The notes under the pieces were generated by a model. That model was not told where the DNA came from. It ran no database searches and saw only the letters and a list, made by a program, of their open reading frames with translations. A stretch of 64,000 nt of DNA from Myxococcota bacterium (lineage in GTDB: Bacteria > Myxococcota_C > UBA6777). Below, piece by piece: positions 1-64,000 of the stretch. How positions within the stretch are numbered: position 1 is the first letter of the stretch; the number at the start of each line of letters is the position of its first letter. The stretch is from NCBI GenBank assembly GCA_023150835.1, contig JAKLKB010000018.1, forward strand, positions 13,130 to 77,129, read 5' to 3'. A program made the translations under genes and the position numbers.

Positions 1-2
1 TC

Positions 3-668
3 TATACACAAGAAGCAAGATCTCTCATCCAAAAAACCGAGAGCGAATGGGATCGCAGCCAATACCAACAAATACAAAATAACTGGCAAAACAACCATTC
101 AAAGCTTGATGCGGCAACGATCGATCGCATCCACACAAAATGCGAAGAATACATCGCAAACGCACCCACTAAACAAATGAAAACAGCCATCGAAAACTGG
201 CTTCGGTGGCATAAGAAACTGCGTTCCGGCATACAGTTCAACCTTGTCATCGAAAGGATCCGTATCGGAACGGAATGGTATAGCCGCCTTCATTGGCCGG
301 ATGTTGTTGTCTCTGTCAAAGTCGGCACACAAGAAAAAAAGTCCGAAGAATTTGTTGATCTGAGAGTCGAAACCGAATATAGCAGCAACGAAGACAACCA
401 TTTGGTGACAAAAAAGCAGTTGCCGCAAACGTTGGGCCCCTTTACGTGGCGCTACGGCAGCGATGATATCACCGTTCGTATGCTCAACACAGAGATCACC
501 CAAGCATACGAAAAATCACAAACCGCAAACACAGAGAAATACAACATCTCCTTTTTGCGAGGACAAGTCGCTGTTCAGTATGGATTTTATATCCATGCTC
601 GCATCGAACCCGTATCCTCCGAAGACCGCACACCAAACAGCGCCATCTTCCCTGACTACAACGACTAA
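3..668 (+). CDS. Hypothetical protein, 5' end cut off by the window
   Basis: The reading frame is open from the first complete codon at position 3 to a stop at 668, so the start lies outside the window and only about 221 C-terminal residues are visible. An internal ATG at 177 has no ribosome binding site and no break in composition before it, so it is probably not the start. The visible part is rich in charged and aromatic residues, with alternating beta-like stretches (around 'VVVSVKVGTQ'). No signal peptide, membrane helix or catalytic motif was seen. The next gene on the same strand begins about 150 bp downstream. I do not recognise the family. Confidence 0.7.
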   Translation, partial: YTQEARSLIQKTESEWDRSQYQQIQNNWQNNHSKLDAATIDRIHTKCEEYIANAPTKQMKTAIENWLRWHKKLRSGIQFNLVIERIRIGTEWYSRLHWPDVVVSVKVGTQEKKSEEFVDLRVETEYSSNEDNHLVTKKQLPQTLGPFTWRYGSDDITVRMLNTEITQAYEKSQTANTEKYNISFLRGQVAVQYGFYIHARIEPVSSEDRTPNSAIFPDYND

Positions 669-816
669 ACACGCGTATGCCTCTTTCACTTTTCCCAATG
701 CTACGACAAACGATATGCACACCAAGGAGAAGCTTGCAACATCCAAGAGACCCAACCAACCCGCGATCCTCTTTTCAACAACCACAACGCTCCAACAAAC
801 CAAGGACGAAACCTTC

Positions 817-2328
817 ATGCAAACACCAAAAGAAAACCTCTCACTCCATTCAACGCCAGACTCAAATATACCACCGCTCTTTGTTCGTACATGGTTCAAA
901 GAAAAAGGCAGCGTTTATCTGCACAACCAGCGTTGCCCAACAGACATCGCACCGAAACTTTATGAGGCGTTGGACAAACAAGCAAACGAATCTCTCGCGG
1001 CAGAAAAAACATGGAAAAAATGGATGGATTTCAACACTTTTTCAACGTTCGTTTTTTCTCAAAGGCTCCCTGATCCGAACGCTCCGAATCGCCATTTCAC
1101 GCAACACCTCGTCGCCATCATGCCCTCAGAGACCGATCCCGCTCTGCTCACGCCCGTCATTTCGACGCTATCACTGCCGACCGATGCCAAAGAAGCCGCC
1201 CGACTCGGATGGATTGAATTCCAACCCCCTTCTCCGCCAATTCCTCCAGCCAAGCCATCTCCTCCCGCCAAGAATTATCGTAACTGGCTGTGGAGTGGCG
1301 CACTGCTTTTTCTCGCTGCTACTTTGTTATTCTTTGGTTTTCCTAATTATTTGAGGCGATGGTTGGGAATAGAGAAGGCAAACAAAGCCAAACATTCTGA
1401 AGTCTCTCAAACAGATCATCGTTACTGGGAGTGTTCGTGGAAAACCTTTAGCGGGAAAGAGAAGTGGACGGGCAGCAGCACCGATGACCAAAGTGACAAC
1501 CAAAAAGTTTGGGACAAAAAAACGACAGACGTGTTGGGCGAATTCAAAAAATTGATTAAAACAAAGGACATAGAAGATAAAATTAAAGAGAAAATTGAAA
1601 AAGATGACACAGATAAAAAAGATGACACAGGTAAGAAGTCATTAAAGAACGAATGGGAAGAAAAAAGAAAGCAGGCTACTAAAGAAATTCACAACTGGCT
1701 CGCCGAAAATAAAAAAGGAAATAAAAAAGGAAATAAAAAAGGAAACAAAACACAAGAAAAGAGCAAACTCCAAAGTGAGCTTGAACATCTGCTCTTTCCG
1801 AAACCGACAACGAATTCAAAATCAACCAACAATCATGCAAATTATGCAGAACTCAAGCGTTGCATCGAATCAGCAAGAAGACGAAATATAACGAATTTTC
1901 AAGCCTTTTTAAAAAATGAATCTCCCTTTGAAAAGAACCCCGGTGACTTGGAGGACAAACCTAGAGAAAACCGCAAACCTAGAGAAAACTACAAAAATTT
2001 TGGGAAAGAATGCGGATGTCCAGAAGACCCGATCTCCGGCATAGAAAAATGCGTTCTCGACAAACACCGCAAACCTGCTCCAAAGATCATCGCAGCCGAG
2101 ATCCGAGATCGTGTGTTGCGCTATTACAAAAATCAGTGGGATCGATGCGCAAACACCCACAAAGCCCCCACAGCCCCAAGATCCCCGAGTAGCCCGAAGG
2201 ATACAAAATCCCCGAGCAACCAGAAAGGTGCGACAGCACCGAAAGACACGAAAGCCTCACCATCTCCGAAAGATCCAAAAGCCTCGCCATCCCCAGCCAA
2301 GGCACCGCAACGCCCCCCATTGCGTTGA
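817..2328 (+). CDS. Hypothetical single-pass membrane protein with charged and Pro-rich C-terminal half
   Basis: Start chosen at ATG 817 because AAGGA lies 10 nt upstream. The frame is open further back and an ATG at 715 is possible, but it lacks a ribosome binding site. The 503-residue product has an N-terminal soluble domain of about 140 residues ('FVRTWFKEKGSVYLHNQR...'), a Pro-rich linker, one transmembrane helix near residues 160-180 ('WLWSGALLFLAATLLFFGF'), then a very Lys/Glu-rich region with a short GNKK tandem repeat, and a Pro/Ser/Lys tail built of repeated 'SPKD' units. The layout suggests a membrane-anchored protein with a long flexible tail. It probably belongs with the preceding gene, given strand and spacing. 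Function unknown. Confidence 0.6.
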   Translation: MQTPKENLSLHSTPDSNIPPLFVRTWFKEKGSVYLHNQRCPTDIAPKLYEALDKQANESLAAEKTWKKWMDFNTFSTFVFSQRLPDPNAPNRHFTQHLVAIMPSETDPALLTPVISTLSLPTDAKEAARLGWIEFQPPSPPIPPAKPSPPAKNYRNWLWSGALLFLAATLLFFGFPNYLRRWLGIEKANKAKHSEVSQTDHRYWECSWKTFSGKEKWTGSSTDDQSDNQKVWDKKTTDVLGEFKKLIKTKDIEDKIKEKIEKDDTDKKDDTGKKSLKNEWEEKRKQATKEIHNWLAENKKGNKKGNKKGNKTQEKSKLQSELEHLLFPKPTTNSKSTNNHANYAELKRCIESARRRNITNFQAFLKNESPFEKNPGDLEDKPRENRKPRENYKNFGKECGCPEDPISGIEKCVLDKHRKPAPKIIAAEIRDRVLRYYKNQWDRCANTHKAPTAPRSPSSPKDTKSPSNQKGATAPKDTKASPSPKDPKASPSPAKAPQRPPLR

Positions 2329-2352
2329 GCCTCCGTCCACACCGCGCTGACA

Positions 2353-2393
2353 CACCTACACCACGCTGCCCCTTGCACCTACACCACGCTGCC
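2353..2393. repeat. 18-bp direct repeat in a convergent intergenic gap
   Basis: CACCTACACCACGCTGCC occurs at 2353-2370 and again at 2376-2393, between the converging ends of the flanking genes. It is one of several short tandem duplications next to gene ends in this window. Confidence 0.7.
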
Positions 2394-2417
2394 TTTCACA
2401 CCTGTACAACGCCAGCC

Positions 2418-3485
2418 TCACACCAGCACTTCCGCCAACAAAGCACACAGCCCGTGAGGCGTGGCCTCCTCTTTGTCTGTGAGAGCGAAGCGCAGCCCCG
2501 CTTGGTGTAGGTGATGTTGTGCTTCTTTGCTTGCCCGCGCCAAAACGGAACGCACCTTGTAGGCAGAGACGGTCTGCGTAGACAGCCCAGCGAGCGCCTT
2601 CCAGACCACCGAAGCAGCCCGATAGATCCGCAAATGATCGCGCCACACACAAGCGTCCCCTTGTTCTTGCGGATCCAAAAATCCCCACCAACGGGGGTGA
2701 TCCAACGCATATCGCTTCGACGGATAACGGCGTTTGCCTCCTTCGATCCCGTACGACTGCAACATCCCCGTCCTTTCGAGATCGCTCAACGCCAACAAGA
2801 TACCCCGTTCGGTATAGCCCGAATATCCGGCGATCTCTTTGACCGTACACGTTTCCTGCATCAGCAGCGCCAACAGCACCTCTGCTTTGCATCCCATCCC
2901 CACCAGATGACGCAACAAAAAACGTAATCCCGTCGATGCGTTGGCTAGATGCCCCCCAAAAGGTGCTGATCGCAGAACAAAAGCGCCACGCAACCAACCA
3001 TACCGAAGAAATATCGGATCGGTTTCTCCAAAAATGGGCAAAGATGTGCCGTCTTTGTTCAAAAACAAAGGTCGTGAAACAATGACATTTATGTCCGTAA
3101 AGCTCGCTATTTTCTCCCAACGCTTTTGCTTTCCCTGCTCAACCACAACAGACGCAAAGGCTCCTGCCAACGGATGCAAGTCTTTTTCTTCTTGCTCTTT
3201 CAACAAAGCCTGAAGCCGTGAGACATCGATCTCATCGCCCGCATAACAACACCACCGCAGAACTTCATCAAAGATCCGTGGCTCCGTTCGCCCCCACCGC
3301 CACGTTGAAAGCAACATCACTTCTGGATCGACAACAACACTGTTCGCCTCCACAGAGCGAACACCCGAAGAAATGCCTCCCCATCGCTCAGCGAGCGAAG
3401 CAACAAGATCTTTCGTAAGTTTTTGTATGGCCTGTAATACTTCTTCTTGATGATCGTACTTAGCCTCTAAGTTCATTTGCAACAT
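2418..3485 (-). CDS. Winged-helix protein paired with a nucleotidyltransferase
   Basis: 355 residues. The middle of the protein has a winged helix-turn-helix signature: 'VLLALLMQETCTVKEIAGYSG', then a recognition helix 'TERGILLALSDLERTG', then a basic wing 'GGKRRYP'. The N- and C-terminal thirds are not recognised. The start at 3485 lies inside the upstream nucleotidyltransferase gene, with 26 bp of overlap, so the two are translationally linked and transcribed leftward together. By analogy with AbiE-type and MNT/HEPN modules, a DNA-binding protein coupled to a nucleotidyltransferase often acts as antitoxin and autorepressor. That role is inferred from arrangement, not from a family match. 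A second Met three codons in is an alternative start. Confidence 0.65.
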   Translation of the reverse strand: MLQMNLEAKYDHQEEVLQAIQKLTKDLVASLAERWGGISSGVRSVEANSVVVDPEVMLLSTWRWGRTEPRIFDEVLRWCCYAGDEIDVSRLQALLKEQEEKDLHPLAGAFASVVVEQGKQKRWEKIASFTDINVIVSRPLFLNKDGTSLPIFGETDPIFLRYGWLRGAFVLRSAPFGGHLANASTGLRFLLRHLVGMGCKAEVLLALLMQETCTVKEIAGYSGYTERGILLALSDLERTGMLQSYGIEGGKRRYPSKRYALDHPRWWGFLDPQEQGDACVWRDHLRIYRAASVVWKALAGLSTQTVSAYKVRSVLARASKEAQHHLHQAGLRFALTDKEEATPHGLCALLAEVLV

Positions 3486-4050
3486 CCATGAATCCCAAAA
3501 GGTCCAAGAGTTCCAGCAACATTTGCTTGTAGCCTTCCGATGGATCGTGTGTCATCGACCATAACGCTGCTGCTTTTAACTCGCCTGCGTTGGGTTCCAA
3601 TAACCTCAAATCATCCAAATGCTTACCAACACCCGAATCCACCGTTGCGTACAACTTGAAATGGATCTGATCATAGCGGCTCAGAAAACGAACTGTCAGT
3701 AGCGCTCCGTATACTCGAACCATGCAACGCTCCAACAAGCCCTCAGGCAGTCCTAAACGTTGGTTCTCCGCAGGCCCAGCATTCAACCAATCTTTTGGCA
3801 ACCCGTCATCCTCCGCCACACGCTGCACCGCTCGCAGCAAAGGTTCCGAAAAAGGTTCGGGAAAACAATCTTTGCCCCCCACGACTCGCGCAACGACATC
3901 CACATCCCGCGTCGCACGCTCCACCAAGCCGAGTACTTGCAAACCCGCGCCACCACAAACCACCAAGTCCAATCGCTCCGCACCTTCCAATTCCAACGCG
4001 TCTGCCAAATGCTCTAATTGCTCGTGTATTTGCTTTGCTTCGGAAAACAT
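3460..4050 (-). CDS. Nucleotidyltransferase-fold protein (DUF6036-like), possible toxin of a TA pair
   Basis: 196 residues from ATG 4050, preferred because GGAGG sits 7 nt upstream. An in-frame ATG at 4089 is possible. The N-terminal half carries the nucleotidyltransferase core: 'LDLVVCGGAGLQVLGL', then 'RATRDVDVVARV', where the DVD pair would coordinate metal. This matches the pattern of DUF6036-type minimal nucleotidyltransferases as I remember it. The rest is alpha-helical. The gene overlaps the downstream winged-helix gene by 26 bp. Just upstream lie three 22-bp direct repeats suited to autoregulation. Together these suggest a toxin-antitoxin or abortive-infection module; the target is unknown. 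Confidence 0.7.
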   Translation of the reverse strand: MFSEAKQIHEQLEHLADALELEGAERLDLVVCGGAGLQVLGLVERATRDVDVVARVVGGKDCFPEPFSEPLLRAVQRVAEDDGLPKDWLNAGPAENQRLGLPEGLLERCMVRVYGALLTVRFLSRYDQIHFKLYATVDSGVGKHLDDLRLLEPNAGELKAAALWSMTHDPSEGYKQMLLELLDLLGFMDVANELRG

Positions 4051-4103
4051 CGCCACGCCTCCATCCGCTGCTTCGCTCTCAAACAACATCCACCCCGATC
4101 TTC

Positions 4104-4169
4104 TTTATAAAGAATAAAATGTGCTTCTGTAAAGAATAAAATATGCCTTTGTAAAGAACAAAATATACC
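4104..4169 (-). promoter_or_regulatory. Three 22-bp tandem repeats upstream of the nucleotidyltransferase operon
   Basis: Units begin at 4104, 4126 and 4148, exactly 22 bp apart, sharing the core TAAAGAAYAAAATRTRCC. A partial fourth follows at 4170. The stretch is AT-rich and ends about 50 bp before the start codon at 4050, so it covers the likely leftward promoter. A 22-bp period places each unit on the same face of the helix (about two turns), as expected for cooperative binding by the winged-helix partner. The regulatory role is inferred. Confidence 0.6.
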
Positions 4170-4195
4170 TTTACAAACAAGAGCGGTACAACAAA

Positions 4196-4335
4196 GACCC
4201 CACACAGTTGCCAAAAAAAGCCGTGTTCGCGCTATTTCAAGCGGCGGTGCTGTTTGTTTGAAAGGCGAATGATCACCCCGCCGATACGGGGTCAAGGGGC
4301 GACAGTCCCTTGCGGGGTTTGGGGCAGCACCCCAT
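4196..4335 (+). repeat. Dispersed repeat, family A/B copy
   Basis: Contains the A core (AAAAAAGCCGTGTTCGCGC, then TTCAAGCGGC and GTTTGAAA) and the B core (ATACGGGGTCAAGGGGCGAC, then TCCCTTGCGGGG and GGGGCAGCACCCC). The left end, near CACACAGTTGCC, is a decayed form of the family's TACGCAGTTGCC end. B is strongly palindromic and could fold as RNA. Confidence 0.75.
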
Positions 4336-4353
4336 CCTCTCGGATATCGTGGG

Positions 4354-4469
4354 ATACGAGATCCGCCCGTTGAGTTATCGTAAAGACGTAGGGGCAGCCC
4401 CCTGTGGCTGCCCAACGATCGGGCGTCTACGTGCTCTCTTTTGCTGCGTACATCACTCGGATATCGTAT
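4354..4469 (+). repeat. MITE-like repeat, family C copy
   Basis: 116-bp unit with imperfect inverted ends ATACGAGATCCG and CGGATATCGTAT, and an internal hairpin around GGGGCAGCCCCC / GGCTGCCC. Other copies lie at 8598-8710, 15393-15507 and 27027-27141, with a fragment near 14282. Confidence 0.8.
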
Positions 4470-4505
4470 TATCCATAGCCTCGATCCTATCGGGAGATCT
4501 TGCAC

Positions 4506-5042
4506 ATGAACACGAACAAACAGCGGTTGCCAAGCAGCCAACGACTCACCCTGCGCCTCCTGAGCACAGGGGATCTTGATGCGGTGACGGCCATTTATCG
4601 GGACAACCGACGATTTTTTCAGTTGATTGCCGGCATCAATGAGCCGCCCGAAGAGTACATTTGTGCCGAGATGCAAGAGGGGCCGCTCGGATACGAAGAC
4701 CACAAGCACTTCTTTGGGCTGTTTTTGCGTGAAAGTGGCGAGATGATCGGAGTTGCCGACTTTGTGGTCAACTATCCGAGCGCAGGCAAGGGGATCTTCG
4801 GATTGCTGTTGTTGTCAGAACAGCATCAGTCCGAGGGGTTCGGAACAGAGGCGGTGGGGCTAGTCGAAGCTTGGGCACGAGAAAGCGGTGCAACGAGCGA
4901 AGTCACCGTCGGCGTGGAGTGGGTGAACGAGCGAGCCCGCAGATTCTGGCGCAAATGCGGCTATCGCCCGACAGGAGAGAGCTTTAAGACGACTGCTTTA
5001 GGGCGGACACATCAGGCGGAAGTACTTCTCAAGCAGCTTTGA
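4506..5042 (+). CDS. GNAT-family N-acetyltransferase (RimJ/RimL type)
   Basis: Start at ATG 4506 with GGGAG 9 nt upstream. A TTG at 4500 is too close to that site. The 178-residue product reads as a GNAT domain: N-terminal 'RLTLRLLSTGDLDAVTAIYRDN', a central strand 'GEMIGVADFVVNYP', then the acetyl-CoA site region 'GLLLLSEQHQSEGFGTEAVGLVEAWA' (the QSEGFG stretch stands for the family's Q/RxxGxG/A loop), and a C-terminal 'VNERARRFWRKCGYRPTGE', which is typical of the family. It would transfer acetyl from acetyl-CoA to an amine on a small molecule or protein N-terminus. The substrate cannot be told. The gene stands alone, flanked by dispersed repeats on both sides. Confidence 0.85.
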   Translation: MNTNKQRLPSSQRLTLRLLSTGDLDAVTAIYRDNRRFFQLIAGINEPPEEYICAEMQEGPLGYEDHKHFFGLFLRESGEMIGVADFVVNYPSAGKGIFGLLLLSEQHQSEGFGTEAVGLVEAWARESGATSEVTVGVEWVNERARRFWRKCGYRPTGESFKTTALGRTHQAEVLLKQL

Positions 5043-5044
5043 TA

Positions 5045-5211
5045 GGGCTTACGCAGTTGCCCCCAAAAAAGCCGTGTTCACGCCACTTGAAGCGACAAAG
5101 TCGTCTGCGTGAAAAACCGTGATCTCTTCGCCAACACGGGGTCAAGGGGCGATAGTCCCTTGCGGGGCGTGGGGTTCCAACCCCACATCACCGGCCCAAC
5201 CGCGAAAGTCT
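5045..5211 (+). repeat. Family A/B repeat with both inverted ends
   Basis: Begins GGGCTTACGCAGTTGCC directly after the acetyltransferase stop and ends CAACCGCGAAAGTCT, a decayed inverted copy of the left end, three bases before the gcdH stop. The A and B cores are both present. This is one of the most complete copies. Confidence 0.75.
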
Positions 5212-5213
5212 TG

Positions 5214-6386
5214 TCAATTGTCAAAAGCTGCAAGACCCGTGATCTCTTTGCCCAAGATCAGCTTGTGGATATTTTCGGTCCCTTCGTAGGTAAGGACACT
5301 TTCGAGGTTCATCACGTGCCGCATAATCGGGTACTCAGCGGTGATCCCGCTTGCCCCCAAGAGTTCGCGGGCTGTGCGTGCGATCTCGATGGCGATCCGC
5401 ACGTTGTTCATTTTGGCCATCGAAACGTGCGTGTGGTGGCTTGCTGCCATGTCGCGCAGCCGACCGATGTGCAACGACAAAAGCTGGCCCTTGCTGATCT
5501 CCGTCAACATCCACACCAACTTCTCTTGCACCATCTGATAACCCGCGATAGGCCGAGAGAACTGCACACGCTCTTTCGCATACGAAAGGGCCGTTTCATA
5601 ACACGCCATCGCCGCCCCAAGTGCTCCCCAACTGATGCCATAGCGCGCTGAATCCAAGCATTGCAACGCCGCTTTCAATCCGACTGCGTTGGGAAGGCGG
5701 TTTGCGACAGGGATACGGCAATCTTCCATGATCAACTCGCCTGTATGCGACGCACGCAACGAGTACTTGCGCTTGATCTCGACCTGTTCCAATCCTGCGG
5801 TTCCTCGATCGATCAGAAATCCACCGATCTGGCCTTGATCATCCTTGGCCCAAACCAACGAGACATCGGCGATATCTGCATTGGTGATCCAACGCTTGGT
5901 TCCGTTGAGGACGTAGTGATCGCCATCGCGCCGCGCACGAGTCAACATCCCGTTCGGATTCGAGCCAAAGTCCGGCTCTGTCAAACCAAAGCACCCAATC
6001 GCCCGTCCCTTCGCCATATCTGGCAACCAGCGCCGCCGTTGTTCTTCGGAGCCAAACTTCCAAATCGGCAACATCACAAGACTCGATTGCACCGAGCAAA
6101 AGCTGCGCACCCCCGAATCTCCACGCTCCAATTCTTGGCAAACCAAACCATACGCCACATACGAAGCCCCCGATCCTCCGTACTCTTCGGGCAAAAACGA
6201 CCCCAGATAACCTTGTTCCCCCAGCACCTTTGACAACGCATCGGGGAAGGTGTGCGCTTCAAAATGCCCTTCAATCGTCGGCAAGATCTCACGTTCCACG
6301 AAGGTTCGTGTTTCGTCACGGATCATCCGCTCTTCTTCGCTCAACATCCGATCGATCTGCAAAAAGTCTACACCTTGAAAGCTCAT
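5214..6386 (-). CDS. gcdH: Glutaryl-CoA dehydrogenase
   Basis: 390 residues, normal length for the family. FAD-dependent oxidation and decarboxylation of glutaryl-CoA to crotonyl-CoA in lysine/tryptophan and aromatic breakdown. Diagnostic features: 'SGVRSFCSVQSSLVM', with Arg94 at the position that binds the substrate carboxylate in the human enzyme; the FAD motif 'CFGLTEPDFGSNP'; 'LNGTKRWITN'; and 'TYEGTENIHKLILGKEITG', in which Glu368 is the catalytic base. Start at 6386 has GGAG 8 nt upstream. The gene is monocistronic and bordered by A/B repeats at both ends. The glutaryl-CoA assignment rests on the Arg94 context; other acyl-CoA dehydrogenases lack it. Confidence 0.9.
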   Translation of the reverse strand: MSFQGVDFLQIDRMLSEEERMIRDETRTFVEREILPTIEGHFEAHTFPDALSKVLGEQGYLGSFLPEEYGGSGASYVAYGLVCQELERGDSGVRSFCSVQSSLVMLPIWKFGSEEQRRRWLPDMAKGRAIGCFGLTEPDFGSNPNGMLTRARRDGDHYVLNGTKRWITNADIADVSLVWAKDDQGQIGGFLIDRGTAGLEQVEIKRKYSLRASHTGELIMEDCRIPVANRLPNAVGLKAALQCLDSARYGISWGALGAAMACYETALSYAKERVQFSRPIAGYQMVQEKLVWMLTEISKGQLLSLHIGRLRDMAASHHTHVSMAKMNNVRIAIEIARTARELLGASGITAEYPIMRHVMNLESVLTYEGTENIHKLILGKEITGLAAFDN

Positions 6387-6548
6387 CTTTCTCTCCTACA
6401 CATCCCGCGCTCCGTACGCCGCCAAAAACAGCCCTTACGTCAGATCAGCGCGCCATCACAAACTGCTCACCGTCAAGCTCTGCCGCCCTATAACACAACC
6501 GACTACAATCTCCTAGAGGTTTCAAGCTCCAGATCGAACCAATATCAC

Positions 6549-6672
6549 CAAAAAAAGCCGTGTTCGCGCAGCTTCAAGCGGCGATGTTGTTGGTTTGAAA
6601 AACCAAGGCACACTCCGCCAAATACGGGGTCAAGGGAGCCGCGCTCCCTTGCGGGGCGTGGGGCAGCGCCCC
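6549..6672 (+). repeat. Family A/B repeat copy
   Basis: AAAAAAAGCCGTGTTCGCGC, then CTTCAAGCGGCG, GGTTTGAAAAACC, AATACGGGGTCAAGGGAGCC, and CCCTTGCGGGGCGTGGGG. No clear terminal inverted repeats remain. It lies between the starts/ends of gcdH and the APS reductase gene. Confidence 0.75.
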
Positions 6673-6735
6673 AAAACGAACAAACCCAGCCGCACATCTC
6701 TCCAATCGAAGTGCCATACCGCGATAGTTCGAGCG

Positions 6736-7776
6736 CTATGATGCCGTTGTGGTGGGAGTTTCCGCGATATGCAAACCGCACTCGCGCTTGGTTTCTTCTT
6801 CCCACCACCAACGCCCTGCGCGTTCGTGTTCTCCCGGGCGTGGTGGCCGTGTGCAAGGCTCACATCCAATCGACACAAAGCCCCGATCATGCAAGGGATT
6901 GTAGGGTAGTTCTTGGGCGCGGATGTAGCCCCAAACTTTTGCCAACGTCCATCCTGCCAAGGGATTGATCTTGACCAACAGCCCTTCTTTTCCGACAAAC
7001 GCTTCGTCTGGGTGGATCACCAACACCTCTCCCCGTGTACTCGGGCTTTGATCCCTGCGCTGCCCTGTGATCCATGCTCGATACGAACGCAACGCACGCT
7101 TCAATGGCTCGACCTTACGGATGCCACAGCACTCCTTGTGTCCGTCTGTATAAAAGCTGAACAGTCCCTTTTTTTTCACCAACGCCTGCAAGGCCGAAGT
7201 ATCGGGGGCCATCAACGAGATATCGATCCCGTAGTGCTTTCGCACACGCTCAAGGAACTGATACGTCTCAGGGTGCAAACGCCCTGTATCGAGGCAAAAC
7301 ACCGAAAACGGATACCCCGTCCGCACCGCCATCTCGATCAAAACGACATCTTCGGCCCCACTAAAAGCGATCGCGCACTCCTGTCCGAAGGTTTGAAGCG
7401 CCCATGTGATGATCTCCAACGGGGGCCGATTTGCATAAGCCTGCTCCAAAACAGCGAGAGACTCCGCAGATAGCACCACACTTTCTCGGATACTTTCGCT
7501 GGGTGTATCAGGAAATTGTTCGCGCAAAAATTGGAGCACGCTTCGATAGATCTGCTCGCTCCCATCGTCAGATTGTACAACAAAAAAAGGAGCGACTTCT
7601 ACACCATAACGCCCCGCCAACACCATCCCTTCGGAGGTTGCGTTACCTTCCTCTGCGATGATCACCTGATCGATCTGTTCCCACACTCCGCGTTGACGCA
7701 AGAGTTCCTCTGCGTGCAAACATTTTTCGCAATCCCGCCCATCCAACAGGCGCTTCTTCACCATCGTGCGCTTCAT
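6736..7776 (-). CDS. cysH: APS reductase (CysH type) with N-terminal glutaredoxin/thioredoxin-like domain
   Basis: 346 residues. Residues 1-90 look like a thioredoxin-fold domain with a CxxC pair at Cys16/Cys19 ('[15 protein letters not shown]') and a cis-Pro-like 'VEVAPFFVV'. Residues 110-346 are the reductase: P-loop-like '[16 protein letters not shown]', '[15 protein letters not shown]', a CysCys pair in '[13 protein letters not shown]' and a second pair in '[11 protein letters not shown]', together the [4Fe-4S] ligands of the APS-type enzyme, and the C-terminal catalytic Cys in 'KRECGLH'. It would reduce adenylyl sulfate to sulfite in assimilation. Plant APR carries its glutaredoxin domain at the C-terminus; here it is N-terminal, so the enzyme may supply its own reductant. 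GGGAGG lies 5 nt before the ATG. Confidence 0.88.
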
Positions 7777-8046
7777 CTACACCTCCCGAAGCATCGCAGC
7801 TTTTTCACCGAGCCGACACCACACAACCATCGAAAAAACGCCGAAGCAGGTCAAGGGGCTACGCTCGCTCCTGTAGGATGGAACTGACTTCAAAAAAATC
7901 GCGTGTACATTTTTGTGTGTCGTGATATGACAACGCCCCTGCGCATTCTGTCCCGCGCTTGTTCGCGGGTGCGTCTCCTAGCGGTTCACGGTGAACCTCG
8001 CCCTAAAACGCACCCCAATTGTTTCATTGTAAAGGATTGAAATCCA

Positions 8047-8511
8047 ATGAAAAAAATGCTCCTCTTGATCGCGACCGTTGCTCTCTCCTTCTCCCTTGTT
8101 GCATGCAAAAAAGGCTCTGTGGAAGGCAGCTACACACTCGACAAAGCCGCGATGAAAGCCGCAGCCGAAGCCGAGATCGCCAAAATGGATCCCAAAAAAC
8201 AAGGATTCGCTAAGTTTGGCCTCGCCATGATCGATATGATGAACATCAGTCTTTCTCTCGAAGCAGGCGGAAAAGCCACCATGAACACCGAGATGCCCAA
8301 CCCCTTCAAAAAAGGCGAGATCCGCAAAAAAGCCGAGATGGGAACTTGGAAGATGGATGGCGGTAAAGTCGTGATCACCACCACCCGCGAAAGCGCCAAA
8401 GACAAAACCAAAAAAGAAACCACCGTGAGCTGCGATCTCAGCGGCAACAAACTCTCCTGCGCCCGTGAAGGCGGCAAGCGCAAGCAAACCTTGGTCTTCA
8501 TCAAAGGCTAA
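8047..8511 (+). CDS. Small lipoprotein
   Basis: 154 residues. The signal peptide 'MKKMLLLIATVALSFS' ends in the lipobox LVAC, so Cys20 would be lipidated and the protein anchored in the envelope. The mature part is Lys-rich with predicted beta strands ('GSVEGSYTLDKAAM', 'GTWKMDGGKVVITTT', 'SCDLSGNKLSC'). That pattern resembles small extracytoplasmic beta-sandwich or lipocalin-like lipoproteins, but no family was recognised. Two further Cys near the C-terminus could pair. AAAGGA lies about 11 nt upstream of the ATG. The upstream 270 bp holds only weak hairpins. Confidence 0.8.
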   Translation: MKKMLLLIATVALSFSLVACKKGSVEGSYTLDKAAMKAAAEAEIAKMDPKKQGFAKFGLAMIDMMNISLSLEAGGKATMNTEMPNPFKKGEIRKKAEMGTWKMDGGKVVITTTRESAKDKTKKETTVSCDLSGNKLSCAREGGKRKQTLVFIKG

Positions 8512-8597
8512 TCCCCCACCAATCCACCCTCTCCATATCCCCGATCTTCTTGATTGCATCGCCTCTTCCCCCTCCAAAACAAACACTCCCCTGCCTA

Positions 8598-8710
8598 ATA
8601 CGATATCCGAGTGATGTGTACACGAAGGATCGTGCGTAGACGCCCTGCTTTAGGCAGTCACGGGGGGCTGCCCCTACATTTTGCGATTACACTATGGGCA
8701 GATTTCGTAT
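8598..8710 (-). repeat. MITE-like repeat, family C copy (reverse)
   Basis: 113 bp bounded by ATACGATATCCGAG and GATTTCGTAT, which are inverted copies of each other. The interior has the same GGGGGGCTGCCCC hairpin as the other C copies. The rest of the 336-bp gap from 8512 to 8847 holds nothing else recognisable. Confidence 0.8.
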
Positions 8711-8847
8711 AACTTTTCCTTCTTGTTTCTTGTGTGTTTGACAGCGCTCGACACAGAACAAAGATACCTTCCCATCAGAACACTTTGGCTTGGGTAACGC
8801 CCCACAACACACAACCGCTTCACCCACACACCGACCGAGGTCCAAAG

Positions 8848-9921
8848 ATGGCGATCTTGCGAAAAAAACTTCACTCCAAAAAACCCCGCTCCACCAACAA
8901 AAACGATACGCACGAGCCAGATCCCGAATCCATCGCATCGCTCGAAACAGACGACACTCACACCGCCTCTCCCGACACCATCAACCCCTCTCCTCCTGCC
9001 CAAACCCCAGATCGGATCATCACCGCGATCGAAGCCCAAAAGAAAAACCCCGATCGCCTTTCGATCTATCTCGACGGAGTATTTGCCTTTGGTCTTCCAC
9101 AAGCGTTGGTGATTCAACACATGCTTTGCAAAGGATGCCGCATCGACGAAGAAAAACAGCGAGCGCTGCTTGTTGAAGCCCAGCTTGTACGCGCCAAAGA
9201 GATCGCGCTCAACTTTCTTTCCTACCAGTCCCGCACCGAACAAGAGGTCATCCAAAAACTCCGAGAACGTGAGATCGCGCCCGATGTGATCGAACAAGTC
9301 ATCGCCCGCTTCCGTGAACTCGGCTACCTCAACGATCAAGGCTTTGCCCGATCTTTCGCCCAAAGCCGCCTCGAAGGACGCGGACAAGGCCCACGACGCA
9401 TCCAGATGGAACTCAAAAAACGAGGAGTCGCCGAACCCCATATCCGCGAAGCCATCTCCCACCTCCACGAGCAAAACGATCTCCCCGAAGCCATCCTCCC
9501 CCATGCTCAGAAGCGCTGGGAACGCCTGCGCAAAGAACCTCACCCTCAAAAACGCCGACAAAAGTTACTCGACTTCCTGCTGCGCCAAGGTGTCGGTTTC
9601 GAACTCGCTCAAAAAGTTTTCCATGCTCTCCAACAACAAGACCAAGACGCCGCTTCCTCCACCGATGATCTCGAAGAACAGGCATCCTTTGAAACCGATG
9701 CCATCGAGGCTTTCGATGAATCCTCTGAGATCTTCGATGAACCTGAACCCACCGAACGCGATGCCCTCGAAGAGATCCGCCCTCTCGCACTCAAACGCTG
9801 GCAGCGCCTCGAAATAAGCGAAGCCGATCCCCGAAAACGCAAGCGCAAGCTCACCGACTACCTCCGCCGACAAGGCTTTTCCTTTGACGCCATCTCCGCC
9901 GTTCTCGAAGAGATATCCTAA
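8848..9921 (+). CDS. recX: RecX-family regulator of RecA, enlarged
   Basis: Start at ATG 8848 with GAGG 7 nt upstream. The frame is open 38 codons further but has no ribosome binding site there. The 357-residue protein is far longer than typical RecX (roughly 150-270). After a Ser/Thr/Pro-rich tail of about 50 residues comes the RecX core: 'ALNFLSYQSRTEQEVIQKLRE', 'VIEQVIARFRELGYLNDQGFARSFAQSR', 'GQGPRRIQMELKKRGV'. The C-terminal three-helix module appears twice, at about 213-262 ('HAQKRWERLRKEP...LLDFLLRQGVGF') and 308-357 ('LALKRWQRLEISEAD...LTDYLRRQGFSF'), separated by an acidic linker. RecX binds RecA filaments and limits recombination. recA is not in the window. Confidence 0.85.
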   Translation: MAILRKKLHSKKPRSTNKNDTHEPDPESIASLETDDTHTASPDTINPSPPAQTPDRIITAIEAQKKNPDRLSIYLDGVFAFGLPQALVIQHMLCKGCRIDEEKQRALLVEAQLVRAKEIALNFLSYQSRTEQEVIQKLREREIAPDVIEQVIARFRELGYLNDQGFARSFAQSRLEGRGQGPRRIQMELKKRGVAEPHIREAISHLHEQNDLPEAILPHAQKRWERLRKEPHPQKRRQKLLDFLLRQGVGFELAQKVFHALQQQDQDAASSTDDLEEQASFETDAIEAFDESSEIFDEPEPTERDALEEIRPLALKRWQRLEISEADPRKRKRKLTDYLRRQGFSFDAISAVLEEIS

Positions 9922-9960
9922 AGGTCTCTAAACTCTTTTTCTCAAAACCTCAAAAGCCTC

Positions 9961-10158
9961 TCAGGGAAAAGGTAGCTCGACTTCACAAAATTGCTCGCGC
10001 ATCTCGTTCCATCGCTGAAGATCCGCCTTCGCACTCGAAACAACGACCTTCCCTGTCTCTTCGTTGGCGGCTTGGGGTTCTTCGCTTTCTGGCAAACGCA
10101 AGCAAAAACCTGAATAGTTGGTTTCCATTTCTTGATGAGTAATTGTACGCTCAGACAT
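9961..10158 (-). CDS. Small hypothetical protein
   Basis: 65 residues starting at 10158, where AGGAGGG sits 8 nt upstream. That is the reason to accept so short a frame. It contains 'MSERTITHQEMETNYSGFC' at the N-terminus and a helical C-terminus 'KADLQRWNEMREQFCEVELP'. No membrane helix or known motif. It ends just after recX on the opposite strand. A longer overlapping frame in another register (9942-10313) lacks a ribosome binding site and is not preferred. Confidence 0.5.
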   Translation of the reverse strand: MSERTITHQEMETNYSGFCLRLPESEEPQAANEETGKVVVSSAKADLQRWNEMREQFCEVELPFP

Positions 10159-10514
10159 CGCTCTCTCCCTCCTAATCGCCCTGTGGGGCATACACGACAT
10201 TTCTGTTTCTCTCGTCGATAGCGATATCCTTCGTGCAATACAAACACCACAAACGTTAGAAACATCAAAGAAAGCAGGTATTTCAATGAACTAAGTTTTG
10301 AACAACGCTTCAAATCCTCCTGAATCTCTACTCAATCCAAGTGAACGGCACTTCATACGGAACCCCAGCGACCCAACCGCGCAGCCTTGTTCTCAGCACA
10401 AACAGACCCATCCCCCCCAAGCCCCTCGCGGGATCGGAAAAGCGGCAACGATCGGCGTATCTGCGGGTAGCACAAACAGCCCCCCCCCTCCAAGCCCCCC
10501 AGCAAGCCCCAAGA
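10159..10514. other. Intergenic stretch without recognisable gene
   Basis: About 350 bp with no frame that has a plausible start and composition. It includes a short degenerate direct repeat of a C-rich block (CACAAACAG followed by runs of C and CAAGCCCC) near 10400 and again near 10470. Nothing else was seen. Confidence 0.4.
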
Positions 10515-11783
10515 TTATTTGTGAGCGAAGTTGAGTGGGTAGGTGACGCGAACCGCCTTTCCCTGAGGGGGAGCAGGGAAACGAAGGGCTTGGAAGTGAC
10601 GAAGGAGACAGGCCTCGACTTCGGGGGATTGGAGTGTGCTGCTTTTGACGCGGGCTTCAGCGACATCGCCTGCGGCTTGGATGGCAAAGGACATCACCAC
10701 ACGACCTTTTAAACCGGGACGAGACTTTAAGGCTTGCTCATAACAACGCTTAAAGTGAGAAACGTTCTCGCGGATCACTTGCACGATGCTGCGACGGCCC
10801 CAATGCGAAGCGACAACGTTCGTTTTTGGAGACACAGGCGCGGGAGGTTGGCTCGTTGGAGCCGTGGGCGCATGGGCTTCGTGGGCTCGATGGGACGGGG
10901 GATCTTGTGCGATCTGTTGTGGAAGTCCTGAGGAGATAGCCTTGGGGGCGTCGTCGCTCTCTGTGTCAAGCACGTCAGGCAGGCGTCGGATGTGCATCAC
11001 CACCAACACTTTTTCGCGAGCCTTGCCCCTCCGCTGAAGTGGGGCATGACCGATCACAACGAAACGACCGGGCTTTACAAACAACCGCGTGCGCAAGTGA
11101 ACCGATGAAACAAACTTGGTGTCCGCGCCCTTTGGTCCGACAGAAGAAAACATCTCGTTTTGGCTGATCTGAAACTCCACAAGGACGGCTGCTTGTGGAT
11201 GAGGCGTCTGATGCAGGCGGATGGACACAAAAGGATCGGAGATGTTCGTTAGGTTGGTGATCTTGGCCTTGGCTTCTTCGTGGTTGCTTGCGTGCAAGTA
11301 AAGCTGTTCAACGAGCGAAAAGCCTGAAACGGTTGGAAACGTCTGAGAAAGAGCGGTCAACATGCCCGTCGGAACGTGCTCTTCAACCACTTCGCCCTTT
11401 GACAACGTTTTCACAAAGAACAAGCGTACGCCAAATTGCGACAAGGGAGTGTCCAATTGCTTGCTTGCCGCCCGAAGTCTTTGCAAGAGAGCGGGATGAG
11501 CGCGAACCAAGATCTTGTTTAGGGTGTGATTGTAGCGGATCTCCGTGTCTCGATATTCACGCGGCACAAACAGGCGCAACAACTCCACCACGCGATAACC
11601 ATCCGCTGAACGCAGCGAAAGGATCATCGTTTCCCGTTGATCAGGCTCCACCACACGCCTTGGACTTGGCGGGTTAGACGGAGGGGTCGGTGGACCCGCC
11701 ATCACCGAGGCTTCCGACCACAACACGCACACCAAACACAAGCCGAACAAAAAACCAATCGCACTTTTTTTTGATCGATTCAT
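10515..11783 (-). CDS. Secreted envelope protein: secretin-N-like domain plus AgmX/TonB-type C-terminal domain
   Basis: 422 residues with GGAG 8-9 nt before the ATG. The signal peptide is 'SAIGFLFGLCLVCVLWSEASVMA'. Residues 55-115 fit a secretin N domain: 'SADGYRVVELLRLFV...YNHTLNKILVRAHPALLQRLRAASKQLD' (the 'tNkliV...i..LD' pattern). A middle beta-rich part is followed by a Pro/Ala linker. The C-terminal 90 residues are AgmX/PglI-like: 'SIVQVIRENVSHFKRCYEQAL', 'LKGRVVMSFAIQAAGDV', 'VEACLLRHFQALRFPAPPQG', ending in 'VTYPLNF', a type common in myxobacteria and related to TonB C-termini. Likely periplasmic, linking or sensing envelope components. The combination is unusual and the exact role is unknown. 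Confidence 0.75.
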   Translation of the reverse strand: MNRSKKSAIGFLFGLCLVCVLWSEASVMAGPPTPPSNPPSPRRVVEPDQRETMILSLRSADGYRVVELLRLFVPREYRDTEIRYNHTLNKILVRAHPALLQRLRAASKQLDTPLSQFGVRLFFVKTLSKGEVVEEHVPTGMLTALSQTFPTVSGFSLVEQLYLHASNHEEAKAKITNLTNISDPFVSIRLHQTPHPQAAVLVEFQISQNEMFSSVGPKGADTKFVSSVHLRTRLFVKPGRFVVIGHAPLQRRGKAREKVLVVMHIRRLPDVLDTESDDAPKAISSGLPQQIAQDPPSHRAHEAHAPTAPTSQPPAPVSPKTNVVASHWGRRSIVQVIRENVSHFKRCYEQALKSRPGLKGRVVMSFAIQAAGDVAEARVKSSTLQSPEVEACLLRHFQALRFPAPPQGKAVRVTYPLNFAHK

Positions 11784-11809
11784 CGTTGATCTCCTTCTTA
11801 ATTAAGAGA

Positions 11810-11921
11810 GGACTTACGCAGTTCGATACGAAAAAGGCCCATGTTCGGGCGTGGGCGGCTCGCGAACCGTCCCTACAACGTTCTGATATCTCAGGGTTTC
11901 CCTTTTCGACTGCGTAAGCCC
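11810..11921. repeat. Short family A/B-type element with intact inverted ends
   Basis: 112 bp starting GGACTTACGCAGTTCGA and ending TCGACTGCGTAAGCCC, so the two ends are near-perfect inverted repeats. The interior keeps only a trace of the A core (AAAAAGGCCCATGTTCGGGCG). This copy best defines the element ends. Confidence 0.8.
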
Positions 11922-11925
11922 AAGA

Positions 11926-13464
11926 TTACAAAATTAAAACAGGCTGTTTTGTTTCTTCCGCGATATCGCGAGGAATCACTTTAGGCACCCAAGGAAGCGC
12001 TGATGGGATCTTCTCTTGGTGCTTTGCGGTTCGGCCTTTTTCAGCCTCTACCGCATCCGCTCCTCCCCTCTCGATCGCCAAAAAGGCGCTGGGATCGTCT
12101 TCTACGCGCACCTCCATTTCTGCGTTCCCATGCCTTGCGTCTTCTCTACTCCCGTACCTTGCGTCTTCTCCGCTCCCGTACCTTGCATCCAAAGACACGA
12201 CACGCACCACAACATCAGAGAAAGACATCGTCGCCTCTTTTTGTAATCGCCCACGATAACGAGCCTCTGCGTGCGTGAAATGTCCTACTCGTTTGGGGAC
12301 GACCACCACAACACGCACAGCTTCGAGTTCATTGATGCCCTGTTGACGGCGTGCTTCGATGCCCTGTTGGTGGGGATTTTGGCCGCTTTTCTGTGTGTGG
12401 GTTCGGACATCGCGTTGCTTTGGCTGTGAGGTATAGGCAACGATCCGAATGGACTCTTGATGTAACCAAACATCCGCAACATCGGGCATACTTGCGATGT
12501 TCTTCGGATTTGCCGTGATCTTCGGTTCACGAGTCCTCGTCGGCGGTTTTACGGATCGGGCCATCACAAGCCGCTGTGCCTTGACAGCACGGCGTGGAGA
12601 AGGCGTGATGTGCGATGAAGCCTCGGGAGAGCGACGTGCTACGCCATGAAAAGCGTCGGGAGAGCGGCGTGCGGCATGGTGCGAAGTATCAGGGGAGCGG
12701 CGTGCTGCATGGTGCGAAGTATCAGGGGAGCGGCGTGCTGCATGGTGCGAAGTATCAGGGGAGCGGCGTGCTGTGCGATGCGAAAGCGATCGAGACAAAG
12801 GCCGACCCTCCGAATCCTCCCGCTGTTTCGATGTTTCAAACTGCCCCAACAGCACCGCAGCCCCCACCAAAACGCAAACCAACGCAGACCACGCCAACGA
12901 GCGCAACGAAAACAGCGAGCGCAACGTAGAAAAAAAACCGCGCAGCGTAGAAAAAAAACCGCACAGCGTAGAAAACAACCCGTGCAGCGTAGAAAACAAC
13001 CAGAGCGGTTTGGTTTGCCCCGCTGATCCAGCGCCGTCTCTCCCCGCGACATCCGAGCTTTTTAGACCATCCGTGACTGTTGCGATACCTTCCGCGCCTT
13101 TTGCTCGAAACACCCGCTCCAAGTTCCGCTGATGTCCGACTTTTGGGGCGCTCGAAAAGACAGCCTCGACGATCCGCTGATGCTCGGCTTCTGACACGCT
13201 CGAAAAGACGCTTTGTGATGGAGTCAAAAGAGCCGATAGCGCGAGATGTTTGCTCACTTCCTTTTGGCAAGCCGCGCAATCTTTTTGATGGCGCTCGAAA
13301 GCCCCCGAAGATTCGACATCAAGCTCACCAAACAGATACGCTTCGCGATCCATGCAAGACGCCGCTCTGTCCGAACCATCCGCGATTCCATGTTTGTTTT
13401 GTTCTGCAAAAGACACCACTCGCTCCGAACCCGCAGGTGCTCTGTCGTTGCGTTGTCTTGTCAT
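11926..13464 (-). CDS. Anti-sigma factor with zinc-finger-like N-terminus and repeat-rich domain
   Basis: 512 residues. The start ATG at 13464 overlaps the upstream sigma gene's TGA (ATGA), with GGGGAGG 4 nt before it, so the pair is coupled. The N-terminus holds an anti-sigma HC2-type motif: 'CMDREAYLFGELDVESSGAFERHQ' runs into KDCAAC, giving the C...H...C..C ligand set. Then come near-repeats of 'FSTLRGF', one transmembrane helix ('ALVCVLVGAAVLLGQF'), and an exported part with an 11-residue tandem repeat (ARRSPDTSHHA, about five copies). Near the C-terminus is a shorter RYGSGEDA repeat. It should hold the sigma factor inactive at the membrane. The repeats are encoded by near-identical 33-bp and 24-bp DNA units, suggesting recent expansion. 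Confidence 0.8.
   Translation of the reverse strand: MTRQRNDRAPAGSERVVSFAEQNKHGIADGSDRAASCMDREAYLFGELDVESSGAFERHQKDCAACQKEVSKHLALSALLTPSQSVFSSVSEAEHQRIVEAVFSSAPKVGHQRNLERVFRAKGAEGIATVTDGLKSSDVAGRDGAGSAGQTKPLWLFSTLHGLFSTLCGFFSTLRGFFSTLRSLFSLRSLAWSALVCVLVGAAVLLGQFETSKQREDSEGRPLSRSLSHRTARRSPDTSHHAARRSPDTSHHAARRSPDTSHHAARRSPDAFHGVARRSPEASSHITPSPRRAVKAQRLVMARSVKPPTRTREPKITANPKNIASMPDVADVWLHQESIRIVAYTSQPKQRDVRTHTQKSGQNPHQQGIEARRQQGINELEAVRVVVVVPKRVGHFTHAEARYRGRLQKEATMSFSDVVVRVVSLDARYGSGEDARYGSREDARHGNAEMEVRVEDDPSAFLAIERGGADAVEAEKGRTAKHQEKIPSALPWVPKVIPRDIAEETKQPVLIL
12605..12785 (-). repeat. 33-bp tandem repeat inside the anti-sigma gene
   Basis: Units around GGGGAGCGGCGTGCTGCATG followed by GTGCGAAGTATCA recur every 33 bp, three nearly identical and two diverged. 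They encode the ARRSPDTSHHA peptide. A separate 24-bp repeat (GCGTAGAAAA... units) lies at about 12925-13010 in the part coding for the segment before the membrane helix. Confidence 0.8.
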
Positions 13465-14156
13465 CGCTCCTCCCCTCTTTGGCCAAGCAGCGACAGCCAT
13501 TCGGGCGCTTGTATCGTGATATGTGACGCCAACTTTTTGCGCGCAGAGAAATAGTAGCCGCGTGCGGTGGTGGCTTGGCAAGCCATCAGTTCTGCGATCT
13601 CTTTGCCTGATCGCTGTTCGATATCGCGCAGCACAAAAGCGATACGCTCTTGTTCAGAAAGTCGCTCAAGGGCTTTCCCTAAAAACACCTGAAATTGTTG
13701 TGTCCGTAGGTATCCCTCTTGCGAAGCCGGAATCGCCGCGCTATCGGTACACTCCAGCACATCCGAGCCGAGATCGCGGGCTGCTCGTTTGCGCAACCAC
13801 CCATAACAAGCATGCACCGTCACACGATACAGCCAACCATCGGGGTTTTGCTCCTGATCGACCTCTTCCCAACGCTGGTACAACACAAGCGCCACCTCTT
13901 GTAAGATATCCAAGGCCGCTTCCCGATCCCGCAACACCCGACACGCGATACCCAACAGACGATCTTGTCTTTCCCTCAAAAAAGACGAATATGCAGATCG
14001 CTTTTTTCGCAAAGAAAGCGCCTCTCTTTCGGACAAAGACGTCTCCCTTCTTGTTTCGTCTGGTTCGCTCTGTTGCATCGCTCCACCCAAGCTGATCGAC
14101 GGCAACCAGCCTTCCGCAAATCGCGCAAACATAGAGGATAGCTCGATATCTCGCAT
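13461..14156 (-). CDS. ECF-family RNA polymerase sigma factor
   Basis: 231 residues from ATG 14156 (AGGG 6 nt upstream). ATG 14078 would give a 205-residue protein closer to usual ECF length. Region 2: 'YSSFLRERQDRLLGIACRVLRDREAALDILQEVALVLYQRW', with the DxxQE core-binding pattern. Then 'PDGWLYRVTVHACYGWLRKR'. Region 4: 'ALERLSEQERIAFVLRDIEQRSGKEIAELMACQATTARGYYFSARKKL', a helix-turn-helix with the R(S)GKEIAELM pattern. It directs RNA polymerase to target promoters and is held by the overlapping downstream anti-sigma factor. No stress-specific signal identifies its regulon. Confidence 0.88.
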   Translation of the reverse strand: MRDIELSSMFARFAEGWLPSISLGGAMQQSEPDETRRETSLSEREALSLRKKRSAYSSFLRERQDRLLGIACRVLRDREAALDILQEVALVLYQRWEEVDQEQNPDGWLYRVTVHACYGWLRKRAARDLGSDVLECTDSAAIPASQEGYLRTQQFQVFLGKALERLSEQERIAFVLRDIEQRSGKEIAELMACQATTARGYYFSARKKLASHITIQAPEWLSLLGQRGEER

Positions 14157-14281
14157 CGCTTTCCCTGCCTCAATCTCCACAAGCGACGCCTGTTGCGCGA
14201 TCGCTTGTTTGTTTTGATCGGCTATAGTGATCGGCGATCCAAAATGTTGGGAGCTTACACAAAATTTTTTTCTGGTAGGAC

Positions 14282-14461
14282 TTATACGAAATCCGCCCAT
14301 CGTGTTACCGTAAAGAGGTAGGGGCAGCCCCCATAGGCGTTATGGTGAAGCCACCGCTGGCCCCTCTTACATGGGTATAAAACACGGGCATCACGCAGAG
14401 GATATCGAAAAGAAGAGTCCACGGAAAGCACGGAAAGCACGGAAAGTACGGAAAGTACGGA
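14282..14461 (+). repeat. Family C fragment followed by family D with 9-bp tandem repeats
   Basis: Starts with the C left end ATACGAAATCCGCCC at 14282, broken off after GGGGCAGCCCCC. Then comes the D sequence: CCATAGGCGTTATGGTGAAG, TTACATGGGTA, CGGGCATCACGCAGAGGATA, GAAAAGAAGAGTCC. It ends in four units of ACGGAAAGC/T at 14421-14456. The same D sequence runs to the end of the window at 63690-64000, where the 9-bp array has about 21 units. Confidence 0.8.
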
Positions 14462-14518
14462 ATCAAGCGATACCCAGATCGGTCGCGACTCTCCAACATA
14501 AACCTTTTTTAGACACCC

Positions 14519-14908
14519 TCAGCTGGCCCCCACCAAAGCATCCAACACCCCGTCGGACAACAAGCCCGATGCGTCCAACTCAAGCTCCAAAGCATCTTCT
14601 GGGAACTCCATCGCAAGGCTCGAAGAAAAACGCACGCGAAACCGCGTCACCCCTCCCGCTTGTTTCGATGGATACACACAAACCACCATTCCCCGACAAC
14701 CCGCCAAGGGCTGACCTGATTCTGGCAACACACGCACAGCATCGCCCAACAAAAACGGAAACCCATCAAACCCTCGCATCGAAGGGGGTTCCGCCACGAT
14801 GGTCGGCAACGTTCCGCTATCATCGCGTCGAGTGTTGTACGCAGCAGTCTGTGGTTGGAGAGGTGGATGAAAAAAAAGCGCATGCTGAGATGAACTAGGC
14901 TTACGCAT
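14519..14908 (-). CDS. Small protein with SH3/KOW-like beta domain
   Basis: 129 residues. AAAGGG lies about 7 nt before the ATG at 14908. The central part 'FLLGDAVRVLPESGQPLAG' followed by CRGMVVCVYPS and 'GVTRFRVRFSSSLAMEFPED' has the 'gD.V.v...g.l.G..G.Vv.v.....y.V.F' spacing of small SH3-like barrels (the DUF4926/KOW look). Function unknown. The start codon lies inside GGCTTACGCATAATCG (read on the plus strand), which resembles the end of an A/B repeat, so promoter or start may have been shaped by an old insertion. The upstream region contains the tandem CRP-type sites. Confidence 0.55.
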   Translation of the reverse strand: MRKPSSSQHALFFHPPLQPQTAAYNTRRDDSGTLPTIVAEPPSMRGFDGFPFLLGDAVRVLPESGQPLAGCRGMVVCVYPSKQAGGVTRFRVRFSSSLAMEFPEDALELELDASGLLSDGVLDALVGAS

Positions 14909-15320
14909 AATCGAACCCTTTCAAGGCTCCTGATGCTTCGCATCGCTCGACTCCGCAAGCGATCACAAAACATTCGGGACTGTCTTGCTTGATGGTTCCT
15001 CGGTAAGATGTTGATTCGTATGTTGAATGACTTCGAGGTGTCTGTTTGTGTCCGTCCATTGACACCACAACCCCTTTCTACGACGACCATCAAAAAAAAA
15101 AGTTAAGGCTCTCGCTGTTTTTTTTTAACAACTGTTGCCCACCACCTGTCTCCCCTTCTTCTCCGTAAGAAAAATATTTTCTGTGATTTATCTCACATGA
15201 CACTTTTTTCTGTGATTTATCTCACATGACACTTTTTTCTGTGATTTATCTCACATGACACTTTTTTCTGTGATGTGTACGAGAGAAGAGAGGCGTGTGT
15301 TTGACTTTTTGAAATAAGAG
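14909..15320. other. Intergenic region; no gene seen apart from the CRP-type array
   Basis: About 410 bp with scattered frames but no supported gene. It contains long T/A tracts (15090-15130) and the tandem palindromes at 15182-15273. AT content is higher than in the flanking genes. Confidence 0.4.
15182..15273. promoter_or_regulatory. Three perfect tandem CRP-type palindromes plus a half site
   Basis: TGTGATTTATCTCACA occurs at 15182-15197, 15211-15226 and 15240-15255, an exact 29-bp period, and TGTGA recurs in phase at 15269. Each is a perfect TGTGA-N6-TCACA, the consensus of E. coli CRP and relatives. The spacer ACTTTTTTC is also conserved, so the array arose by tandem duplication. The nearest gene reading away from it is the SH3-like gene 270 bp to the left. 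No rightward gene starts nearby; the next gene to the right ends toward the array. Confidence 0.75.
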
Positions 15321-15600
15321 TGACCCTGTTGGACAAAAAAAGCCGTGTTCGCGCTACTCCAAGCGGCAAAGTCGTTGGCGTGAAAAGCACTTATACGAAA
15401 TCCGCCCGTTGCGTGATCGTAAAAATGTAGGGGCAGACAGGTGTGGCTGCCCAACAATCGGGCGTCTACGCGCTCTCCTTCGATCACAGATCACTCGGAT
15501 ATCGTATTATTCGCCCCGCCAATACGGGGTCAAGGAAGCCGCGCTCTATGGCGGGGCGTGGGGTGACACCCCACAAACACCATCGACTGCGCGAGTCCTA
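15321..15600 (+). repeat. Family A/B element split by a nested family C element
   Basis: The A half (AAAAAAAGCCGTGTTCGCGC to GGCGTGAAAAGC) is at about 15335-15390 and the B half (CGCCAATACGGGGTCAAGG to GGGGTGACACCCC) at 15513-15572. Between them sits a complete C element, 15393-15507. The right end GACTGCGCGAGTCCTATT at 15584-15601 is the family's inverted end and supplies the stop codon of the lipoprotein gene on the other strand. Confidence 0.8.
15393..15507 (+). repeat. Family C element nested in an A/B element
   Basis: 115 bp from ATACGAAATCCGCCC to GGATATCGTAT, with an internal hairpin. Its position between the A and B halves shows that C can insert as a unit and that this A/B copy was there first. 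Confidence 0.8.
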
Positions 15601-16593
15601 TTGGAATTGAATGACGAGACGGGGTTCTTTTCCTTGGAGGGCGGGATCGAATCCGGTGAGGGTGCGGCTGCTTTTGTATTTTTCGCCGTCTTGGTCGGTG
15701 GCTGCGTTAAAAAGAAACACGCTGATGGCGTTTCCAGCGCGCCAATCGGGTTGTGCAAAGACCTCTTGGAGCAGTGCCTTTAGGTCTTTGGGGACTTGGT
15801 AGAGAGTTTGCCGATCCCAACAGTCTTTTTTGCGTTGGGGGCAATCGTATTCGTACTTGGGGGAGGTGCTGTCATCGCTGCAATCGGCGTTGCATCGGAC
15901 GATCCAGCGATCGATCTTGGCGGTGGTCTTGCTGCGTTGATCGGGCCTACCTTGGACGTAATCTTGGACGTTGTAGATAGCGGAATCTGCGGTCTTTTCT
16001 GCGTAGACGTTGATCATCAAGCGGTTGTTGCTATCGACTTCGTTTTGTGGATAAAAGGACAGATACGCCGAAACGACGGAGGCACCTTGGGGAACAGCGA
16101 CTTGTCGAAAGCGAAACGCCGTAAAATAAGAGGGATTTCCTGTCGCAGAGTGCCGTCCCAAGGGGACTGTTTTTCCTGAAAAATAGTTCCACGCCGTGCC
16201 GCTCATCAGATAAGAGGCCACGATGTCCTCAGGATGCGTGATCGTCAGAGATATCGGGCCTGCTGTATCAGGGCTAAGGGACTCAGCAACAGCTTCGCGG
16301 GCCTGTTCTTCGGCCTTTTCGGGGATGATTTCGGCCCCATCTACGGGCATCTCGGAGGAACGCTCGATCAGGGCCTCGGCTTGGGGTTCAGACGAGCTTT
16401 CTTGGGTGTCCTCGACGACGGCTTCTTGGGAAGTCTCGGCTCCTACGGGTTCTTTGGGAGTCGTCTCGCTGGCGGATTCTTGGCGGGGTTCGCTGCTACT
16501 GACTTCTCCTTCTGCGAGGGGGGCTGACGGCGGACAAGCAGGCAGCCCGATCAAGAGAACAAGACCGATCACCAGATATCCAAAATAACGCAT
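15598..16593 (-). CDS. Lipoprotein with acidic linker and beta-sandwich (DNRLRE-like) domain
   Basis: 331 residues. GGAG lies 7 nt before the ATG. The signal peptide ends in lipobox LPAC (Cys20). A Glu/Ser/Thr/Pro-rich linker of about 90 residues follows. The C-terminal 220 residues look like a jelly-roll: 'FTAFRFRQVAVPQGASVVSA' runs into YLSFYPQNE, as in DNRLRE-type carbohydrate-binding modules, and it ends 'GKEPRLVIQFQ', also typical. Four Cys ('VRCNADCSDDS', 'YDCPQRKKDCW') probably form disulfides. Likely surface exposed. The stop codon TAG falls at the end of the adjacent A/B repeat. Confidence 0.75.
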   Translation of the reverse strand: MRYFGYLVIGLVLLIGLPACPPSAPLAEGEVSSSEPRQESASETTPKEPVGAETSQEAVVEDTQESSSEPQAEALIERSSEMPVDGAEIIPEKAEEQAREAVAESLSPDTAGPISLTITHPEDIVASYLMSGTAWNYFSGKTVPLGRHSATGNPSYFTAFRFRQVAVPQGASVVSAYLSFYPQNEVDSNNRLMINVYAEKTADSAIYNVQDYVQGRPDQRSKTTAKIDRWIVRCNADCSDDSTSPKYEYDCPQRKKDCWDRQTLYQVPKDLKALLQEVFAQPDWRAGNAISVFLFNAATDQDGEKYKSSRTLTGFDPALQGKEPRLVIQFQ

Positions 16594-16615
16594 CTTTCGC
16601 TCCTATAGACGGCGA

Positions 16616-18370
16616 TCAGATCGACATCGAGCCTTCGCGGAAATCGCTGTTTGCGAGGTGGACGTTGATGCAAACGGGCGTCCCTTCGGCGGCGAGGCGC
16701 TTGGCTTCGTCGATAGCGCCGTCGATCTGGCTGCTTTCCGTGATCAAGATGCCTTTGGCCCCGTAGCCTTCGGCCACTTTGTGATAATCGGTGCGGCGCA
16801 GCGTTGTTCCGACCGCATCACCGAGGATCTTGACTTGATCGCGAGCGATCTGTTGCCAACTTGCGTCGTTTCCGATCACCGCGATCGGAGCAAAGCCACT
16901 GCGCACGCACGTATCAAACTCCGCGATACTGTAGGCACATGAGCCATCTCCATAAAACAACCAGACTTCGGCGCTAGGCCGCACGCTTGCCGCTCCCACC
17001 GCAAAGCCTCCACCAACGCCCAACGTGCCGAAGACTCCGGGGTCAAGCCAACTCAACGGACTGCGAGGCCGCACGATGTACGAGCCTGTCGCCACAAAGT
17101 CCCCACCATCGACGATCAACACGCTATCTTCGGCGATCTTTTCTTCGATGCGCAAAAAGAGATGGATCGGATCAACCAACGGCCCCTCTGTTCGGGCGCT
17201 TTTGAGGATCTCTGCATCCCGTGCATCTTCGCGTGTTTTCAAGACACCAAACCAATCGCCCCAATTCTTGCGTTGGATCACACGTTGCGACAACTGCACC
17301 AAAAAGTGTCCGGGATGCGCTTGGATCGGGATCGTCGGACGTCGATTTTTCTTGAGTGCCGTAGGATCGAGGTTGATGCTGATCAGCTCGGCCTTTTTGT
17401 TGATCTTGATCCCGTAGCCAAGGCGAAAATCAAACGGAAAGCCCGCCACGATCACCACATCCGCTTCTTTTAATGCAGCACTTCGCTGATGCCGAAACTG
17501 CACTTCGCTAAACCGCCCCAATAGACCGCGTGATGCGCCCCCCAAAAACGTCGGGACGCCCAACGTCCGCACCGCAGACGCCAAAGCTTCCGCCCGATCA
17601 GGCGTCAAGTTCACCATCGCTTGGTTTCCGATCACCAACACAGGCTTCGATGCACTCGAAAGGGCCGCAGACACCTGTTCTAATTGGCGGCCCACACCCA
17701 AACCAAACGGTAGGTCGAATGACGGCCAGCCCGGGATCGGTAGATGCGGCATGTGGAATTGATGCTGGAGATATCCTTTCATCGCCAACTGTGCGGCTTT
17801 TCCGACGACGCCCTTCATCTTGTCGACGCCCGACTCTTTCATATACCACTCTTCCACGATCTCTTTCGGATACAGCACATCGACGGGGATCTCCAAAAAC
17901 ACCGGTCCCGGCACGCCTTCCGTCGCGACCGCAAAGGCTTTTTCCAGCATCGGCACCAGATCGCCCACTTTGTTGCAACGCGCCGCCCACTTGGTGATCG
18001 GCTTCATCAACGACAACTGATCGATATCTTGCAGAGAACCTCGTCCCCGCAATACGGTTGCGGTCGCACCACCCAAGATCAAGATCGGCTGCTGCGCTTC
18101 TTGTGCGTTTTTGACCGCTGTCACGGTGTTGGTCACCCCCGGCCCTGCGGTCACAGCGCAAACGCCCGGGATACCCGTCATTCGGCTCGCTGCATCCGCA
18201 GCAAACGCCGCTGTCGCCTCGTCTCGGACATCCACCACCGTCAGGCCGTGCATCTTCGCGCCCTGCAAGATCGGCGAGATATGCCCCCCACACAGGTTGT
18301 ACAAACAAGACACGCCATGCGCCGCCAACACCTCGCCCACTATCGAACCACCGTGTATATGCTCACTCAT
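16616..18370 (-). CDS. ThDP-dependent enzyme, ILVBL / 2-hydroxyacyl-CoA lyase-like
   Basis: 584 residues from ATG 18370, preferred over 18382 because GGAG sits 7 nt upstream. The N-terminal Pyr domain has '[20 protein letters not shown]' and '[20 protein letters not shown]', with Glu51 at the position that activates thiamine diphosphate, then '[19 protein letters not shown]'. The C-terminal domain carries the ThDP/Mg motif '[20 protein letters not shown]' then 'GNDASW'. The '[10 protein letters not shown]' and '[17 protein letters not shown]' contexts match human ILVBL (HACL2), as I recall it, better than acetolactate synthase. It probably cleaves or forms 2-hydroxyacyl-CoA, or is a related 2-oxoacid carboligase. 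It is not in an ilv operon, which argues against branched-chain synthesis. Confidence 0.85.
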
Positions 18371-18666
18371 CGAAAACTCCATCTTTCTGTTTCATCCAAG
18401 CCCATGCAGGTGTCATCCCGCAAGAAGCTCCCAACATCGCGGAAGAGACAAGCCAATCAGAAGAGAGCCAACTTGCCACAAACCTCCTGCGCGCCCATCA
18501 CAACCGCATCAACTCGTTCTGTCAAGCAGATGGCTCGATCGGTCGCCCTTCAAACAAACCACTGCACTGCTTGAAAGAGCGCAAACACGGAGTCTTTGTC
18601 TACGGATTGCTCCCGTATGTGCATCCTTCAAGATTTGTAGCGAGCAAGAAGCGGTCGGTACGGAGG
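18371..18666. other. Intergenic region with a degenerate repeat fragment
   Basis: Around 18540-18592 a reversed, decayed A core is visible: CGCCCTTCAAACAAACCACT, then CTTGAAAGAGCGCAAACACGG. No gene is supported. Confidence 0.45.
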
Positions 18667-19062
18667 TTAGGGCTTTTTGTAACGGATCTCGGCGTCTGCC
18701 GATGCGCAAATTCCGACTCCCCCAAGAACAACGCTGCTATAGCCGCTCGACTGATTCATCCGTTCAGCCGAGATATGGCTTGCGCTGCCCGTTGTTTCGT
18801 TCAAACTTCCGCCTGATATCGTGCTGTCTTCCCCGATCGTGCGATTCAAATGCCCCCCCAACACACAACTCGTCAGCCCACCCGCCCGATTCGAAGAACC
18901 GCCGAGAACAGCACTACCGCGCCCTATCGCTTGGTTATCCGTTCCACCCACCACAGCACTTCGATCACCTTTCGCTTCGTTGCTACCGCCTTCGGGTACG
19001 CTGCTGCGATTCCCTATTTTTGTTTGGAGCGGCTTACTGATGAAAGGGTTTTTTGGAACCAA
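18667..19062 (-). pseudogene. Remnant of a 15-residue head-repeat protein (YadA/Hep_Hag-like)
   Basis: From about 19020 to 18700 the minus strand encodes seven successive 15-residue units of the form G-x-x-S-x-V-x-G-G-x-x-N-x-x-x: '[15 protein letters not shown]', '[15 protein letters not shown]', '[15 protein letters not shown]', '[15 protein letters not shown]'. Such units build the beta-roll head of trimeric autotransporter adhesins and some tail-fibre proteins. The pattern is too regular to be chance, yet there is no signal peptide, no stalk or anchor, and only a TTG start with a stop two codons upstream. The repeat begins at the very end of the neighbouring gene. It is best read as a truncated gene or displaced tail. 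Confidence 0.5.
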
Positions 19063-19907
19063 TCTCGATCAAATTGCAACATTGCATGGCGAAGGCCCTC
19101 CCATAAGATCGGCGCTGTGCCGTCTAGATGGCGGCGCATCCAAAGACCAAGAAGCACAGCCGGCGGGTGCGCATAGTCTCCGTCGGTGGATTCGCCGTCG
19201 GGATCCCAGAACTTATGCTGCGGAAGAGTGCTACGAAATCGCTTCACAAGATACGAAAGCCCTCCCTTGCTGTCGGTCAACGCAAGAGCTTTTTCGTACG
19301 CCTTCACTTCTTGTTTCAAGTCAAGTTTTGTGTGCAAATGCAGATAAGTCTCTACACATTTCCTCGCATAGTCGCGCAGCATCACGTCATAAACAGTTTG
19401 CCACTTGTACGCCCCAACCTTCTGATCTGGTGAAGGCATCAAATGAGCGATCACCCAACGCACAAACGCAGGATTCACCGAGTTTCGTTTTGCGCGCTCG
19501 GGTTTAGGCGATCCAAGAAATATCTTCTGCCCAGACAAACGTTCCCAAACAGCCAGTTCATCGGCGAATTGGCCTTTTTCTTTCGAGAGTTTTTTGAAAT
19601 GGAGATGGAGCGCTTCTGCAAACAAAAGCCGCCAAGATCCGTGTGATCGCCAAAAAGTTCCGAGCTTTTTTCGATGAAACGCCAACGGACCCTTGGGCGC
19701 AAAGAAGCTCGTGATGTACTCATAAGCAAGCAAATCGACGAAGATCTCTGAAATAAGAGGTTGTTTCGTCTCGAACGCGCTTTTCTTGAGCAGCACAGAA
19801 GATCGATCTGGGGGAGGTGTCGCAGGCCGAGAATTCGGCGGCTGCGCGAAAGACTGGAACGGGGAAAGGCAAAGCAAACTCAGCAAAATACATAGACTTA
19901 TTCGCAT
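19014..19907 (-). CDS. Secreted hypothetical protein
   Basis: 297 residues from ATG 19907, where AGGAG lies 7 nt upstream. The frame is open much further back, but that part reads as non-coding. A clear signal peptide '[21 protein letters not shown]' is followed by a Pro-rich stretch and a helical domain rich in Arg, Lys, Trp and Phe ('[19 protein letters not shown]', '[20 protein letters not shown]'). No family was recognised. The C-terminal 49 bp overlap in another frame with the head-repeat remnant that follows. Confidence 0.65.
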
Positions 19908-20454
19908 GGACTTTCTCCTAAGTCGGAGGGTTTGTAGAAGTGCCGCAGTTCGTCGTAAAGCACCCATTGCTTTTCGAAATCGAGCTGTCTGCGCATCGTC
20001 CATCTCTATCAAACGGGTGTTTTTTCTTCGCTGAGATTCGGTTCGTCTGATCTTGCGGGAGCGTTGGAACACCTTACACACTGCTCTCGTTGGCGTCAAC
20101 ACACTCGCGGCACGAGCAAGCGAAGCTCGCTTTGTTTCATGGAAAGATCTCAACCGCATGGCTTGTTTGTGACGGATGCCCAAAAAAGGTGTTTGTAAAA
20201 CGTAGCGGCTGGCGAAGGGGCAACTATAAACTTTGCAACAGCGGCTCAGTCCCCAAAACTTTAAGATCGGCGAAGGGGCAACACCCCGCAGCATAAACCC
20301 ACCGCATCGCTCGGATGCGACTCGGGGAAGCCTTGCGCCTTGCTTGCCTCGGTGCCGCCCCTTCGATATGATGCGCCGCCGAAACGTATGCCGAGATGTT
20401 GCATCCAAGGCATACCATCGGACACCCCCATCCACCGAGACGAAAGAGGAAGCC
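19908..20454. other. Intergenic gap between divergent genes
   Basis: About 550 bp. The minus frame upstream of the secreted protein is open but has no start with a ribosome binding site. GGCGAAGGGGCAAC occurs twice, near 20212 and 20270, the second followed by ACCCCGC as in the B repeat core. No supported gene or RNA was seen. Confidence 0.4.
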
Positions 20455-21624
20455 ATGCCGATCCAAACCATCGAAGATTTTCAAGCCTACGTCCAAAGCA
20501 TCGAAGCAGAGGCCGATTACAAACGTCCGCTGGCTTATGGACTCGGAATCCGCCGTCGCAAGGGCGAAAAAACGCTGGATGTGTTGTTTCCCCACATCAA
20601 CTACCAAACCAACTTTGGCGGTGCGGCTGTACTCTCCAAAAAAGTCGGGTGGTTCGGACAACAAAACGGATTTGCCTCCCTCACCCTCGAACAGATCCAA
20701 GACCTCCACAAGACTTTTCTCCCTTTTCGCAACGACACCACCAAGCCCCATCCCAACCTGCGCACCCTTGAAACCATCCTCGCTGCCCACAAAACGCCCG
20801 AAGGATACGCAGAGATCGACATCATCCTTTATCTTCTCTTTGACGGGAGCCACCCCGTTCAAACGCCCGAAGAGGCCTACTTTAAGCTCCAATGCCTCTC
20901 TCAACGCTGTGTCAAACCCCACAGCGTCAATCTCCAAGGCGCATTTGGCGTCCTCCACAACCTCGCGTGGACCAACTACGGCCCCATGCTTCCCGAAGAC
21001 GTCCCCGCCGAACGCATCCGCTACCTTTACTCCGCTCAACCTCTTCAGATCAGCCATCTTGACAAGTTTCCTTACCTTGTGGACTACCATCTCCCAAGCG
21101 GCTGTCGTATCGCAGCCAACGCCCAAGTCCGCCTCGGTGCTTACCTCGGCGAAGGAACCACCGTGATGCCCGCAGGTTACATCAACTTCAACGCAGGCAC
21201 CGAAGGGAACGCGATGGTCGAAGGGCGCATCTCTGGCGGTGTTTTTGTGGGTGCAAACTCCGATATCGGCGGAGGGGCCTCGATCATGGGAACCCTCTCA
21301 GGAGGCAACAAGCATGTGATCACCATCGGCGAAAAATGCCTGCTCGGAGCCAACGCAGGGACGGGCATCTCGCTTGGATTTGGCTGCACCATCCAAGCAG
21401 GTCTCTACATCACCGCAGGCATGAAGATCTTTCTCTACAACCAACACGACCAACCCACCGACCTCAACGGAAAGATCGTCGAAGAAGGCCAAAACCTCGT
21501 CAAAGCGATGGATCTGAGCGGTCGCGACAAGATGCTGTTTCTTCAAGACTCCCGCACGGGCCGCGTGATCTGCAAACCCAACCCCAAAACCATCGAACTG
21601 AACGCCGCTTTGCACAAAAACTAA
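20455..21624 (+). CDS. dapD: 2,3,4,5-tetrahydropyridine-2,6-dicarboxylate N-succinyltransferase
   Basis: 389 residues. AGAGGA lies 4 nt before ATG 20455. Succinyl-CoA-dependent acylation of tetrahydrodipicolinate in the succinylase branch of lysine and diaminopimelate synthesis. The C-terminal half is a left-handed beta-helix of hexapeptide repeats: 'CRIAANAQVRLGAYLGEGTT', 'YINFNAGTEGNAMVEGRISG', 'GVFVGANSDIGGGASIMGTL', 'CLLGANAGTGISLGFGCTIQ'. The long N-terminal domain and 'FPHINYQTNFGGAAVL' place it in the long-type DapD group known from Pseudomonas and actinobacteria. It stands alone; its last 27 bases are repeated 66 bp downstream. Confidence 0.92.
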   Translation: MPIQTIEDFQAYVQSIEAEADYKRPLAYGLGIRRRKGEKTLDVLFPHINYQTNFGGAAVLSKKVGWFGQQNGFASLTLEQIQDLHKTFLPFRNDTTKPHPNLRTLETILAAHKTPEGYAEIDIILYLLFDGSHPVQTPEEAYFKLQCLSQRCVKPHSVNLQGAFGVLHNLAWTNYGPMLPEDVPAERIRYLYSAQPLQISHLDKFPYLVDYHLPSGCRIAANAQVRLGAYLGEGTTVMPAGYINFNAGTEGNAMVEGRISGGVFVGANSDIGGGASIMGTLSGGNKHVITIGEKCLLGANAGTGISLGFGCTIQAGLYITAGMKIFLYNQHDQPTDLNGKIVEEGQNLVKAMDLSGRDKMLFLQDSRTGRVICKPNPKTIELNAALHKN

Positions 21625-21687
21625 CGCAAACAGCGGGTTCGTTCTTCAACGCCTATCCCAGAACTGAACGCCGCTTTGCACAAAAAC
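21595..21687 (+). repeat. Duplicated 3' end of dapD
   Basis: The last 27 coding bases (21595-21621, from GAACTGAACGCCGC to CACAAAAAC) recur perfectly at 21661-21687, beyond the stop codon. The intervening 39 bp is unique. Confidence 0.85.
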
Positions 21688-21797
21688 GGACCTTTGCGCC
21701 ACCGCGCAGCCTTCCACGAAAAGTCAACACGTGGCTTCACCCCATGCCGTTCCACCCGATGGATCGGCATATCCGCACCTCAAAGGAGTTTCCTCAG

Positions 21798-22274
21798 ATG
21801 TACACTCTGACGCTTTGGCTTCACTCGTTCTTGCGCTGGGCCTTGTTATTGGCCCTTCTATTCAAAATCTGGCAGGCGTATTCAGGCTGGTTCCAAAACA
21901 AAGCTTGGACGCCGCTTGACAAACAAGGCAATCTTCTCGTGCTGATCTTCTCTCATCTCCAGCTTGTTTTGGGACTTATCCTGTATCTTGGCCTCAGCCC
22001 TTATGGCGCCTCTTCTTTCAAAAATGGGATGAAGATCGTCATGAAGACGCGAGAGTTGCGCTTTTGGGCGGTCGAACATATCGCACTGATGCTGCTTTCG
22101 CTGGTGTTCGTCCAGATCGGCTTTTCCATCGCCAAGCGCAAAGAAGAAAGCCTGAGCCAGCACAAGATTTCCGCTATCTGGTTTACGGTGGCCTTGGTTG
22201 CGCTGCTCGCAGCGATCCCGTGGCCCTTCCTTTCCACAGGTGCAGGAAGACCTTGGCTGCGCTTGGGTTGGTGA
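21798..22274 (+). CDS. Four-helix membrane protein (cytochrome-b-like hypothetical)
   Basis: 158 residues. AAAGGAG sits 9 nt before ATG 21798. Four predicted membrane helices: 'LHSFLRWALLLALLFKIW', 'LVLIFSHLQLVLGLILYLGL', 'HIALMLLSLVFVQIGFSIA' and 'ISAIWFTVALVALLAAIPWP'. Conserved-looking His residues fall at 'LHS', 'FSHLQL' and 'VEHIALM', together with the closing 'IPWPF'. This pattern is seen in small four-helix proteins sometimes labelled cytochrome b, where His pairs could bind heme. Heme binding is inference. No partner gene is adjacent. Confidence 0.65.
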   Translation: MYTLTLWLHSFLRWALLLALLFKIWQAYSGWFQNKAWTPLDKQGNLLVLIFSHLQLVLGLILYLGLSPYGASSFKNGMKIVMKTRELRFWAVEHIALMLLSLVFVQIGFSIAKRKEESLSQHKISAIWFTVALVALLAAIPWPFLSTGAGRPWLRLGW

Positions 22275-22302
22275 TTTGATGTAGGAAGGGGCGGGCGATG
22301 CG

Positions 22303-22390
22303 GCGGGTTTGCTTTTGTCGCGTTTCAAACGCTGGTTCGCTCTCTACGAACGGCGGCTGCACTATGCAGCGGACTTGCTTTTGTCGCGTT
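22303..22390. repeat. Duplicated 3' end of the Na/Pi cotransporter gene
   Basis: The 22 bases at 22369-22390 (end of the leftward gene, TTGCTTTTGTCGCGTT core) recur at 22303-22324 with two mismatches, beyond that gene's stop. Confidence 0.7.
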
Positions 22391-24050
22391 GGTGCGAGAT
22401 GTATTGCGCGATATTGAAAGCGTGATCTCCGATCCGCTCGAAACTGGTCAACATATCGATAAAGATCAGCCCTGTGTTCGCGTCACAACGGCCTTCAACG
22501 ATGCGTGCGATATGGGCATCTCGCAACTCACCGCGCATCTTGTCGATCTGTTGCTCGAGTTCCAACGCTTCTTTGATAAAGTTGGCGTCATAATCCGTCA
22601 CGTACTTTTCCAACAATTGCAAGGCCCGCTCAACCAGCGTTGCGATCGCGTGTACCTGCTCTTTTCCATCTTCCGAAAAAGACAGTTTTTTATCATATTT
22701 TCTCTGTAAAAATCGCAAAATTGCTTCGCAATGATCCCCGATCTTTTCAAAGTCGTGCGCCATGTTCATGCAAGCAGCGACTTCCGCGCTCGTTTCGCCC
22801 GAAAGCGGCTCACGGATGATCTGCGCAAGGTATGTGGTTAGTTCGCGCTCTAAACCATCGATCTCGTCTTCGTAGCGCGCCACTTGCTTCGCAAGTTCCA
22901 CAGCCTTCGATTGCCCTTGGTCGAACAACTGAATCACCGACCGAAACATCTCGATCGACTTCTGCGCCATCCGCTGCAACTCTTTGCGCGTCGCGACCAA
23001 CGCCAGTTCTGGAGTCGCCATCAGCGTGGTTTCCAAATACACCAGATGCCGTTCTTCGGGTTTTTCTTCACCGGGAACAAGACGCACTACAAACGCTGCA
23101 AACGCCCCAACAAACGGCAAAAACAGCATCGTGTTAATGATGTTAAAGGTCGTATGAAAAGCCGCCATCCGCGTCGCAACGTTCCCGGGCGAGAGCCACG
23201 TCACCAACGACAATAACGGGCTAAACAACACCACCGCCCAGACGACACCCACGACGTTGAACGCCATGTGCGCTCTTGCTGCACGCCTCGCAGACAAACT
23301 CATCCCCAAAGAAGCTAAATAAGCTGTAATCGTTGTTCCAATGTTTTCGCCCAAGATCAAGGCGGCTGCCGTCGGAAAATCAATCAAACCTTGATACGCA
23401 AAGTTGATGGTCAAAGCCATCGTCGCGCTCGACGATTGTAAAATGATGGTCAAGACCGTACCAATAAAAACACACAAGATCACCGCAAAGATTCCCGTCT
23501 GTGCAGAGTAGGTCTTCAACATCCCCGCCATAAAAGGCGAGGCTTGGATGATATCTTTCATCCCTGCCACCGACTTCTGCATAAACATCAGGCCCAAAAA
23601 TAGCAGGCCAAACCCCACCAAGATCTCACCCCACAACGCCCGCCGTTTGCCCGTACCCAAAAAGATCAACACAACCCCCACACCCACCGCTGGCCCCGCA
23701 AAGGTCGAGATATCGAACTTGAACCCCAAAACGGCCACGATCCAACCCGTCATCGTCGTGCCGATGTTCGCCCCCAAGATCACACCGATCGCCTGCACCA
23801 ACGACAAAAACCCCGCATGCGTCAGCCCCACCACCATCACGGTCGTTGCGCTCGAAGACTGAATCACTGATGTCACCAAAAGGCCGGTCAGTACACTCTT
23901 GATCGGATTCCCTGTCATGCTTTGGAGCATTTGGCGCATTTTCGGCCCGCCTGCTGAGTCCAAGCCTTGACTCATCAAGCGCATCCCGTACAAAAATACC
24001 CCCAAACCTCCAAAGACTCCCAATGCGATCTGTAACCCGGTTTCTTGCAT
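22362..24050 (-). CDS. Na+/phosphate cotransporter (NptA/PNaS family) with PhoU-like tail
   Basis: 562 residues from ATG 24050 (AAGGA about 10 nt upstream). The two inverted halves each carry the family motif QSSSAT: 'VTSVIQSSSATTVMVVGLTH' and 'LTIILQSSSATMALTINFAY'. Each is followed by an 'xNIGTT' loop ('LGANIGTTMTGW', 'LGENIGTTITAY'). About eight membrane helices. The last 200 residues are helical and PhoU-like ('MAHDFEKIGDHCEAILRFLQ', 'FERIGDHAFNIAQYI'), a usual appendage. It would import phosphate with sodium. It lies 300 bp downstream of the arsenic operon on the same strand; a phosphate importer beside arsenate resistance makes physiological sense, but co-transcription is not shown. Confidence 0.88.
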   Translation of the reverse strand: MQETGLQIALGVFGGLGVFLYGMRLMSQGLDSAGGPKMRQMLQSMTGNPIKSVLTGLLVTSVIQSSSATTVMVVGLTHAGFLSLVQAIGVILGANIGTTMTGWIVAVLGFKFDISTFAGPAVGVGVVLIFLGTGKRRALWGEILVGFGLLFLGLMFMQKSVAGMKDIIQASPFMAGMLKTYSAQTGIFAVILCVFIGTVLTIILQSSSATMALTINFAYQGLIDFPTAAALILGENIGTTITAYLASLGMSLSARRAARAHMAFNVVGVVWAVVLFSPLLSLVTWLSPGNVATRMAAFHTTFNIINTMLFLPFVGAFAAFVVRLVPGEEKPEERHLVYLETTLMATPELALVATRKELQRMAQKSIEMFRSVIQLFDQGQSKAVELAKQVARYEDEIDGLERELTTYLAQIIREPLSGETSAEVAACMNMAHDFEKIGDHCEAILRFLQRKYDKKLSFSEDGKEQVHAIATLVERALQLLEKYVTDYDANFIKEALELEQQIDKMRGELRDAHIARIVEGRCDANTGLIFIDMLTSFERIGDHAFNIAQYISHQRDKSKSAA

Positions 24051-24355
24051 CTGGATTTTTTCCTTTATTGGTGTCAGCCATATCCCAAGATCTCGCCCAC
24101 AAGCACCACAGATGCGACACGTTGCAAAGCCCGCATAGGCGAGATCTCCCACAAAACTGCCCGACAACATCGGCAACTTTGCTTTCTGCGATGCGTGTTT
24201 CTAGCACATCTTTTGTGATTTCTATGAAACTTTTCTGCAACAACCCTGTTTCGCCTCCCCATGCTCGCTCGAAACAATGAACCCTCTAGCCAACCAAGCA
24301 GCCCAAAGGATGTCCCGCCTCCCCATGATCCCTCAAAACATCTCCCCACCTTCCT

Positions 24356-24793
24356 TCACCCATGAATTGATTTTAGGTTCGAGGAGGCCAACAAGTCTTG
24401 CAAACGAGCCTTGATCTGATCACGCGCCACCCGAAAAAAGTGCAGACGCTGTTCGTCCGTTAACACTTCTGCTTTTCGATCAGGATCTTGCAACGGCCAA
24501 TGCAAACGCTTTGCGCAGCCCAAAAAGACGGGGCAGACTTCTTCTGCGCACAACGTGATCACCAGCTCCACCCCCGCAGGATCGATCGTGTCCACCGACT
24601 TGGAATGATGCCCTGCCAGATCGATCCCCACTTCCGCCATCGCCTTGATCGCAAAAGGATTTACCCGCGAGGGCTGCGTTCCCGCCGATTGCACCAACAC
24701 GCCCTCCCCAAACAACGATCTCGCCCATCCTTCCGCCATCTGCGAGCGAGCCGAGTTCGCAACACACAAAAACAACACGCTTTTCCACTCCAT
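24356..24793 (-). CDS. arsC: Arsenate reductase, low-molecular-weight phosphatase type
   Basis: 145 residues from ATG 24793 (AAGGAG 8 nt upstream). The catalytic P-loop CVANSAR (Cys10 to Arg16) is the C-X5-R motif of thioredoxin-coupled ArsC and low-molecular-weight tyrosine phosphatases. The relay cysteines Cys82 and Cys87 in '[14 protein letters not shown]' correspond to Cys82/Cys89 of the Bacillus subtilis enzyme. '[11 protein letters not shown]' supplies the general-acid Asp. It reduces arsenate to arsenite for export by the Acr3 encoded just upstream. Third gene of the arsR-acr3-arsC operon. Confidence 0.9.
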
Positions 24794-24893
24794 CACCCTG
24801 ACTCCTTGCCAAACGCACCCATCGCACGGTCTGCCGCCCGAGGACAGGTCTTCTTTCACTACGTGGCCTTGGCCCCTTGCCAAACGCACGCCT

Positions 24894-25949
24894 TCAAACA
24901 TCTTGCACAGCCGTCTTCGGGGCTTTGCTTGGCGCTTCGCTTGGGGTTGGAAACCATGCCCTCGTTCGGTTCGCAAAAGCCACCAACGACAACATCACAG
25001 GAACCTCGATCAAGACGCCCACAACCGTCGCCAAAGCCGCCCCAGACAACGGGCCAAACAAACTGATCGCCACCGCCACCGCCAGTTCGAAAAAATTGGA
25101 TGTCCCGATCATCGCGGCTGGAGCAGCGATATCATGTGGCAATCGCAGCAATTTTGCCAAACCATAGGAGATCCCAAAGATCCCGTAGCTCTGGATCAGG
25201 AGCGGCACCGCGATCAAGACCACCACAAGAGGCTTTCCGACGATCTCCTTCGCTTGAAAACCAAACAACAACACCACTGTCAGCAACAATCCCACCATCG
25301 ATACGGGCTTGAGTCCGTCCCCGAATCGCTGCAAGCGCTCCCGACTTAATCCTCGCTGCGTCAAAACACCCGCAGCCAAAGGGATCACGATAAAGATCAC
25401 CACCGAAGCCAACAGCGTTTCCCAAGGCACCACCAACCGCGTTACCCCCAACAAAAAAGCCGCGATCGGCGCAAACGCAAACACCATGATCAGATCGTTC
25501 ACCGACACTTGGACAAGCGTGTAGTTTGGATCGCCGTCTGTCAGATGGCTCCACACAAACACCATCGCCGTGCAAGGCGCAACACCAAGCAAGATCATCC
25601 CTGCGATGTACTGTTGCGCATCTGCCGATGACACCCACCCCGCAAACACATAACGAAAAAATACGATACCTAAAAAAGCCATCGTAAAGGGCTTTACAAG
25701 CCAATTAATCAACAATGTTAAGAATAAACCTTTGGGTTTTTTCCCCACATCTTTCAAACAACTCGGATCGACCTTCAACATCATCGGGTAGATCATCAAC
25801 CAAATCAGCACCGCCACCACAAGGTTCACACGCGCCCATTCAAGCTTACCCAACCACACAAACGCGCTCGGCATCCACAAACCCAACACCACACCCACCC
25901 CAATCGACAGCGCCACCCACAACGACAAAAACCGCTCAAAAAGACCCAT
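24894..25949 (-). CDS. acr3: Arsenite efflux permease, ACR3 family
   Basis: 351 residues from ATG 25949, with GAGGAG about 4 nt upstream. About ten membrane helices. Family markers are '[20 protein letters not shown]' (shifted by one residue in the full text), '[20 protein letters not shown]', and the signature '[20 protein letters not shown]' with the transport-essential Cys, plus '[20 protein letters not shown]'. It extrudes arsenite using the proton gradient. It sits between arsR (39 bp upstream) and arsC (100 bp downstream). Often annotated arsB, but it is not of the ArsB family. Confidence 0.9.
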
Positions 25950-25987
25950 CGCTCTCCTCTTCCCTTTCTTTCGCCTAAAAAAGCCTA

Positions 25988-26329
25988 TCATTCGGATGTT
26001 TCCGAGGATAACGCCTCCAACAAGCGCTGAAATATCCCCATCACTTCGGGTTCTATGCAATAACAAACCTTTGGCCCCTCGATCTCGCCCCGTATCCACC
26101 CCGCCTCCTTCAACACTTTCAAATGCTGCGATACCGTCGACTGCGCCAACGGCAATTCCTCCACGATCTCCCCACAAATACAAGACGTTCGACGCATCAA
26201 TAACCGTAAGATCGCCACGCGCGCCGAATGCCCCAATGCCTTCGCCAATTCCGCCAAGCGCGTATTCGCTTCTCCCTCACTCTTCGGATAATCCATCACT
26301 GCTGCTTCGGGACAACATCTCTTCTCCAT
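25988..26329 (-). CDS. arsR: ArsR-family arsenite-responsive repressor
   Basis: 113 residues; AGGAGG 5 nt before the ATG. Winged helix: '[20 protein letters not shown]', then '[20 protein letters not shown]' as the metal-sensing/recognition region, then [11 protein letters not shown]. Cys50 and Cys52 in 'TSCICGE' are the As(III)-binding pair; extra Cys at the N-terminus (Cys5, Cys6) and in 'KVCYCIEPE' may add ligands. First gene of the operon. A perfect palindrome 10 bp upstream of its start is the expected operator. Confidence 0.92.
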
Positions 26330-26339
26330 CGAAACCTCC

Positions 26340-26370
26340 TTTTATCGTTTATCTGCGATAAACGATAAAA
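26340..26370 (-). promoter_or_regulatory. ArsR operator: perfect inverted repeat
   Basis: Left arm TTTTATCGTTTATC (26340-26353), 3-nt spacer, right arm GATAAACGATAAAA (26357-26370), all 14 bases matching. It lies directly before the arsR ribosome binding site. A TTGACG at 26378-26383 (minus strand) could serve as a -35 element, with a poor -10 inside the palindrome. Repressor binding here would block the operon's promoter. Confidence 0.85.
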
Positions 26371-26377
26371 GAAGCTG

Positions 26378-26476
26378 CGTCAACCCCCGACTTGTAAAGA
26401 AGCCGCGTCAACCCCCGACTTGTAAAGAAGCCGCGTCAACCCCCGACTTGTAAAGAAGGCGTCAACCCCCGACTTG
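26378..26476. repeat. Tandem copies of the 3' end of the NTF2-like gene
   Basis: CGTCAACCCCCGACTTGT starts at 26378, 26406, 26434 and 26460. The last copy is the real end of the leftward gene (stop 26462-26464). The others continue past the stop with a 28-bp unit that includes AAAGAAGCCG. Confidence 0.85.
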
Positions 26477-26890
26477 TGCGGCTTGGTAGGCTTTAAACAT
26501 CCCGGGATCGACGCGCACTTCGTGGCTTGTCACACGCCATCCAGCGGCTTTCTTCACCAAGGTATCCCGAACAACCGCTGTGGCGACGACTTTGGGGATA
26601 TCTTCTCGCTCGATCACCGTCAGATAAGAGGTTGCGACAACGCCTTGCTCTGTGGGATCCAAGACCACGTTGCTGACGACGTGGCGTTTGCCGCTGGTGT
26701 TTCCCTCCGTAGCCACCAGAAACCCACGGATCGCATCGACTCCCGAAACAGGCGGCGCGAACCCCGGATCCATCGTGGCTTGCGCATCAAAAAACTGCAT
26801 ATACGTGTCCCAATCTTGGGCATCCACCGCATGATCAAGACGCGACAACACTTCGTGGACCATCAACCGATCTTCGATCGACAAAAACAT
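26462..26890 (-). CDS. NTF2-like/SnoaL-type protein
   Basis: 142 residues from ATG 26890 (GGAGG 5 nt upstream). The cone-shaped alpha+beta fold is suggested by 'SIEDRLMVHEVLSRLDHAVD', 'DWDTYMQFFDAQATMDPGFA', 'GVDAIRGFLVATEG', 'TSGKRHVVSNVVLDP' and 'WRVTSHEVRVDPGMFKAYQA'. The buried His of 'GKRHVVSNVV' is typical. Such proteins are small-molecule isomerases or dehydratases, or ligand-binding proteins; the substrate is not evident. It ends 92 bp from the ars operator, and its 3' end has been tandemly copied into that gap. Confidence 0.75.
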   Translation of the reverse strand: MFLSIEDRLMVHEVLSRLDHAVDAQDWDTYMQFFDAQATMDPGFAPPVSGVDAIRGFLVATEGNTSGKRHVVSNVVLDPTEQGVVATSYLTVIEREDIPKVVATAVVRDTLVKKAAGWRVTSHEVRVDPGMFKAYQAAQVGG

Positions 26891-27026
26891 CGTTTCCTCC
26901 AAACTCTCTTGTGGGGTATGTTCGACACTCAGTTTGGCGGCACGAAACAAGGCCACACGAGCAGCGGACTCGGAGGCACGTTGTATGCGTCCGCCCGTTC
27001 TGTGGCTCCTTGTCTCTCGCCGCGTG

Positions 27027-27141
27027 ATACGGTATCCGAGTGATCTGTGATCGAAGGAGAGCGCCCAGACGCCCTGTGCTTGGGCAGCCACAGGGGGCTG
27101 CCCCTACATTTTTGCGATCACACAACGGGCGGATTTCGTAT
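27027..27141 (-). repeat. MITE-like repeat, family C copy (reverse)
   Basis: 115 bp bounded by ATACGGTATCCGAG and CGGATTTCGTAT with the internal GGGGGCTGCCCC hairpin. It occupies the middle of the 405-bp gap between divergent genes; the rest of the gap holds no supported feature. Confidence 0.8.
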
Positions 27142-27295
27142 GACTGTTTTTCGTGTCCATCTGCTCCCGACGCCGAAACCTCGGTGAACCCAAGGCACAC
27201 GCAAGATATACCGCCTTGACTTTGATTTGTCGATTGTGAGATATCGCAACCCTGCTTTGCATTTTCTGCAAAGTCTTTTCCCGAAGGAAACGTCG

Positions 27296-28213
27296 GTGAA
27301 TACGACCCATCTCGCGACGCTCGTCGCCGTTGCTGAAGCAGGTTCACTTTCACGCGTGGCACAGCAACGAAAAACCAGCATCAGCAGTATCAGCCGTCAG
27401 ATCGCAGAGATCGAACAGACACTGCGAACACCTTTGCTGTTGCGAACAGGACGAGGTGTGCGCCTCACACCCGCAGGAGAGGGATTCGTCGAGCGAGCGC
27501 GTTTTCTTTTGCGTGATCTGGATCTTGCGATCGCCGAAGCCACCGCACTCGATCACCCCCAAAACCACCCCCTGCATCTCTCTTCACCGATCGAAGTTGC
27601 GCTATCCTTGCTTCCATCCAGCCTATCCCTCTTCCATCAAGCCCATCCTACGGTGCGTTTGGATATCCATGCCGAAGCGCGAAAAGTCTCCTTACTCGAA
27701 GAAAGCTACGATGCCGCTCTCCGCTTGGGCCCGCTTCAAGATGTGAACCTACTTGCCCGTCCCATCGGCGAAGTGGCCCTTTTTTTGTGTGGCCCACCCT
27801 CTCTGCGCTTGCAAAAGCCTTCGATCGAAGCCATCGGCTCTCTGCCGTATGTCGGTGTCGTCGGTACAAACGAAAAAGTCCAAGCCGTCCTCCGCCAAAA
27901 AACCTTTGATCTATCTATCCGTTCCACGATCCGCACGAGCACTTTCTCAGAAGCCGCCGAGTTTGCAGTCCTCTCCCAACACGCTGTGATCCTCCCCTCC
28001 TACACGGCCTCACGCTTTTTACACGATCAACGCCTGATACTGCTTGTGCCTGCGTTGAAACTTCCGACGATCCATCTGCACATGCTGCTGTCCCCACACC
28101 ACCGCAAGACCCTACCCCTGCAAACGCTCTATGAGATCCTGCGCGAACAACTCGCCAAGCACAACACCCTCTCCCCCAAAGCATCGCGATCAAACCGCTC
28201 CGCACGACGATAG
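27296..28213 (+). CDS. LysR-family transcriptional regulator
   Basis: 305 residues starting at GTG 27296, with AAGGA 8 nt upstream. The N-terminal winged helix is standard: 'NTTHLATLVAVAEAGSLSRV', 'QRKTSISSISRQIAEIEQTL', 'PLLLRTGRGVRLTPAGEGFV'. The C-terminal effector domain has 'HLSSPIEVALSLLPSSLSLF', 'YDAALRLGPLQDVNLLARPI' and 'LSQHAVILPSYTA', close in style to the LysR group that represses neighbouring oxidoreductase genes. The gene is divergent from the NTF2-like gene (about 400 bp away, with a C repeat between), which could be its target. Inducer unknown. Confidence 0.85.
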   Translation: MNTTHLATLVAVAEAGSLSRVAQQRKTSISSISRQIAEIEQTLRTPLLLRTGRGVRLTPAGEGFVERARFLLRDLDLAIAEATALDHPQNHPLHLSSPIEVALSLLPSSLSLFHQAHPTVRLDIHAEARKVSLLEESYDAALRLGPLQDVNLLARPIGEVALFLCGPPSLRLQKPSIEAIGSLPYVGVVGTNEKVQAVLRQKTFDLSIRSTIRTSTFSEAAEFAVLSQHAVILPSYTASRFLHDQRLILLVPALKLPTIHLHMLLSPHHRKTLPLQTLYEILREQLAKHNTLSPKASRSNRSARR

Positions 28214-28273
28214 ATATCCCTGTTTTTTTGGAATCTCCAAAACGATCTCGACGATAATCAAAAGAGGAGTGAC

Positions 28274-28370
28274 GCGGCTCACAAAAAACCCGCGTTCGAA
28301 CCCGTTCAAGCGAGAGAGTCTTCTGTTTGAAAAACGTTGATCTCTTCGCCGATATCGGGATGAGATCGAC
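28274..28370 (+). repeat. Family A/B repeat, A half only
   Basis: ACAAAAAACCCGCGTTCGAA, then GTTCAAGCGAGAGAGTC, CTGTTTGAAAAACG and TCTCTTCGCCGATATCGGG. Diverged copy without the B core. Confidence 0.65.
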
Positions 28371-28430
28371 AAAGATCGACACATAGCATCGTGCGTATCT
28401 CCGCAAATGCCCAACAACCCGAGAGTTTCG

Positions 28431-29684
28431 ATGTCAAACAAGATCACCAAAAACGCATTCCAAGATCATTTTCGCAACAAAGAACTGCGCATCAACGACC
28501 TGCAACAAGAAAACTCCCTCACCCCCGCCCTCAAAGAAGCCGCACGCAGCGCCGACACCAACCGCGACGGCAAGATCAGCGGAAGCTCCGAAACAGACAA
28601 ACTTTTTCGTGCGCTTGACCGCTTTGACCGCGACGGAAGCGCCCGTTCCATGCACCGAAGCCCTGCCGTCGAGACCGTTCTCCATCATGCCGCCTCCCCC
28701 CAAACGCCCACCACACCGACCCAACCGAGCGCTCCCACCACGACCATCACTCGTGCGGCCTTTCAAGCGGCGCTCGACGACAAACACATCAAGGTATCAT
28801 CCCTGAAAGACAATAGCGCGATCCCAAGCGAAGTCGCATCAGCGGCCCGCAGCGCCGACGCCAACCGCGATGGCAAGATCAGCGGAAGCTCCGAAACAGA
28901 CAAACTCTTTCGCGCACTCGACCGCTTTGATCGAGACGGAAACGCCCAATCCATGCACCGAACCACCGTTTTGGATGCGATCCTTGGTGCAGCAACGACC
29001 AATCCTCCGCCTCCTACAGCAGATCCCAACCGCGCCGTCCGAGCCAACTTCTCTTTTCAACCCAATGCTGTTGCCCTTGACCGAGCCCGAAGCTCCGACC
29101 TCGGCAGCAAGATGTCCGAAAAACTTGAACAGCACCGCGACACTTATCTGAAAGCCTCCGCCCTCACAGGCGTTCCCGCCGAACTGATCGCTGCGATCCA
29201 TGCCAACGAATCGGGATTCGGCGATTATCGGCCTTCTGTGCGCGGCCCTGAGTCGGGCTTCGGCCTAGATGATCGCCATGTCTCTACTGCATGGGGCAAC
29301 AGCAAACTCGAACAATACGGCCTCGGGCGCTGGGAACGCGGAACAGGAACCGAGCGCAGCATCTTCCAAAGTGCTGTGATCGCTGCCGAACATCTCAAAC
29401 GCAACGCTGCCTTCGCAGGAATCGACATCCACGCACAGATGAATGCCAACGATCTCGCAGGAGCCGCCCTCTCCTACATCCAAGGTACACGCGCTGCCGA
29501 AAACGCCCATGATCGGGGCTCAAGCTGGATGTTCAACACTTCCGACAACAACCCCCATCCCCTTCACCCCGGCGGCACCAGCCGAACCAGTAGCGGGCGC
29601 ACCGTTCGCGTTGAACCCGACCGAAAAGAAGGGCTTTTGCGCTGGGACACCCTTTTGCCTTTGATCAAAGAACATCTGCGCTAA
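28431..29684 (+). CDS. EF-hand-like repeat protein with lysozyme-like domain
   Basis: 417 residues from ATG 28431 (weak GAGAG upstream; ATG 28407 is an alternative). No signal peptide. Two near-identical modules hold an EF-hand-like calcium loop: 'SADTNRDGKISGSSETDKLF' and 'SADANRDGKISGSSETDKLF', each followed by 'RALDRFDRDG', a second loop. A Pro/Thr linker separates them. Residues from about 235 form a lytic-transglycosylase/lysozyme-like domain: 'YLKASALTGVPAELIAAIHA' then NESGFGDY, where the Glu in the NESGF context fits a catalytic Glu. It probably cleaves peptidoglycan in a calcium-dependent way. With no signal peptide, export by a non-Sec route (effector or phage-like) is possible. Confidence 0.7.
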   Translation: MSNKITKNAFQDHFRNKELRINDLQQENSLTPALKEAARSADTNRDGKISGSSETDKLFRALDRFDRDGSARSMHRSPAVETVLHHAASPQTPTTPTQPSAPTTTITRAAFQAALDDKHIKVSSLKDNSAIPSEVASAARSADANRDGKISGSSETDKLFRALDRFDRDGNAQSMHRTTVLDAILGAATTNPPPPTADPNRAVRANFSFQPNAVALDRARSSDLGSKMSEKLEQHRDTYLKASALTGVPAELIAAIHANESGFGDYRPSVRGPESGFGLDDRHVSTAWGNSKLEQYGLGRWERGTGTERSIFQSAVIAAEHLKRNAAFAGIDIHAQMNANDLAGAALSYIQGTRAAENAHDRGSSWMFNTSDNNPHPLHPGGTSRTSSGRTVRVEPDRKEGLLRWDTLLPLIKEHLR

Positions 29685-29783
29685 AAGCACCCTTTCTTGG
29701 TTTGTCTCTTCCTTGGTACGCATGCCTTTTTCAATTTCGCCTGTGCTCAAAACGCCCGCCCCCCCTCCGTGCTCCGAAGCCCC

Positions 29784-30434
29784 CTAAGGGCGAATGCTCT
29801 CGTTTTGCGTCATCTGCCTTACGCTTTCGTTGGTTTGCTGTTGCGATACACCACGTTCGCAATACGCACTCCACAAAGCCACCAACGCAGCAGGTGCCGC
29901 CCCAATCGCCAATCCGATGCCCATCCCCGCAACACCTGCTGTCGCCACAGTTGTAGAGATGGCAGCGGCCAAGCCACCTGTTGCAAAGGCTGCCGCTGCG
30001 TTGGTGACCGCCTCCATCCCCCTCCCTGAACTTGCTCCCCAAGCCACACCCACAACCAAACCAATGGCCACCCCTGCTGCTCCACCCGACGCACTGATTC
30101 CCGAGGTGAGTTTCGTCACGATCCCTTGCGCGACGAAACCCGCCCCAGCAGCAACGGCATCGCCCGCCGCGATGTTCTTCAACGCCTTTTGAACGTGATC
30201 TTTGATGGCTTGCGGACCTTGTTTTGCGGCATCAACCAAGGGAGAAAACAGCTTACGATAACTTTCTGGGTCGCTTGCTTTCAGTGCGACCATCGCAACA
30301 TACGCTCTGTCATGATCGACTCCTTTACCGCCACCGAATCCTACACGCTGCACCAAGATCCCCGCCAGAACTTGTTGCGTCGCCGGAGAAAGCAAGGCGA
30401 ACGCCTTTGGATCTGCCGTGATATTTTTGGCCAA
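29784..30434 (-). CDS. Glycine/alanine-rich membrane protein (glycine-zipper type)
   Basis: 216 residues if translated from the TTG at 30434. The N-terminal 95 residues are soluble and helical ('LSPATQQVLAGILVQRVGFG'). The next 100 are a run of Gly/Ala-rich hydrophobic segments ('GGAAGVAIGLVVGVAWGASS', 'AAAFATGGLAAAISTTVATA', 'VAGMGIGLAIGAAPAALVAL'), typical of glycine-zipper membrane insertion. The frame stays open upstream of the TTG with natural-looking sequence ('SSRPDKTAFLTE') before a stop, so the annotated start may be wrong, or a frameshift near 30470 may have cut off an ATG start. It converges on the lysozyme-like gene; a holin-like or immunity role is speculation. Confidence 0.5.
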   Translation of the reverse strand: MAKNITADPKAFALLSPATQQVLAGILVQRVGFGGGKGVDHDRAYVAMVALKASDPESYRKLFSPLVDAAKQGPQAIKDHVQKALKNIAAGDAVAAGAGFVAQGIVTKLTSGISASGGAAGVAIGLVVGVAWGASSGRGMEAVTNAAAAFATGGLAAAISTTVATAGVAGMGIGLAIGAAPAALVALWSAYCERGVSQQQTNESVRQMTQNESIRP

Positions 30435-30734
30435 TTCCGTAAGGAATGCCGTTTTGTCTGGGCGCGAAGACGATGATAGAAAATTGTGGCATCATCCATA
30501 CCGCTCTGCACAAAACCAATGTTTCGCCTTGCCCGCGTAGCCTCCCCTTCTCTGTGCTTCTCGGATCGAAATCGTTCCTGTGTCCAACGTCCGAACACCT
30601 GAGCACCCGAAGCGAACTCATTCGACCAAAAGCCCAACACCCGACATTTCTTTTCATCGAACGCCACCAAACGCCCAAGTTCCGACGCATCCATCGCTCG
30701 CTTATCCTCTCAATCAGCACTTTCCGCAATTTCC
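30435..30734. other. Gap of about 300 bp between leftward genes
   Basis: No frame with a ribosome binding site and protein-like composition was found, apart from the possible N-terminal continuation of the glycine-rich membrane protein at 30435-30480. Confidence 0.4.
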
Positions 30735-32054
30735 CTAAAACCGCACAGGAAAGCTCTTCCAACGCGCAACCACTTGGCCGCCTCGTACTGCGTCGATCGT
30801 CTCAAAGTTCAGCAGCGCATCCCCCTCCATCGGTCGAAAAAACACAAAGTCTCCTTGCTCGATCTCGACCGCATCAGAGCCGATCAACAGCGACTGGTTC
30901 GGCAGTAGGTTGGCGTTTGGCGCACCCGCCGTCAAAGGCTCGACCACAAGGCCCGTTGGAGACGCGATCTCCCTCGACCAGCCGCCCCCGTAGATGTAAA
31001 AAGACCGACCGCGATTGGGATCCCACCAGCGCAACAGCCCCTCAAATGACTCCAGAAAAGCAACCTGATTGCCCTCAAGCTTTTTTAACACAGGAGCCGC
31101 GATCCATACCGCAGGACGGTGCGCTGCGAGCGTGTAAAAATCAAAATGCGCGGGCTGCAAAAAGGCACTTCCAATGCTGAGATCGCGGATACTCGTGCGT
31201 TTCTCCATCCCTTGATACAGCGAATAGGTCTTGCTCCCACCACCATTCAAGGTCAATGGCTTCGCAAACATCGACGGATACGCCGATCTTGCCTCGCTCA
31301 CAAACGCTTCGTATCGCCGCAAGACCTCTTGAAATGCCCGTTGTACCGCAGAACGCTGCGATGGAACAGCAAATGGCGTGTGCGGGACATGCCCGTCATA
31401 GCCCATCAGCCCCGAAAAAACCAGATGTTTTGGATGGCTTGCGATCACGTTCAACGCCTCCTTGAGTGCCTTCGCATCGGCAAATCCGCCACGCCGAAGC
31501 CCCACATCGATCTCCAGATTGATCCGCAACACCAACCCCTCTGCCTTTGCCCACGCAAGATAGCGCTCCAACCGCTGCCGCGAATCCACCAGCCATTGTA
31601 CCGCCCCCAACAACGGCTGCTTTTGCGCAGATCCCATCGAACGCACCGCAAACTGCGCAGCCTCCACCGACCAAGGCTTGCCCAGCAGATAATCCATCTG
31701 ACCCCCAAAATGCCCAAACAAGCGCGGTAAAAAGCGCGCATGAAACACCATCAACCCCTTTGCATCGGTCTTTTTGCACAGGTAGGACAGCAGCTCAAGA
31801 CTCGGCAGCGACTTGACCACGATCCGCAGGCGATACGGCTCTCTCACCACATGACGGATCGCCTCGGTGTTGTGATCCAAACGCCCCAGATCGATCACCA
31901 ACGCGGGCTGCCCCTCGGCCTGCCCTTTCAGCACTCTGTTCAGCCCCGAAAAAAAAGCGTCGTGCTTTCCCCCCCCTTTGCTCGGCTTCAACACAAACAA
32001 CCCCACCACAAGCAACCCAACACCCAGCCCGATCCATACACGCACACGTCTCAT
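30735..32054 (-). CDS. Membrane-anchored PLP-barrel enzyme (alanine racemase / D-threonine aldolase fold)
   Basis: 439 residues from ATG 32054 (GGGAGG 9 nt upstream). An N-terminal helix 'VWIGLGVGLLVVGLFVL' anchors or exports the protein. The fold-type III barrel then follows: 'PALVIDLGRLDHNTEAIRHV', with Lys in 'LRIVVKSLPSLELLSYL' at the PLP Schiff-base position, then 'LVLRINLEIDVGLRRGGF' and 'LMGYDGHVPHTPF'. The C-terminal beta domain includes 'LNGGGSKTYSLY' and 'FYIYGGGWSREIASPTG', as in D-threonine aldolase/D-serine dehydratase relatives. It probably acts on D- or hydroxy amino acids in the periplasm or at the membrane; substrate uncertain. Divergent from the tetR gene. Confidence 0.72.
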   Translation of the reverse strand: MRRVRVWIGLGVGLLVVGLFVLKPSKGGGKHDAFFSGLNRVLKGQAEGQPALVIDLGRLDHNTEAIRHVVREPYRLRIVVKSLPSLELLSYLCKKTDAKGLMVFHARFLPRLFGHFGGQMDYLLGKPWSVEAAQFAVRSMGSAQKQPLLGAVQWLVDSRQRLERYLAWAKAEGLVLRINLEIDVGLRRGGFADAKALKEALNVIASHPKHLVFSGLMGYDGHVPHTPFAVPSQRSAVQRAFQEVLRRYEAFVSEARSAYPSMFAKPLTLNGGGSKTYSLYQGMEKRTSIRDLSIGSAFLQPAHFDFYTLAAHRPAVWIAAPVLKKLEGNQVAFLESFEGLLRWWDPNRGRSFYIYGGGWSREIASPTGLVVEPLTAGAPNANLLPNQSLLIGSDAVEIEQGDFVFFRPMEGDALLNFETIDAVRGGQVVARWKSFPVRF

Positions 32055-32266
32055 TGCCCTCGACCTCCCGACCTTTTCAAAAAACTCCGCTCCACCTATA
32101 CCACACCTCTGTCTTTTCTTACAGATGTCACTTAACACACCAACTTGACCTATCCCCCGCTCTTTGCTACGTTCAATCCCCTTCTGAAGAAGTTCGCCTC
32201 GCGGCATCCATCCCACGCTCCCACCTTTTGCGCCTGATGGACGCCTCCGTACCACAAGGAACCGCA

Positions 32267-32863
32267 ATGTCCGAAGCCAACAAAGCTCAAAAAAAGAAAG
32301 CACAACTCCGCGAAGCCGCCTACCGCTGCTTTCAAAAGTCTGGCTATTACGAAACCACCGTCGATGATATCTGCCAAAAAGCCCAATGCTCAAAAGGCAG
32401 TTTCTATTATCACTACGCCTCCAAACAAGAAGTCTTTATCGATATCCTCCAAGTCTGGGCCCGCGAAGTCATCTCCGAGATGCTCAAGTCCTTTGAAGAT
32501 GCCCTCGCCAACGAAACCCCCATCGAAGCCGTCACCCAAGCCATCCAAAACGAAGTCCGACGCGGTCGCGCCATCGTCCCGCTCTGGCTCGAATTCACCA
32601 TCCACGCCCACCGCGACGAACTCGTCCGAAACGCCCTCTCCAAATTCTTCCGACGTACCCGCAACGCCATCTCCGAGATGCTCGAACCCCTCACCCGCGA
32701 TCGCTTCTCCGCAGAAGAAAGCGAAGGCATCGCCGCCGGCATCTTCGGTATGTACACCGGCCTGATTATGCAAGAACTCGCCGACCCCGAAACCGCCGAT
32801 GCCAGCGAGTCCGTCGCACGCATCATGCGCGTCATGTCCATTCTTCTCGCTCCCATCGCCTGA
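32267..32863 (+). CDS. TetR-family regulator, probable controller of the fatty acid synthase gene
   Basis: 198 residues from ATG 32267 (AAGGA 7 nt upstream). N-terminal helix-turn-helix: 'LREAAYRCFQKSGYYETTVD', 'DICQKAQCSKGSFYYHYASK', QEVFIDIL, a textbook TetR pattern. The C-terminal ligand domain is helical ('IVPLWLEFTIHAHRDELVRN', 'GIAAGIFGMYTGLIMQELAD'). It sits 132 bp upstream of the type I FAS gene, with a TetR-type palindrome in between. In corynebacteria and mycobacteria the fas gene is controlled by a TetR-type regulator, FasR; whether this is an orthologue or only an analogue cannot be told from the sequence. An acyl-CoA ligand is the natural guess. Confidence 0.85.
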   Translation: MSEANKAQKKKAQLREAAYRCFQKSGYYETTVDDICQKAQCSKGSFYYHYASKQEVFIDILQVWAREVISEMLKSFEDALANETPIEAVTQAIQNEVRRGRAIVPLWLEFTIHAHRDELVRNALSKFFRRTRNAISEMLEPLTRDRFSAEESEGIAAGIFGMYTGLIMQELADPETADASESVARIMRVMSILLAPIA

Positions 32864-32897
32864 TCTCCCTCCGCCATCCTTGATCCAAATTTTTTTA

Positions 32898-32964
32898 TTG
32901 ACATCCTTCACGAATTCAAGTACCGCCCTCTTCCATTGATTTTTCTTTAGACCGACCAGTCGGT
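32898..32964 (+). promoter_or_regulatory. FAS gene promoter region with TetR-type operator
   Basis: ACCGACCAGTCGGT at 32951-32964 is a perfect inverted repeat (ACCGAC / GTCGGT with a 2-nt centre), the form bound by many TetR proteins, 31 bp before the FAS start codon. TTGACA at 32898-32903 matches a -35 element exactly. The -10 at 17-nt spacing is poor (TACCGC at 32921). The operator would lie in the early transcribed region and block RNA polymerase. Confidence 0.75.
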
Positions 32965-32995
32965 TTTTGTTTGCCCAAAAGAGAAGAGGGATACG

Positions 32996-35900
32996 ATGCG
33001 AAGAACAGAAGAGCGCAACAACGGGAAAGCAGCGGTTGTTCAAGCGGCAGAGGAGGGTGCTTCTTTGTCGGCGTCAGCGAAAGAACAGCTGTGGGGTCTG
33101 GAGCGCACGTCGCAAGGGTTCGTGTCGTACGATGGAGAAGGGGGGCAACAAGGCGGCGCGTTGTACACAAGCGGTCAAGTGACTGCGGTGCGCTCGTTGT
33201 TGTCGCGTCTGGTGCTGGGGGAAAACCAAGCGGCGATCTCGTTTGCGGGACAAGGTTTCTATGATCTGGATCATCTTGCGGGTTTGATGCGGGGATCGCG
33301 GGAAGTACGGGCATTGTTGGAAGCCGCGACAGCACATCTAGAATCACTGGTCCACACACAAGAAGCGCGATGGAGCGGGTGTTATGCCGATGGCTTCGAT
33401 GTGATGGCTTGGTTGCAAGAGCCTTCGACGCGCCCGTCGGCAGCGGTATTACGGGGCGGTTGTTATTCACAGCCGCTGATCTTGATCCAACAAGTCGCTT
33501 TGTATGTCGCGTTGTACGAAGAAGGGATCCGCGAAGCCTTTGCGGTGGGGGCGATCCCCGTGATCTTTGGTCACTCTCAAGGCTTACAGACGGCGTTGTT
33601 GGTGGCGGAAAGCCCAAACGGACAGATCGAGACCGAACGGCTCTTGGCTTATGTAAGCTATGCCTTTTGGCAGGGTCTGGTGATGGAACAAGGATACACC
33701 GTCACGCCCGAACGTTCGGCGGAAGGGGCGTCACCGATGGCGGCGATCTCGGGTCCGTCGCTTGCGGTGTTGGAACAGGTGTTGGCGCGTTTCAATCGCA
33801 GTTTGCCCGAAGCAGCGCAAGTCGATATCTCGTTGTACAACACACGCAATCGCCATGTGGTGAGCAGCCATCCTGCGGTGCTTTCGACGCTACGCAAGGC
33901 GATGGAGGCCCAAGCCGAGCGCGAGGCTGCCCGAAAAAAAGCCGGGCGATTCGGAGGACAACCGCTACAGTTTACATGGGAATATCTCGAAGTCAGCGGC
34001 CCGTTTCATTCGCGTTATATGCGCGAAGGCTTTGAGCAGATGCAGCGAAAAGTCCGAGATATCGGCTTTGATTTTTCAAAAAGCCGCTTCTTTGTGGATG
34101 TGTTGTGTGGCCACACAGGGCGCGTGTTGACGCAACAGCCCGATGTATTGGATGAGTTGCTGCACAATCAGTTTGTGCGCTCGGTACGTTGGTCGCGGAT
34201 GTTGCGCAGTTTGGAGCCTTACAACGGAGTTTCGGATATCTTGGATCTCGGGCCGGGGGATGGGGTGATGCGCTTGACGGCTTCGGCCTTGCGTGGAACG
34301 GGACGACAAGTCCACACGCTTTACACCCAAGAAGGCCAAGACGCTTTCTTTCTACAAGCTCCGCAGACACCTCGTCCTGTGGCTTATTGCAGCTTTCTTC
34401 CGTCTGTTTCTCCCGATGAGGCAGGGGGATGGCGCGTCGAAAACCGATACACCCGCGCAACGGGCCATGCACCCGTGATCTTGCCGGGGATGACCCCCAC
34501 CACGTCGGATGTCCCGATCGTCGCCGCAGCGGCCAACCAAGGTTTTACCGCCGAGTTGGCGGGCGGCGGTCAAGTCAACGAACGGATCTTTTGGTTGCGG
34601 ATGGAAGAGCTTCAAGAGGCCCTTGGACCCGGGCGTGAAGTCGTCTTCAACGCGCTGTATCTCGATCCGTATCTGTGGGATCTTCATGTGCGCAAAACGG
34701 GCTTGGTGCAAAAAGCACGCAAGGCGGGTTATCCGATCTGTGGTGTGACGATCAGCGCAGGGATGCCCGAAGTCTCCGAAGCTGTCGCTCTTTTGGATGA
34801 GTTTGTGTCGTTGGGGATGTGGCTCAATGCTTTCAAGCCCGGGACGTTGGCGCAGATCCGTCACGTCGTCAAGATCGCACAAGCCGCACCGCACCATACG
34901 ATCTTTGTGCATCTCGAAGGCGGCAAGGCAGGCGGGCATCACTCGTGGGAAGATCTCGAACAGCTTTTGTTGGACGGCTATCACCTCTTGCGCGAACAGC
35001 CCAACCTCGTGCTTTGCGTGGGCGGCGGGATCGGAAGCGAGGCCCACGCCAATGCCCTGCTGACAGGCCGATGGTCTCTCGCTCACGATCTGCCACAGAT
35101 GCCCGTCGATGCGGTGCTTTTGGGGACGCTCACGATGGCTTGCAAAGAAGCCACCACCTCCGCACAAGTCAAACAAGCCCTTGTCGATGCTCCCGGCTGC
35201 GCGGGATGGGTCTTTGCAGGCCACGTCGAAGGCCAGACCACTTCGGGAAAAAGCGCACTCAACGCAGATATCCACTACATCGACAACGCTGCCTCCCGCT
35301 GTGGGCGTTTGTTGGATGAAGTCGCGGGCGATGCGATCGCAGTTCAAGCCCGACGCGATGAGATCATCGCGGCACTCAACCAAACCGCCAAGCCTTACTT
35401 TGGCGATCTCTCGACCATGACGTATCATGCCGTCGCGCAGCGCCTTGTCACGTTGATGGCCCTCGGACGTCACGGACGCTACGAAGACGGTCCTTGGCTT
35501 GATACGACGCACCGCACACGATTCGCAGACTTTTTGCAGCTTGCAGAGGCTCGATTGTGCGAACAAGAAGAAGGCCGCTTCGCATGCTTTTTTGGAACCT
35601 TCGAAGCGCTTGACCATCCACAGGCTTGTGTCGATCGGCTGCTTGCGCTGTATCCCCACGCAGCCCAGCAGATCTTGCATCCTGCGGATGTTCGGCGATT
35701 TTTGTATGATATCTGTGGCCGCGCTGGCAAGCCTGTTCCGTTCGTTCCCGTCATCGACGCCGAAGTGCGGCGTTGGTACAAAGCAGACTCGCTCTGGCAA
35801 GCCCACGATGATCGCTACAGCGCCGACCAAGTTCTGATCATCCCCGGCCCTGCGGCCCTTCAAGGACTCCGTAGCGCAGATCAGCCTGTGGCCTCGATGC

Positions 35901-38900
35901 TTGGGCGGTTTGTGGACGCACTCCAAGCAGAAGTCCAACAGATGCCCGCGCCTCCCCACGCCGAACGTTCACCGCTGTCTCTCTCCCGATGGCCCGAAGG
36001 TTGTACAGGTAGCGTGACGTTGTGCAGCGATCCCCATCCGACCGCCCCGCGCTACGAAGTGGTCCTGACGATCCCATCGGCCCTTCCAACAGAACCGACC
36101 GAATGGTTTGGATTCCTTCGCGAGGCTTTTACAGGCCCCCTGATCACCGCCATGACCTCGATCCGCCTCTACCAACAAGGCGGCTCACAGCCCAATCCCT
36201 TGCGCGAGCTGTGCGTGTGTGAAGCAGGCGCACAACTGCGTATGATCATGACCGAAGGACGGCGCATCCAGTCGCTTACCTATCATCCAAACAACACTGC
36301 GGCCCACGAAACCGTCCACCTTTCCTTACACACTGACCAAGCCAACGACGCCCACCTCCATCTCGATATCTCTCTTGCATCGGCCTTTACAACAGAGCCT
36401 GCCCTCTACAGGCTGCCTTTGCGCGTCCAAGACGGTATCTTGCTCGTCGATGCCCGCGAACAAGAACAAACCTTGCGCGACTTTTACCAACACGCGCTCT
36501 TTGGCCGTCTGTTGGCCCCTGTCGAAGCCTTTGCCCCCACCCACCACACCACCCACGCGGACCCCCAAAAGCTCCGAGGCTACGCGGTCTCCACAGGCTC
36601 TCATGGTGATCCGTCGCACCTGCCGATGAATATGGCCTTTTCTTTGGTCTGGGAGCCTCTCTTCCGCTTGCTTTCTGCCGAAGGGGTTTGCGAAGGGATC
36701 TTGCGACTTGTTCATCTTTCCCATCACGTCGAGATCGACGCTGGTTGGCCGATCCTCCCTCACCAAGCCGTCGATGTCGAAGCCCAGATCACACGCATCG
36801 AAAACACCGACACAGGCCGAAGCATCCACACCCGATGCACCCTCTCACGCAACGGTGCGCGCTGCGCGATCGTTGAATCGGCCTTTTTTGTGCGTGGCTT
36901 TTTTGGCCGAACAACCGACATCTTGCGCACCAAAGAGATCATCGACACCTCACTGATCTTGCGCGATCAAGGCAGCATCGACTTTTTGCTTGCACACGGA
37001 TGGCTGCATCGCACCTCCGACACCCCTCTGCACGTCGGCGATATCTTGCAACTGCGTGCGCTCCAAGAAGAACACCGCCCCCGAAAAGGTCTTGCGCATT
37101 TTGCCGCAACAGGTCAGATCTGGCGTGGTTCCCAACCGATCGCCACGCTCGCGCTCGATCTACGGGCAGCGCGCAAACTCCATCCTCTGCAAGCCCTTCT
37201 CCAAGCCTTCGCCCAAGAACAAGCCACCCCGCGCAAGCCTGTCACGCCCCGCATCCTTGCGCATACCGAGACCCAAGCCCCCCAATCCATGCAAACCTTT
37301 GCAGAAGTCAGCGGCGATCTCAACCCGATCCATCGCAGCTTGCTGTTTGCTCGGATGGGACGGCTCGATCGCCCGATCGTGCATGGGATGTGGACCGCTG
37401 CCCGCCTGCATAGCTTCTTGGTCGCCTCGGTGGTCGATGGCGAAGAAAGCCGCGTCCTTGATTACAAAGCCTCCTTCCTTGCGCCGCTTTTGCTTGGTGA
37501 ACGCTTGCGACTCGAAGCCACCCGCACAGCCGTCCAAGAGGGCGTCTTGTTCGTCGAGCTTACAGCTTCCGCCATGCGCGACGCCCAAGCCATCGCCGTT
37601 GTTCGCGCCGAAGCCAAAGTCAAGATGCCCCGCAGCGTCTATCTGTTCCCCGGCCAAGGCATCCAACAAAAAGGCATGGGCATGGAGGCTTACGCCCGCT
37701 CCAAAGCGGCGCGCAACGTCTGGGATCAAGCGGATGCTTATACACGCGAACATCTCGGATTCTCGATCTTGGAGATCGTGCGCAACAACCCCAAAGAGCT
37801 TCTCGTCCAAGGCCGCACCCACGTCCATCCCCAAGGCGTCTTGCATCTCACGCAGTTCACACAAGTCAGCATGGCTGTGATGGCGCAAGCACAAGTCGCA
37901 GAGCTCCGCGAGTCCGGGCTTTTGGACCCTGATGCGATCTTATGCGGTCACAGCGTCGGCGAATACAACGCCATCGGTGTGACAGGTATCCTCCCGCTGA
38001 CAGATGTCGTCGAGATCGTCTATCATCGGGGACTTGTGATGCACGCACTCGTCCCACGCGATGAATCGGGCGAAAGCGGCTACCGCATGGGCGTTCTTCG
38101 CCCTCATTACGCAGGAATGGATCACGCCCAAGCCGAAGCCCTTGTCGAGCAAGTCGCCAAACAAACCGGCCAGTTCTTGCAGATCGTCAACTACAACGTC
38201 CGAGGCCGTCAGTACTCCGTCACAGGGCAGATCGGCGCGCTTCGGCTTCTTGAGCAGCTTCTCGATCAGCGCGCAACACAGAAAAAGCCCCCCTACATCG
38301 AAGTCCCGGGCATCGATGTTCCCTTCCATTCGTCCGTCTTGTTCAACGGTGTCGACGACTTCCGCAAAACTTTGGAGGCGCGCTTCCCTCAAGATATCGA
38401 TGAACAACGACTCTTGGGTCGTTATATCCCCAACCTTGTCCCCAAACTCTTCTCTCTCGACAAGCCATACATCGAAGAAGTTCAACAGACCACTCAGTCG
38501 CCGATCCTAGAAAAAGTCCTTGCAGACTTCGCCGACTACGCCGCCACCCCCAAGCGCCTCGCACGTATCCTGCTCATTGAGCTGTTGGCATGGCAGTTTG
38601 CAAGCCCTGTCCGTTGGATCGAGACCCAAGAGCTGCTCTTCCAACGCCGTTCGCTCGGTGGGATCGAGATCCAGCGCGCTATCGAGATCGGCGTGGGCTA
38701 CCAGCCCACCTTGGCAAACATGGCGCGTTATTCCCACCAACTGCTCGGCCCTTCAGCTCCTGATATCGAGATCCTCAATATCGAAGCGGAAGCGGATCGC
38801 GTCTTCTTGCGCGACCAAGACACCCTGCCACCTCAAGCCCAAGATACCGCTGCTCCGGCCTCGATCCAGCCTCTCTCCGCTCAAAAGCCACAGCCCTCAC

Positions 38901-41900
38901 AACAGGCCACCTCCTCCGCTTCGCTCCAGCAACCATCACAACAGGCCATCCCATCGACAAACGCCGCCTCCCCCGTTTCGGTCGGCGCACCGCCACCGCC
39001 CGATCAGCCGCTTTCTGTGGCCGAAGGCGTGACTTTTGTCCTCGCAAGCCAAGCCCGTATCCGCCCCGATCAGCTTTCCATGCAAGAGACCCTCGATGAT
39101 CTCTTTGACGGCGTTTCATCGCGCCGCAACCAAGTCCTGCTCGACCTTGGCGCAGAGTTTCAGATGGGACCGATCGACGGGGCCCATGAAAAACCTTTGC
39201 GCGAACTGATCGCCGAGATCACCCGCCGCTGCCCTTCCTACAAAGCCCCCGGAAAATATATGCGCGCCACCCAAGATGATTCGATCAAACGAGTCTTCGG
39301 ACGCGCTGGACTGACGCGCAAAGAAGTGGAAAGCCACTTTGAACAACAATTCGGCCTTGGTTCGGGCTTGCGCGAGAGCGCGTTGTGTCTGCTCGCCTTG
39401 GAAAGCCGCGAAGGAGCCTCCGCTCGCGGCGGCAGCATGGGCTTGTTGCCCCAAGCCCTCCCATCCGACCGAAACACCGCCAAGACCTTCTTAGACGAAG
39501 CCGCCCTACGCATCGGACAGATCAAAGGTCTGACGATCAGCCGACAAGGCGCACACAGCACAGGGGGCGGAGCCTCCGTCGATGCCGCTGTCGTCCAAGA
39601 GCTTGAGTCCAAGATCCTCGGACCCAAGGGGATCTTGATGCAACAAGCCCGTGAGATCGCCGAACGTCTGGGGCATCCGATCGAGGCCGCAGCAAGCGGG
39701 CTTCCTGCGCAACACAATGAACAAGCCGAAAAGCTGGCTCTCTACGAAGCAGAACACGACAGCGAGTTTGTCGAATGGCTTCAACCGCGCTTTGATGCCA
39801 AAAAGCACGTCGCGCTGACTTCTTCGTGGGCGTCTGCTCGACGCGATGTGGCTCGATTGTTCTTTGATCTGCGAAACAACCGCATTGAGGCTTCCGAAGC
39901 CTTGGCACAAGTCGCCCGACTGGCCGCCTTCCACGAGGATATCACCCTCACACAAACCGCTTCTTGGTACGCAAAACTCGCCGAAGAGCAAGGCGACCTC
40001 CGTCTTGCAGGTTGGCTCCACCAGATCGCAGCGGGTGATGCGCCCCATACTCCGGCGTTTCAGCCGACGCGCCCCGCGCTCTCTTTGCAACAAGACGGCT
40101 CTTGGAGATACGCCGAGGCCGTATGCGATCAAGCCGATGCCCTCGACCGTTTTGTCGATGCCTTGTGGCCCAAAGATCGCCCTCCCCTTCTTCAAATCGG
40201 CGAACAAGGCGAATGGAACATCACTTTTTCCAAGCTCCTGTCCGAACACACCAAGCGGCCCTTTGATCTGCGCAACACGACCGCTCTGGTGACGGGTGCA
40301 AGCCCGGGATCGATCGCCTTGGCCTGTGTGCGCTTTCTTTTGCGCGGTGGAGCCCGTGTCATCGTCACCACCAGCACTTACAACAGCGATCGTGTACGCG
40401 AATACCGCGATCTCTTCGAGACTTCTGCCGTCCCGGGTGCAGAGCTCCATGTCGTCCCCTTCAACCAAGCCTCTTTCCAAGATGTCGAGTCCCTGATCCA
40501 CTGGCTGTTTTCCTCTGTCACCGAACAAGACGGAGCCAAAGTCCGCGTCGTGAAGCGCCCTTTTGCACCCGATATCGTGCTGCCTTTCGCCGCCATCAAA
40601 GATCTCGCCACGCTCGACAGCCTCCAAGCCCGCTCCAATGCCGTGATGCGTACGATGCTGCTCAGCGTAGAGCGCCTTGTGACGGGCATCGCCACCCATT
40701 ACAAGCGTCACGGTCTCCCCGCGATGCCTTGCCATATCCTGCTGCCGCTTTCGCCAAATCACGGGAGCTTCGGTGGTGACGGCGTGTACGCCGAAACCAA
40801 AGCTGCACTCGAAGTCCTCCTGACCAAGTGGGAAAGTGAACGCGAAGCGTGGGGCAAAGCCACCACCTTGTGCGCGGCCCGCATCGGATGGGTCCGTGGG
40901 ACGGGCTTGATGGATGCCAACAATCTTGTGGCTCACCACCTCGAACAGCGCACAGGCATACGCACTTTTTCGAGCGATGAGATGGGCTGGTTGTTGACCG
41001 CTCTGTGTACCCATGCGGCCAGAAAACAAGCCCTCCACCAGCCGCTTGAGGCCGATCTAACGGGCGGTTTCCAGCGGATCAAAGCCCTTCGTCAGACTGT
41101 TTCGACGATCCGCACCGAACTCGAACACCAAGCCGCTCGCGTCAAGCAACGCCTGACCCTCGAAAACGCCGAAGCCACCTTGCTTGGCGCGCCCACCGAT
41201 GCGCCTTTGCTTGTCGATGCGCTTCCTCATTGGCCTGCGACCTTACACCCTCGATTGACGCCTGCCACAGCCAAAAAGCCCGTCCATTGGCCCAAACGCG
41301 GCCTTTCCTTGCGCGAGATGGTGGTGATCGTTGGCATGGGCGAGATCGGCCCTTGCGGAAGCGCCCGTACCCGCTACGAGATGGAGCTCGGTCCATCCCT
41401 TTCTCCTGCTGCTGTGCTTGAGTTGGCTTGGATCACGGGCTTCGTCACCTACGAAGAAAACGGCAAAGCGGGGGTTTGGAAAGATCGCCAAACCAACACC
41501 GTGATCGCAGAACACGAGATCGCCGCTCGTTATCGTGAAAGCGTCCGCAAACATCTCGGGCTGCGCTGGATCGAGCCTGAGACCGTAGGCATCGACCCCA
41601 ACGCTCTTTCTATGTACACCTCTGTTTTTCTGGAAAAAGATTTTACTTTTTCGGTCAGCTCCGAAGAAGAAGCCCGTACTTTCTTTGCGACGGCCCCCGA
41701 AAAAACCCGTGTTCACTTTGATGCCCAAGACGGACAATGGCGCATCACACGCCTCGCTGGAACCGAAGTTAAAGTCCCCCGCCAAGTCCGCCTCCAACGT
41801 CAAGTCATGGGCCAGATCCCCAAAGGCTTCGACTTTGCGCGATTCGGTCTCTCCAACGATATGATCGAACGCATCGATCGCGTCGCTCTCTTCAACCTGA

Positions 41901-43225
41901 TCGCCACCGTCGATGCCTTCTTGTCTGCTGGCATCGAACCCGAAGAACTCTTGCGATGGCTCCATCCTGCCCGCGTCGCAAACACCCAAGGCTCGGGCAT
42001 CGGTGGGATGCGCAGCTTGGCCCGTCTCTACCGCGATCACGTCCTCGATATCGAGCGCCAGCCTGATATCCTCCAAGAGACCTTGATCAACGTCGCAGCG
42101 GCCTATGTGGTCCAAAGCTACGTCGGAAGCTACGGGCCGATGTCTCACCCTGTCGCCGCCTGCGCAACCGCTGCCGTCTCTCTCGAAGAAGCCACCGACA
42201 AGATCTTGGCAGGAAAGGCCGACTTTGTAGTCGCGGGTGGGTACGATGACGTCGGGCGCGAAAGCCTTGTGGGCTTCGGTGATATGAACGCCACCGCAAA
42301 CACCGATGAGATGGTCGCGATGGGGCTTGAACCCGCCCAGATGTCCCGCCCCAACGACACGCGGCGACGCGGCTTTGTCGAGGCCCAAGGCGGCGGAACC
42401 TTCTTGCTCGCTCGCGCCGATATCGCCCTACAGATGGGTCTCCCCGTGTACGGTGTGGTCGGATACTGCGGCTCTTTTGGTGACGGTATCCACAAATCCA
42501 TCCCCGCCCCCGGCATGGGCGCACTCGCTTGTGCCATCGGAGGCCAACAATCCCCGCTCGCTCGTTCACTCCAACACTTCGGCCTGACCGCTGATGATAT
42601 CGCCGTCGTGTACAAACACGACACTTCCACCGCTGCCAACGACCCCAACGAAAACGAACTCCATCACCGCATCCAACGAGCGCTCGGACGCAGCGAAGGA
42701 AACCCGCTCTTTGCCGTCTCTCAAAAAAGTCTGACAGGTCACGCCAAAGGCGGAGCCGCTGCGTGGCAGATCATCGGGCTTTGCCAGACTCTTCTCCAAG
42801 GCCGCATCGCAGGAAACCCCAATCTCGACAACGTCGATCCGATGATGCGTTCTTTTTCTCATCTCGCTTTCTCAAACAAAACCCTTGACGTAGGTGAGAC
42901 GCTGCCGCTGCGTGCAGGGATGCTGACCAGCCTCGGTTTCGGCCACGTCAGCGGTATCGCTCTTTTGCTTCACCCCGATGCCTTCTTGGCCCAACTCTCC
43001 GAAGAACAAGCCACCGCTTACCACTCCCGCTGTCAGCAGCGCCACCACCAGACCACCCAACGCTGGGCCTCCGTCTTCATGGGACAAACACCCTTGTTCT
43101 CTCGCCGAAACCTCCGCCGCTTTGAAGCCCAAGACGGCTCTCCCGAACAAGCCGCCCAAGAAGCCGCCATGCTCCTGAACCCCCACGCTCGCCTTGATAC
43201 CTCACGCGGCTTCTATTCTTTGTAA
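32996..43225 (+). CDS. fas: Type I fatty acid synthase, single 3409-residue polypeptide
   Basis: Domain order matches mycobacterial/corynebacterial FAS-I and the joined fungal beta+alpha chains. Acetyltransferase (about 60-430): GHSQG with Ser194. FMN enoyl reductase (about 485-860): 'VILPGMTPTTSDVPIVAAAA' and GGKAGGHHSWED. Hot-dog dehydratase (about 1150-1540): 'FAEVSGDLNPIHRS' and RPIVHGMWTA. Malonyl/palmitoyl transferase (from about 1545): LFPGQG and GHSVGE with Ser1653. ACP: 'DGVSSRRNQVLLDLGAEF', where Ser2041 aligns with the fungal phosphopantetheine serine. Ketoreductase: ALVTGASPGS at about 2430, with Tyr2598/Lys2602 in YAETK. Ketosynthase (from about 2775): Cys3056, His3208, His3249; the 41-residue His-His spacing equals that in yeast. 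All catalytic residues are present. Unlike fungi there is no fused phosphopantetheinyl transferase; acpS follows separately. It should make long-chain acyl-CoA de novo. Confidence 0.95.
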   Translation: MRRTEERNNGKAAVVQAAEEGASLSASAKEQLWGLERTSQGFVSYDGEGGQQGGALYTSGQVTAVRSLLSRLVLGENQAAISFAGQGFYDLDHLAGLMRGSREVRALLEAATAHLESLVHTQEARWSGCYADGFDVMAWLQEPSTRPSAAVLRGGCYSQPLILIQQVALYVALYEEGIREAFAVGAIPVIFGHSQGLQTALLVAESPNGQIETERLLAYVSYAFWQGLVMEQGYTVTPERSAEGASPMAAISGPSLAVLEQVLARFNRSLPEAAQVDISLYNTRNRHVVSSHPAVLSTLRKAMEAQAEREAARKKAGRFGGQPLQFTWEYLEVSGPFHSRYMREGFEQMQRKVRDIGFDFSKSRFFVDVLCGHTGRVLTQQPDVLDELLHNQFVRSVRWSRMLRSLEPYNGVSDILDLGPGDGVMRLTASALRGTGRQVHTLYTQEGQDAFFLQAPQTPRPVAYCSFLPSVSPDEAGGWRVENRYTRATGHAPVILPGMTPTTSDVPIVAAAANQGFTAELAGGGQVNERIFWLRMEELQEALGPGREVVFNALYLDPYLWDLHVRKTGLVQKARKAGYPICGVTISAGMPEVSEAVALLDEFVSLGMWLNAFKPGTLAQIRHVVKIAQAAPHHTIFVHLEGGKAGGHHSWEDLEQLLLDGYHLLREQPNLVLCVGGGIGSEAHANALLTGRWSLAHDLPQMPVDAVLLGTLTMACKEATTSAQVKQALVDAPGCAGWVFAGHVEGQTTSGKSALNADIHYIDNAASRCGRLLDEVAGDAIAVQARRDEIIAALNQTAKPYFGDLSTMTYHAVAQRLVTLMALGRHGRYEDGPWLDTTHRTRFADFLQLAEARLCEQEEGRFACFFGTFEALDHPQACVDRLLALYPHAAQQILHPADVRRFLYDICGRAGKPVPFVPVIDAEVRRWYKADSLWQAHDDRYSADQVLIIPGPAALQGLRSADQPVASMLGRFVDALQAEVQQMPAPPHAERSPLSLSRWPEGCTGSVTLCSDPHPTAPRYEVVLTIPSALPTEPTEWFGFLREAFTGPLITAMTSIRLYQQGGSQPNPLRELCVCEAGAQLRMIMTEGRRIQSLTYHPNNTAAHETVHLSLHTDQANDAHLHLDISLASAFTTEPALYRLPLRVQDGILLVDAREQEQTLRDFYQHALFGRLLAPVEAFAPTHHTTHADPQKLRGYAVSTGSHGDPSHLPMNMAFSLVWEPLFRLLSAEGVCEGILRLVHLSHHVEIDAGWPILPHQAVDVEAQITRIENTDTGRSIHTRCTLSRNGARCAIVESAFFVRGFFGRTTDILRTKEIIDTSLILRDQGSIDFLLAHGWLHRTSDTPLHVGDILQLRALQEEHRPRKGLAHFAATGQIWRGSQPIATLALDLRAARKLHPLQALLQAFAQEQATPRKPVTPRILAHTETQAPQSMQTFAEVSGDLNPIHRSLLFARMGRLDRPIVHGMWTAARLHSFLVASVVDGEESRVLDYKASFLAPLLLGERLRLEATRTAVQEGVLFVELTASAMRDAQAIAVVRAEAKVKMPRSVYLFPGQGIQQKGMGMEAYARSKAARNVWDQADAYTREHLGFSILEIVRNNPKELLVQGRTHVHPQGVLHLTQFTQVSMAVMAQAQVAELRESGLLDPDAILCGHSVGEYNAIGVTGILPLTDVVEIVYHRGLVMHALVPRDESGESGYRMGVLRPHYAGMDHAQAEALVEQVAKQTGQFLQIVNYNVRGRQYSVTGQIGALRLLEQLLDQRATQKKPPYIEVPGIDVPFHSSVLFNGVDDFRKTLEARFPQDIDEQRLLGRYIPNLVPKLFSLDKPYIEEVQQTTQSPILEKVLADFADYAATPKRLARILLIELLAWQFASPVRWIETQELLFQRRSLGGIEIQRAIEIGVGYQPTLANMARYSHQLLGPSAPDIEILNIEAEADRVFLRDQDTLPPQAQDTAAPASIQPLSAQKPQPSQQATSSASLQQPSQQAIPSTNAASPVSVGAPPPPDQPLSVAEGVTFVLASQARIRPDQLSMQETLDDLFDGVSSRRNQVLLDLGAEFQMGPIDGAHEKPLRELIAEITRRCPSYKAPGKYMRATQDDSIKRVFGRAGLTRKEVESHFEQQFGLGSGLRESALCLLALESREGASARGGSMGLLPQALPSDRNTAKTFLDEAALRIGQIKGLTISRQGAHSTGGGASVDAAVVQELESKILGPKGILMQQAREIAERLGHPIEAAASGLPAQHNEQAEKLALYEAEHDSEFVEWLQPRFDAKKHVALTSSWASARRDVARLFFDLRNNRIEASEALAQVARLAAFHEDITLTQTASWYAKLAEEQGDLRLAGWLHQIAAGDAPHTPAFQPTRPALSLQQDGSWRYAEAVCDQADALDRFVDALWPKDRPPLLQIGEQGEWNITFSKLLSEHTKRPFDLRNTTALVTGASPGSIALACVRFLLRGGARVIVTTSTYNSDRVREYRDLFETSAVPGAELHVVPFNQASFQDVESLIHWLFSSVTEQDGAKVRVVKRPFAPDIVLPFAAIKDLATLDSLQARSNAVMRTMLLSVERLVTGIATHYKRHGLPAMPCHILLPLSPNHGSFGGDGVYAETKAALEVLLTKWESEREAWGKATTLCAARIGWVRGTGLMDANNLVAHHLEQRTGIRTFSSDEMGWLLTALCTHAARKQALHQPLEADLTGGFQRIKALRQTVSTIRTELEHQAARVKQRLTLENAEATLLGAPTDAPLLVDALPHWPATLHPRLTPATAKKPVHWPKRGLSLREMVVIVGMGEIGPCGSARTRYEMELGPSLSPAAVLELAWITGFVTYEENGKAGVWKDRQTNTVIAEHEIAARYRESVRKHLGLRWIEPETVGIDPNALSMYTSVFLEKDFTFSVSSEEEARTFFATAPEKTRVHFDAQDGQWRITRLAGTEVKVPRQVRLQRQVMGQIPKGFDFARFGLSNDMIERIDRVALFNLIATVDAFLSAGIEPEELLRWLHPARVANTQGSGIGGMRSLARLYRDHVLDIERQPDILQETLINVAAAYVVQSYVGSYGPMSHPVAACATAAVSLEEATDKILAGKADFVVAGGYDDVGRESLVGFGDMNATANTDEMVAMGLEPAQMSRPNDTRRRGFVEAQGGGTFLLARADIALQMGLPVYGVVGYCGSFGDGIHKSIPAPGMGALACAIGGQQSPLARSLQHFGLTADDIAVVYKHDTSTAANDPNENELHHRIQRALGRSEGNPLFAVSQKSLTGHAKGGAAAWQIIGLCQTLLQGRIAGNPNLDNVDPMMRSFSHLAFSNKTLDVGETLPLRAGMLTSLGFGHVSGIALLLHPDAFLAQLSEEQATAYHSRCQQRHHQTTQRWASVFMGQTPLFSRRNLRRFEAQDGSPEQAAQEAAMLLNPHARLDTSRGFYSL

Positions 43226-43244
43226 AAATGTCGGATCTATCTTA

Positions 43245-43697
43245 ATGAGTTTTCAACTGTCTTTTCATCCTCAAGGGCGTGTCCTTGGTGTCGGTTTCGA
43301 TGTCGTTTCGGTTGCGGCTTTCTCTCTACAGCTTCAAGATCCAGCCTCTTGTTTTGTCGAAGAAGTCTTTACCTTAGCAGAACGCCGCATCGCTCGCTCA
43401 CGCGCAGGGCAACAGCCCGCACGCCACTTCGCGGCCCGCTTTGCTGCCAAAGAAGCCCTCATCAAAGCGTGGTCTTCGGCCCTTTTCGGCCAACCTCCCC
43501 CCTTGCCGCATCTCTCCTTACGAGAGATCGAAGTGATCCACGATGCTTATTCTCGCCCTGCCCTACGTTTTCACGGTCAAGTCTCGGATGCCATTCAAGC
43601 ACTTTTCCCCTATACAACCCACCTCTCTCTCTCCCACGATGGCGACACCGCCGCTGCCATCGTCTTGATCGAACAGCTCACCGCTGCTTCGCGTTAG
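43245..43697 (+). CDS. acpS: Holo-[acyl-carrier-protein] synthase paired with FAS-I
   Basis: 150 residues from ATG 43245, 19 bp after the FAS stop. The ribosome binding site is weak, consistent with coupling to FAS translation. Motifs: 'VLGVGFDVVSVAAFSLQL', with the metal-binding Asp, and 'HFAARFAAKEALIKAW', with the Glu/Lys pair of the phosphopantetheinyl transferase family, then 'LSLSHDGDTAAAIVLIE' at the C-terminus. It transfers 4'-phosphopantetheine from CoA to the ACP serine of the upstream synthase. The same fas-acpS order is known from Mycobacterium (Rv2524c-Rv2523c) and Corynebacterium. The last 30 bp are involved in a tail duplication shared with the next gene. Confidence 0.9.
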   Translation: MSFQLSFHPQGRVLGVGFDVVSVAAFSLQLQDPASCFVEEVFTLAERRIARSRAGQQPARHFAARFAAKEALIKAWSSALFGQPPPLPHLSLREIEVIHDAYSRPALRFHGQVSDAIQALFPYTTHLSLSHDGDTAAAIVLIEQLTAASR

Positions 43698-43763
43698 GCT
43701 TCCGCCAGATCGCTCGGAACAGATCACTGCGGCTTCGCGCTAGGCTTCCGCCAGATCGCTCGG
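43686..43763. repeat. Tail duplication between acpS and the NmrA-like gene
   Basis: The 32-base segment starting GCTTCGCGTTAGGCTTCCGC at 43686 recurs from 43732 with one mismatch (46-bp period). The first copy includes the acpS stop, the second encodes the end of the leftward gene ('RAIWRKPSA'). Confidence 0.85.
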
Positions 43764-44605
43764 TGGGTCTCCACATACATCCGCAGCGTCCGCCCTCGCC
43801 GCCCCAACAACGCCTCCATCGTCGGATCGACCCGCTCTGCCTGCCCAAAACGCAGCCCGACGTGCAAGATCGTTTGGACGATACACTGCCCCCAAGGCAG
43901 CCCACGCCGCCGAAGATGCCACACATACCCCACCACCGACGCAGCCCGATAACGGATGCTCCGCCCCAAAACATCGCTCAAGATCTTCGCGACCTCATCA
44001 AACCCGATGGCTTCTGGCCCTGTAAGCGTATAAGCTTGATTCGCGTGCTTTTCTGGCGCAACAAACGCCTCGGCGGCCACCTCCGCCACATCATACAGAT
44101 CCACAAAAGCTGCACGACCTTTGCCCGCAGGCACATACAAACGATCCGCCTCGCAGATATCCTGCAAGTAGGCGTCTTGTAGGTTTTGCGCGAAAAATCC
44201 GGGGCGCAGCAACGTGTACGGAGCGACCGATGCTTTGAGGTGCATCTCAACTTTATGATGCGGAATGATCTTGTTTTCTCCCGCTCCTGCAACCGATAAA
44301 AAGACGATATGCTCAGCCTTTTTTTCTCGTGCGATATCCACAAAAGGATTCAGCGTTTTTTCCACATCTGCGATCGGCGGCGGACGCAACAAAAACACGC
44401 CCGAACATCCCTCCAAAGCAGCCGACCACGTCGCAGCGTCCCGAAAATCAAACCGCACACTCTTGACTTCTCCGTTCCAGTACTCTTCTGCCGATGCCAC
44501 CGATGAAACAGCAGCCCGCACGTCGATACCTCTTACACGCAACGCACGAACCACCTCACGACCCACATTCCCCATCGCTCCTGTCACCAAGATCCGCTTC
44601 GTCAT
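43724..44605 (-). CDS. NmrA-like NAD(P)-binding protein (atypical SDR)
   Basis: 293 residues from ATG 44605 (GGGAG about 8 nt upstream). Rossmann start 'KRILVTGAMGNVGREVVRAL', where GxxGxxG binds the dinucleotide; 'GCSGVFLLRPPPI'; 'AEHIVFLSVAGAG'; 'HKVEMHLKASVAPYTLLRPG' then FFAQNLQD; and 'AFVDLYDVAEVAAEAFV'. These are the standard NmrA/NAD(P)H-azoreductase landmarks. The catalytic YxxxK is not kept in the classical form, so it may be a redox sensor or a reductase of unknown substrate. It converges on acpS with 26 bp between stops. Confidence 0.82.
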   Translation of the reverse strand: MTKRILVTGAMGNVGREVVRALRVRGIDVRAAVSSVASAEEYWNGEVKSVRFDFRDAATWSAALEGCSGVFLLRPPPIADVEKTLNPFVDIAREKKAEHIVFLSVAGAGENKIIPHHKVEMHLKASVAPYTLLRPGFFAQNLQDAYLQDICEADRLYVPAGKGRAAFVDLYDVAEVAAEAFVAPEKHANQAYTLTGPEAIGFDEVAKILSDVLGRSIRYRAASVVGYVWHLRRRGLPWGQCIVQTILHVGLRFGQAERVDPTMEALLGRRGRTLRMYVETHRAIWRKPSAKPQ

Positions 44606-44645
44606 CAAAAGATCTCCCAAACAAAATCGCCTCAAGCCGACGTCA

Positions 44646-44862
44646 CCCAAAAACCCGCGTTCGCGCCCGTTGCGAGCGACTGCGTCGTTGGTTTGAAACA
44701 CGATGCTCTGTTCGCCAATACGGGGTCAAGGGGTTGCGACCCCTTGCGGGGTTTGGGGCCGCGCCCCAATTCAACAAACATCCTCAGATGTACGCTTACT
44801 CAGACGGCGAGCCGTTGCGGCCCCTTGCGGGGTGTGAGGCAGCGCCCCTAATTCAACAAACC
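44646..44862 (+). repeat. Family A/B repeat with duplicated B core
   Basis: The A half (AAAACCCGCGTTCGCGCCC, GTTTGAAACACG) is followed by a full B core (AATACGGGGTCAAGGGGTTG to GGGGCCGCGCCCC, 44717-44767) and a second partial B (CCCCTTGCGGGGTGTGAGG) at 44821-44850. The C/T-rich end precedes the ribosome binding site of the hydrolase gene. Confidence 0.75.
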
Positions 44863-44902
44863 CCACCGCCTCCCTTCTCTTTCTACCCAAGGAGCTCCCA
44901 AG

Positions 44903-45871
44903 ATGGACAAGATTCTACAAAAAGCTGGATACACCGAACAACAATACACACACGGCGCTGTTACGCTCAATTACGCGGTCAGTCCGCCCAAACAACGCGC
45001 TCTCTTGCTTATCCCCGGCCAGACGATGCCTTGGCAAAGCTACACCCGCGTCCTTCCTGCGCTCGCACAACACTTCCAAGTCTACGCGCTGGATATCCAC
45101 GGACACGGGCGCTCTTCACGCTGCCCACAACGCTACACCTTCGAGGCCATCACCGAAGATCTCGTCGCCTTTCTTCACAACGTCGTTCAGCGCCCCGCCT
45201 TTTTGTCGGGTAATTCTTCAGGCGGCCTATTTGTCACATGGATGGCCGCCCAAGCCCCCGATTATGCGCAAGGCGTCATCGCCGAAGATCCGCCTTTTTT
45301 TAGCAGCGAACATCCCCGACTCCAACAATGCTTTGTATACCACGTGATGAAGCTATTTCTCGAAACCCTTGATCGCCCCGAAGGACGAGACTTGGGCGCG
45401 CTCTTTCAACGCCTAGAGATCCCGCACAAAAGCGGAAAGCGCGTCTCCAAAATCCCGATGTTCCTCGCTCGCCTTCTTTCTTCGTGGCTTCAACGCCGCC
45501 AAGCCAAAACCCCCGACCAGCCGCTCGATATCCCTTGGTTGCCCCTCCAACTCCGCCTCACCATCCGCTCTTTTTCCGAATACGACCCCGCCTTCACACG
45601 TGCCTTCTACGAAAACACGATGGCGGGAAGCTTCGATCACGCTGCCATGCTCGCAAAGATCCAATGCCCCTTCGCTCTGATCCACGCCAACTGGTTTGTT
45701 CACGAAAAATTCGGACTCGTCGGTGCGATGCTCCAAGAAGAAGCCCAGCGCGTTTGCTCGCTCGTCCCCCAAACTCGCTATCTCCCTGTCTCTGCGGGGC
45801 ATGTCGTCCACCTCGAAGCCCCAAAACTTTTCCTCCAAATTATCGACGACTTCACAAACGACGCAGTATAG
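44903..45871 (+). CDS. Alpha/beta hydrolase
   Basis: 322 residues; AAGGAG about 9 nt before the ATG. Oxyanion region 'ALLLIPGQTMPWQSYTRVLP'; strand 'VYALDIHGHGRSSR'; nucleophile elbow GNSSGG ('PAFLSGNSSGGLFVTWMAAQ'); and a C-terminal 'PVSAGHVVHLEAPKLF' with the catalytic His. The acid residue is probably in 'CPFALIHANWFV' or nearby but is not obvious. A helical lid lies between residues 140 and 230. Ester or amide hydrolase of unknown substrate. Its last 21 bases are near-duplicated 25 bp downstream. Confidence 0.82.
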   Translation: MDKILQKAGYTEQQYTHGAVTLNYAVSPPKQRALLLIPGQTMPWQSYTRVLPALAQHFQVYALDIHGHGRSSRCPQRYTFEAITEDLVAFLHNVVQRPAFLSGNSSGGLFVTWMAAQAPDYAQGVIAEDPPFFSSEHPRLQQCFVYHVMKLFLETLDRPEGRDLGALFQRLEIPHKSGKRVSKIPMFLARLLSSWLQRRQAKTPDQPLDIPWLPLQLRLTIRSFSEYDPAFTRAFYENTMAGSFDHAAMLAKIQCPFALIHANWFVHEKFGLVGAMLQEEAQRVCSLVPQTRYLPVSAGHVVHLEAPKLFLQIIDDFTNDAV

Positions 45872-45911
45872 GCTCTGATCAATCTCGTCCGTGTAGGCTC
45901 CGATCAATCTC
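45866..45911. repeat. Tail duplication between the hydrolase and yaiI-family genes
   Basis: GTATAGGCTCTGATCAATCTC (45866) and GTGTAGGCTCCGATCAATCT plus C (45891) match at 19 of 21 positions. The first holds the stop of the hydrolase gene, the second the stop of the converging gene. Confidence 0.75.
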
Positions 45912-46389
45912 CTTGCTTTCCCAACGAACGCAACTTTTCGTCTTGCAAGCATTTCGTCAACAAACGATCCAAAGCATTCGCAAAGCTCCGTTTATCGGCC
46001 TCTCCAAACGGCCTTGGCCCTCCCGTCTGCACACCTGAATCACGAAGATCCTGCATAAAGTCCCGAACCGACAAGCGTTCGCGCACATTCTCTTCCGTAT
46101 ACAACTCCCCATGATTGCTCATCGCAACACCCCCCGCTTCGATCACCAACGCCGCCAACGGGATATCGGATGTCACCACCAGATCCCCCAACCCCACGCG
46201 CTGCGCAATGTAATGATCCGCAACATCAAAGCCCTTTTCCACCACCACTTGCGACAAATACGGCGATTGTAACAGGTACATCCCACGATTCGCCACAAAA
46301 CAAGCACGGACTCTTCGCTTTTCCGCAACACGAAACAAGATATCTTTGATCGCCTTCGGCGTTGCATCGGCATCCACCCAGATCTGCAA
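45904..46389 (-). CDS. yaiI: YaiI/YqxD family protein (DUF188)
   Basis: 161 residues, starting at TTG 46389 because AGGAGG sits 5-6 nt upstream and family members begin at exactly this point ('MQIWVDADATPKAIKDILFR'). The upstream in-frame TTG at 46410 has no ribosome binding site. PIN-like landmarks: 'WVDADATP' with acidic residues, 'VADHYIAQRVGLGDLVVTSD' then IPLAALVIEAGG, and 'MSNHGELYTEENVRERLSVR'. The function of the family is not established; the PIN-like fold hints at a nuclease. Confidence 0.88.
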   Translation of the reverse strand: MQIWVDADATPKAIKDILFRVAEKRRVRACFVANRGMYLLQSPYLSQVVVEKGFDVADHYIAQRVGLGDLVVTSDIPLAALVIEAGGVAMSNHGELYTEENVRERLSVRDFMQDLRDSGVQTGGPRPFGEADKRSFANALDRLLTKCLQDEKLRSLGKQGD

Positions 46390-46418
46390 ACGAAACCTCC
46401 TCTCAATCAATTAGGTTT

Positions 46419-46568
46419 GTTTTTGTGGGGCTTTGCCCCACACCCCACTGCCTTAGCGCGGCTCCCTTGACCCCGTATCGGCGGAGTGATCAGTGGTTTT
46501 TCAAACAAACATCCCTGCCGCTTCAAATAACGCGAACACGGGGTTTTTGCAAACAGCATCACTCCGAT
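46419..46568 (-). repeat. Family A/B repeat copy (reverse)
   Basis: Read on the plus strand: GTGGGGCTTTGCCCCACACC, CTCCCTTGACCCCGTATCGG, TTTTTCAAACAAAC, CGCTTCAAATAACGCGAACA and CGGGGTTTTTG. It fills the gap between two leftward genes. Confidence 0.75.
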
Positions 46569-46575
46569 AAGAAAA

Positions 46576-48258
46576 TTATTCGTCAAGATCTACGTCTTTT
46601 TCTTCTTTCTTCTCTGGTTTTTTCTCTTCTCTTTTTTTCTCTTTTGCGGTTTCTTTGCAAAGACAGCGTCCCTGCTCACCTTTTGGACCCATCGGTCCCT
46701 TGTCACCTTTCAACCCTTTCGGACCCATCGGTCCCTTGTCACCTTTCGGACCCATCGGTCCCTTGTCACCTTTCGGACCCATCGGTCCCTTATCACCTTT
46801 CGGACCCATCGGCCCCTTATCACCTTTCGGACCCTGTTCGCCTCTCAGTCCTTTCGGTCCCATCGGTCCTTGCGCGCCTTGTTCACCCTGTTGGCCTCGC
46901 TGACCGACCGGACCTTGCTCACCTTGTTCTCCTTTTGTCCCCATCGGACCTTGCCGCCCCATTCGGCCCTGCTCACCTTTCGGACCTTGCTCACCTTTTG
47001 GCCCCTGTTCACCTCTCGGGCCTTGCTCACCTTTCGGTCCCATCGGACCTTGCGGGCCTTGCAGCCCAACGGAGCCTTGCTCACCTTTTGGTCCAACAGA
47101 GCCGTTCTCGCCTTTTGGACCTCGCGTTCCCATCGGTCCGACCGCTCCCGTAGCGCCTCGCTCGCCTTTCGGACCTTGTGGTCCTTGCAACCCCATCGGC
47201 CCTCGCGTTCCTGCCGCTCCAGAAACACCCTGCTCGCCTTTCGGGCCTTGCGGCCCAACGGGGCCTTGCTCGCCTTTTGGACCTTGCGCTCCTTGCGGTC
47301 CCATCGGTCCTTTCTCACCTTTCGGGCCTTGCTCGCCTTTCGGCCCCTGCGGTCCTTGCGGACCTTGCGGCCCAACGGGGCCTTGCTCACCTTTCGGTCC
47401 TTGTGGGCCGATCTTTCCAGCGATACCCTGCTCGCCTTTTGGCCCCTGTGGGCCGATCTTTCCAGCGATACCCTGCTCACCTTTTGGACCTTGCGGGCCG
47501 ATCTTTCCAGCGATACCCTGCTCACCTTTTGGACCTTGCGGCCCCTGCGGACCTTGTAATCCTTGTGGACCCTGCGGTCCTTGCGGACCTTGCAGACCTT
47601 GCGAACCTCTTGGCAGAAGAACGTGTTGTATTTGCGAGCCGCAGCGAAAACGAATGACTGTACCGCGTGCCTCTTGTGAAACGCCGTCGATTTGACAGGG
47701 CGTGCCTTCGTTTCCTTTTTCTCCTTGCAAGACCATGACTTGCGCCAACGTTTTTTGCTGGCTGCCAAAGAATCCCACCAAAACAAACAGCCCTGCACGC
47801 AATGTTTGCGGCAGATGGATCTCGCGTTTCATCGAAGTTCCTCCTTGAAGAATTTGAAAACCTTGCTCGCGTCCGTAATGTTGTTTGGGTTCACGCTCCG
47901 AGACAAGAGAAACACCCGTCAGCACGTCAAGATGTTCGCCATGTATCGTCCACCGCGAACGAAACCGCCGCGAAGCCATCTTTGCAAAAGACGGCTTTGC
48001 TTGCTCAGAAGAAAAAACGATGGGGGACAACGTACCCTCACCTTCGATAGAGAGGACTTTTGCGTTGTGAAAATGACGAATCATTTCTGATGCGCAATGT
48101 CCTTTTTGACATACCAAGCCTGACAGACAATCTGTATCACGCTTGCAAGGTCGCCCAAGCCCACCGTCTTGGCAACCCGTCACAAACAGCGACAGAAAAA
48201 ACCACAGCCACACGCTGCGCTGTAATCCAATCCAAACACCTCGAACCCTCGCTCTCAT
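46576..48258 (-). CDS. Collagen-like lipoprotein with about 100 Gly-X-Y triplets
   Basis: 560 residues from ATG 48258 (AGGAGG 5-6 nt upstream). The signal peptide ends in lipobox VTGC, then a small Cys-rich module ('[20 protein letters not shown]'), a beta domain of about 150 residues, then an uninterrupted collagen-like stretch dominated by GPQ, GPK, GEQ and GPM triplets, and a Lys/Glu tail after 'RCLCKE'. Triplets rich in Pro, Lys and Glu/Gln form stable triple helices in bacterial collagens without hydroxyproline. Expected to be a trimeric surface fibre anchored by lipid. The DNA shows 27-bp unit repeats, so the rod length probably varies between strains. Confidence 0.85.
46685..47600 (-). 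repeat. 27-bp-based tandem repeats coding the collagen-like rod
   Basis: At 46685-46840 near-identical 27-bp units (GGACCCATCGGTCCCTTGTC on the plus strand, then ACCTTTC) repeat about five times. At 47405-47530 a 57-bp unit with GGGCCGATCTTTCCAGCGAT repeats three times. These are the most recent expansions inside the rod. Confidence 0.85.
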
Positions 48259-48331
48259 CAACCCCTCCTGTACCATGCGCTCGCCATCCGCCAAAGCAGA
48301 TCAACTCTCTTGATAAAACTCACGCTCCCAA

Positions 48332-48458
48332 CAAAAAACCCCGTGTTCGGGTAGGTTCAAGCGGAGCCGTCGTTGGTTTGAAAAAACTCAGTTCGCCCCG
48401 CCAAGTCGGGGTCAAGGGGCCTTTGGTCCCTTGCGGGGCGTGGTACCTCGCCCCACAA
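48332..48458 (+). repeat. Family A/B repeat copy
   Basis: AAAAAACCCCGTGTTCGGGT, GGTTCAAGCGGAGCCGTCG, GGTTTGAAAAAAC, CGCCAAGTCGGGGTCAAGG and CCCTTGCGGGGCGTGG. It lies in the 366-bp gap between divergent genes; nothing else was recognised there. Confidence 0.75.
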
Positions 48459-48624
48459 AGACAATTCCAACCGCGCAACCTCTACCTTGAAACAAGGCTC
48501 TTCACTTTTACAATGCCCGAAGACACAAAGCAACTTCGCCCCGCTCTGCGCGACACTTTTCTTGCGGCCTCGTCCTGCGGGCTGGAGTTCGATCACTCTC
48601 ACAAAAACAAAAAAGGAGTCCGAC

Positions 48625-50016
48625 ATGAAATCCCTTCCCTTCCGTCCACCTTCACCAGACGCATCGGCCCAAGAGATCGACCCTTCTCGCGGAAGTCTTC
48701 GCTCTGTTCGAAAATTCTCAGGACTCGCGCTTGGCTTGTTCTTCCTCTCCGTCTCCATATCGCCAACGACAGCCCAAACAACTCCCCCCACAACCACCCG
48801 ACACCGTAAGCCCACTCTTCCCAAAACAGCACCACGCCCCGTCCTTCCGACATCAAGGGCCACACAACACAACCAAGCTGCCCCACATGCCCCGCCCAGT
48901 TTCACTTTCCTCAACCCACTACGCGGCGGTTATCCTTATGTGCAAAGCGTTGCATTCTCCGATCGAGGGGATCGCGTGATCGTGGGAGCCGCAGGAAAAG
49001 ATGGCGGAGTCCGTTCTTGGTCTTGGTGGTCAGGCATTGAGCAAGAATTCGCAAGTCCGTACGGAGATATCGTACAAGTGAGCTTCCTTCAAAAAGAAAG
49101 CTTTTTTGGTGCTTGGCGCGTGTATACGCCGGGAGATGGTCTAAATGGAAATCAATTCACGATCCACAAGATCGGCCAAAAAGATCCTATTTTAAGTGGA
49201 GAGTATGGAACTTCTTTTGCAACTTTTTCTCATTCAGCTCCACAAACCGCGCTTGTTGGCGGTTGGAGCAAGATCGCTTTCTTTGCCTCGGGAAAAACCC
49301 AAGGCTCGTTGCCGAACAAGGCTGAACGCCCCGATACCACAGCGATCACACTTTCTTCCAACGGTCGTTATGCCGCCATCTCCCAACGCAACGCCACCAA
49401 AGACATCAAAAAATACCACGATGAGATACTCTGGATCGACACCTTCAAAAAAAAGATTCTGACAACAACGATACGACCTTTTTCATATCCACTCGAACGC
49501 TTGGCCTTAACGAATGATGGACACCTCGCGATCGCAACACGCGGATACGCGGAGATCTGGGATCTCAAGCGCGAAAAGCGGTTGCTCGGTATCGATCAAC
49601 AGGGGTTTCCTGAGCTTTTGCCGCTGTACTCTCCCGATCAAAAGACATTCCTACTGATCAGCCAAGCCAGTATCGGCCAGTCATGGACTTACGCACGCAC
49701 CCCTTCTGGTTTCAATTTCGCCAATCCTTCCAATCACAAAGACACCAAGATCTTTTTCTACGACGCAAACACTTACAAGATTCAAAAGATCTGGACGATC
49801 CAACAATGCCTTTTTCGTACAACTTATTTCCGTTTTGGAAGTATCCGAGGCCCCGAACACAATCCTGAGCGTGTGGCCTTTTCTCCTGATGGGCGTGTCA
49901 TCGCGATCGGCTGCAATGGCGGCGTGCTTTTCTTTGACAGATCGCTGAACCAACAAATCAAAGGCATTCCTTGGATGGTCCGCCGTCCTCTCCAACAACA
50001 ACCCCCCAAACCTTGA
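48625..50016 (+). CDS. Exported beta-propeller (WD40-like) protein
   Basis: 463 residues from ATG 48625 (AAAGGAG 8 nt upstream). An N-terminal hydrophobic signal 'FSGLALGLFFLSVSISPTTA' is followed by a Thr/Pro-rich linker. From residue 110 onward, repeated blade-like motifs occur: 'VQSVAFSDRGDRVIVGAAGK', 'TTAITLSSNGRYAAISQRNA', 'LERLALTNDGHLAIATRGYA' then EIWDL, 'PLYSPDQKTFLLISQ', and 'PERVAFSPDGRVIAIGCNGG'. The 'fSpdGr.ia.g' pattern is typical of WD40 or related propellers, probably seven blades. A binding or scaffold role in the periplasm or outside is likely; the ligand is unknown. Confidence 0.75.
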   Translation: MKSLPFRPPSPDASAQEIDPSRGSLRSVRKFSGLALGLFFLSVSISPTTAQTTPPTTTRHRKPTLPKTAPRPVLPTSRATQHNQAAPHAPPSFTFLNPLRGGYPYVQSVAFSDRGDRVIVGAAGKDGGVRSWSWWSGIEQEFASPYGDIVQVSFLQKESFFGAWRVYTPGDGLNGNQFTIHKIGQKDPILSGEYGTSFATFSHSAPQTALVGGWSKIAFFASGKTQGSLPNKAERPDTTAITLSSNGRYAAISQRNATKDIKKYHDEILWIDTFKKKILTTTIRPFSYPLERLALTNDGHLAIATRGYAEIWDLKREKRLLGIDQQGFPELLPLYSPDQKTFLLISQASIGQSWTYARTPSGFNFANPSNHKDTKIFFYDANTYKIQKIWTIQQCLFRTTYFRFGSIRGPEHNPERVAFSPDGRVIAIGCNGGVLFFDRSLNQQIKGIPWMVRRPLQQQPPKP

Positions 50017-50123
50017 TTGTCGAACGAATACAGCGAACCCATCGCACCCGAACGGCTCCCACCCCAAACTTTGCTCCCCAACGCCCCACAAAACAAATCG
50101 AGACGGCGTCGCTCAAACGGTAT

Positions 50124-51545
50124 TTATGGCTGTTTGCAAGCGCCCAACGACTGAACCGAAACGCCCAATCGTGCGGCTTCGCAATCGTTACTGTACGTTT
50201 TACCGTCACAACCGCACACAGGCTTGTATTCTCCACGACAACCTGTGGGCTTGGGCATACAAACCCCGGGATGATCGGCGGCTCCGCACATCGCGGTCAA
50301 GCTGTACTGACAATACTGATCGTCAGGGCAAGAGTTATCGACGCCGGGAGGAACAAGCCCACCGCATGACTTCCCAGTACAAGGCATCTTTGAGCAAAGG
50401 GCGCTTCCACCTCGGCAGGTGCAAGTATTACAGCCGTCTCCTGCGGGGAAAGACTCACCTTCTTTGTAACGTTGGCCGTTGTATACGCAAACACCCGGCT
50501 GGCTTTTGCATTCGCCCTCGTATTGTACAGAAAGGCCCGCCATCGCGGCATCACAAGCATTGCTATAAGTCTTTCCATCGCAGCCACACACAGGCTGATG
50601 GATCAGGTTGCAGCTTTTGGGCTTATCAACACAAACACCCGTTCCATCGTCAAATCCGCAGCCTTTTTCGATCTTGCAATACTTCCCATCGGCACAGCGA
50701 AGTCCTGCTTCCCCTCCACAAAACGATTCTGCGCAAGCTTCATCCGTACAAGCCACTTTTCCTTTGAAGCACGAACACTTGCTTCCTTTATCACAGAACG
50801 ATTCTCCGTCTTTGTAGATCTTACCGTTGAACTCGCACTGTTGAGGTGTTGCACAAGCGCCGATCTTGGCTGCGGATGTTCCTGCTGCGTTGGCTGCGCA
50901 CTCGTTTTCGTACGTTTTCCCGTCGCATCCACAAACAGGCGCATAATACTCGGGGCATCCTGAGGGCTTGACTTTGCAAACACCGGGATGATCGGCAGCA
51001 CCGCACATCTTGTCCAACGTATAGTGGCAATACTGCTCGCTTGGGCAAGTGTTGTCGACGCCGGGTGCAACGTGACCACCGCAAGATTTTTCCGTACAAT
51101 TTTTCTTTGTGCAACTCACCCCACCGCCACTACAAACACAAGTGTTACAACCATCCGCCGCAGGAAACGTGCTGCCTTCTTTGTATGTTTTGCCTTGAAA
51201 CAAGCAATCTTTGGCGCACACCATCAAGGTACACATCGGCACACCGTTGCTGCACATACATGAATTGCAGCCGTCAGATGCAGGAAAAGACTCACCTTCT
51301 TTGTATGTTTTTCCTATATACGCACAGGTTTTTGGAAGACAGGCTTTCTCTGTACAACTGATTGCACCTTGCTGACAAGTACAAGTGTTGCAGCCATCGG
51401 ATGCAGCAAAGCTGCTGCCCTGCGCGTATTCTTTGCCATTGTATCGGCACACCCCCTCAGGTGTGGTCACACCGCAGCCGCTCCCCAAAACTCCAAGCAC
51501 CCACAAACCCAACGCCACCCAAAACTGCACTTTGACACGAAGCAT
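50124..51545 (-). CDS. Cys-rich lipoprotein with VWC-like and Kazal domains
   Basis: 473 residues. The signal peptide ends in GSGC, a lipobox-like site. The mature protein alternates two eukaryote-type modules. Five VWC/pacifastin-like repeats share 'C.Y.GK.Y.EG..F...DGCN.C.C..G...CT...C'. Three Kazal repeats share 'PVCGCDGKTYSNAC' with the expected Cys spacing. Two copies of 'SCGG.VPPGVDNSCP.DQYC' link them, with 'GAADHPGVC'. Kazal domains inhibit serine proteases, so a surface protease inhibitor or adhesion protein is likely; in a predatory or biofilm-forming bacterium it could protect against host or self proteases. The repeat of whole modules suggests internal duplication. Confidence 0.82.
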   Translation of the reverse strand: MLRVKVQFWVALGLWVLGVLGSGCGVTTPEGVCRYNGKEYAQGSSFAASDGCNTCTCQQGAISCTEKACLPKTCAYIGKTYKEGESFPASDGCNSCMCSNGVPMCTLMVCAKDCLFQGKTYKEGSTFPAADGCNTCVCSGGGVSCTKKNCTEKSCGGHVAPGVDNTCPSEQYCHYTLDKMCGAADHPGVCKVKPSGCPEYYAPVCGCDGKTYENECAANAAGTSAAKIGACATPQQCEFNGKIYKDGESFCDKGSKCSCFKGKVACTDEACAESFCGGEAGLRCADGKYCKIEKGCGFDDGTGVCVDKPKSCNLIHQPVCGCDGKTYSNACDAAMAGLSVQYEGECKSQPGVCVYNGQRYKEGESFPAGDGCNTCTCRGGSALCSKMPCTGKSCGGLVPPGVDNSCPDDQYCQYSLTAMCGAADHPGVCMPKPTGCRGEYKPVCGCDGKTYSNDCEAARLGVSVQSLGACKQP

Positions 51546-51848
51546 GGTTTTATCCTTCCTCTAAACATACCCGCACCTCTGATCGAGGCCAACGCAAACA
51601 CTACAACAGGCATCAATTTTCGTTCCCGCTACCTGCGACTCTCCACACATCTCTTTTTCGATCAACGGCTTCTCTTCTTTTCGCCGCCTGATTGTACTCG
51701 CTCAAAAGCAGCGGATATCCAAAGAACCCTCAAAAATCTGAGGCTCCCCCTTGCCTGTCCCCTGCGCGAATCGTTTGGGCACGACAAACACCTAAACAAT
51801 CTCGACACAGCGCATTCTATCAAAAGGTTTATTTCAAAAGGAGAAAAC
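51546..51848. other. Gap of about 300 bp between divergent genes
   Basis: No dispersed repeat and no supported gene. The frame of the pirin gene stays open upstream, but AAGGAG at about 51838 marks the start at 51849. It should hold the promoters of both flanking genes; none is clear. Confidence 0.4.
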
Positions 51849-52886
51849 ATGAACAACAACAAGATCCTACGCATCTCACCGCTGGGCTTTCCTTGGCAAA
51901 CACTTGATCCCTTTCTGTTCTGCGTTTATCACAAAGACGATTATCCCGAAGGGAACGAACAGATGGGACCAAGCGCAAGCCTAAAGGGCCGTTCTATCGG
52001 CGCAGACTTTGGTGGAAAAGATGGGTGGAGTATGTATCACGGCTCGACCATCCCGGGTTTCCCTCAGCATCCGCATTACGGATTTGAGACGATCACCATC
52101 GGGCGGGCTGGATACATCGATCACTCCGACTCTTTGGGTGCAACCGCCCGCTTTGGTGAAGGCGACGTGCAATGGATGACCGCAGGAAAAGGCGTCGTCC
52201 ATTCGGAGATGTTCCCTTTGGTGCATCGCGATCGGCCCAATCCAACGGAGCTTTTCCAGATCTGGCTCAATCTTCCACGCGAAGACAAAAGCAAAGATCC
52301 CTATTTCACGATGTTTTGGAAGCACCAGATCCCCATCGTCCATCACACCGATGAGATGGGCCGAAACGCGACCATCCGCGTGATCGCAGGCGCGCTCGGA
52401 GAAACACAACCCCTCGCCCCACCGCCAAGCTCTTGGGCTGCAAGGGCTTCTTCCGAGATCGCGATCTGGACGATCCAACTCGATCCCCACGCCCAATGGA
52501 CACTCCCCCCCGCTTCCAAAGAAGCCCATCGTGTCCTTTCTTTTTTCAAAGGAAAAAGCATCCACATCGAAAACAAAAAGATCGAAAACAAACACTCGAT
52601 TCAAGTACATTCAGATGCAAGTCTTTTTCTTCAAAATGGAGAAGAACCTGCGGAGATCCTTTTGCTTCAAGGGCGGCCTATCGGCGAGCCTGTCTCGCAT
52701 CACGGACCTTTTGTGGTCAATCAACCCGAAGATATACAAGCCGTGATCGCTGCGTATCAACGCACAGGCTTTGGGGGCTGGCCTTGGGGCGATCATGGGC
52801 CTGTCCATCCACGAGAAGCCAAGCGGTTCGCCATCCACGCCGATGGGCGCAAAGAAACCCCTGACGCGCCGCCACATTCTTTCTGA
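51849..52886 (+). CDS. Pirin-family protein
   Basis: 345 residues from ATG 51849 with AAGGAG 6-7 nt upstream. The N-terminal cupin has the pirin metal site: 'IPGFPQHPHYGFETITIGRA', giving His-x-His plus a later His, and 'MTAGKGVVHSEMF' with the last His and Glu. The C-terminal half includes 'GEPAEILLLQGRPIGEPVSH' and 'FVVNQPEDIQAVIAAYQRTG' then FGGWPWG, which are family landmarks. Pirins bind Fe and act as redox-sensing regulators or quercetinase-like dioxygenases; which applies here is unknown. It is longer than the usual 230-300 residues because of an inserted segment before the C-terminus. Confidence 0.88.
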   Translation: MNNNKILRISPLGFPWQTLDPFLFCVYHKDDYPEGNEQMGPSASLKGRSIGADFGGKDGWSMYHGSTIPGFPQHPHYGFETITIGRAGYIDHSDSLGATARFGEGDVQWMTAGKGVVHSEMFPLVHRDRPNPTELFQIWLNLPREDKSKDPYFTMFWKHQIPIVHHTDEMGRNATIRVIAGALGETQPLAPPPSSWAARASSEIAIWTIQLDPHAQWTLPPASKEAHRVLSFFKGKSIHIENKKIENKHSIQVHSDASLFLQNGEEPAEILLLQGRPIGEPVSHHGPFVVNQPEDIQAVIAAYQRTGFGGWPWGDHGPVHPREAKRFAIHADGRKETPDAPPHSF

Positions 52887-52901
52887 TCGCGGTAGAAATG
52901 A

Positions 52902-55313
52902 CTAATGTTTTCGTGATGAGAATCTTCGCCAGATCGCCCACCCGATCGCCAGCGGGATCAGCAAGAAAAATCCACCCGCCGAAAACGCTGCACCTGCCGC
53001 TCGAAACATCGCGGCCAACCCTTGCTCAAAGACTTCGTCGTGGATCAGGTATGTCCATGTCGAGGAGGGCCGCTCCATGCCCGAGCGATCCAGCACAAAC
53101 CCTTGGGCCTCCCAACGAGAAGAGCGAAAGGTGCGCAACACACGTCGCGGGATCTCTTCTTCCATCGCTTCGTACGCGGCGATCGCTTGTTGGCAAAAGA
53201 CCACAAAGGGATCATGCCCTGCGGCGCTTTGTAAATGGATCCCTTCTCGGATATCTGCCAGCCGTGCGAGGTGCTCTGCCCAACACGCATCCAGATGAAA
53301 CAACGCAACTTCCCGAACCATCGACTGCAACGCCGCTTCTCCCACTTCTCCAAGCAGGCGATCTACCAAAGCAGGCTCCGCCTCTTTTAACACTTCATTC
53401 CAGTCTTTTTCTCCAAGCAATAGGTCTTTTCGCATCTCAGAAAACGCCAAACGCTGCTCTTCAACAAAAGACGAATACCGAAACAGCGTCTGGCGGATCG
53501 TATAATTTTGCCCTTCGACGATGCGTTGTGTGCGCTCCACCGCTTTCAACAGAGCAGGGTTATCGAGTGGTTCGCCTTCTTCTGTGGGCAAAAAGCGCTT
53601 GGGTATGGAGTCGATCACACGAAAACGCTGCATCAGATCGTCTTCTAGGCTGATAAAAAAACAAGACGAACCCGGATCGCCTTGTCTTCCTGATCGACCG
53701 CGTAGCTGATCGTCGATCCGCACGCTCTCATGGCGATTTGTGCCGATCACATACAGCCCCCCAGCCTTGACCACCGCTGCTCTCTCTGCTTCGTCGGCTC
53801 CCCCCAACTTGATATCCACGCCGCGCCCGGCCATATTCGTGGAGATCGTCACCGCAGCCAAACGCCCTGCTTGTGCGATGATCTCCGCTTCTCGATCATC
53901 GGTTCGTGCATTTAAGACTTGGTGAGATATCCCTAAAATATGTAATCGTTTAGAGATCAATTCTGATTCTTCAACACTACATGTTCCGACAAGAACAGGC
54001 CGACCTTGTTTCTGACAAGCTTGGACGGCTTGCAAGATGGCGTCGTGCTTGGCTTGTTTTGTTGCGTACAGGCGATCAGGTTCATCCACGCGGATACAAG
54101 GGCGATACGTGGGAAGAACAACCACAGACGAACCATAAAACAAAGCAAACTCGGCTTGGGCGGGGCGCGCTGTTCCTGTCATGCCTGCGATCTGCTCGTA
54201 TTGCCGCATCAAATGTTGCAGCGCGATCGAGCCAAGGATCTGCCCTTCGGGTTGCAAGGCCAAGCCTTCTTTCGCTTCGAGGGCTGCTTGGATCCCGTCG
54301 GGCCATTGGCGATCTTCGACCACGCGCCCTGTCCACTCATCGACAAGCTCGATTTTTCCGTCTCGTACGATGTAATCCACATCTTTGTGCAGCAAGATCA
54401 ACGCATGCAGCGCCACATGGATCCCAGCCAACAACGCCTGATTTTCAGACGCATGCAAGGAACCACACCCCAAACGTTCTTCAAGATGCGCAAGACCTTC
54501 TTCTGTCAGGTATACCAAACGCTGGAATTCATCTGTCCGAATGTGACGCTCTAACACCAGCTCTTTTACTAACGCGGCCAATCGGTGGGGTTCTGCGCGT
54601 GTATCCCGCTTTCCTCCCGCGATCACCAACGGGATGCGCGCCTCATCGATCAAGATCGAATCCGCCTCATCCACGATCGCAAACGAAAAGGGCCGATGCA
54701 CCATGGCCTCCGAAGATTGCACAAGCTGATCACGCAAAAAATCAAATCCTGCTTCTTTGGCTGTTGCATACGTGATCTCCGCGGCCCACGCAGCTTTTCG
54801 CTCTGCGGGCGTCAGGTCTTTTTGAATACAACCCACAGAAACACCCAAAAAATCGAAGACGGCTCCCATCCATCGGGCATCACGTTGTGCCAGATAGTCA
54901 TTAAACGTCAGGATATGCACTCCCTTTCCCTGCAACGACCGCAAAAAAGCAGGCATCACCGCCGCAAGTGTTTTGCCTTCCCCCGTTTGCATCTCCACGA
55001 TCTTGCCTTGGTGCATCACGATTCCCGCCATCATCTGCGTATCAAACGGACGCAAACCCACGCACCGATCCGCCACTTCGCGCACCAACGCAAACGCCTC
55101 GACCAACAGAGCATCCAACGCTCTCCCCGTCGATACCGCCTGACGCAAACGCGCAGCGCGTTCTTTCAACGAAGCGTCCTGCTCTTGCTTCAACCCGCCT
55201 TCAAGCGCACGAATCTGCTCCAACAGCGGCGCATACACTCTGGTATCATAGGCGATGGGTTCTTCGCGAAGGCGACTCAGCCATCGACGAAACCTTCCGG
55301 GGATCGGCTGCAT
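52902..55313 (-). CDS. SecA paralogue with C-terminal membrane helix
   Basis: 803 residues. ATPase motor parts are intact: 'GIVMHQGKIVEMQTGEGKTL' (Walker A at 111-115), 'HILTFNDYLAQRDA', 'AIVDEADSILIDEARIPLVI' (DEAD at 215-218), 'GMTGTARPAQAEF', 'AAVTISTNMAGRGVDIKLGG' and 'ESVRIDDQLRGRSGRQGDPG'. The preprotein-binding and helical domains are present ('YTIRQTLFRYSSFVEEQRL', 'WAEHLARLADIREGIHLQSA'). It lacks the C-terminal zinc-binding CxCx8CH tail of housekeeping SecA and instead ends in a predicted membrane helix at about 775-797 with Arg/Lys after it. It is probably an accessory SecA serving special substrates, or a membrane-tethered motor. No SecY or substrate gene is adjacent. Confidence 0.85.
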   Translation of the reverse strand: MQPIPGRFRRWLSRLREEPIAYDTRVYAPLLEQIRALEGGLKQEQDASLKERAARLRQAVSTGRALDALLVEAFALVREVADRCVGLRPFDTQMMAGIVMHQGKIVEMQTGEGKTLAAVMPAFLRSLQGKGVHILTFNDYLAQRDARWMGAVFDFLGVSVGCIQKDLTPAERKAAWAAEITYATAKEAGFDFLRDQLVQSSEAMVHRPFSFAIVDEADSILIDEARIPLVIAGGKRDTRAEPHRLAALVKELVLERHIRTDEFQRLVYLTEEGLAHLEERLGCGSLHASENQALLAGIHVALHALILLHKDVDYIVRDGKIELVDEWTGRVVEDRQWPDGIQAALEAKEGLALQPEGQILGSIALQHLMRQYEQIAGMTGTARPAQAEFALFYGSSVVVLPTYRPCIRVDEPDRLYATKQAKHDAILQAVQACQKQGRPVLVGTCSVEESELISKRLHILGISHQVLNARTDDREAEIIAQAGRLAAVTISTNMAGRGVDIKLGGADEAERAAVVKAGGLYVIGTNRHESVRIDDQLRGRSGRQGDPGSSCFFISLEDDLMQRFRVIDSIPKRFLPTEEGEPLDNPALLKAVERTQRIVEGQNYTIRQTLFRYSSFVEEQRLAFSEMRKDLLLGEKDWNEVLKEAEPALVDRLLGEVGEAALQSMVREVALFHLDACWAEHLARLADIREGIHLQSAAGHDPFVVFCQQAIAAYEAMEEEIPRRVLRTFRSSRWEAQGFVLDRSGMERPSSTWTYLIHDEVFEQGLAAMFRAAGAAFSAGGFFLLIPLAIGWAIWRRFSSRKH

Positions 55314-55527
55314 TTTCTCTTGTCTCCGTTCACAAAATTAAGAAAAGCCACTCCCCCCGCAAGCCACAAAGCTAAGCGGCCCCAAAACAATGGCAAGAAA
55401 AAACAACGCTTGCGCGCCCCTTCAAACCAAACCGACCCTTCGACGCAAGCCCTCTTGACGCTGTGAGCGCAAAGCACCAAGCTCGGAGCTTTGATGGAGA
55501 CAGGAGCGCCTTGCGGACAACCCCCCC

Positions 55528-55737
55528 TATGTTCTCGGCACTTCAAGCGACAGAGTCGTTGTGTTGAAAAGCCTGTGCTCTCTTCGCCCCTCTCGGGGTC
55601 AAGGGAGCCGTGCTAAGGGTGCGGGCCCGCCGCGAGGGCATTGAATCGGCACGCAGCGTCGGGTCAAGGGAGCCGTGCTAAGGGTGCGGGGCGTGGTACC
55701 TCGCCCCACAACACTGTCCAACTGCGTAAGTCCTATT
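55528..55737 (+). repeat. Family A/B repeat with an internal duplication
   Basis: CACTTCAAGCGACAGAGTCG, TGTTGAAAAGCC, TCTCTTCGCCCC and CGGGGTCAAGGGAGCCGTGC, then a block GTCAAGGGAGCCGTGCTAAG plus GGTGCGGG that occurs twice (about 55590 and 55664), and finally the right end CAACTGCGTAAGTCCTATT. The remaining 5' part of the 477-bp gap (55314-55527) shows no supported feature. Confidence 0.75.
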
Positions 55738-55790
55738 CTTACAAAGAAACCAGATCACATTGCGCAAGAAGCGCAAGAAAGGAACCTCTC

Positions 55791-56585
55791 GTGAAACTCG
55801 ATGCGCATCTACGCGAACAATGGCACCAAACCCCCGAAGGATGGCGCTTTGTGGTGCCAGAAGGATGGATGCAAGGGCGCTCGATCTTTGGTGGATTCAC
55901 GGCTGCGGCCCTTGCCGCGCTTGGCTACCGACACATCGATGCCGATCGCGTCTTGCGCACCATGAACATCCAACTGACCCATCCCACCGTCCCGGGCGAA
56001 GCGCAAGGCCAGATCACCATCCTGCGCGAAGGAAAAAATACCACATTTGCGCAAGCACAACTCTTTCAAAACGGTCAGATCACAGCCACGGCCAGTCTGA
56101 TCTTTACCAAGCCACGCGAGACTTCCAAGCCTGTGCTTCCTTCGCTGCGTTGGAGTCCCATCACCGAACCGCCCCCAGAACAACTGGACGATCTACCTTA
56201 TCTACCTGAGATCTTTCCTGAATTTACACAACACTTTGCGATGCGTTGGGCGCAAGGCTCTCCCCCGTTTTCAAGCGCTCAAGAAGCCTCTTTTTCGGGC
56301 TATTGCCGCTTTCGCAAGCCTGCGGGCGATGCCGAAGCCTTGCTTGGGCTGCTCGATGCTTGGCCTTGTCCGAGCTTTTCCATCGTGGATCGCCCGATCA
56401 TGGCCAGCACCGTCACATGGACAGCCCATCTCCTCGCTATCCCAACAGATTTCGATGGATGGTTCGCTTTTACCTACGAAACGGTCGCTGGAGAAGGAGG
56501 TTTTCATACAGCCGTCGGACGCTTGCATGACCCACAGGGAAACCTCGTCGGATGGACAGAACAGCTTGTCATCTTGTTTGATTGA
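55791..56585 (+). CDS. Acyl-CoA thioesterase, double hot-dog type
   Basis: 264 residues starting at GTG 55791, with AAAGGA about 8 nt upstream. Two hot-dog halves: 'WMQGRSIFGGFTAAALAALG' with 'LRTMNIQLTHPTVPGEAQGQ' and 'TFAQAQLFQNGQITATASLI'; then 'FSGYCRFRKPAGDAEALLGL', 'DAWPCPSFSIVDRPIMASTV' and 'FAFTYETVAGEGGFHTAVGR'. This is the TesB-like/'thioesterase family' architecture (length 260-290). It would hydrolyse acyl-CoA. It lies some 12 kb from the type I FAS, whose product would be acyl-CoA, but there is no direct linkage. Confidence 0.82.
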   Translation: MKLDAHLREQWHQTPEGWRFVVPEGWMQGRSIFGGFTAAALAALGYRHIDADRVLRTMNIQLTHPTVPGEAQGQITILREGKNTTFAQAQLFQNGQITATASLIFTKPRETSKPVLPSLRWSPITEPPPEQLDDLPYLPEIFPEFTQHFAMRWAQGSPPFSSAQEASFSGYCRFRKPAGDAEALLGLLDAWPCPSFSIVDRPIMASTVTWTAHLLAIPTDFDGWFAFTYETVAGEGGFHTAVGRLHDPQGNLVGWTEQLVILFD

Positions 56586-56599
56586 AAATAGAACTGATG

Positions 56600-57000
56600 C
56601 GATCGCCTCGTTTTTTATGGGGCGTTGCCCCATACGCGCCTTGTTAAGGTGGAAACCTCGTAGAGTCGGTCTTGATCGCCTTTTTTTTCTCCCCCCCCTC
56701 AATCCCCCCGGCCAACGGGGGGAAGTTGGAACGGGCAGCGTCTGCATTTCGTGCATACAGCGTGCGCCCCGAGGCTTCCGACTTTCGCTCCCTCCCCTGT
56801 TCACGGGGGAGGGCGGGGTGGGGGGCTTTCCTCCGCTTCACCTAATGCCTATGGGGCGTTGCCCCACACCCCACAAGGGACTCTCGCCCCTTGACCCCGT
56901 GAGAGGCGAACAGAGCACCATTTTTCAAGACAACCACTCTGTCGCTTGAGCGTTCGCGAACACGGCTTTTTTTGCCAACTGCGTCACTCCTATCTTACAA
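56600..57000. repeat. Composite of dispersed repeat fragments (B, D, A)
   Basis: ATGGGGCGTTGCCCCATACG (56619) and again ATGGGGCGTTGCCCCACACC (56850) are B ends. At 56695-56840 there are G/C hairpins (CCCCCCGGCCAACGGGGGG and CCCTCCCCTGTTCACGGGGG) that match, in reverse, the D family's GGAAAGCCCC and CACCCCGCCCTCCCCC block. At 56860-56997 is a reversed A/B copy ending AACTGCGTCACTCCTATC. Together they fill the gap between the thioesterase and TPR genes. Confidence 0.7.
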
Positions 57001-57013
57001 GAAAGGAAAAAAG

Positions 57014-58753
57014 ATGTCTTTGCCTGCGATCTTTGCGGCTCACCGTTCGCGGTTTCTTTCTTCGGAGGATCTGGCGGATCGCCTCGAACAAGCGATCGCC
57101 AAAGCACGCAGCCTCGGCGTCACCCCAAGCGATGCCCTGTCTTGTCTGGAGACACTCCTTTGTTATGCCCCCTACAATACAACACTCCATCACGAACTGG
57201 CTCGCCTGCATGCCCAGTTGGGGAACCAAGAATCTTTCGCCGATCACCTTTCTGTTTGCTACGATATGAATCCATCTCAATGCACAGAACTTTTAGAAGA
57301 TCCCTTGCTCAAAGGTTTCCTTTCAGACGAAGAACACGCGCAAGTCTGGGACGCATTAAAGCAAGAGGCTCTCAGCCGCAAATGGAACGTCGTCTCCTTT
57401 CTTCAGATCGCCCCATCTTATGGCCCTTCCGAAGTCGAGCTTCAATGGAAAAACGACGATCTCGACGCCATCGACCGTTTTTATTACGCTCTCCCCGAAG
57501 GCGTGGACCGCTGGGTCCGCCCTCAGATGGATCGGCTTGGCTTTCTTGTCGAAGGCTCGCGCATCACACTCGAAAGCAACGCAGATCGCACCTACTGCTT
57601 TTATGGCCTGCTGCATCAAGCCATCCGCGATATCGCTCCATTTGTCCAAGACGCCCACTTCTTCATGTCCACATCATGCAAAGATTTCTTCGATGAATGC
57701 TGGATCGTCGCTCAACAATTCTTTTTCCGACGCCATCCATCCGTCGGCTATGACAGCGAAGAACAATTGCTCTTCCTTCAAACCTTTCTTCGCCAAACAC
57801 CCGAATATGCTCTGCTTCGCAACGCGCTGTCCCACGAATGGACTCGGGATGCGTCTGTTTTTGTACGCTTTTTTGTGCAAGGCGATCAAGCTTATCAACA
57901 AAAAGCCGAATTCGCACTCGATCAATCCCTTTTCTTTGATTCTCAAAATCCTGAAGTCTTCTATCAAAAAGCGCAGATCGCCCTTTACCAAAAACAGACT
58001 TCCTCTGCTCTCGAAGCCCTGCAAGCTTGTATCCGCTACGACGCCCACCACTTTCACGCCCACTACGCCCTCGGAAAACTTCACTTTGATGCCCAAGACT
58101 ATGCCAAAGCCATCGCCTCTTTTGATCGAGCCGCTGCGGAAAAACCGCACTATAACGAACTCCAGCTATACCGTGGCATGGCGCTCTCCGCTTTGGGCCG
58201 ACATACCGAAGCCAAAATAGCCTATCTTTTGGATATCGAACACATCCCCTATTACAATAGTTTTTCTTGCAACCTCGCAGGAAACAAACTCTATCAACGT
58301 GCAGACTACCAAGAGGCTTTGTTGTATTACGAAGCCGTCTTCCCAAAACACCGCATCTACGAAGCCGATCTCGCCCAAAGAGAAGCCAAAAGCACAAGCT
58401 CTTCCACATTCTACCAACAACGCCGCGACGAGATTTTTTCTCGTGAGATCCGAGCCTTGTACGGCAAAGCTGCTTGCTTTTTTGCACTTGAAGATTACCC
58501 ACAAGCCATCGCAGTCTACGAACAGATCCTCCAGCGCTCCCCCGAAGAGAAAGCCGCCTATCAACACTGCGCCACCTCTTATCTTCGGCTTCATCAATAC
58601 GAGAAAGCAGAAGATTGTCTGCGCCGTTATCTTGAAAAAGTTCCGAATGATCCGACCGCGCTTCGCGACCTTGGCAACGTCCTCACCAAAACAGGAAAAC
58701 ACGCAGAAGCCGAGGATTGCTTTGAAAAAGCCAAACGCTACGCCGCAGCCTGA
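57014..58753 (+). CDS. Tetratricopeptide-repeat protein
   Basis: 579 residues from ATG 57014 (AAAGGA 5-7 nt upstream). No signal peptide. The first 330 residues are helical with a unique middle domain ('YGPSEVELQWKNDDLDAIDR', 'FMSTSCKDFFDECWIVAQQF'). From about 310, at least six TPR units follow: 'PEVFYQKAQIALYQKQTSSA', 'FHAHYALGKLHFDAQDYAKA', 'NELQLYRGMALSALGRHTEA', 'IRALYGKAACFFALEDYPQA', 'KAAYQHCATSYLRLHQYEKA' and 'PTALRDLGNVLTKTGKHAEA'. They should form a protein-binding superhelix. The partner is unknown; neighbours give no hint. Confidence 0.82.
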   Translation: MSLPAIFAAHRSRFLSSEDLADRLEQAIAKARSLGVTPSDALSCLETLLCYAPYNTTLHHELARLHAQLGNQESFADHLSVCYDMNPSQCTELLEDPLLKGFLSDEEHAQVWDALKQEALSRKWNVVSFLQIAPSYGPSEVELQWKNDDLDAIDRFYYALPEGVDRWVRPQMDRLGFLVEGSRITLESNADRTYCFYGLLHQAIRDIAPFVQDAHFFMSTSCKDFFDECWIVAQQFFFRRHPSVGYDSEEQLLFLQTFLRQTPEYALLRNALSHEWTRDASVFVRFFVQGDQAYQQKAEFALDQSLFFDSQNPEVFYQKAQIALYQKQTSSALEALQACIRYDAHHFHAHYALGKLHFDAQDYAKAIASFDRAAAEKPHYNELQLYRGMALSALGRHTEAKIAYLLDIEHIPYYNSFSCNLAGNKLYQRADYQEALLYYEAVFPKHRIYEADLAQREAKSTSSSTFYQQRRDEIFSREIRALYGKAACFFALEDYPQAIAVYEQILQRSPEEKAAYQHCATSYLRLHQYEKAEDCLRRYLEKVPNDPTALRDLGNVLTKTGKHAEAEDCFEKAKRYAAA

Positions 58754-58876
58754 AAGCTCGATCGCCTGCCCTTTTGGAAACTCTGGAACAAAAAGCTAGA
58801 AAGATCAGCGCCCTTTGTACTATGATGGGTTTCGTTTGTGTGTGGATCTCTTCGCCTCCAAAAGAAAGCCAACATC

Positions 58877-61090
58877 ATGCTCACACCATCTTCCAACCCC
58901 CGTCGCTTCTGTTTGACCGATCCGCCGCGCCATGTTCGGAACTCTCATGCTGGGAGATGGTTGCGGATGTTGGGCTTATTCGCCTTGTTTTCCTTGGTGT
59001 CTTGTGGCATCCACCGCGAAGAAGAAGACGCACACGAACACCAAGATCACCATGAACCCGAACGTTGCGGGGCGCCGCTGTATCGTTTCCCCCAAGGCTC
59101 GGAGCATTTCTCGAAGGGGCCTTTGGGCGTTCACGTCGCTGCTCAAACCTGCGGCTCAGGCATGAAACCCCCGTCGATGGGAGGTTTTTCGCGTGGCGTG
59201 GAAGGATACACTTCCTACGTCGGACAAAGCACCTGTGACCCAAGCGCCAAAAGCGGTGTGACGGCCTTCAAAGATCTACTCTTGGCAACGTATCCATGCA
59301 CCGCAAGCTACGGGATTGTCCGCGCTTGCAACGTCGGTGGAACCAGCGAACACAAAGAAGGGCGGGCCTTTGACTGGGGCGTGTCAGCTTTTACACAAAA
59401 ACACGTCGCGGATTCTTTGCTCCAATGGCTGCTTGCCACCGATGCCCAAGGCAACAAACACGCCATAGCCCGTCGTTTGGGCATCATGTACATGGTCTGG
59501 AACAAACAGATCTGGCGCTCTTATCGCAGCCCCGACACATGGTCTACTTATACAGGCTCCAACCCGCACACCGATCACGTCCACTTTAGCTTTGGCTGGG
59601 ATGGGGCCAACAAAAAGACCAGCTTTTGGACAGGCGGAGCTACCGAGATCTGCTCTGCCACCCAAAATCAAAATTGCGCAAACTTCGGATGCCAGTGCGT
59701 AAGCGGAAATTGTGCTGGCGGCTTTTGCCCGGGCAACGGTTGTACATCCCAAGAGACCGGCGATTGCGCAAAGTTTGGTTGTGGGTGTGTCGATCATAAA
59801 TGCGCAGGGGGCGCTTGTGCAGGCTCGGGCTGTACCGCCAAAGAAGAAAAAGACTGCGGAGGATTCGGGTGCAATTGCGCCGATCACAAGTGTTCGGGCG
59901 GATTTTGCGCAGGTTCGGGCTGCACTCTCAAAGAAGAAACCGAGTGCAAGCAAAAAGGCTGTGGATGCGTCGATCACAAGTGTTCGGGAGGCTCGTGCAA
60001 CGGCGAGGGATGCACCGCCAAGCTCCAAACGGATTGCAAAAACCAAGGCTGCACTTGCAAGGACATGAAGTGCGTCTGTTGCACCCCAAGCACCGAGATC
60101 TGCGACAACAAAGACAACGATTGCGATGGCAAGATCGACGAAGATATCTCGCGTGATTGTAAGACAGCCTGTGGAAGCGGCAAAGAGACCTGCCGCGCTG
60201 GAAATTGGGAAGGCTGCACCGCCCCCAAGCCACAACCCGAGATCTGCGACGGCAAAGACAACGACTGCAACGGCCAGATCGACGAAGGCTGTCAATGCCA
60301 AAGCGGAACCTCCCGACCTTGCGGAAAGAGCGTCGGCACTTGCAAAGAAGGTACGCAGGCCTGCGAGGGCGGAAAATGGGGAGCGTGTACAGGCATCGAA
60401 GCGGTTGCTGAGACCTGCGATGGCAAAGACAACGATTGCAACGGCCAGATCGACGACGGCCCTCTCGGTGGCGAAGAGTGTGATCTCGGTGGAGGCGCTG
60501 GCAAGGGGCGTTTGGTGTGTTTTAAGGGGCAGATGCTTTGCCAAGCAAGCACCGAAGAAACGCCCCCCCTCGAAAAAACCCCCGAACCCTCGAACGAATC
60601 ACCCTCTCCAGAAGATGCAAGCCCACCCGAAGAAAGTATCTGTGTCGAAGGGCGACTTTGCCTTGAACCGATCCCCGAAGAAAAGAAGCTGGCTTTGGGA
60701 GAAAGCTGCAAAGATATGTCTGACTGCGAAAGCAACCTTTGTCTGACTTTAGAAGGATCTTCGCGCTGCTCCAAGCCATGCAGCAGCGCCATCGAATGTG
60801 CGGGCGAGATGGAGTGCAAAGACGGAAAAGCCTGTTGGCCCCGTGATGGTGTCTTGAAACTGGATAGCGGCGAACAAACCTGCAAAACCGACAGCGATTG
60901 CACCAGCGGTCAAGCTTGTGACCAAGGCTTTTGTGTCGCTGCACACGAGCTGCGCCCCGTCGGATCGGGATGCACTTGCTCGCACACTTCTCCTTCGACG
61001 CCTCCGCTCGGAGGACTCGGCCTCTTGCTTTTGCTGTGGTTGCGGCGGCGAAAAAAGATGGGGCTTGACGCAAGTCCCTCGCTCGCTTAG
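58877..61090 (+). CDS. MYXO-CTERM surface protein with peptidase-like domain, Cys repeats and MopE-type motifs
   Basis: 737 residues from ATG 58877; ATG 58967 is possible but lacks the basic signal-peptide start. The signal ends in 'LGLFALFSLVSCG', also a lipobox. Residues 60-260 resemble extensin-like/D-Ala-D-Ala-type zinc peptidase folds: 'NVGGTSEHKEGRAFDWGVSA' and 'NPHTDHVHFSFGWDG', with His/Asp residues fit for zinc. Then come five tandem Cys-rich units of about 28 residues ('DCAKFGCGCVDHKCAGGACA'), three MopE-like 'CDGKDNDCNGQIDEG' motifs, a Pro/Glu linker, further Cys motifs, and the C-terminal 'GCTCSHTSPSTPPLGGLGLL' helix ending RRRKK, a MYXO-CTERM sorting tail. It should be processed and attached to the outer surface. 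Confidence 0.82.
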   Translation: MLTPSSNPRRFCLTDPPRHVRNSHAGRWLRMLGLFALFSLVSCGIHREEEDAHEHQDHHEPERCGAPLYRFPQGSEHFSKGPLGVHVAAQTCGSGMKPPSMGGFSRGVEGYTSYVGQSTCDPSAKSGVTAFKDLLLATYPCTASYGIVRACNVGGTSEHKEGRAFDWGVSAFTQKHVADSLLQWLLATDAQGNKHAIARRLGIMYMVWNKQIWRSYRSPDTWSTYTGSNPHTDHVHFSFGWDGANKKTSFWTGGATEICSATQNQNCANFGCQCVSGNCAGGFCPGNGCTSQETGDCAKFGCGCVDHKCAGGACAGSGCTAKEEKDCGGFGCNCADHKCSGGFCAGSGCTLKEETECKQKGCGCVDHKCSGGSCNGEGCTAKLQTDCKNQGCTCKDMKCVCCTPSTEICDNKDNDCDGKIDEDISRDCKTACGSGKETCRAGNWEGCTAPKPQPEICDGKDNDCNGQIDEGCQCQSGTSRPCGKSVGTCKEGTQACEGGKWGACTGIEAVAETCDGKDNDCNGQIDDGPLGGEECDLGGGAGKGRLVCFKGQMLCQASTEETPPLEKTPEPSNESPSPEDASPPEESICVEGRLCLEPIPEEKKLALGESCKDMSDCESNLCLTLEGSSRCSKPCSSAIECAGEMECKDGKACWPRDGVLKLDSGEQTCKTDSDCTSGQACDQGFCVAAHELRPVGSGCTCSHTSPSTPPLGGLGLLLLLWLRRRKKMGLDASPSLA

Positions 61091-61164
61091 GAAGAGAGGC
61101 CAAAGTTTTCCCCTCAGCCCTTCTCTCTCAACGAAGTGGCCCTATACTGCGAAGGAGTGCGCAC

Positions 61165-62533
<1,369 letters not shown>

Positions 62534-62556
<23 letters not shown>

Positions 62557-62595
62557 TTCCCCCCCAAACAGCCCCCCCAAGGCGGCATCCAAGAA
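62534..62595 (+). repeat. Duplicated 3' end of fumC
   Basis: CCCAAGGCGGCATCCAAGAA at 62534-62553 (last codons) recurs perfectly at 62576-62595 after the stop. Confidence 0.85.
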
Positions 62596-62723
62596 CCAAC
62601 CGACAAAGGGGCAATGGGGCGCACACCCGCACGATGCAACACACCATACCAACGGTTGCATCCCATCCTCGGCCTTTTCAGCGCGGTGTACGTCGCTTGT
62701 CCGAACAACCACGAGGACTCCCG

Positions 62724-63668
62724 ATGCACCGCAAGATCCAACCCTTTCTTTTTGTCTTGTTTTTCGCTCTCTGCTTTCCTTTTCTGTATTGCAGCCCTTC
62801 CCCCACCGAAGAACCCGCCCAAGAACCCCGCATCGAAGCCTCGATCGAGTCGCTCCCCGAACCCATCGCCGAAACCACCTCCGAACCAAAGCCCGAACCT
62901 ACCGCCGAAACAAGCCTTGAGTCACAGCCCGAGCCTACGGTCGAAACGACCCCCGAACCACAGCCCGAACCCACCGCTGAAAACAGCCTCCCCGATGCTG
63001 AACACGTCCTTGAACCCCCTGCTCCCGAACTGATCCCTGAGATCATCACAGAGCAGATCCTCCCCCAACCCGGCTTTGGCCAGATCACGGGGGCCTGCGG
63101 TGAACTGGACGACTCCGAGTGGAATTCCTCGAACTCCTTTCTGTTTCGCAACACCATCGATCTCGGAACAACGGGCTTTGATGAAACCAAACTCACCGCA
63201 GGAGGCCAAAAACTGTGGAAAGATGGCAACCTCGGAGGAAGCTCTGTTCATTCAGAGATATTTGCTTATGAAGTCTTACAACGTTGTGAACTCGCCAAAC
63301 TCCTCAAAAGCGAACGAGAGATCCAATACACCAGCAGCAGCGGAAAAAAGACCGATATCTTGGTCGAGATCGACACCCGAAAGATCGGCGTCAGCGTCAC
63401 CCGCGCTTTTCATTACCCTCCCACCACCCCCTACACCGTCCAAGAAGCCACCGATCTGCTCAAAAAGAAGCTGAGCGATATCCCATTGAGCGCTTCCAAC
63501 GCCGCCCCCCAAGACGCATGGGTCCGTTCGATCCTTTCGGTGATCGCATACGACAAACAATACGCCGACACCGTCGAACAAGCCTACAAACAACTTGACG
63601 CCCAAACCAAGGCCAACATCATCTTAATCGTCACCGTCACCGACGGCAAAGACGATTACGTTTATTGA
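62724..63668 (+). CDS. Lipoprotein with Glu/Pro repeat linker and unknown conserved-looking domain
   Basis: 314 residues from ATG 62724 (GAGGA 6 nt upstream). The signal peptide 'PFLFVLFFALCFPF' ends in the lipobox-like LYC. A linker of about 90 residues repeats 'EPxPEPTxETxxE'. The C-terminal 200 residues form a folded domain: 'HSEIFAYEVLQRCELAKLL', 'KKTDILVEIDTRKIGVSVTR', 'AAPQDAWVRSILSVIAYDKQ' and 'KANIILIVTVTDGKDDYVY'. The acidic Glu/Asp residues before a short strand pair faintly recall PD-(D/E)XK nuclease cores, but the usual Lys is not clearly placed. No family was recognised. Confidence 0.7.
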   Translation: MHRKIQPFLFVLFFALCFPFLYCSPSPTEEPAQEPRIEASIESLPEPIAETTSEPKPEPTAETSLESQPEPTVETTPEPQPEPTAENSLPDAEHVLEPPAPELIPEIITEQILPQPGFGQITGACGELDDSEWNSSNSFLFRNTIDLGTTGFDETKLTAGGQKLWKDGNLGGSSVHSEIFAYEVLQRCELAKLLKSEREIQYTSSSGKKTDILVEIDTRKIGVSVTRAFHYPPTTPYTVQEATDLLKKKLSDIPLSASNAAPQDAWVRSILSVIAYDKQYADTVEQAYKQLDAQTKANIILIVTVTDGKDDYVY

Positions 63669-63689
63669 TGGGCCTCACTTGTCGAGTTT

Positions 63690-64000
63690 GTTTTGTGGGA
63701 CGCTGCCCCATAGGCGTTAGGTTAAGCCGAGGAAAGCCCCACCCACCCCGCCCTCCCCCTTACATGGGTAAAAACGCGGGCATCACGCAGAGGATGTCGA
63801 AAAGAAGAGTCCACGGAAAGCACGGAAAGTACGGAAAGTACGGAAAGTACGGAAAGTACGGAAAGCACGGAAAGTACGGAAAGCACGGAAAGTACGGAAA
63901 GTACGGAAAGTACGGAAAGTACGGAAAGTACGGAAAGTACGGAAAGTACGGAAAGTACGGAAAGTACGGAAAGTACGGAAAGTACGGAAAGTACGGAAAG
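63690..64000 (+). repeat. Family D repeat with a long 9-bp tandem array running off the window
   Basis: Starts with a B-end GTGGGACGCTGCCCCATAGG, then D: GGAAAGCCCC, CACCCCGCCCTCCCCCTTAC, CGGGCATCACGCAGAGGATG and GAAAAGAAGAGTCC. From 63813 to the end ACGGAAAGT (rarely ACGGAAAGC) repeats about 21 times without interruption. It contains no stop in any forward frame, but no gene start precedes it. Confidence 0.9.

Follow-up and report, generated by a model that had tools for sequence, protein, structure and literature searches.

The window, a 64,000-nucleotide stretch of a contig from a Myxococcota bacterium, carries a gene whose product, judged by its domains and motifs, is a complete single-chain microbial type I fatty acid synthase (FAS-I). 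We regard it as highly likely that this protein, with an activity predicted from its sequence, is the native FAS-I of its lineage, where it probably has a housekeeping function. In trees of the aligned proteins the actinobacterial FAS-I enzymes are nested within the myxococcotal diversity, and the yeast FAS attaches among the deep lineages of the latter; 'myxococcotal' refers here to proteins of the neighbouring phylum, named by the NCBI labels of the relatives. Papers of 2015 (PMC4631590) and 2022 (PMC9260719) limit FAS-I among bacteria to the CMN group or Corynebacteriales, and place Corynebacteriales as the bacterial sister to the fungal enzymes. A search of open-access journal papers turned up no previous record of FAS-I in Myxococcota. 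The enzyme is of a known kind; as far as could be checked, what is new is how widely it occurs, the fungal-like structure and the place outside the actinobacterial clade. The features of the locus are (window positions):

32267..32863, + strand: TetR-family regulator gene, 198 aa (TetR_N 4e-13, TetR_C_6 7.7e-10)
32951..32964, no strand assigned: putative palindromic TetR-type operator ACCGACCAGTCGGT, 32 bp upstream of the FAS ATG
32996..43225, + strand: single-chain type I fatty acid synthase, 3409 aa (Pfam, PDB sequence comparison, motifs)
33266..34285, + strand: acetyl/starter acyltransferase (AT), about residues 91-430 (PF16073, PF22690; GHSQG)
34433..35920, + strand: enoyl reductase region (ER), about residues 480-975 (PF08354; PGMTPTT and GGKAGGHHSWED)
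35948..37639, + strand: linker and dehydratase region (DH), residues 985-1548 (PF01575; modelled fungal beta-subunit fold)
37640..38785, + strand: malonyl/palmitoyl transferase (MPT), about residues 1549-1930 (PF00698; GHSVGEY)
38999..39403, + strand: acyl carrier protein domain (ACP), residues 2002-2136 (PF18325; phosphopantetheine site GVSSRRNQ)
39704..40156, + strand: FAS-I helical structural domain, residues 2237-2387 (PF18314)
40268..41275, + strand: ketoacyl reductase (KR), about residues 2425-2760 (alignment to fungal FAS alpha KR; SPNHGSFG, YAETK)
41312..42955, + strand: ketosynthase (KS), about residues 2773-3320 (PF00109, PF02801; CATA, KHDTST, GHAKGG)
43245..43697, + strand: acpS, holo-ACP synthase (phosphopantetheinyl transferase), 150 aa (NCBIfam NF000831)

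The FAS gene is one open reading frame with an ATG start and no internal stop. In the N-terminal half Pfam assigned SAT/AT to residues 91-309, the FAS AT central domain to 247-324 and the Fas1-AflB helical domain to 635-969 (E 3.9e-96); the middle contained the MaoC dehydratase (1422-1516) and the acyl transferase/MPT (1548-1745), and the C-terminal part Fas_alpha_ACP (2002-2136), the FAS_I helical domain (2237-2387) and KS (2911-3277). The FAS-I-specific domains (Fas1-AflB-like helical, Fas_alpha_ACP and FAS_I_H) all exceeded the Pfam cut-offs, and the order AT-ER-DH-MPT-ACP-KR-KS, in one reading direction, is that of the microbial (fungal/CMN) type I FAS. Every active-site motif was found exactly once in the protein, which makes the catalytic set complete: GHSQG of AT at residue 192, GGKAGGHHSWED of ER at 642, GDLNPIHRS of DH at 1440, GHSVGEY of MPT at 1651, GVSSRRNQ of ACP at 2039, SPNHGSFG and YAETK of KR at 2586 and 2598, and AACATA, KHDTST and GHAKGG of KS at 3054, 3207 and 3248. 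The top PDB sequence match was an actinobacterial FAS-I, aligned nearly end to end (4v8v, 2148 bits), followed by fungal FAS alpha and beta. Pfam detected no fused PPT/ACPS domain in the FAS reading frame; acpS is a separate gene. Identity as a PUFA synthase or type I PKS was rejected (PfaA 36.6 bits against a cut-off of 1010, PKS models far under cut-off). Comparison with the 95% identical FAS of the congener KLAP109 indicated purifying selection (dN/dS 0.10). By homology the protein would form a homohexameric barrel. The first-pass annotation had described a complete single-chain FAS-I with all catalytic residues, adjoined by acpS and preceded by a tetR gene; the Pfam domains, the singly occurring motifs, the acpS gene 19 bp downstream and the TetR gene upstream bear this description out.

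Relationships were analysed in an IQ-TREE phylogeny (LG+C20, 755 columns) of KR-KS segments cut by blast, in which the sole fungal row is one yeast sequence, identical in its letters to PDB 2uv8. Actinobacterial FAS-I formed one clade (100/99 or 100/100) to which the window protein does not belong, and the window protein grouped with its own phylum (99/97 or 99/98, trees with and without long-branch rows). The remaining bacterial rows were not one group, their monophyly including the window's phylum being rejected (AU p 0.0096). Without the long-branch rows, the actinobacterial clade together with four myxococcotal rows (98/96) lay inside a 24-row crown (100/100), yeast attached near other myxococcotal lineages, and non-actinobacterial monophyly was rejected with an AU p of 0.0024. 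A KS tree rooted with unrelated ketosynthases of the same genome repeated the nesting (p 0.004; the outgroup branches, 5-10, are extremely long). Deep groups were recovered again in an ER tree without fungi, where one row of the actinobacterial sample (L113, genome G112) stood apart from the other actinobacterial rows; its ER-DH spacing of 758 is of the myxococcotal type, and it may represent a second transfer or a misbinned contig. Phylogeny of the KS and ER domains had been proposed at the outset as a check; the KR-KS trees placed the window FAS outside the actinobacterial clade, the fungal side being covered by the one row in the trees other than that of ER.

Sequence and predicted structure were also compared with the fungal enzymes. 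The yeast KR-KS fragment scored 585-608 bits to five myxococcotal FAS proteins, 524 bits to the window FAS and 329-434 bits to actinobacterial FAS. Deep myxococcotal rows have GGNSSRRNQ or GGNSARRNQ at the ACP site; the window FAS has DGVSSRRNQ there, and most actinobacterial rows have either DGASSRRNQ or DGVSSRRNQ. The spacing from ER to DH is 794 residues in the window FAS versus 647-669 in seven actinobacterial proteins, and residues 960-1430 matched fungal beta chains with E 1e-7 versus E 0.01 for actinobacterial FAS. When an AlphaFold2 model of residues 985-1537 (pLDDT 85.7) was superposed on fungal beta subunits, 514 residues matched (Z 39.7, rmsd 2.8); with mycobacterial FAS-I the match covered 364-368 residues (Z 27.9), a difference indicating that about 150 residues of fungal-like structure present here are reduced or missing in the mycobacterial enzyme. 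The ER-DH region of the window protein thus models as one that keeps a fungal-beta-like structure which mycobacterial FAS-I lacks or has in reduced form.

The nesting of the actinobacterial enzymes and the attachment of yeast could instead be a long-branch or sampling artefact covering a true history of separate old clades. The yeast end branch of 2.3, the single fungal row and the length of the outgroup KS branches speak for such an artefact, but we think it unlikely: the topology held whether the long-branch rows were kept or dropped, with a mixture model and for KS by itself, the deep groups recurred in ER, and the shared wording of the ACP site and the fungal-like spacing are concordant with it. 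The actinobacterial enzymes look like a shortened, derived branch of the family rather than its source.

FAS-I was searched for across genomes with Pfam model PF08354. In the window's phylum it was found in four of the five genomes examined, the fifth being 86% complete. The neighbouring, larger phylum had PF08354 in 37 of 377 sampled genomes, and the HKST-UBA45 phylum (assembly labelled Actinomycetota) in 9 of 246. A contig scan returned 11 clear relatives, several of them lake MAGs, e.g. from Baikal. Four very divergent, shorter FAS-I proteins (L149-L152, from G516, G458, G281 and G551; 2930-3092 aa) have long branches, and the standard ACP motif was not found in three of them. We tentatively propose, as a scenario that may or may not hold, that FAS-I diversified in Myxococcota and sister lineages and reached Actinobacteria and fungi by ancient transfer, the window enzyme being structurally intermediate and single-chain. 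The large, older-looking FAS-I set in Myxococcota and the sister phylum alters the sampling behind the question of fungal FAS origin and hints at the source of the mycobacterial enzyme. It also offers biochemists and structural biologists natural synthases that are single-chain yet fungal-like in structure.

Whether FAS-I replaces or supplements the dissociated (type II) system was addressed with curated models. In the window genome (G000) FabF (316 bits versus 494), FabH, FabZ and AcpP all scored under the curated cut-offs, which is the outcome of the search for fabF, fabH and acpP suggested in the first-pass annotation. FabH, FabZ and AcpP were under the cut-offs in all five genomes of the window's phylum. 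Among eight further FAS-I genomes FabH failed in seven; DTSAM18 has FabH plus FAS-I. In the neighbouring phylum FabZ exceeded the cut-off in 5 of 40 FAS-I-negative versus 1 of 37 FAS-I-positive genomes. Since FabZ was under the cut-off in 35 of the 40 FAS-I-negative genomes, its absence is not diagnostic of FAS-II loss, and we discarded it as a marker because it does not separate FAS-I-positive from FAS-I-negative genomes there. Because none of FabF, FabH, FabZ and AcpP exceeded its cut-off in G000, FAS-I probably replaces FAS-II in this genome, one of the two options raised beforehand; the missing markers may partly reflect a divergent FAS-II.

The other KS genes of G000 comprise a beta-branching-like cassette, a double-KS protein and two giant ORFs resembling a PUFA-type synthase. 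The cassette (L039, G000:C99:12000-30000) encodes KS, AT, a FabA-like protein, an SDR, HMG-CoA synthase and two enoyl-CoA hydratases, and is similar to polyketide beta-branching cassettes; its KS scored highest with a polyketide KS model. We give a low probability to FAS-I being a supplement to a divergent FAS-II missed by the curated models, and not the main synthase. In its favour, divergent proteins can escape curated cut-offs, most FAS-I-negative genomes of the neighbouring phylum lack FabZ too, and C99 has stand-alone KS, AT, FabA-like, SDR and ACP-like genes. Against it, four FAS-II markers fail jointly in G000, and the HMG-CoA synthase and two enoyl-CoA hydratases of C99 are the make-up of polyketide beta-branching, in agreement with the fit of its KS.

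Production of a specialised lipid (a secondary metabolite) instead of bulk fatty acids is improbable. The genomes are large and rich in PKS-like genes, and the operon is self-contained and probably TetR-controlled, but the full domain set includes KR, DH and ER, the gene is kept across the phylum under strong purifying selection, and its neighbours in the window are not biosynthetic.

The acpS gene starts 19 bp past the FAS stop codon (AcpS equivalog NF000831, 142.9 bits versus cut-off 124). At each of the 37 loci covering that stretch an acpS gene lies directly 3' of FAS in the same orientation, eight loci of the actinobacterial sample among them; being common to all FAS-I loci examined, the arrangement is not specific to actinobacterial FAS-I. 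In the window's and neighbouring phyla, 19 loci have a tetR gene like that of the window on the upstream side of FAS; none of the nine loci of the actinobacterial sample has one there. Of the claim that the locus reproduces mycobacterial and corynebacterial fas, the fas-acpS order thus stands and the adjoining tetR does not. The window TetR failed the FasR model (NCBIfam NF053731, 44.4 bits versus cut-off 330). In one genome (G004) a very long ORF with biotin-carboxylase and biotin-carrier domains (L010:2-3508, - strand) lies directly downstream of fas-acpS, which suggests that malonyl-CoA supply is linked to FAS-I there.

The only perfect match to ACCGACCAGTCGGT within the window is the palindrome at 32951-32964. 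Across 816 kb of FAS loci the pattern ACYGACNNGTCRGT, which this palindrome fits, was matched strictly 14 times, in every case ahead of FAS or tetR-FAS: ten matches are near the start of FAS, and the other four lie 530-700 bp farther out, at loci where tetR precedes FAS. A related palindrome is bound by a Thermus TetR protein controlling fatty acid genes (PMC7022988).

Transfer of the fas-acpS cassette from an actinobacterium is very improbable. Its identical gene order and the mycobacterial top PDB matches would suit such an origin, but actinobacterial rows are nested among myxococcotal ones and the window protein falls outside them with its own phylum; yeast FAS is nearer to the window protein than to actinobacterial FAS, and the fungal-like structure is reduced in mycobacteria. 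The description of an actinobacterial-style cassette in an unusual host is not supported: among the relatives the family is common and has diverged deeply, the actinobacterial enzymes are nested in that diversity, and the window protein keeps fungal-like structure.

The window is part of a 77-kb contig in a 7.56-Mb, 93% complete genome, in which a search detected no 16S gene, and its 27.3-47.8 kb segment is collinear with a contig of the congener 'Myxococcota bacterium KLAP109'. GC and GC3 around FAS resemble those of neighbouring genes, in agreement with the earlier remark that its codon use is native, and the Myxococcota-like host was likewise upheld by the Myxococcota labels of the named relatives; seven other named relatives belong to the neighbouring phylum, five labelled within Myxococcota and two Pseudomonadota by NCBI. 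Although most of the genomes are metagenome assemblies, the idea that the contig is a contaminant or was misbinned, coming from an actinobacterium (the case named beforehand as refuting) or a eukaryote, is practically excluded by the 77-kb contig with flanks collinear over 20 kb, the neighbour-like GC/GC3 and the occurrence of the family in dozens of independent assemblies, once on a 485-kb contig. The window also encodes, on the - strand, a 572-aa protein with collagen triple-helix repeats (46576-48294), a protein in which von Willebrand C, Kazal and pacifastin domains are combined (50124-51545) and an 803-aa SecA-like ATPase (52902-55313). Protease-inhibitor modules of the von Willebrand C/Kazal/pacifastin type are best known in animals.

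In the proposed mechanism AT would load acetyl groups and MPT would load malonyl and unload acyl-CoA, while KS, KR, DH and ER would cycle iteratively on one tethered ACP activated by the adjoining acpS product. The product of the upstream tetR gene probably binds the palindrome ahead of FAS and would tune the fas-acpS operon, its ligand most likely being acyl-CoA. The fas gene would have been inherited within, or exchanged among, myxococcotal lineages.

On the regulatory side, the operator of the TetR-type repressor PaaR of Burkholderia, ACCGACCGGTCGGT (PMC2770484), differs by one centre base from ACCGACCAGTCGGT; PaaR regulates phenylacetate catabolism rather than fatty acid synthesis. The mycobacterial fas-acpS genes form a bicistronic operon under FasR, a TetR-family activator responsive to long-chain acyl-CoA (PMC7652896). 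TetR-family control over fas-acpS would be shared with the window, whereas FasR is an activator that was not seen adjoining fas in actinobacterial loci and whose model the window TetR does not match. Fungal FAS (yeast 2uv8, Thermomyces 4v58) shares with the window FAS the domain order across beta then alpha, the ER-DH fold of the predicted model and the KR wording NHG.FGGDG, but has two chains and a C-terminal PPT, where the window has one chain, a separate acpS and the ACP site DGVSSRRNQ. FAS-I of Mycobacterium and Corynebacterium has the same single chain, domain order, lack of a fused PPT and acpS directly downstream. The window FAS differs from it in being about 300 residues longer, with the wider ER-DH spacing, the fungal-like ER-DH region, the adjoining tetR gene and a place outside the actinobacterial clade.
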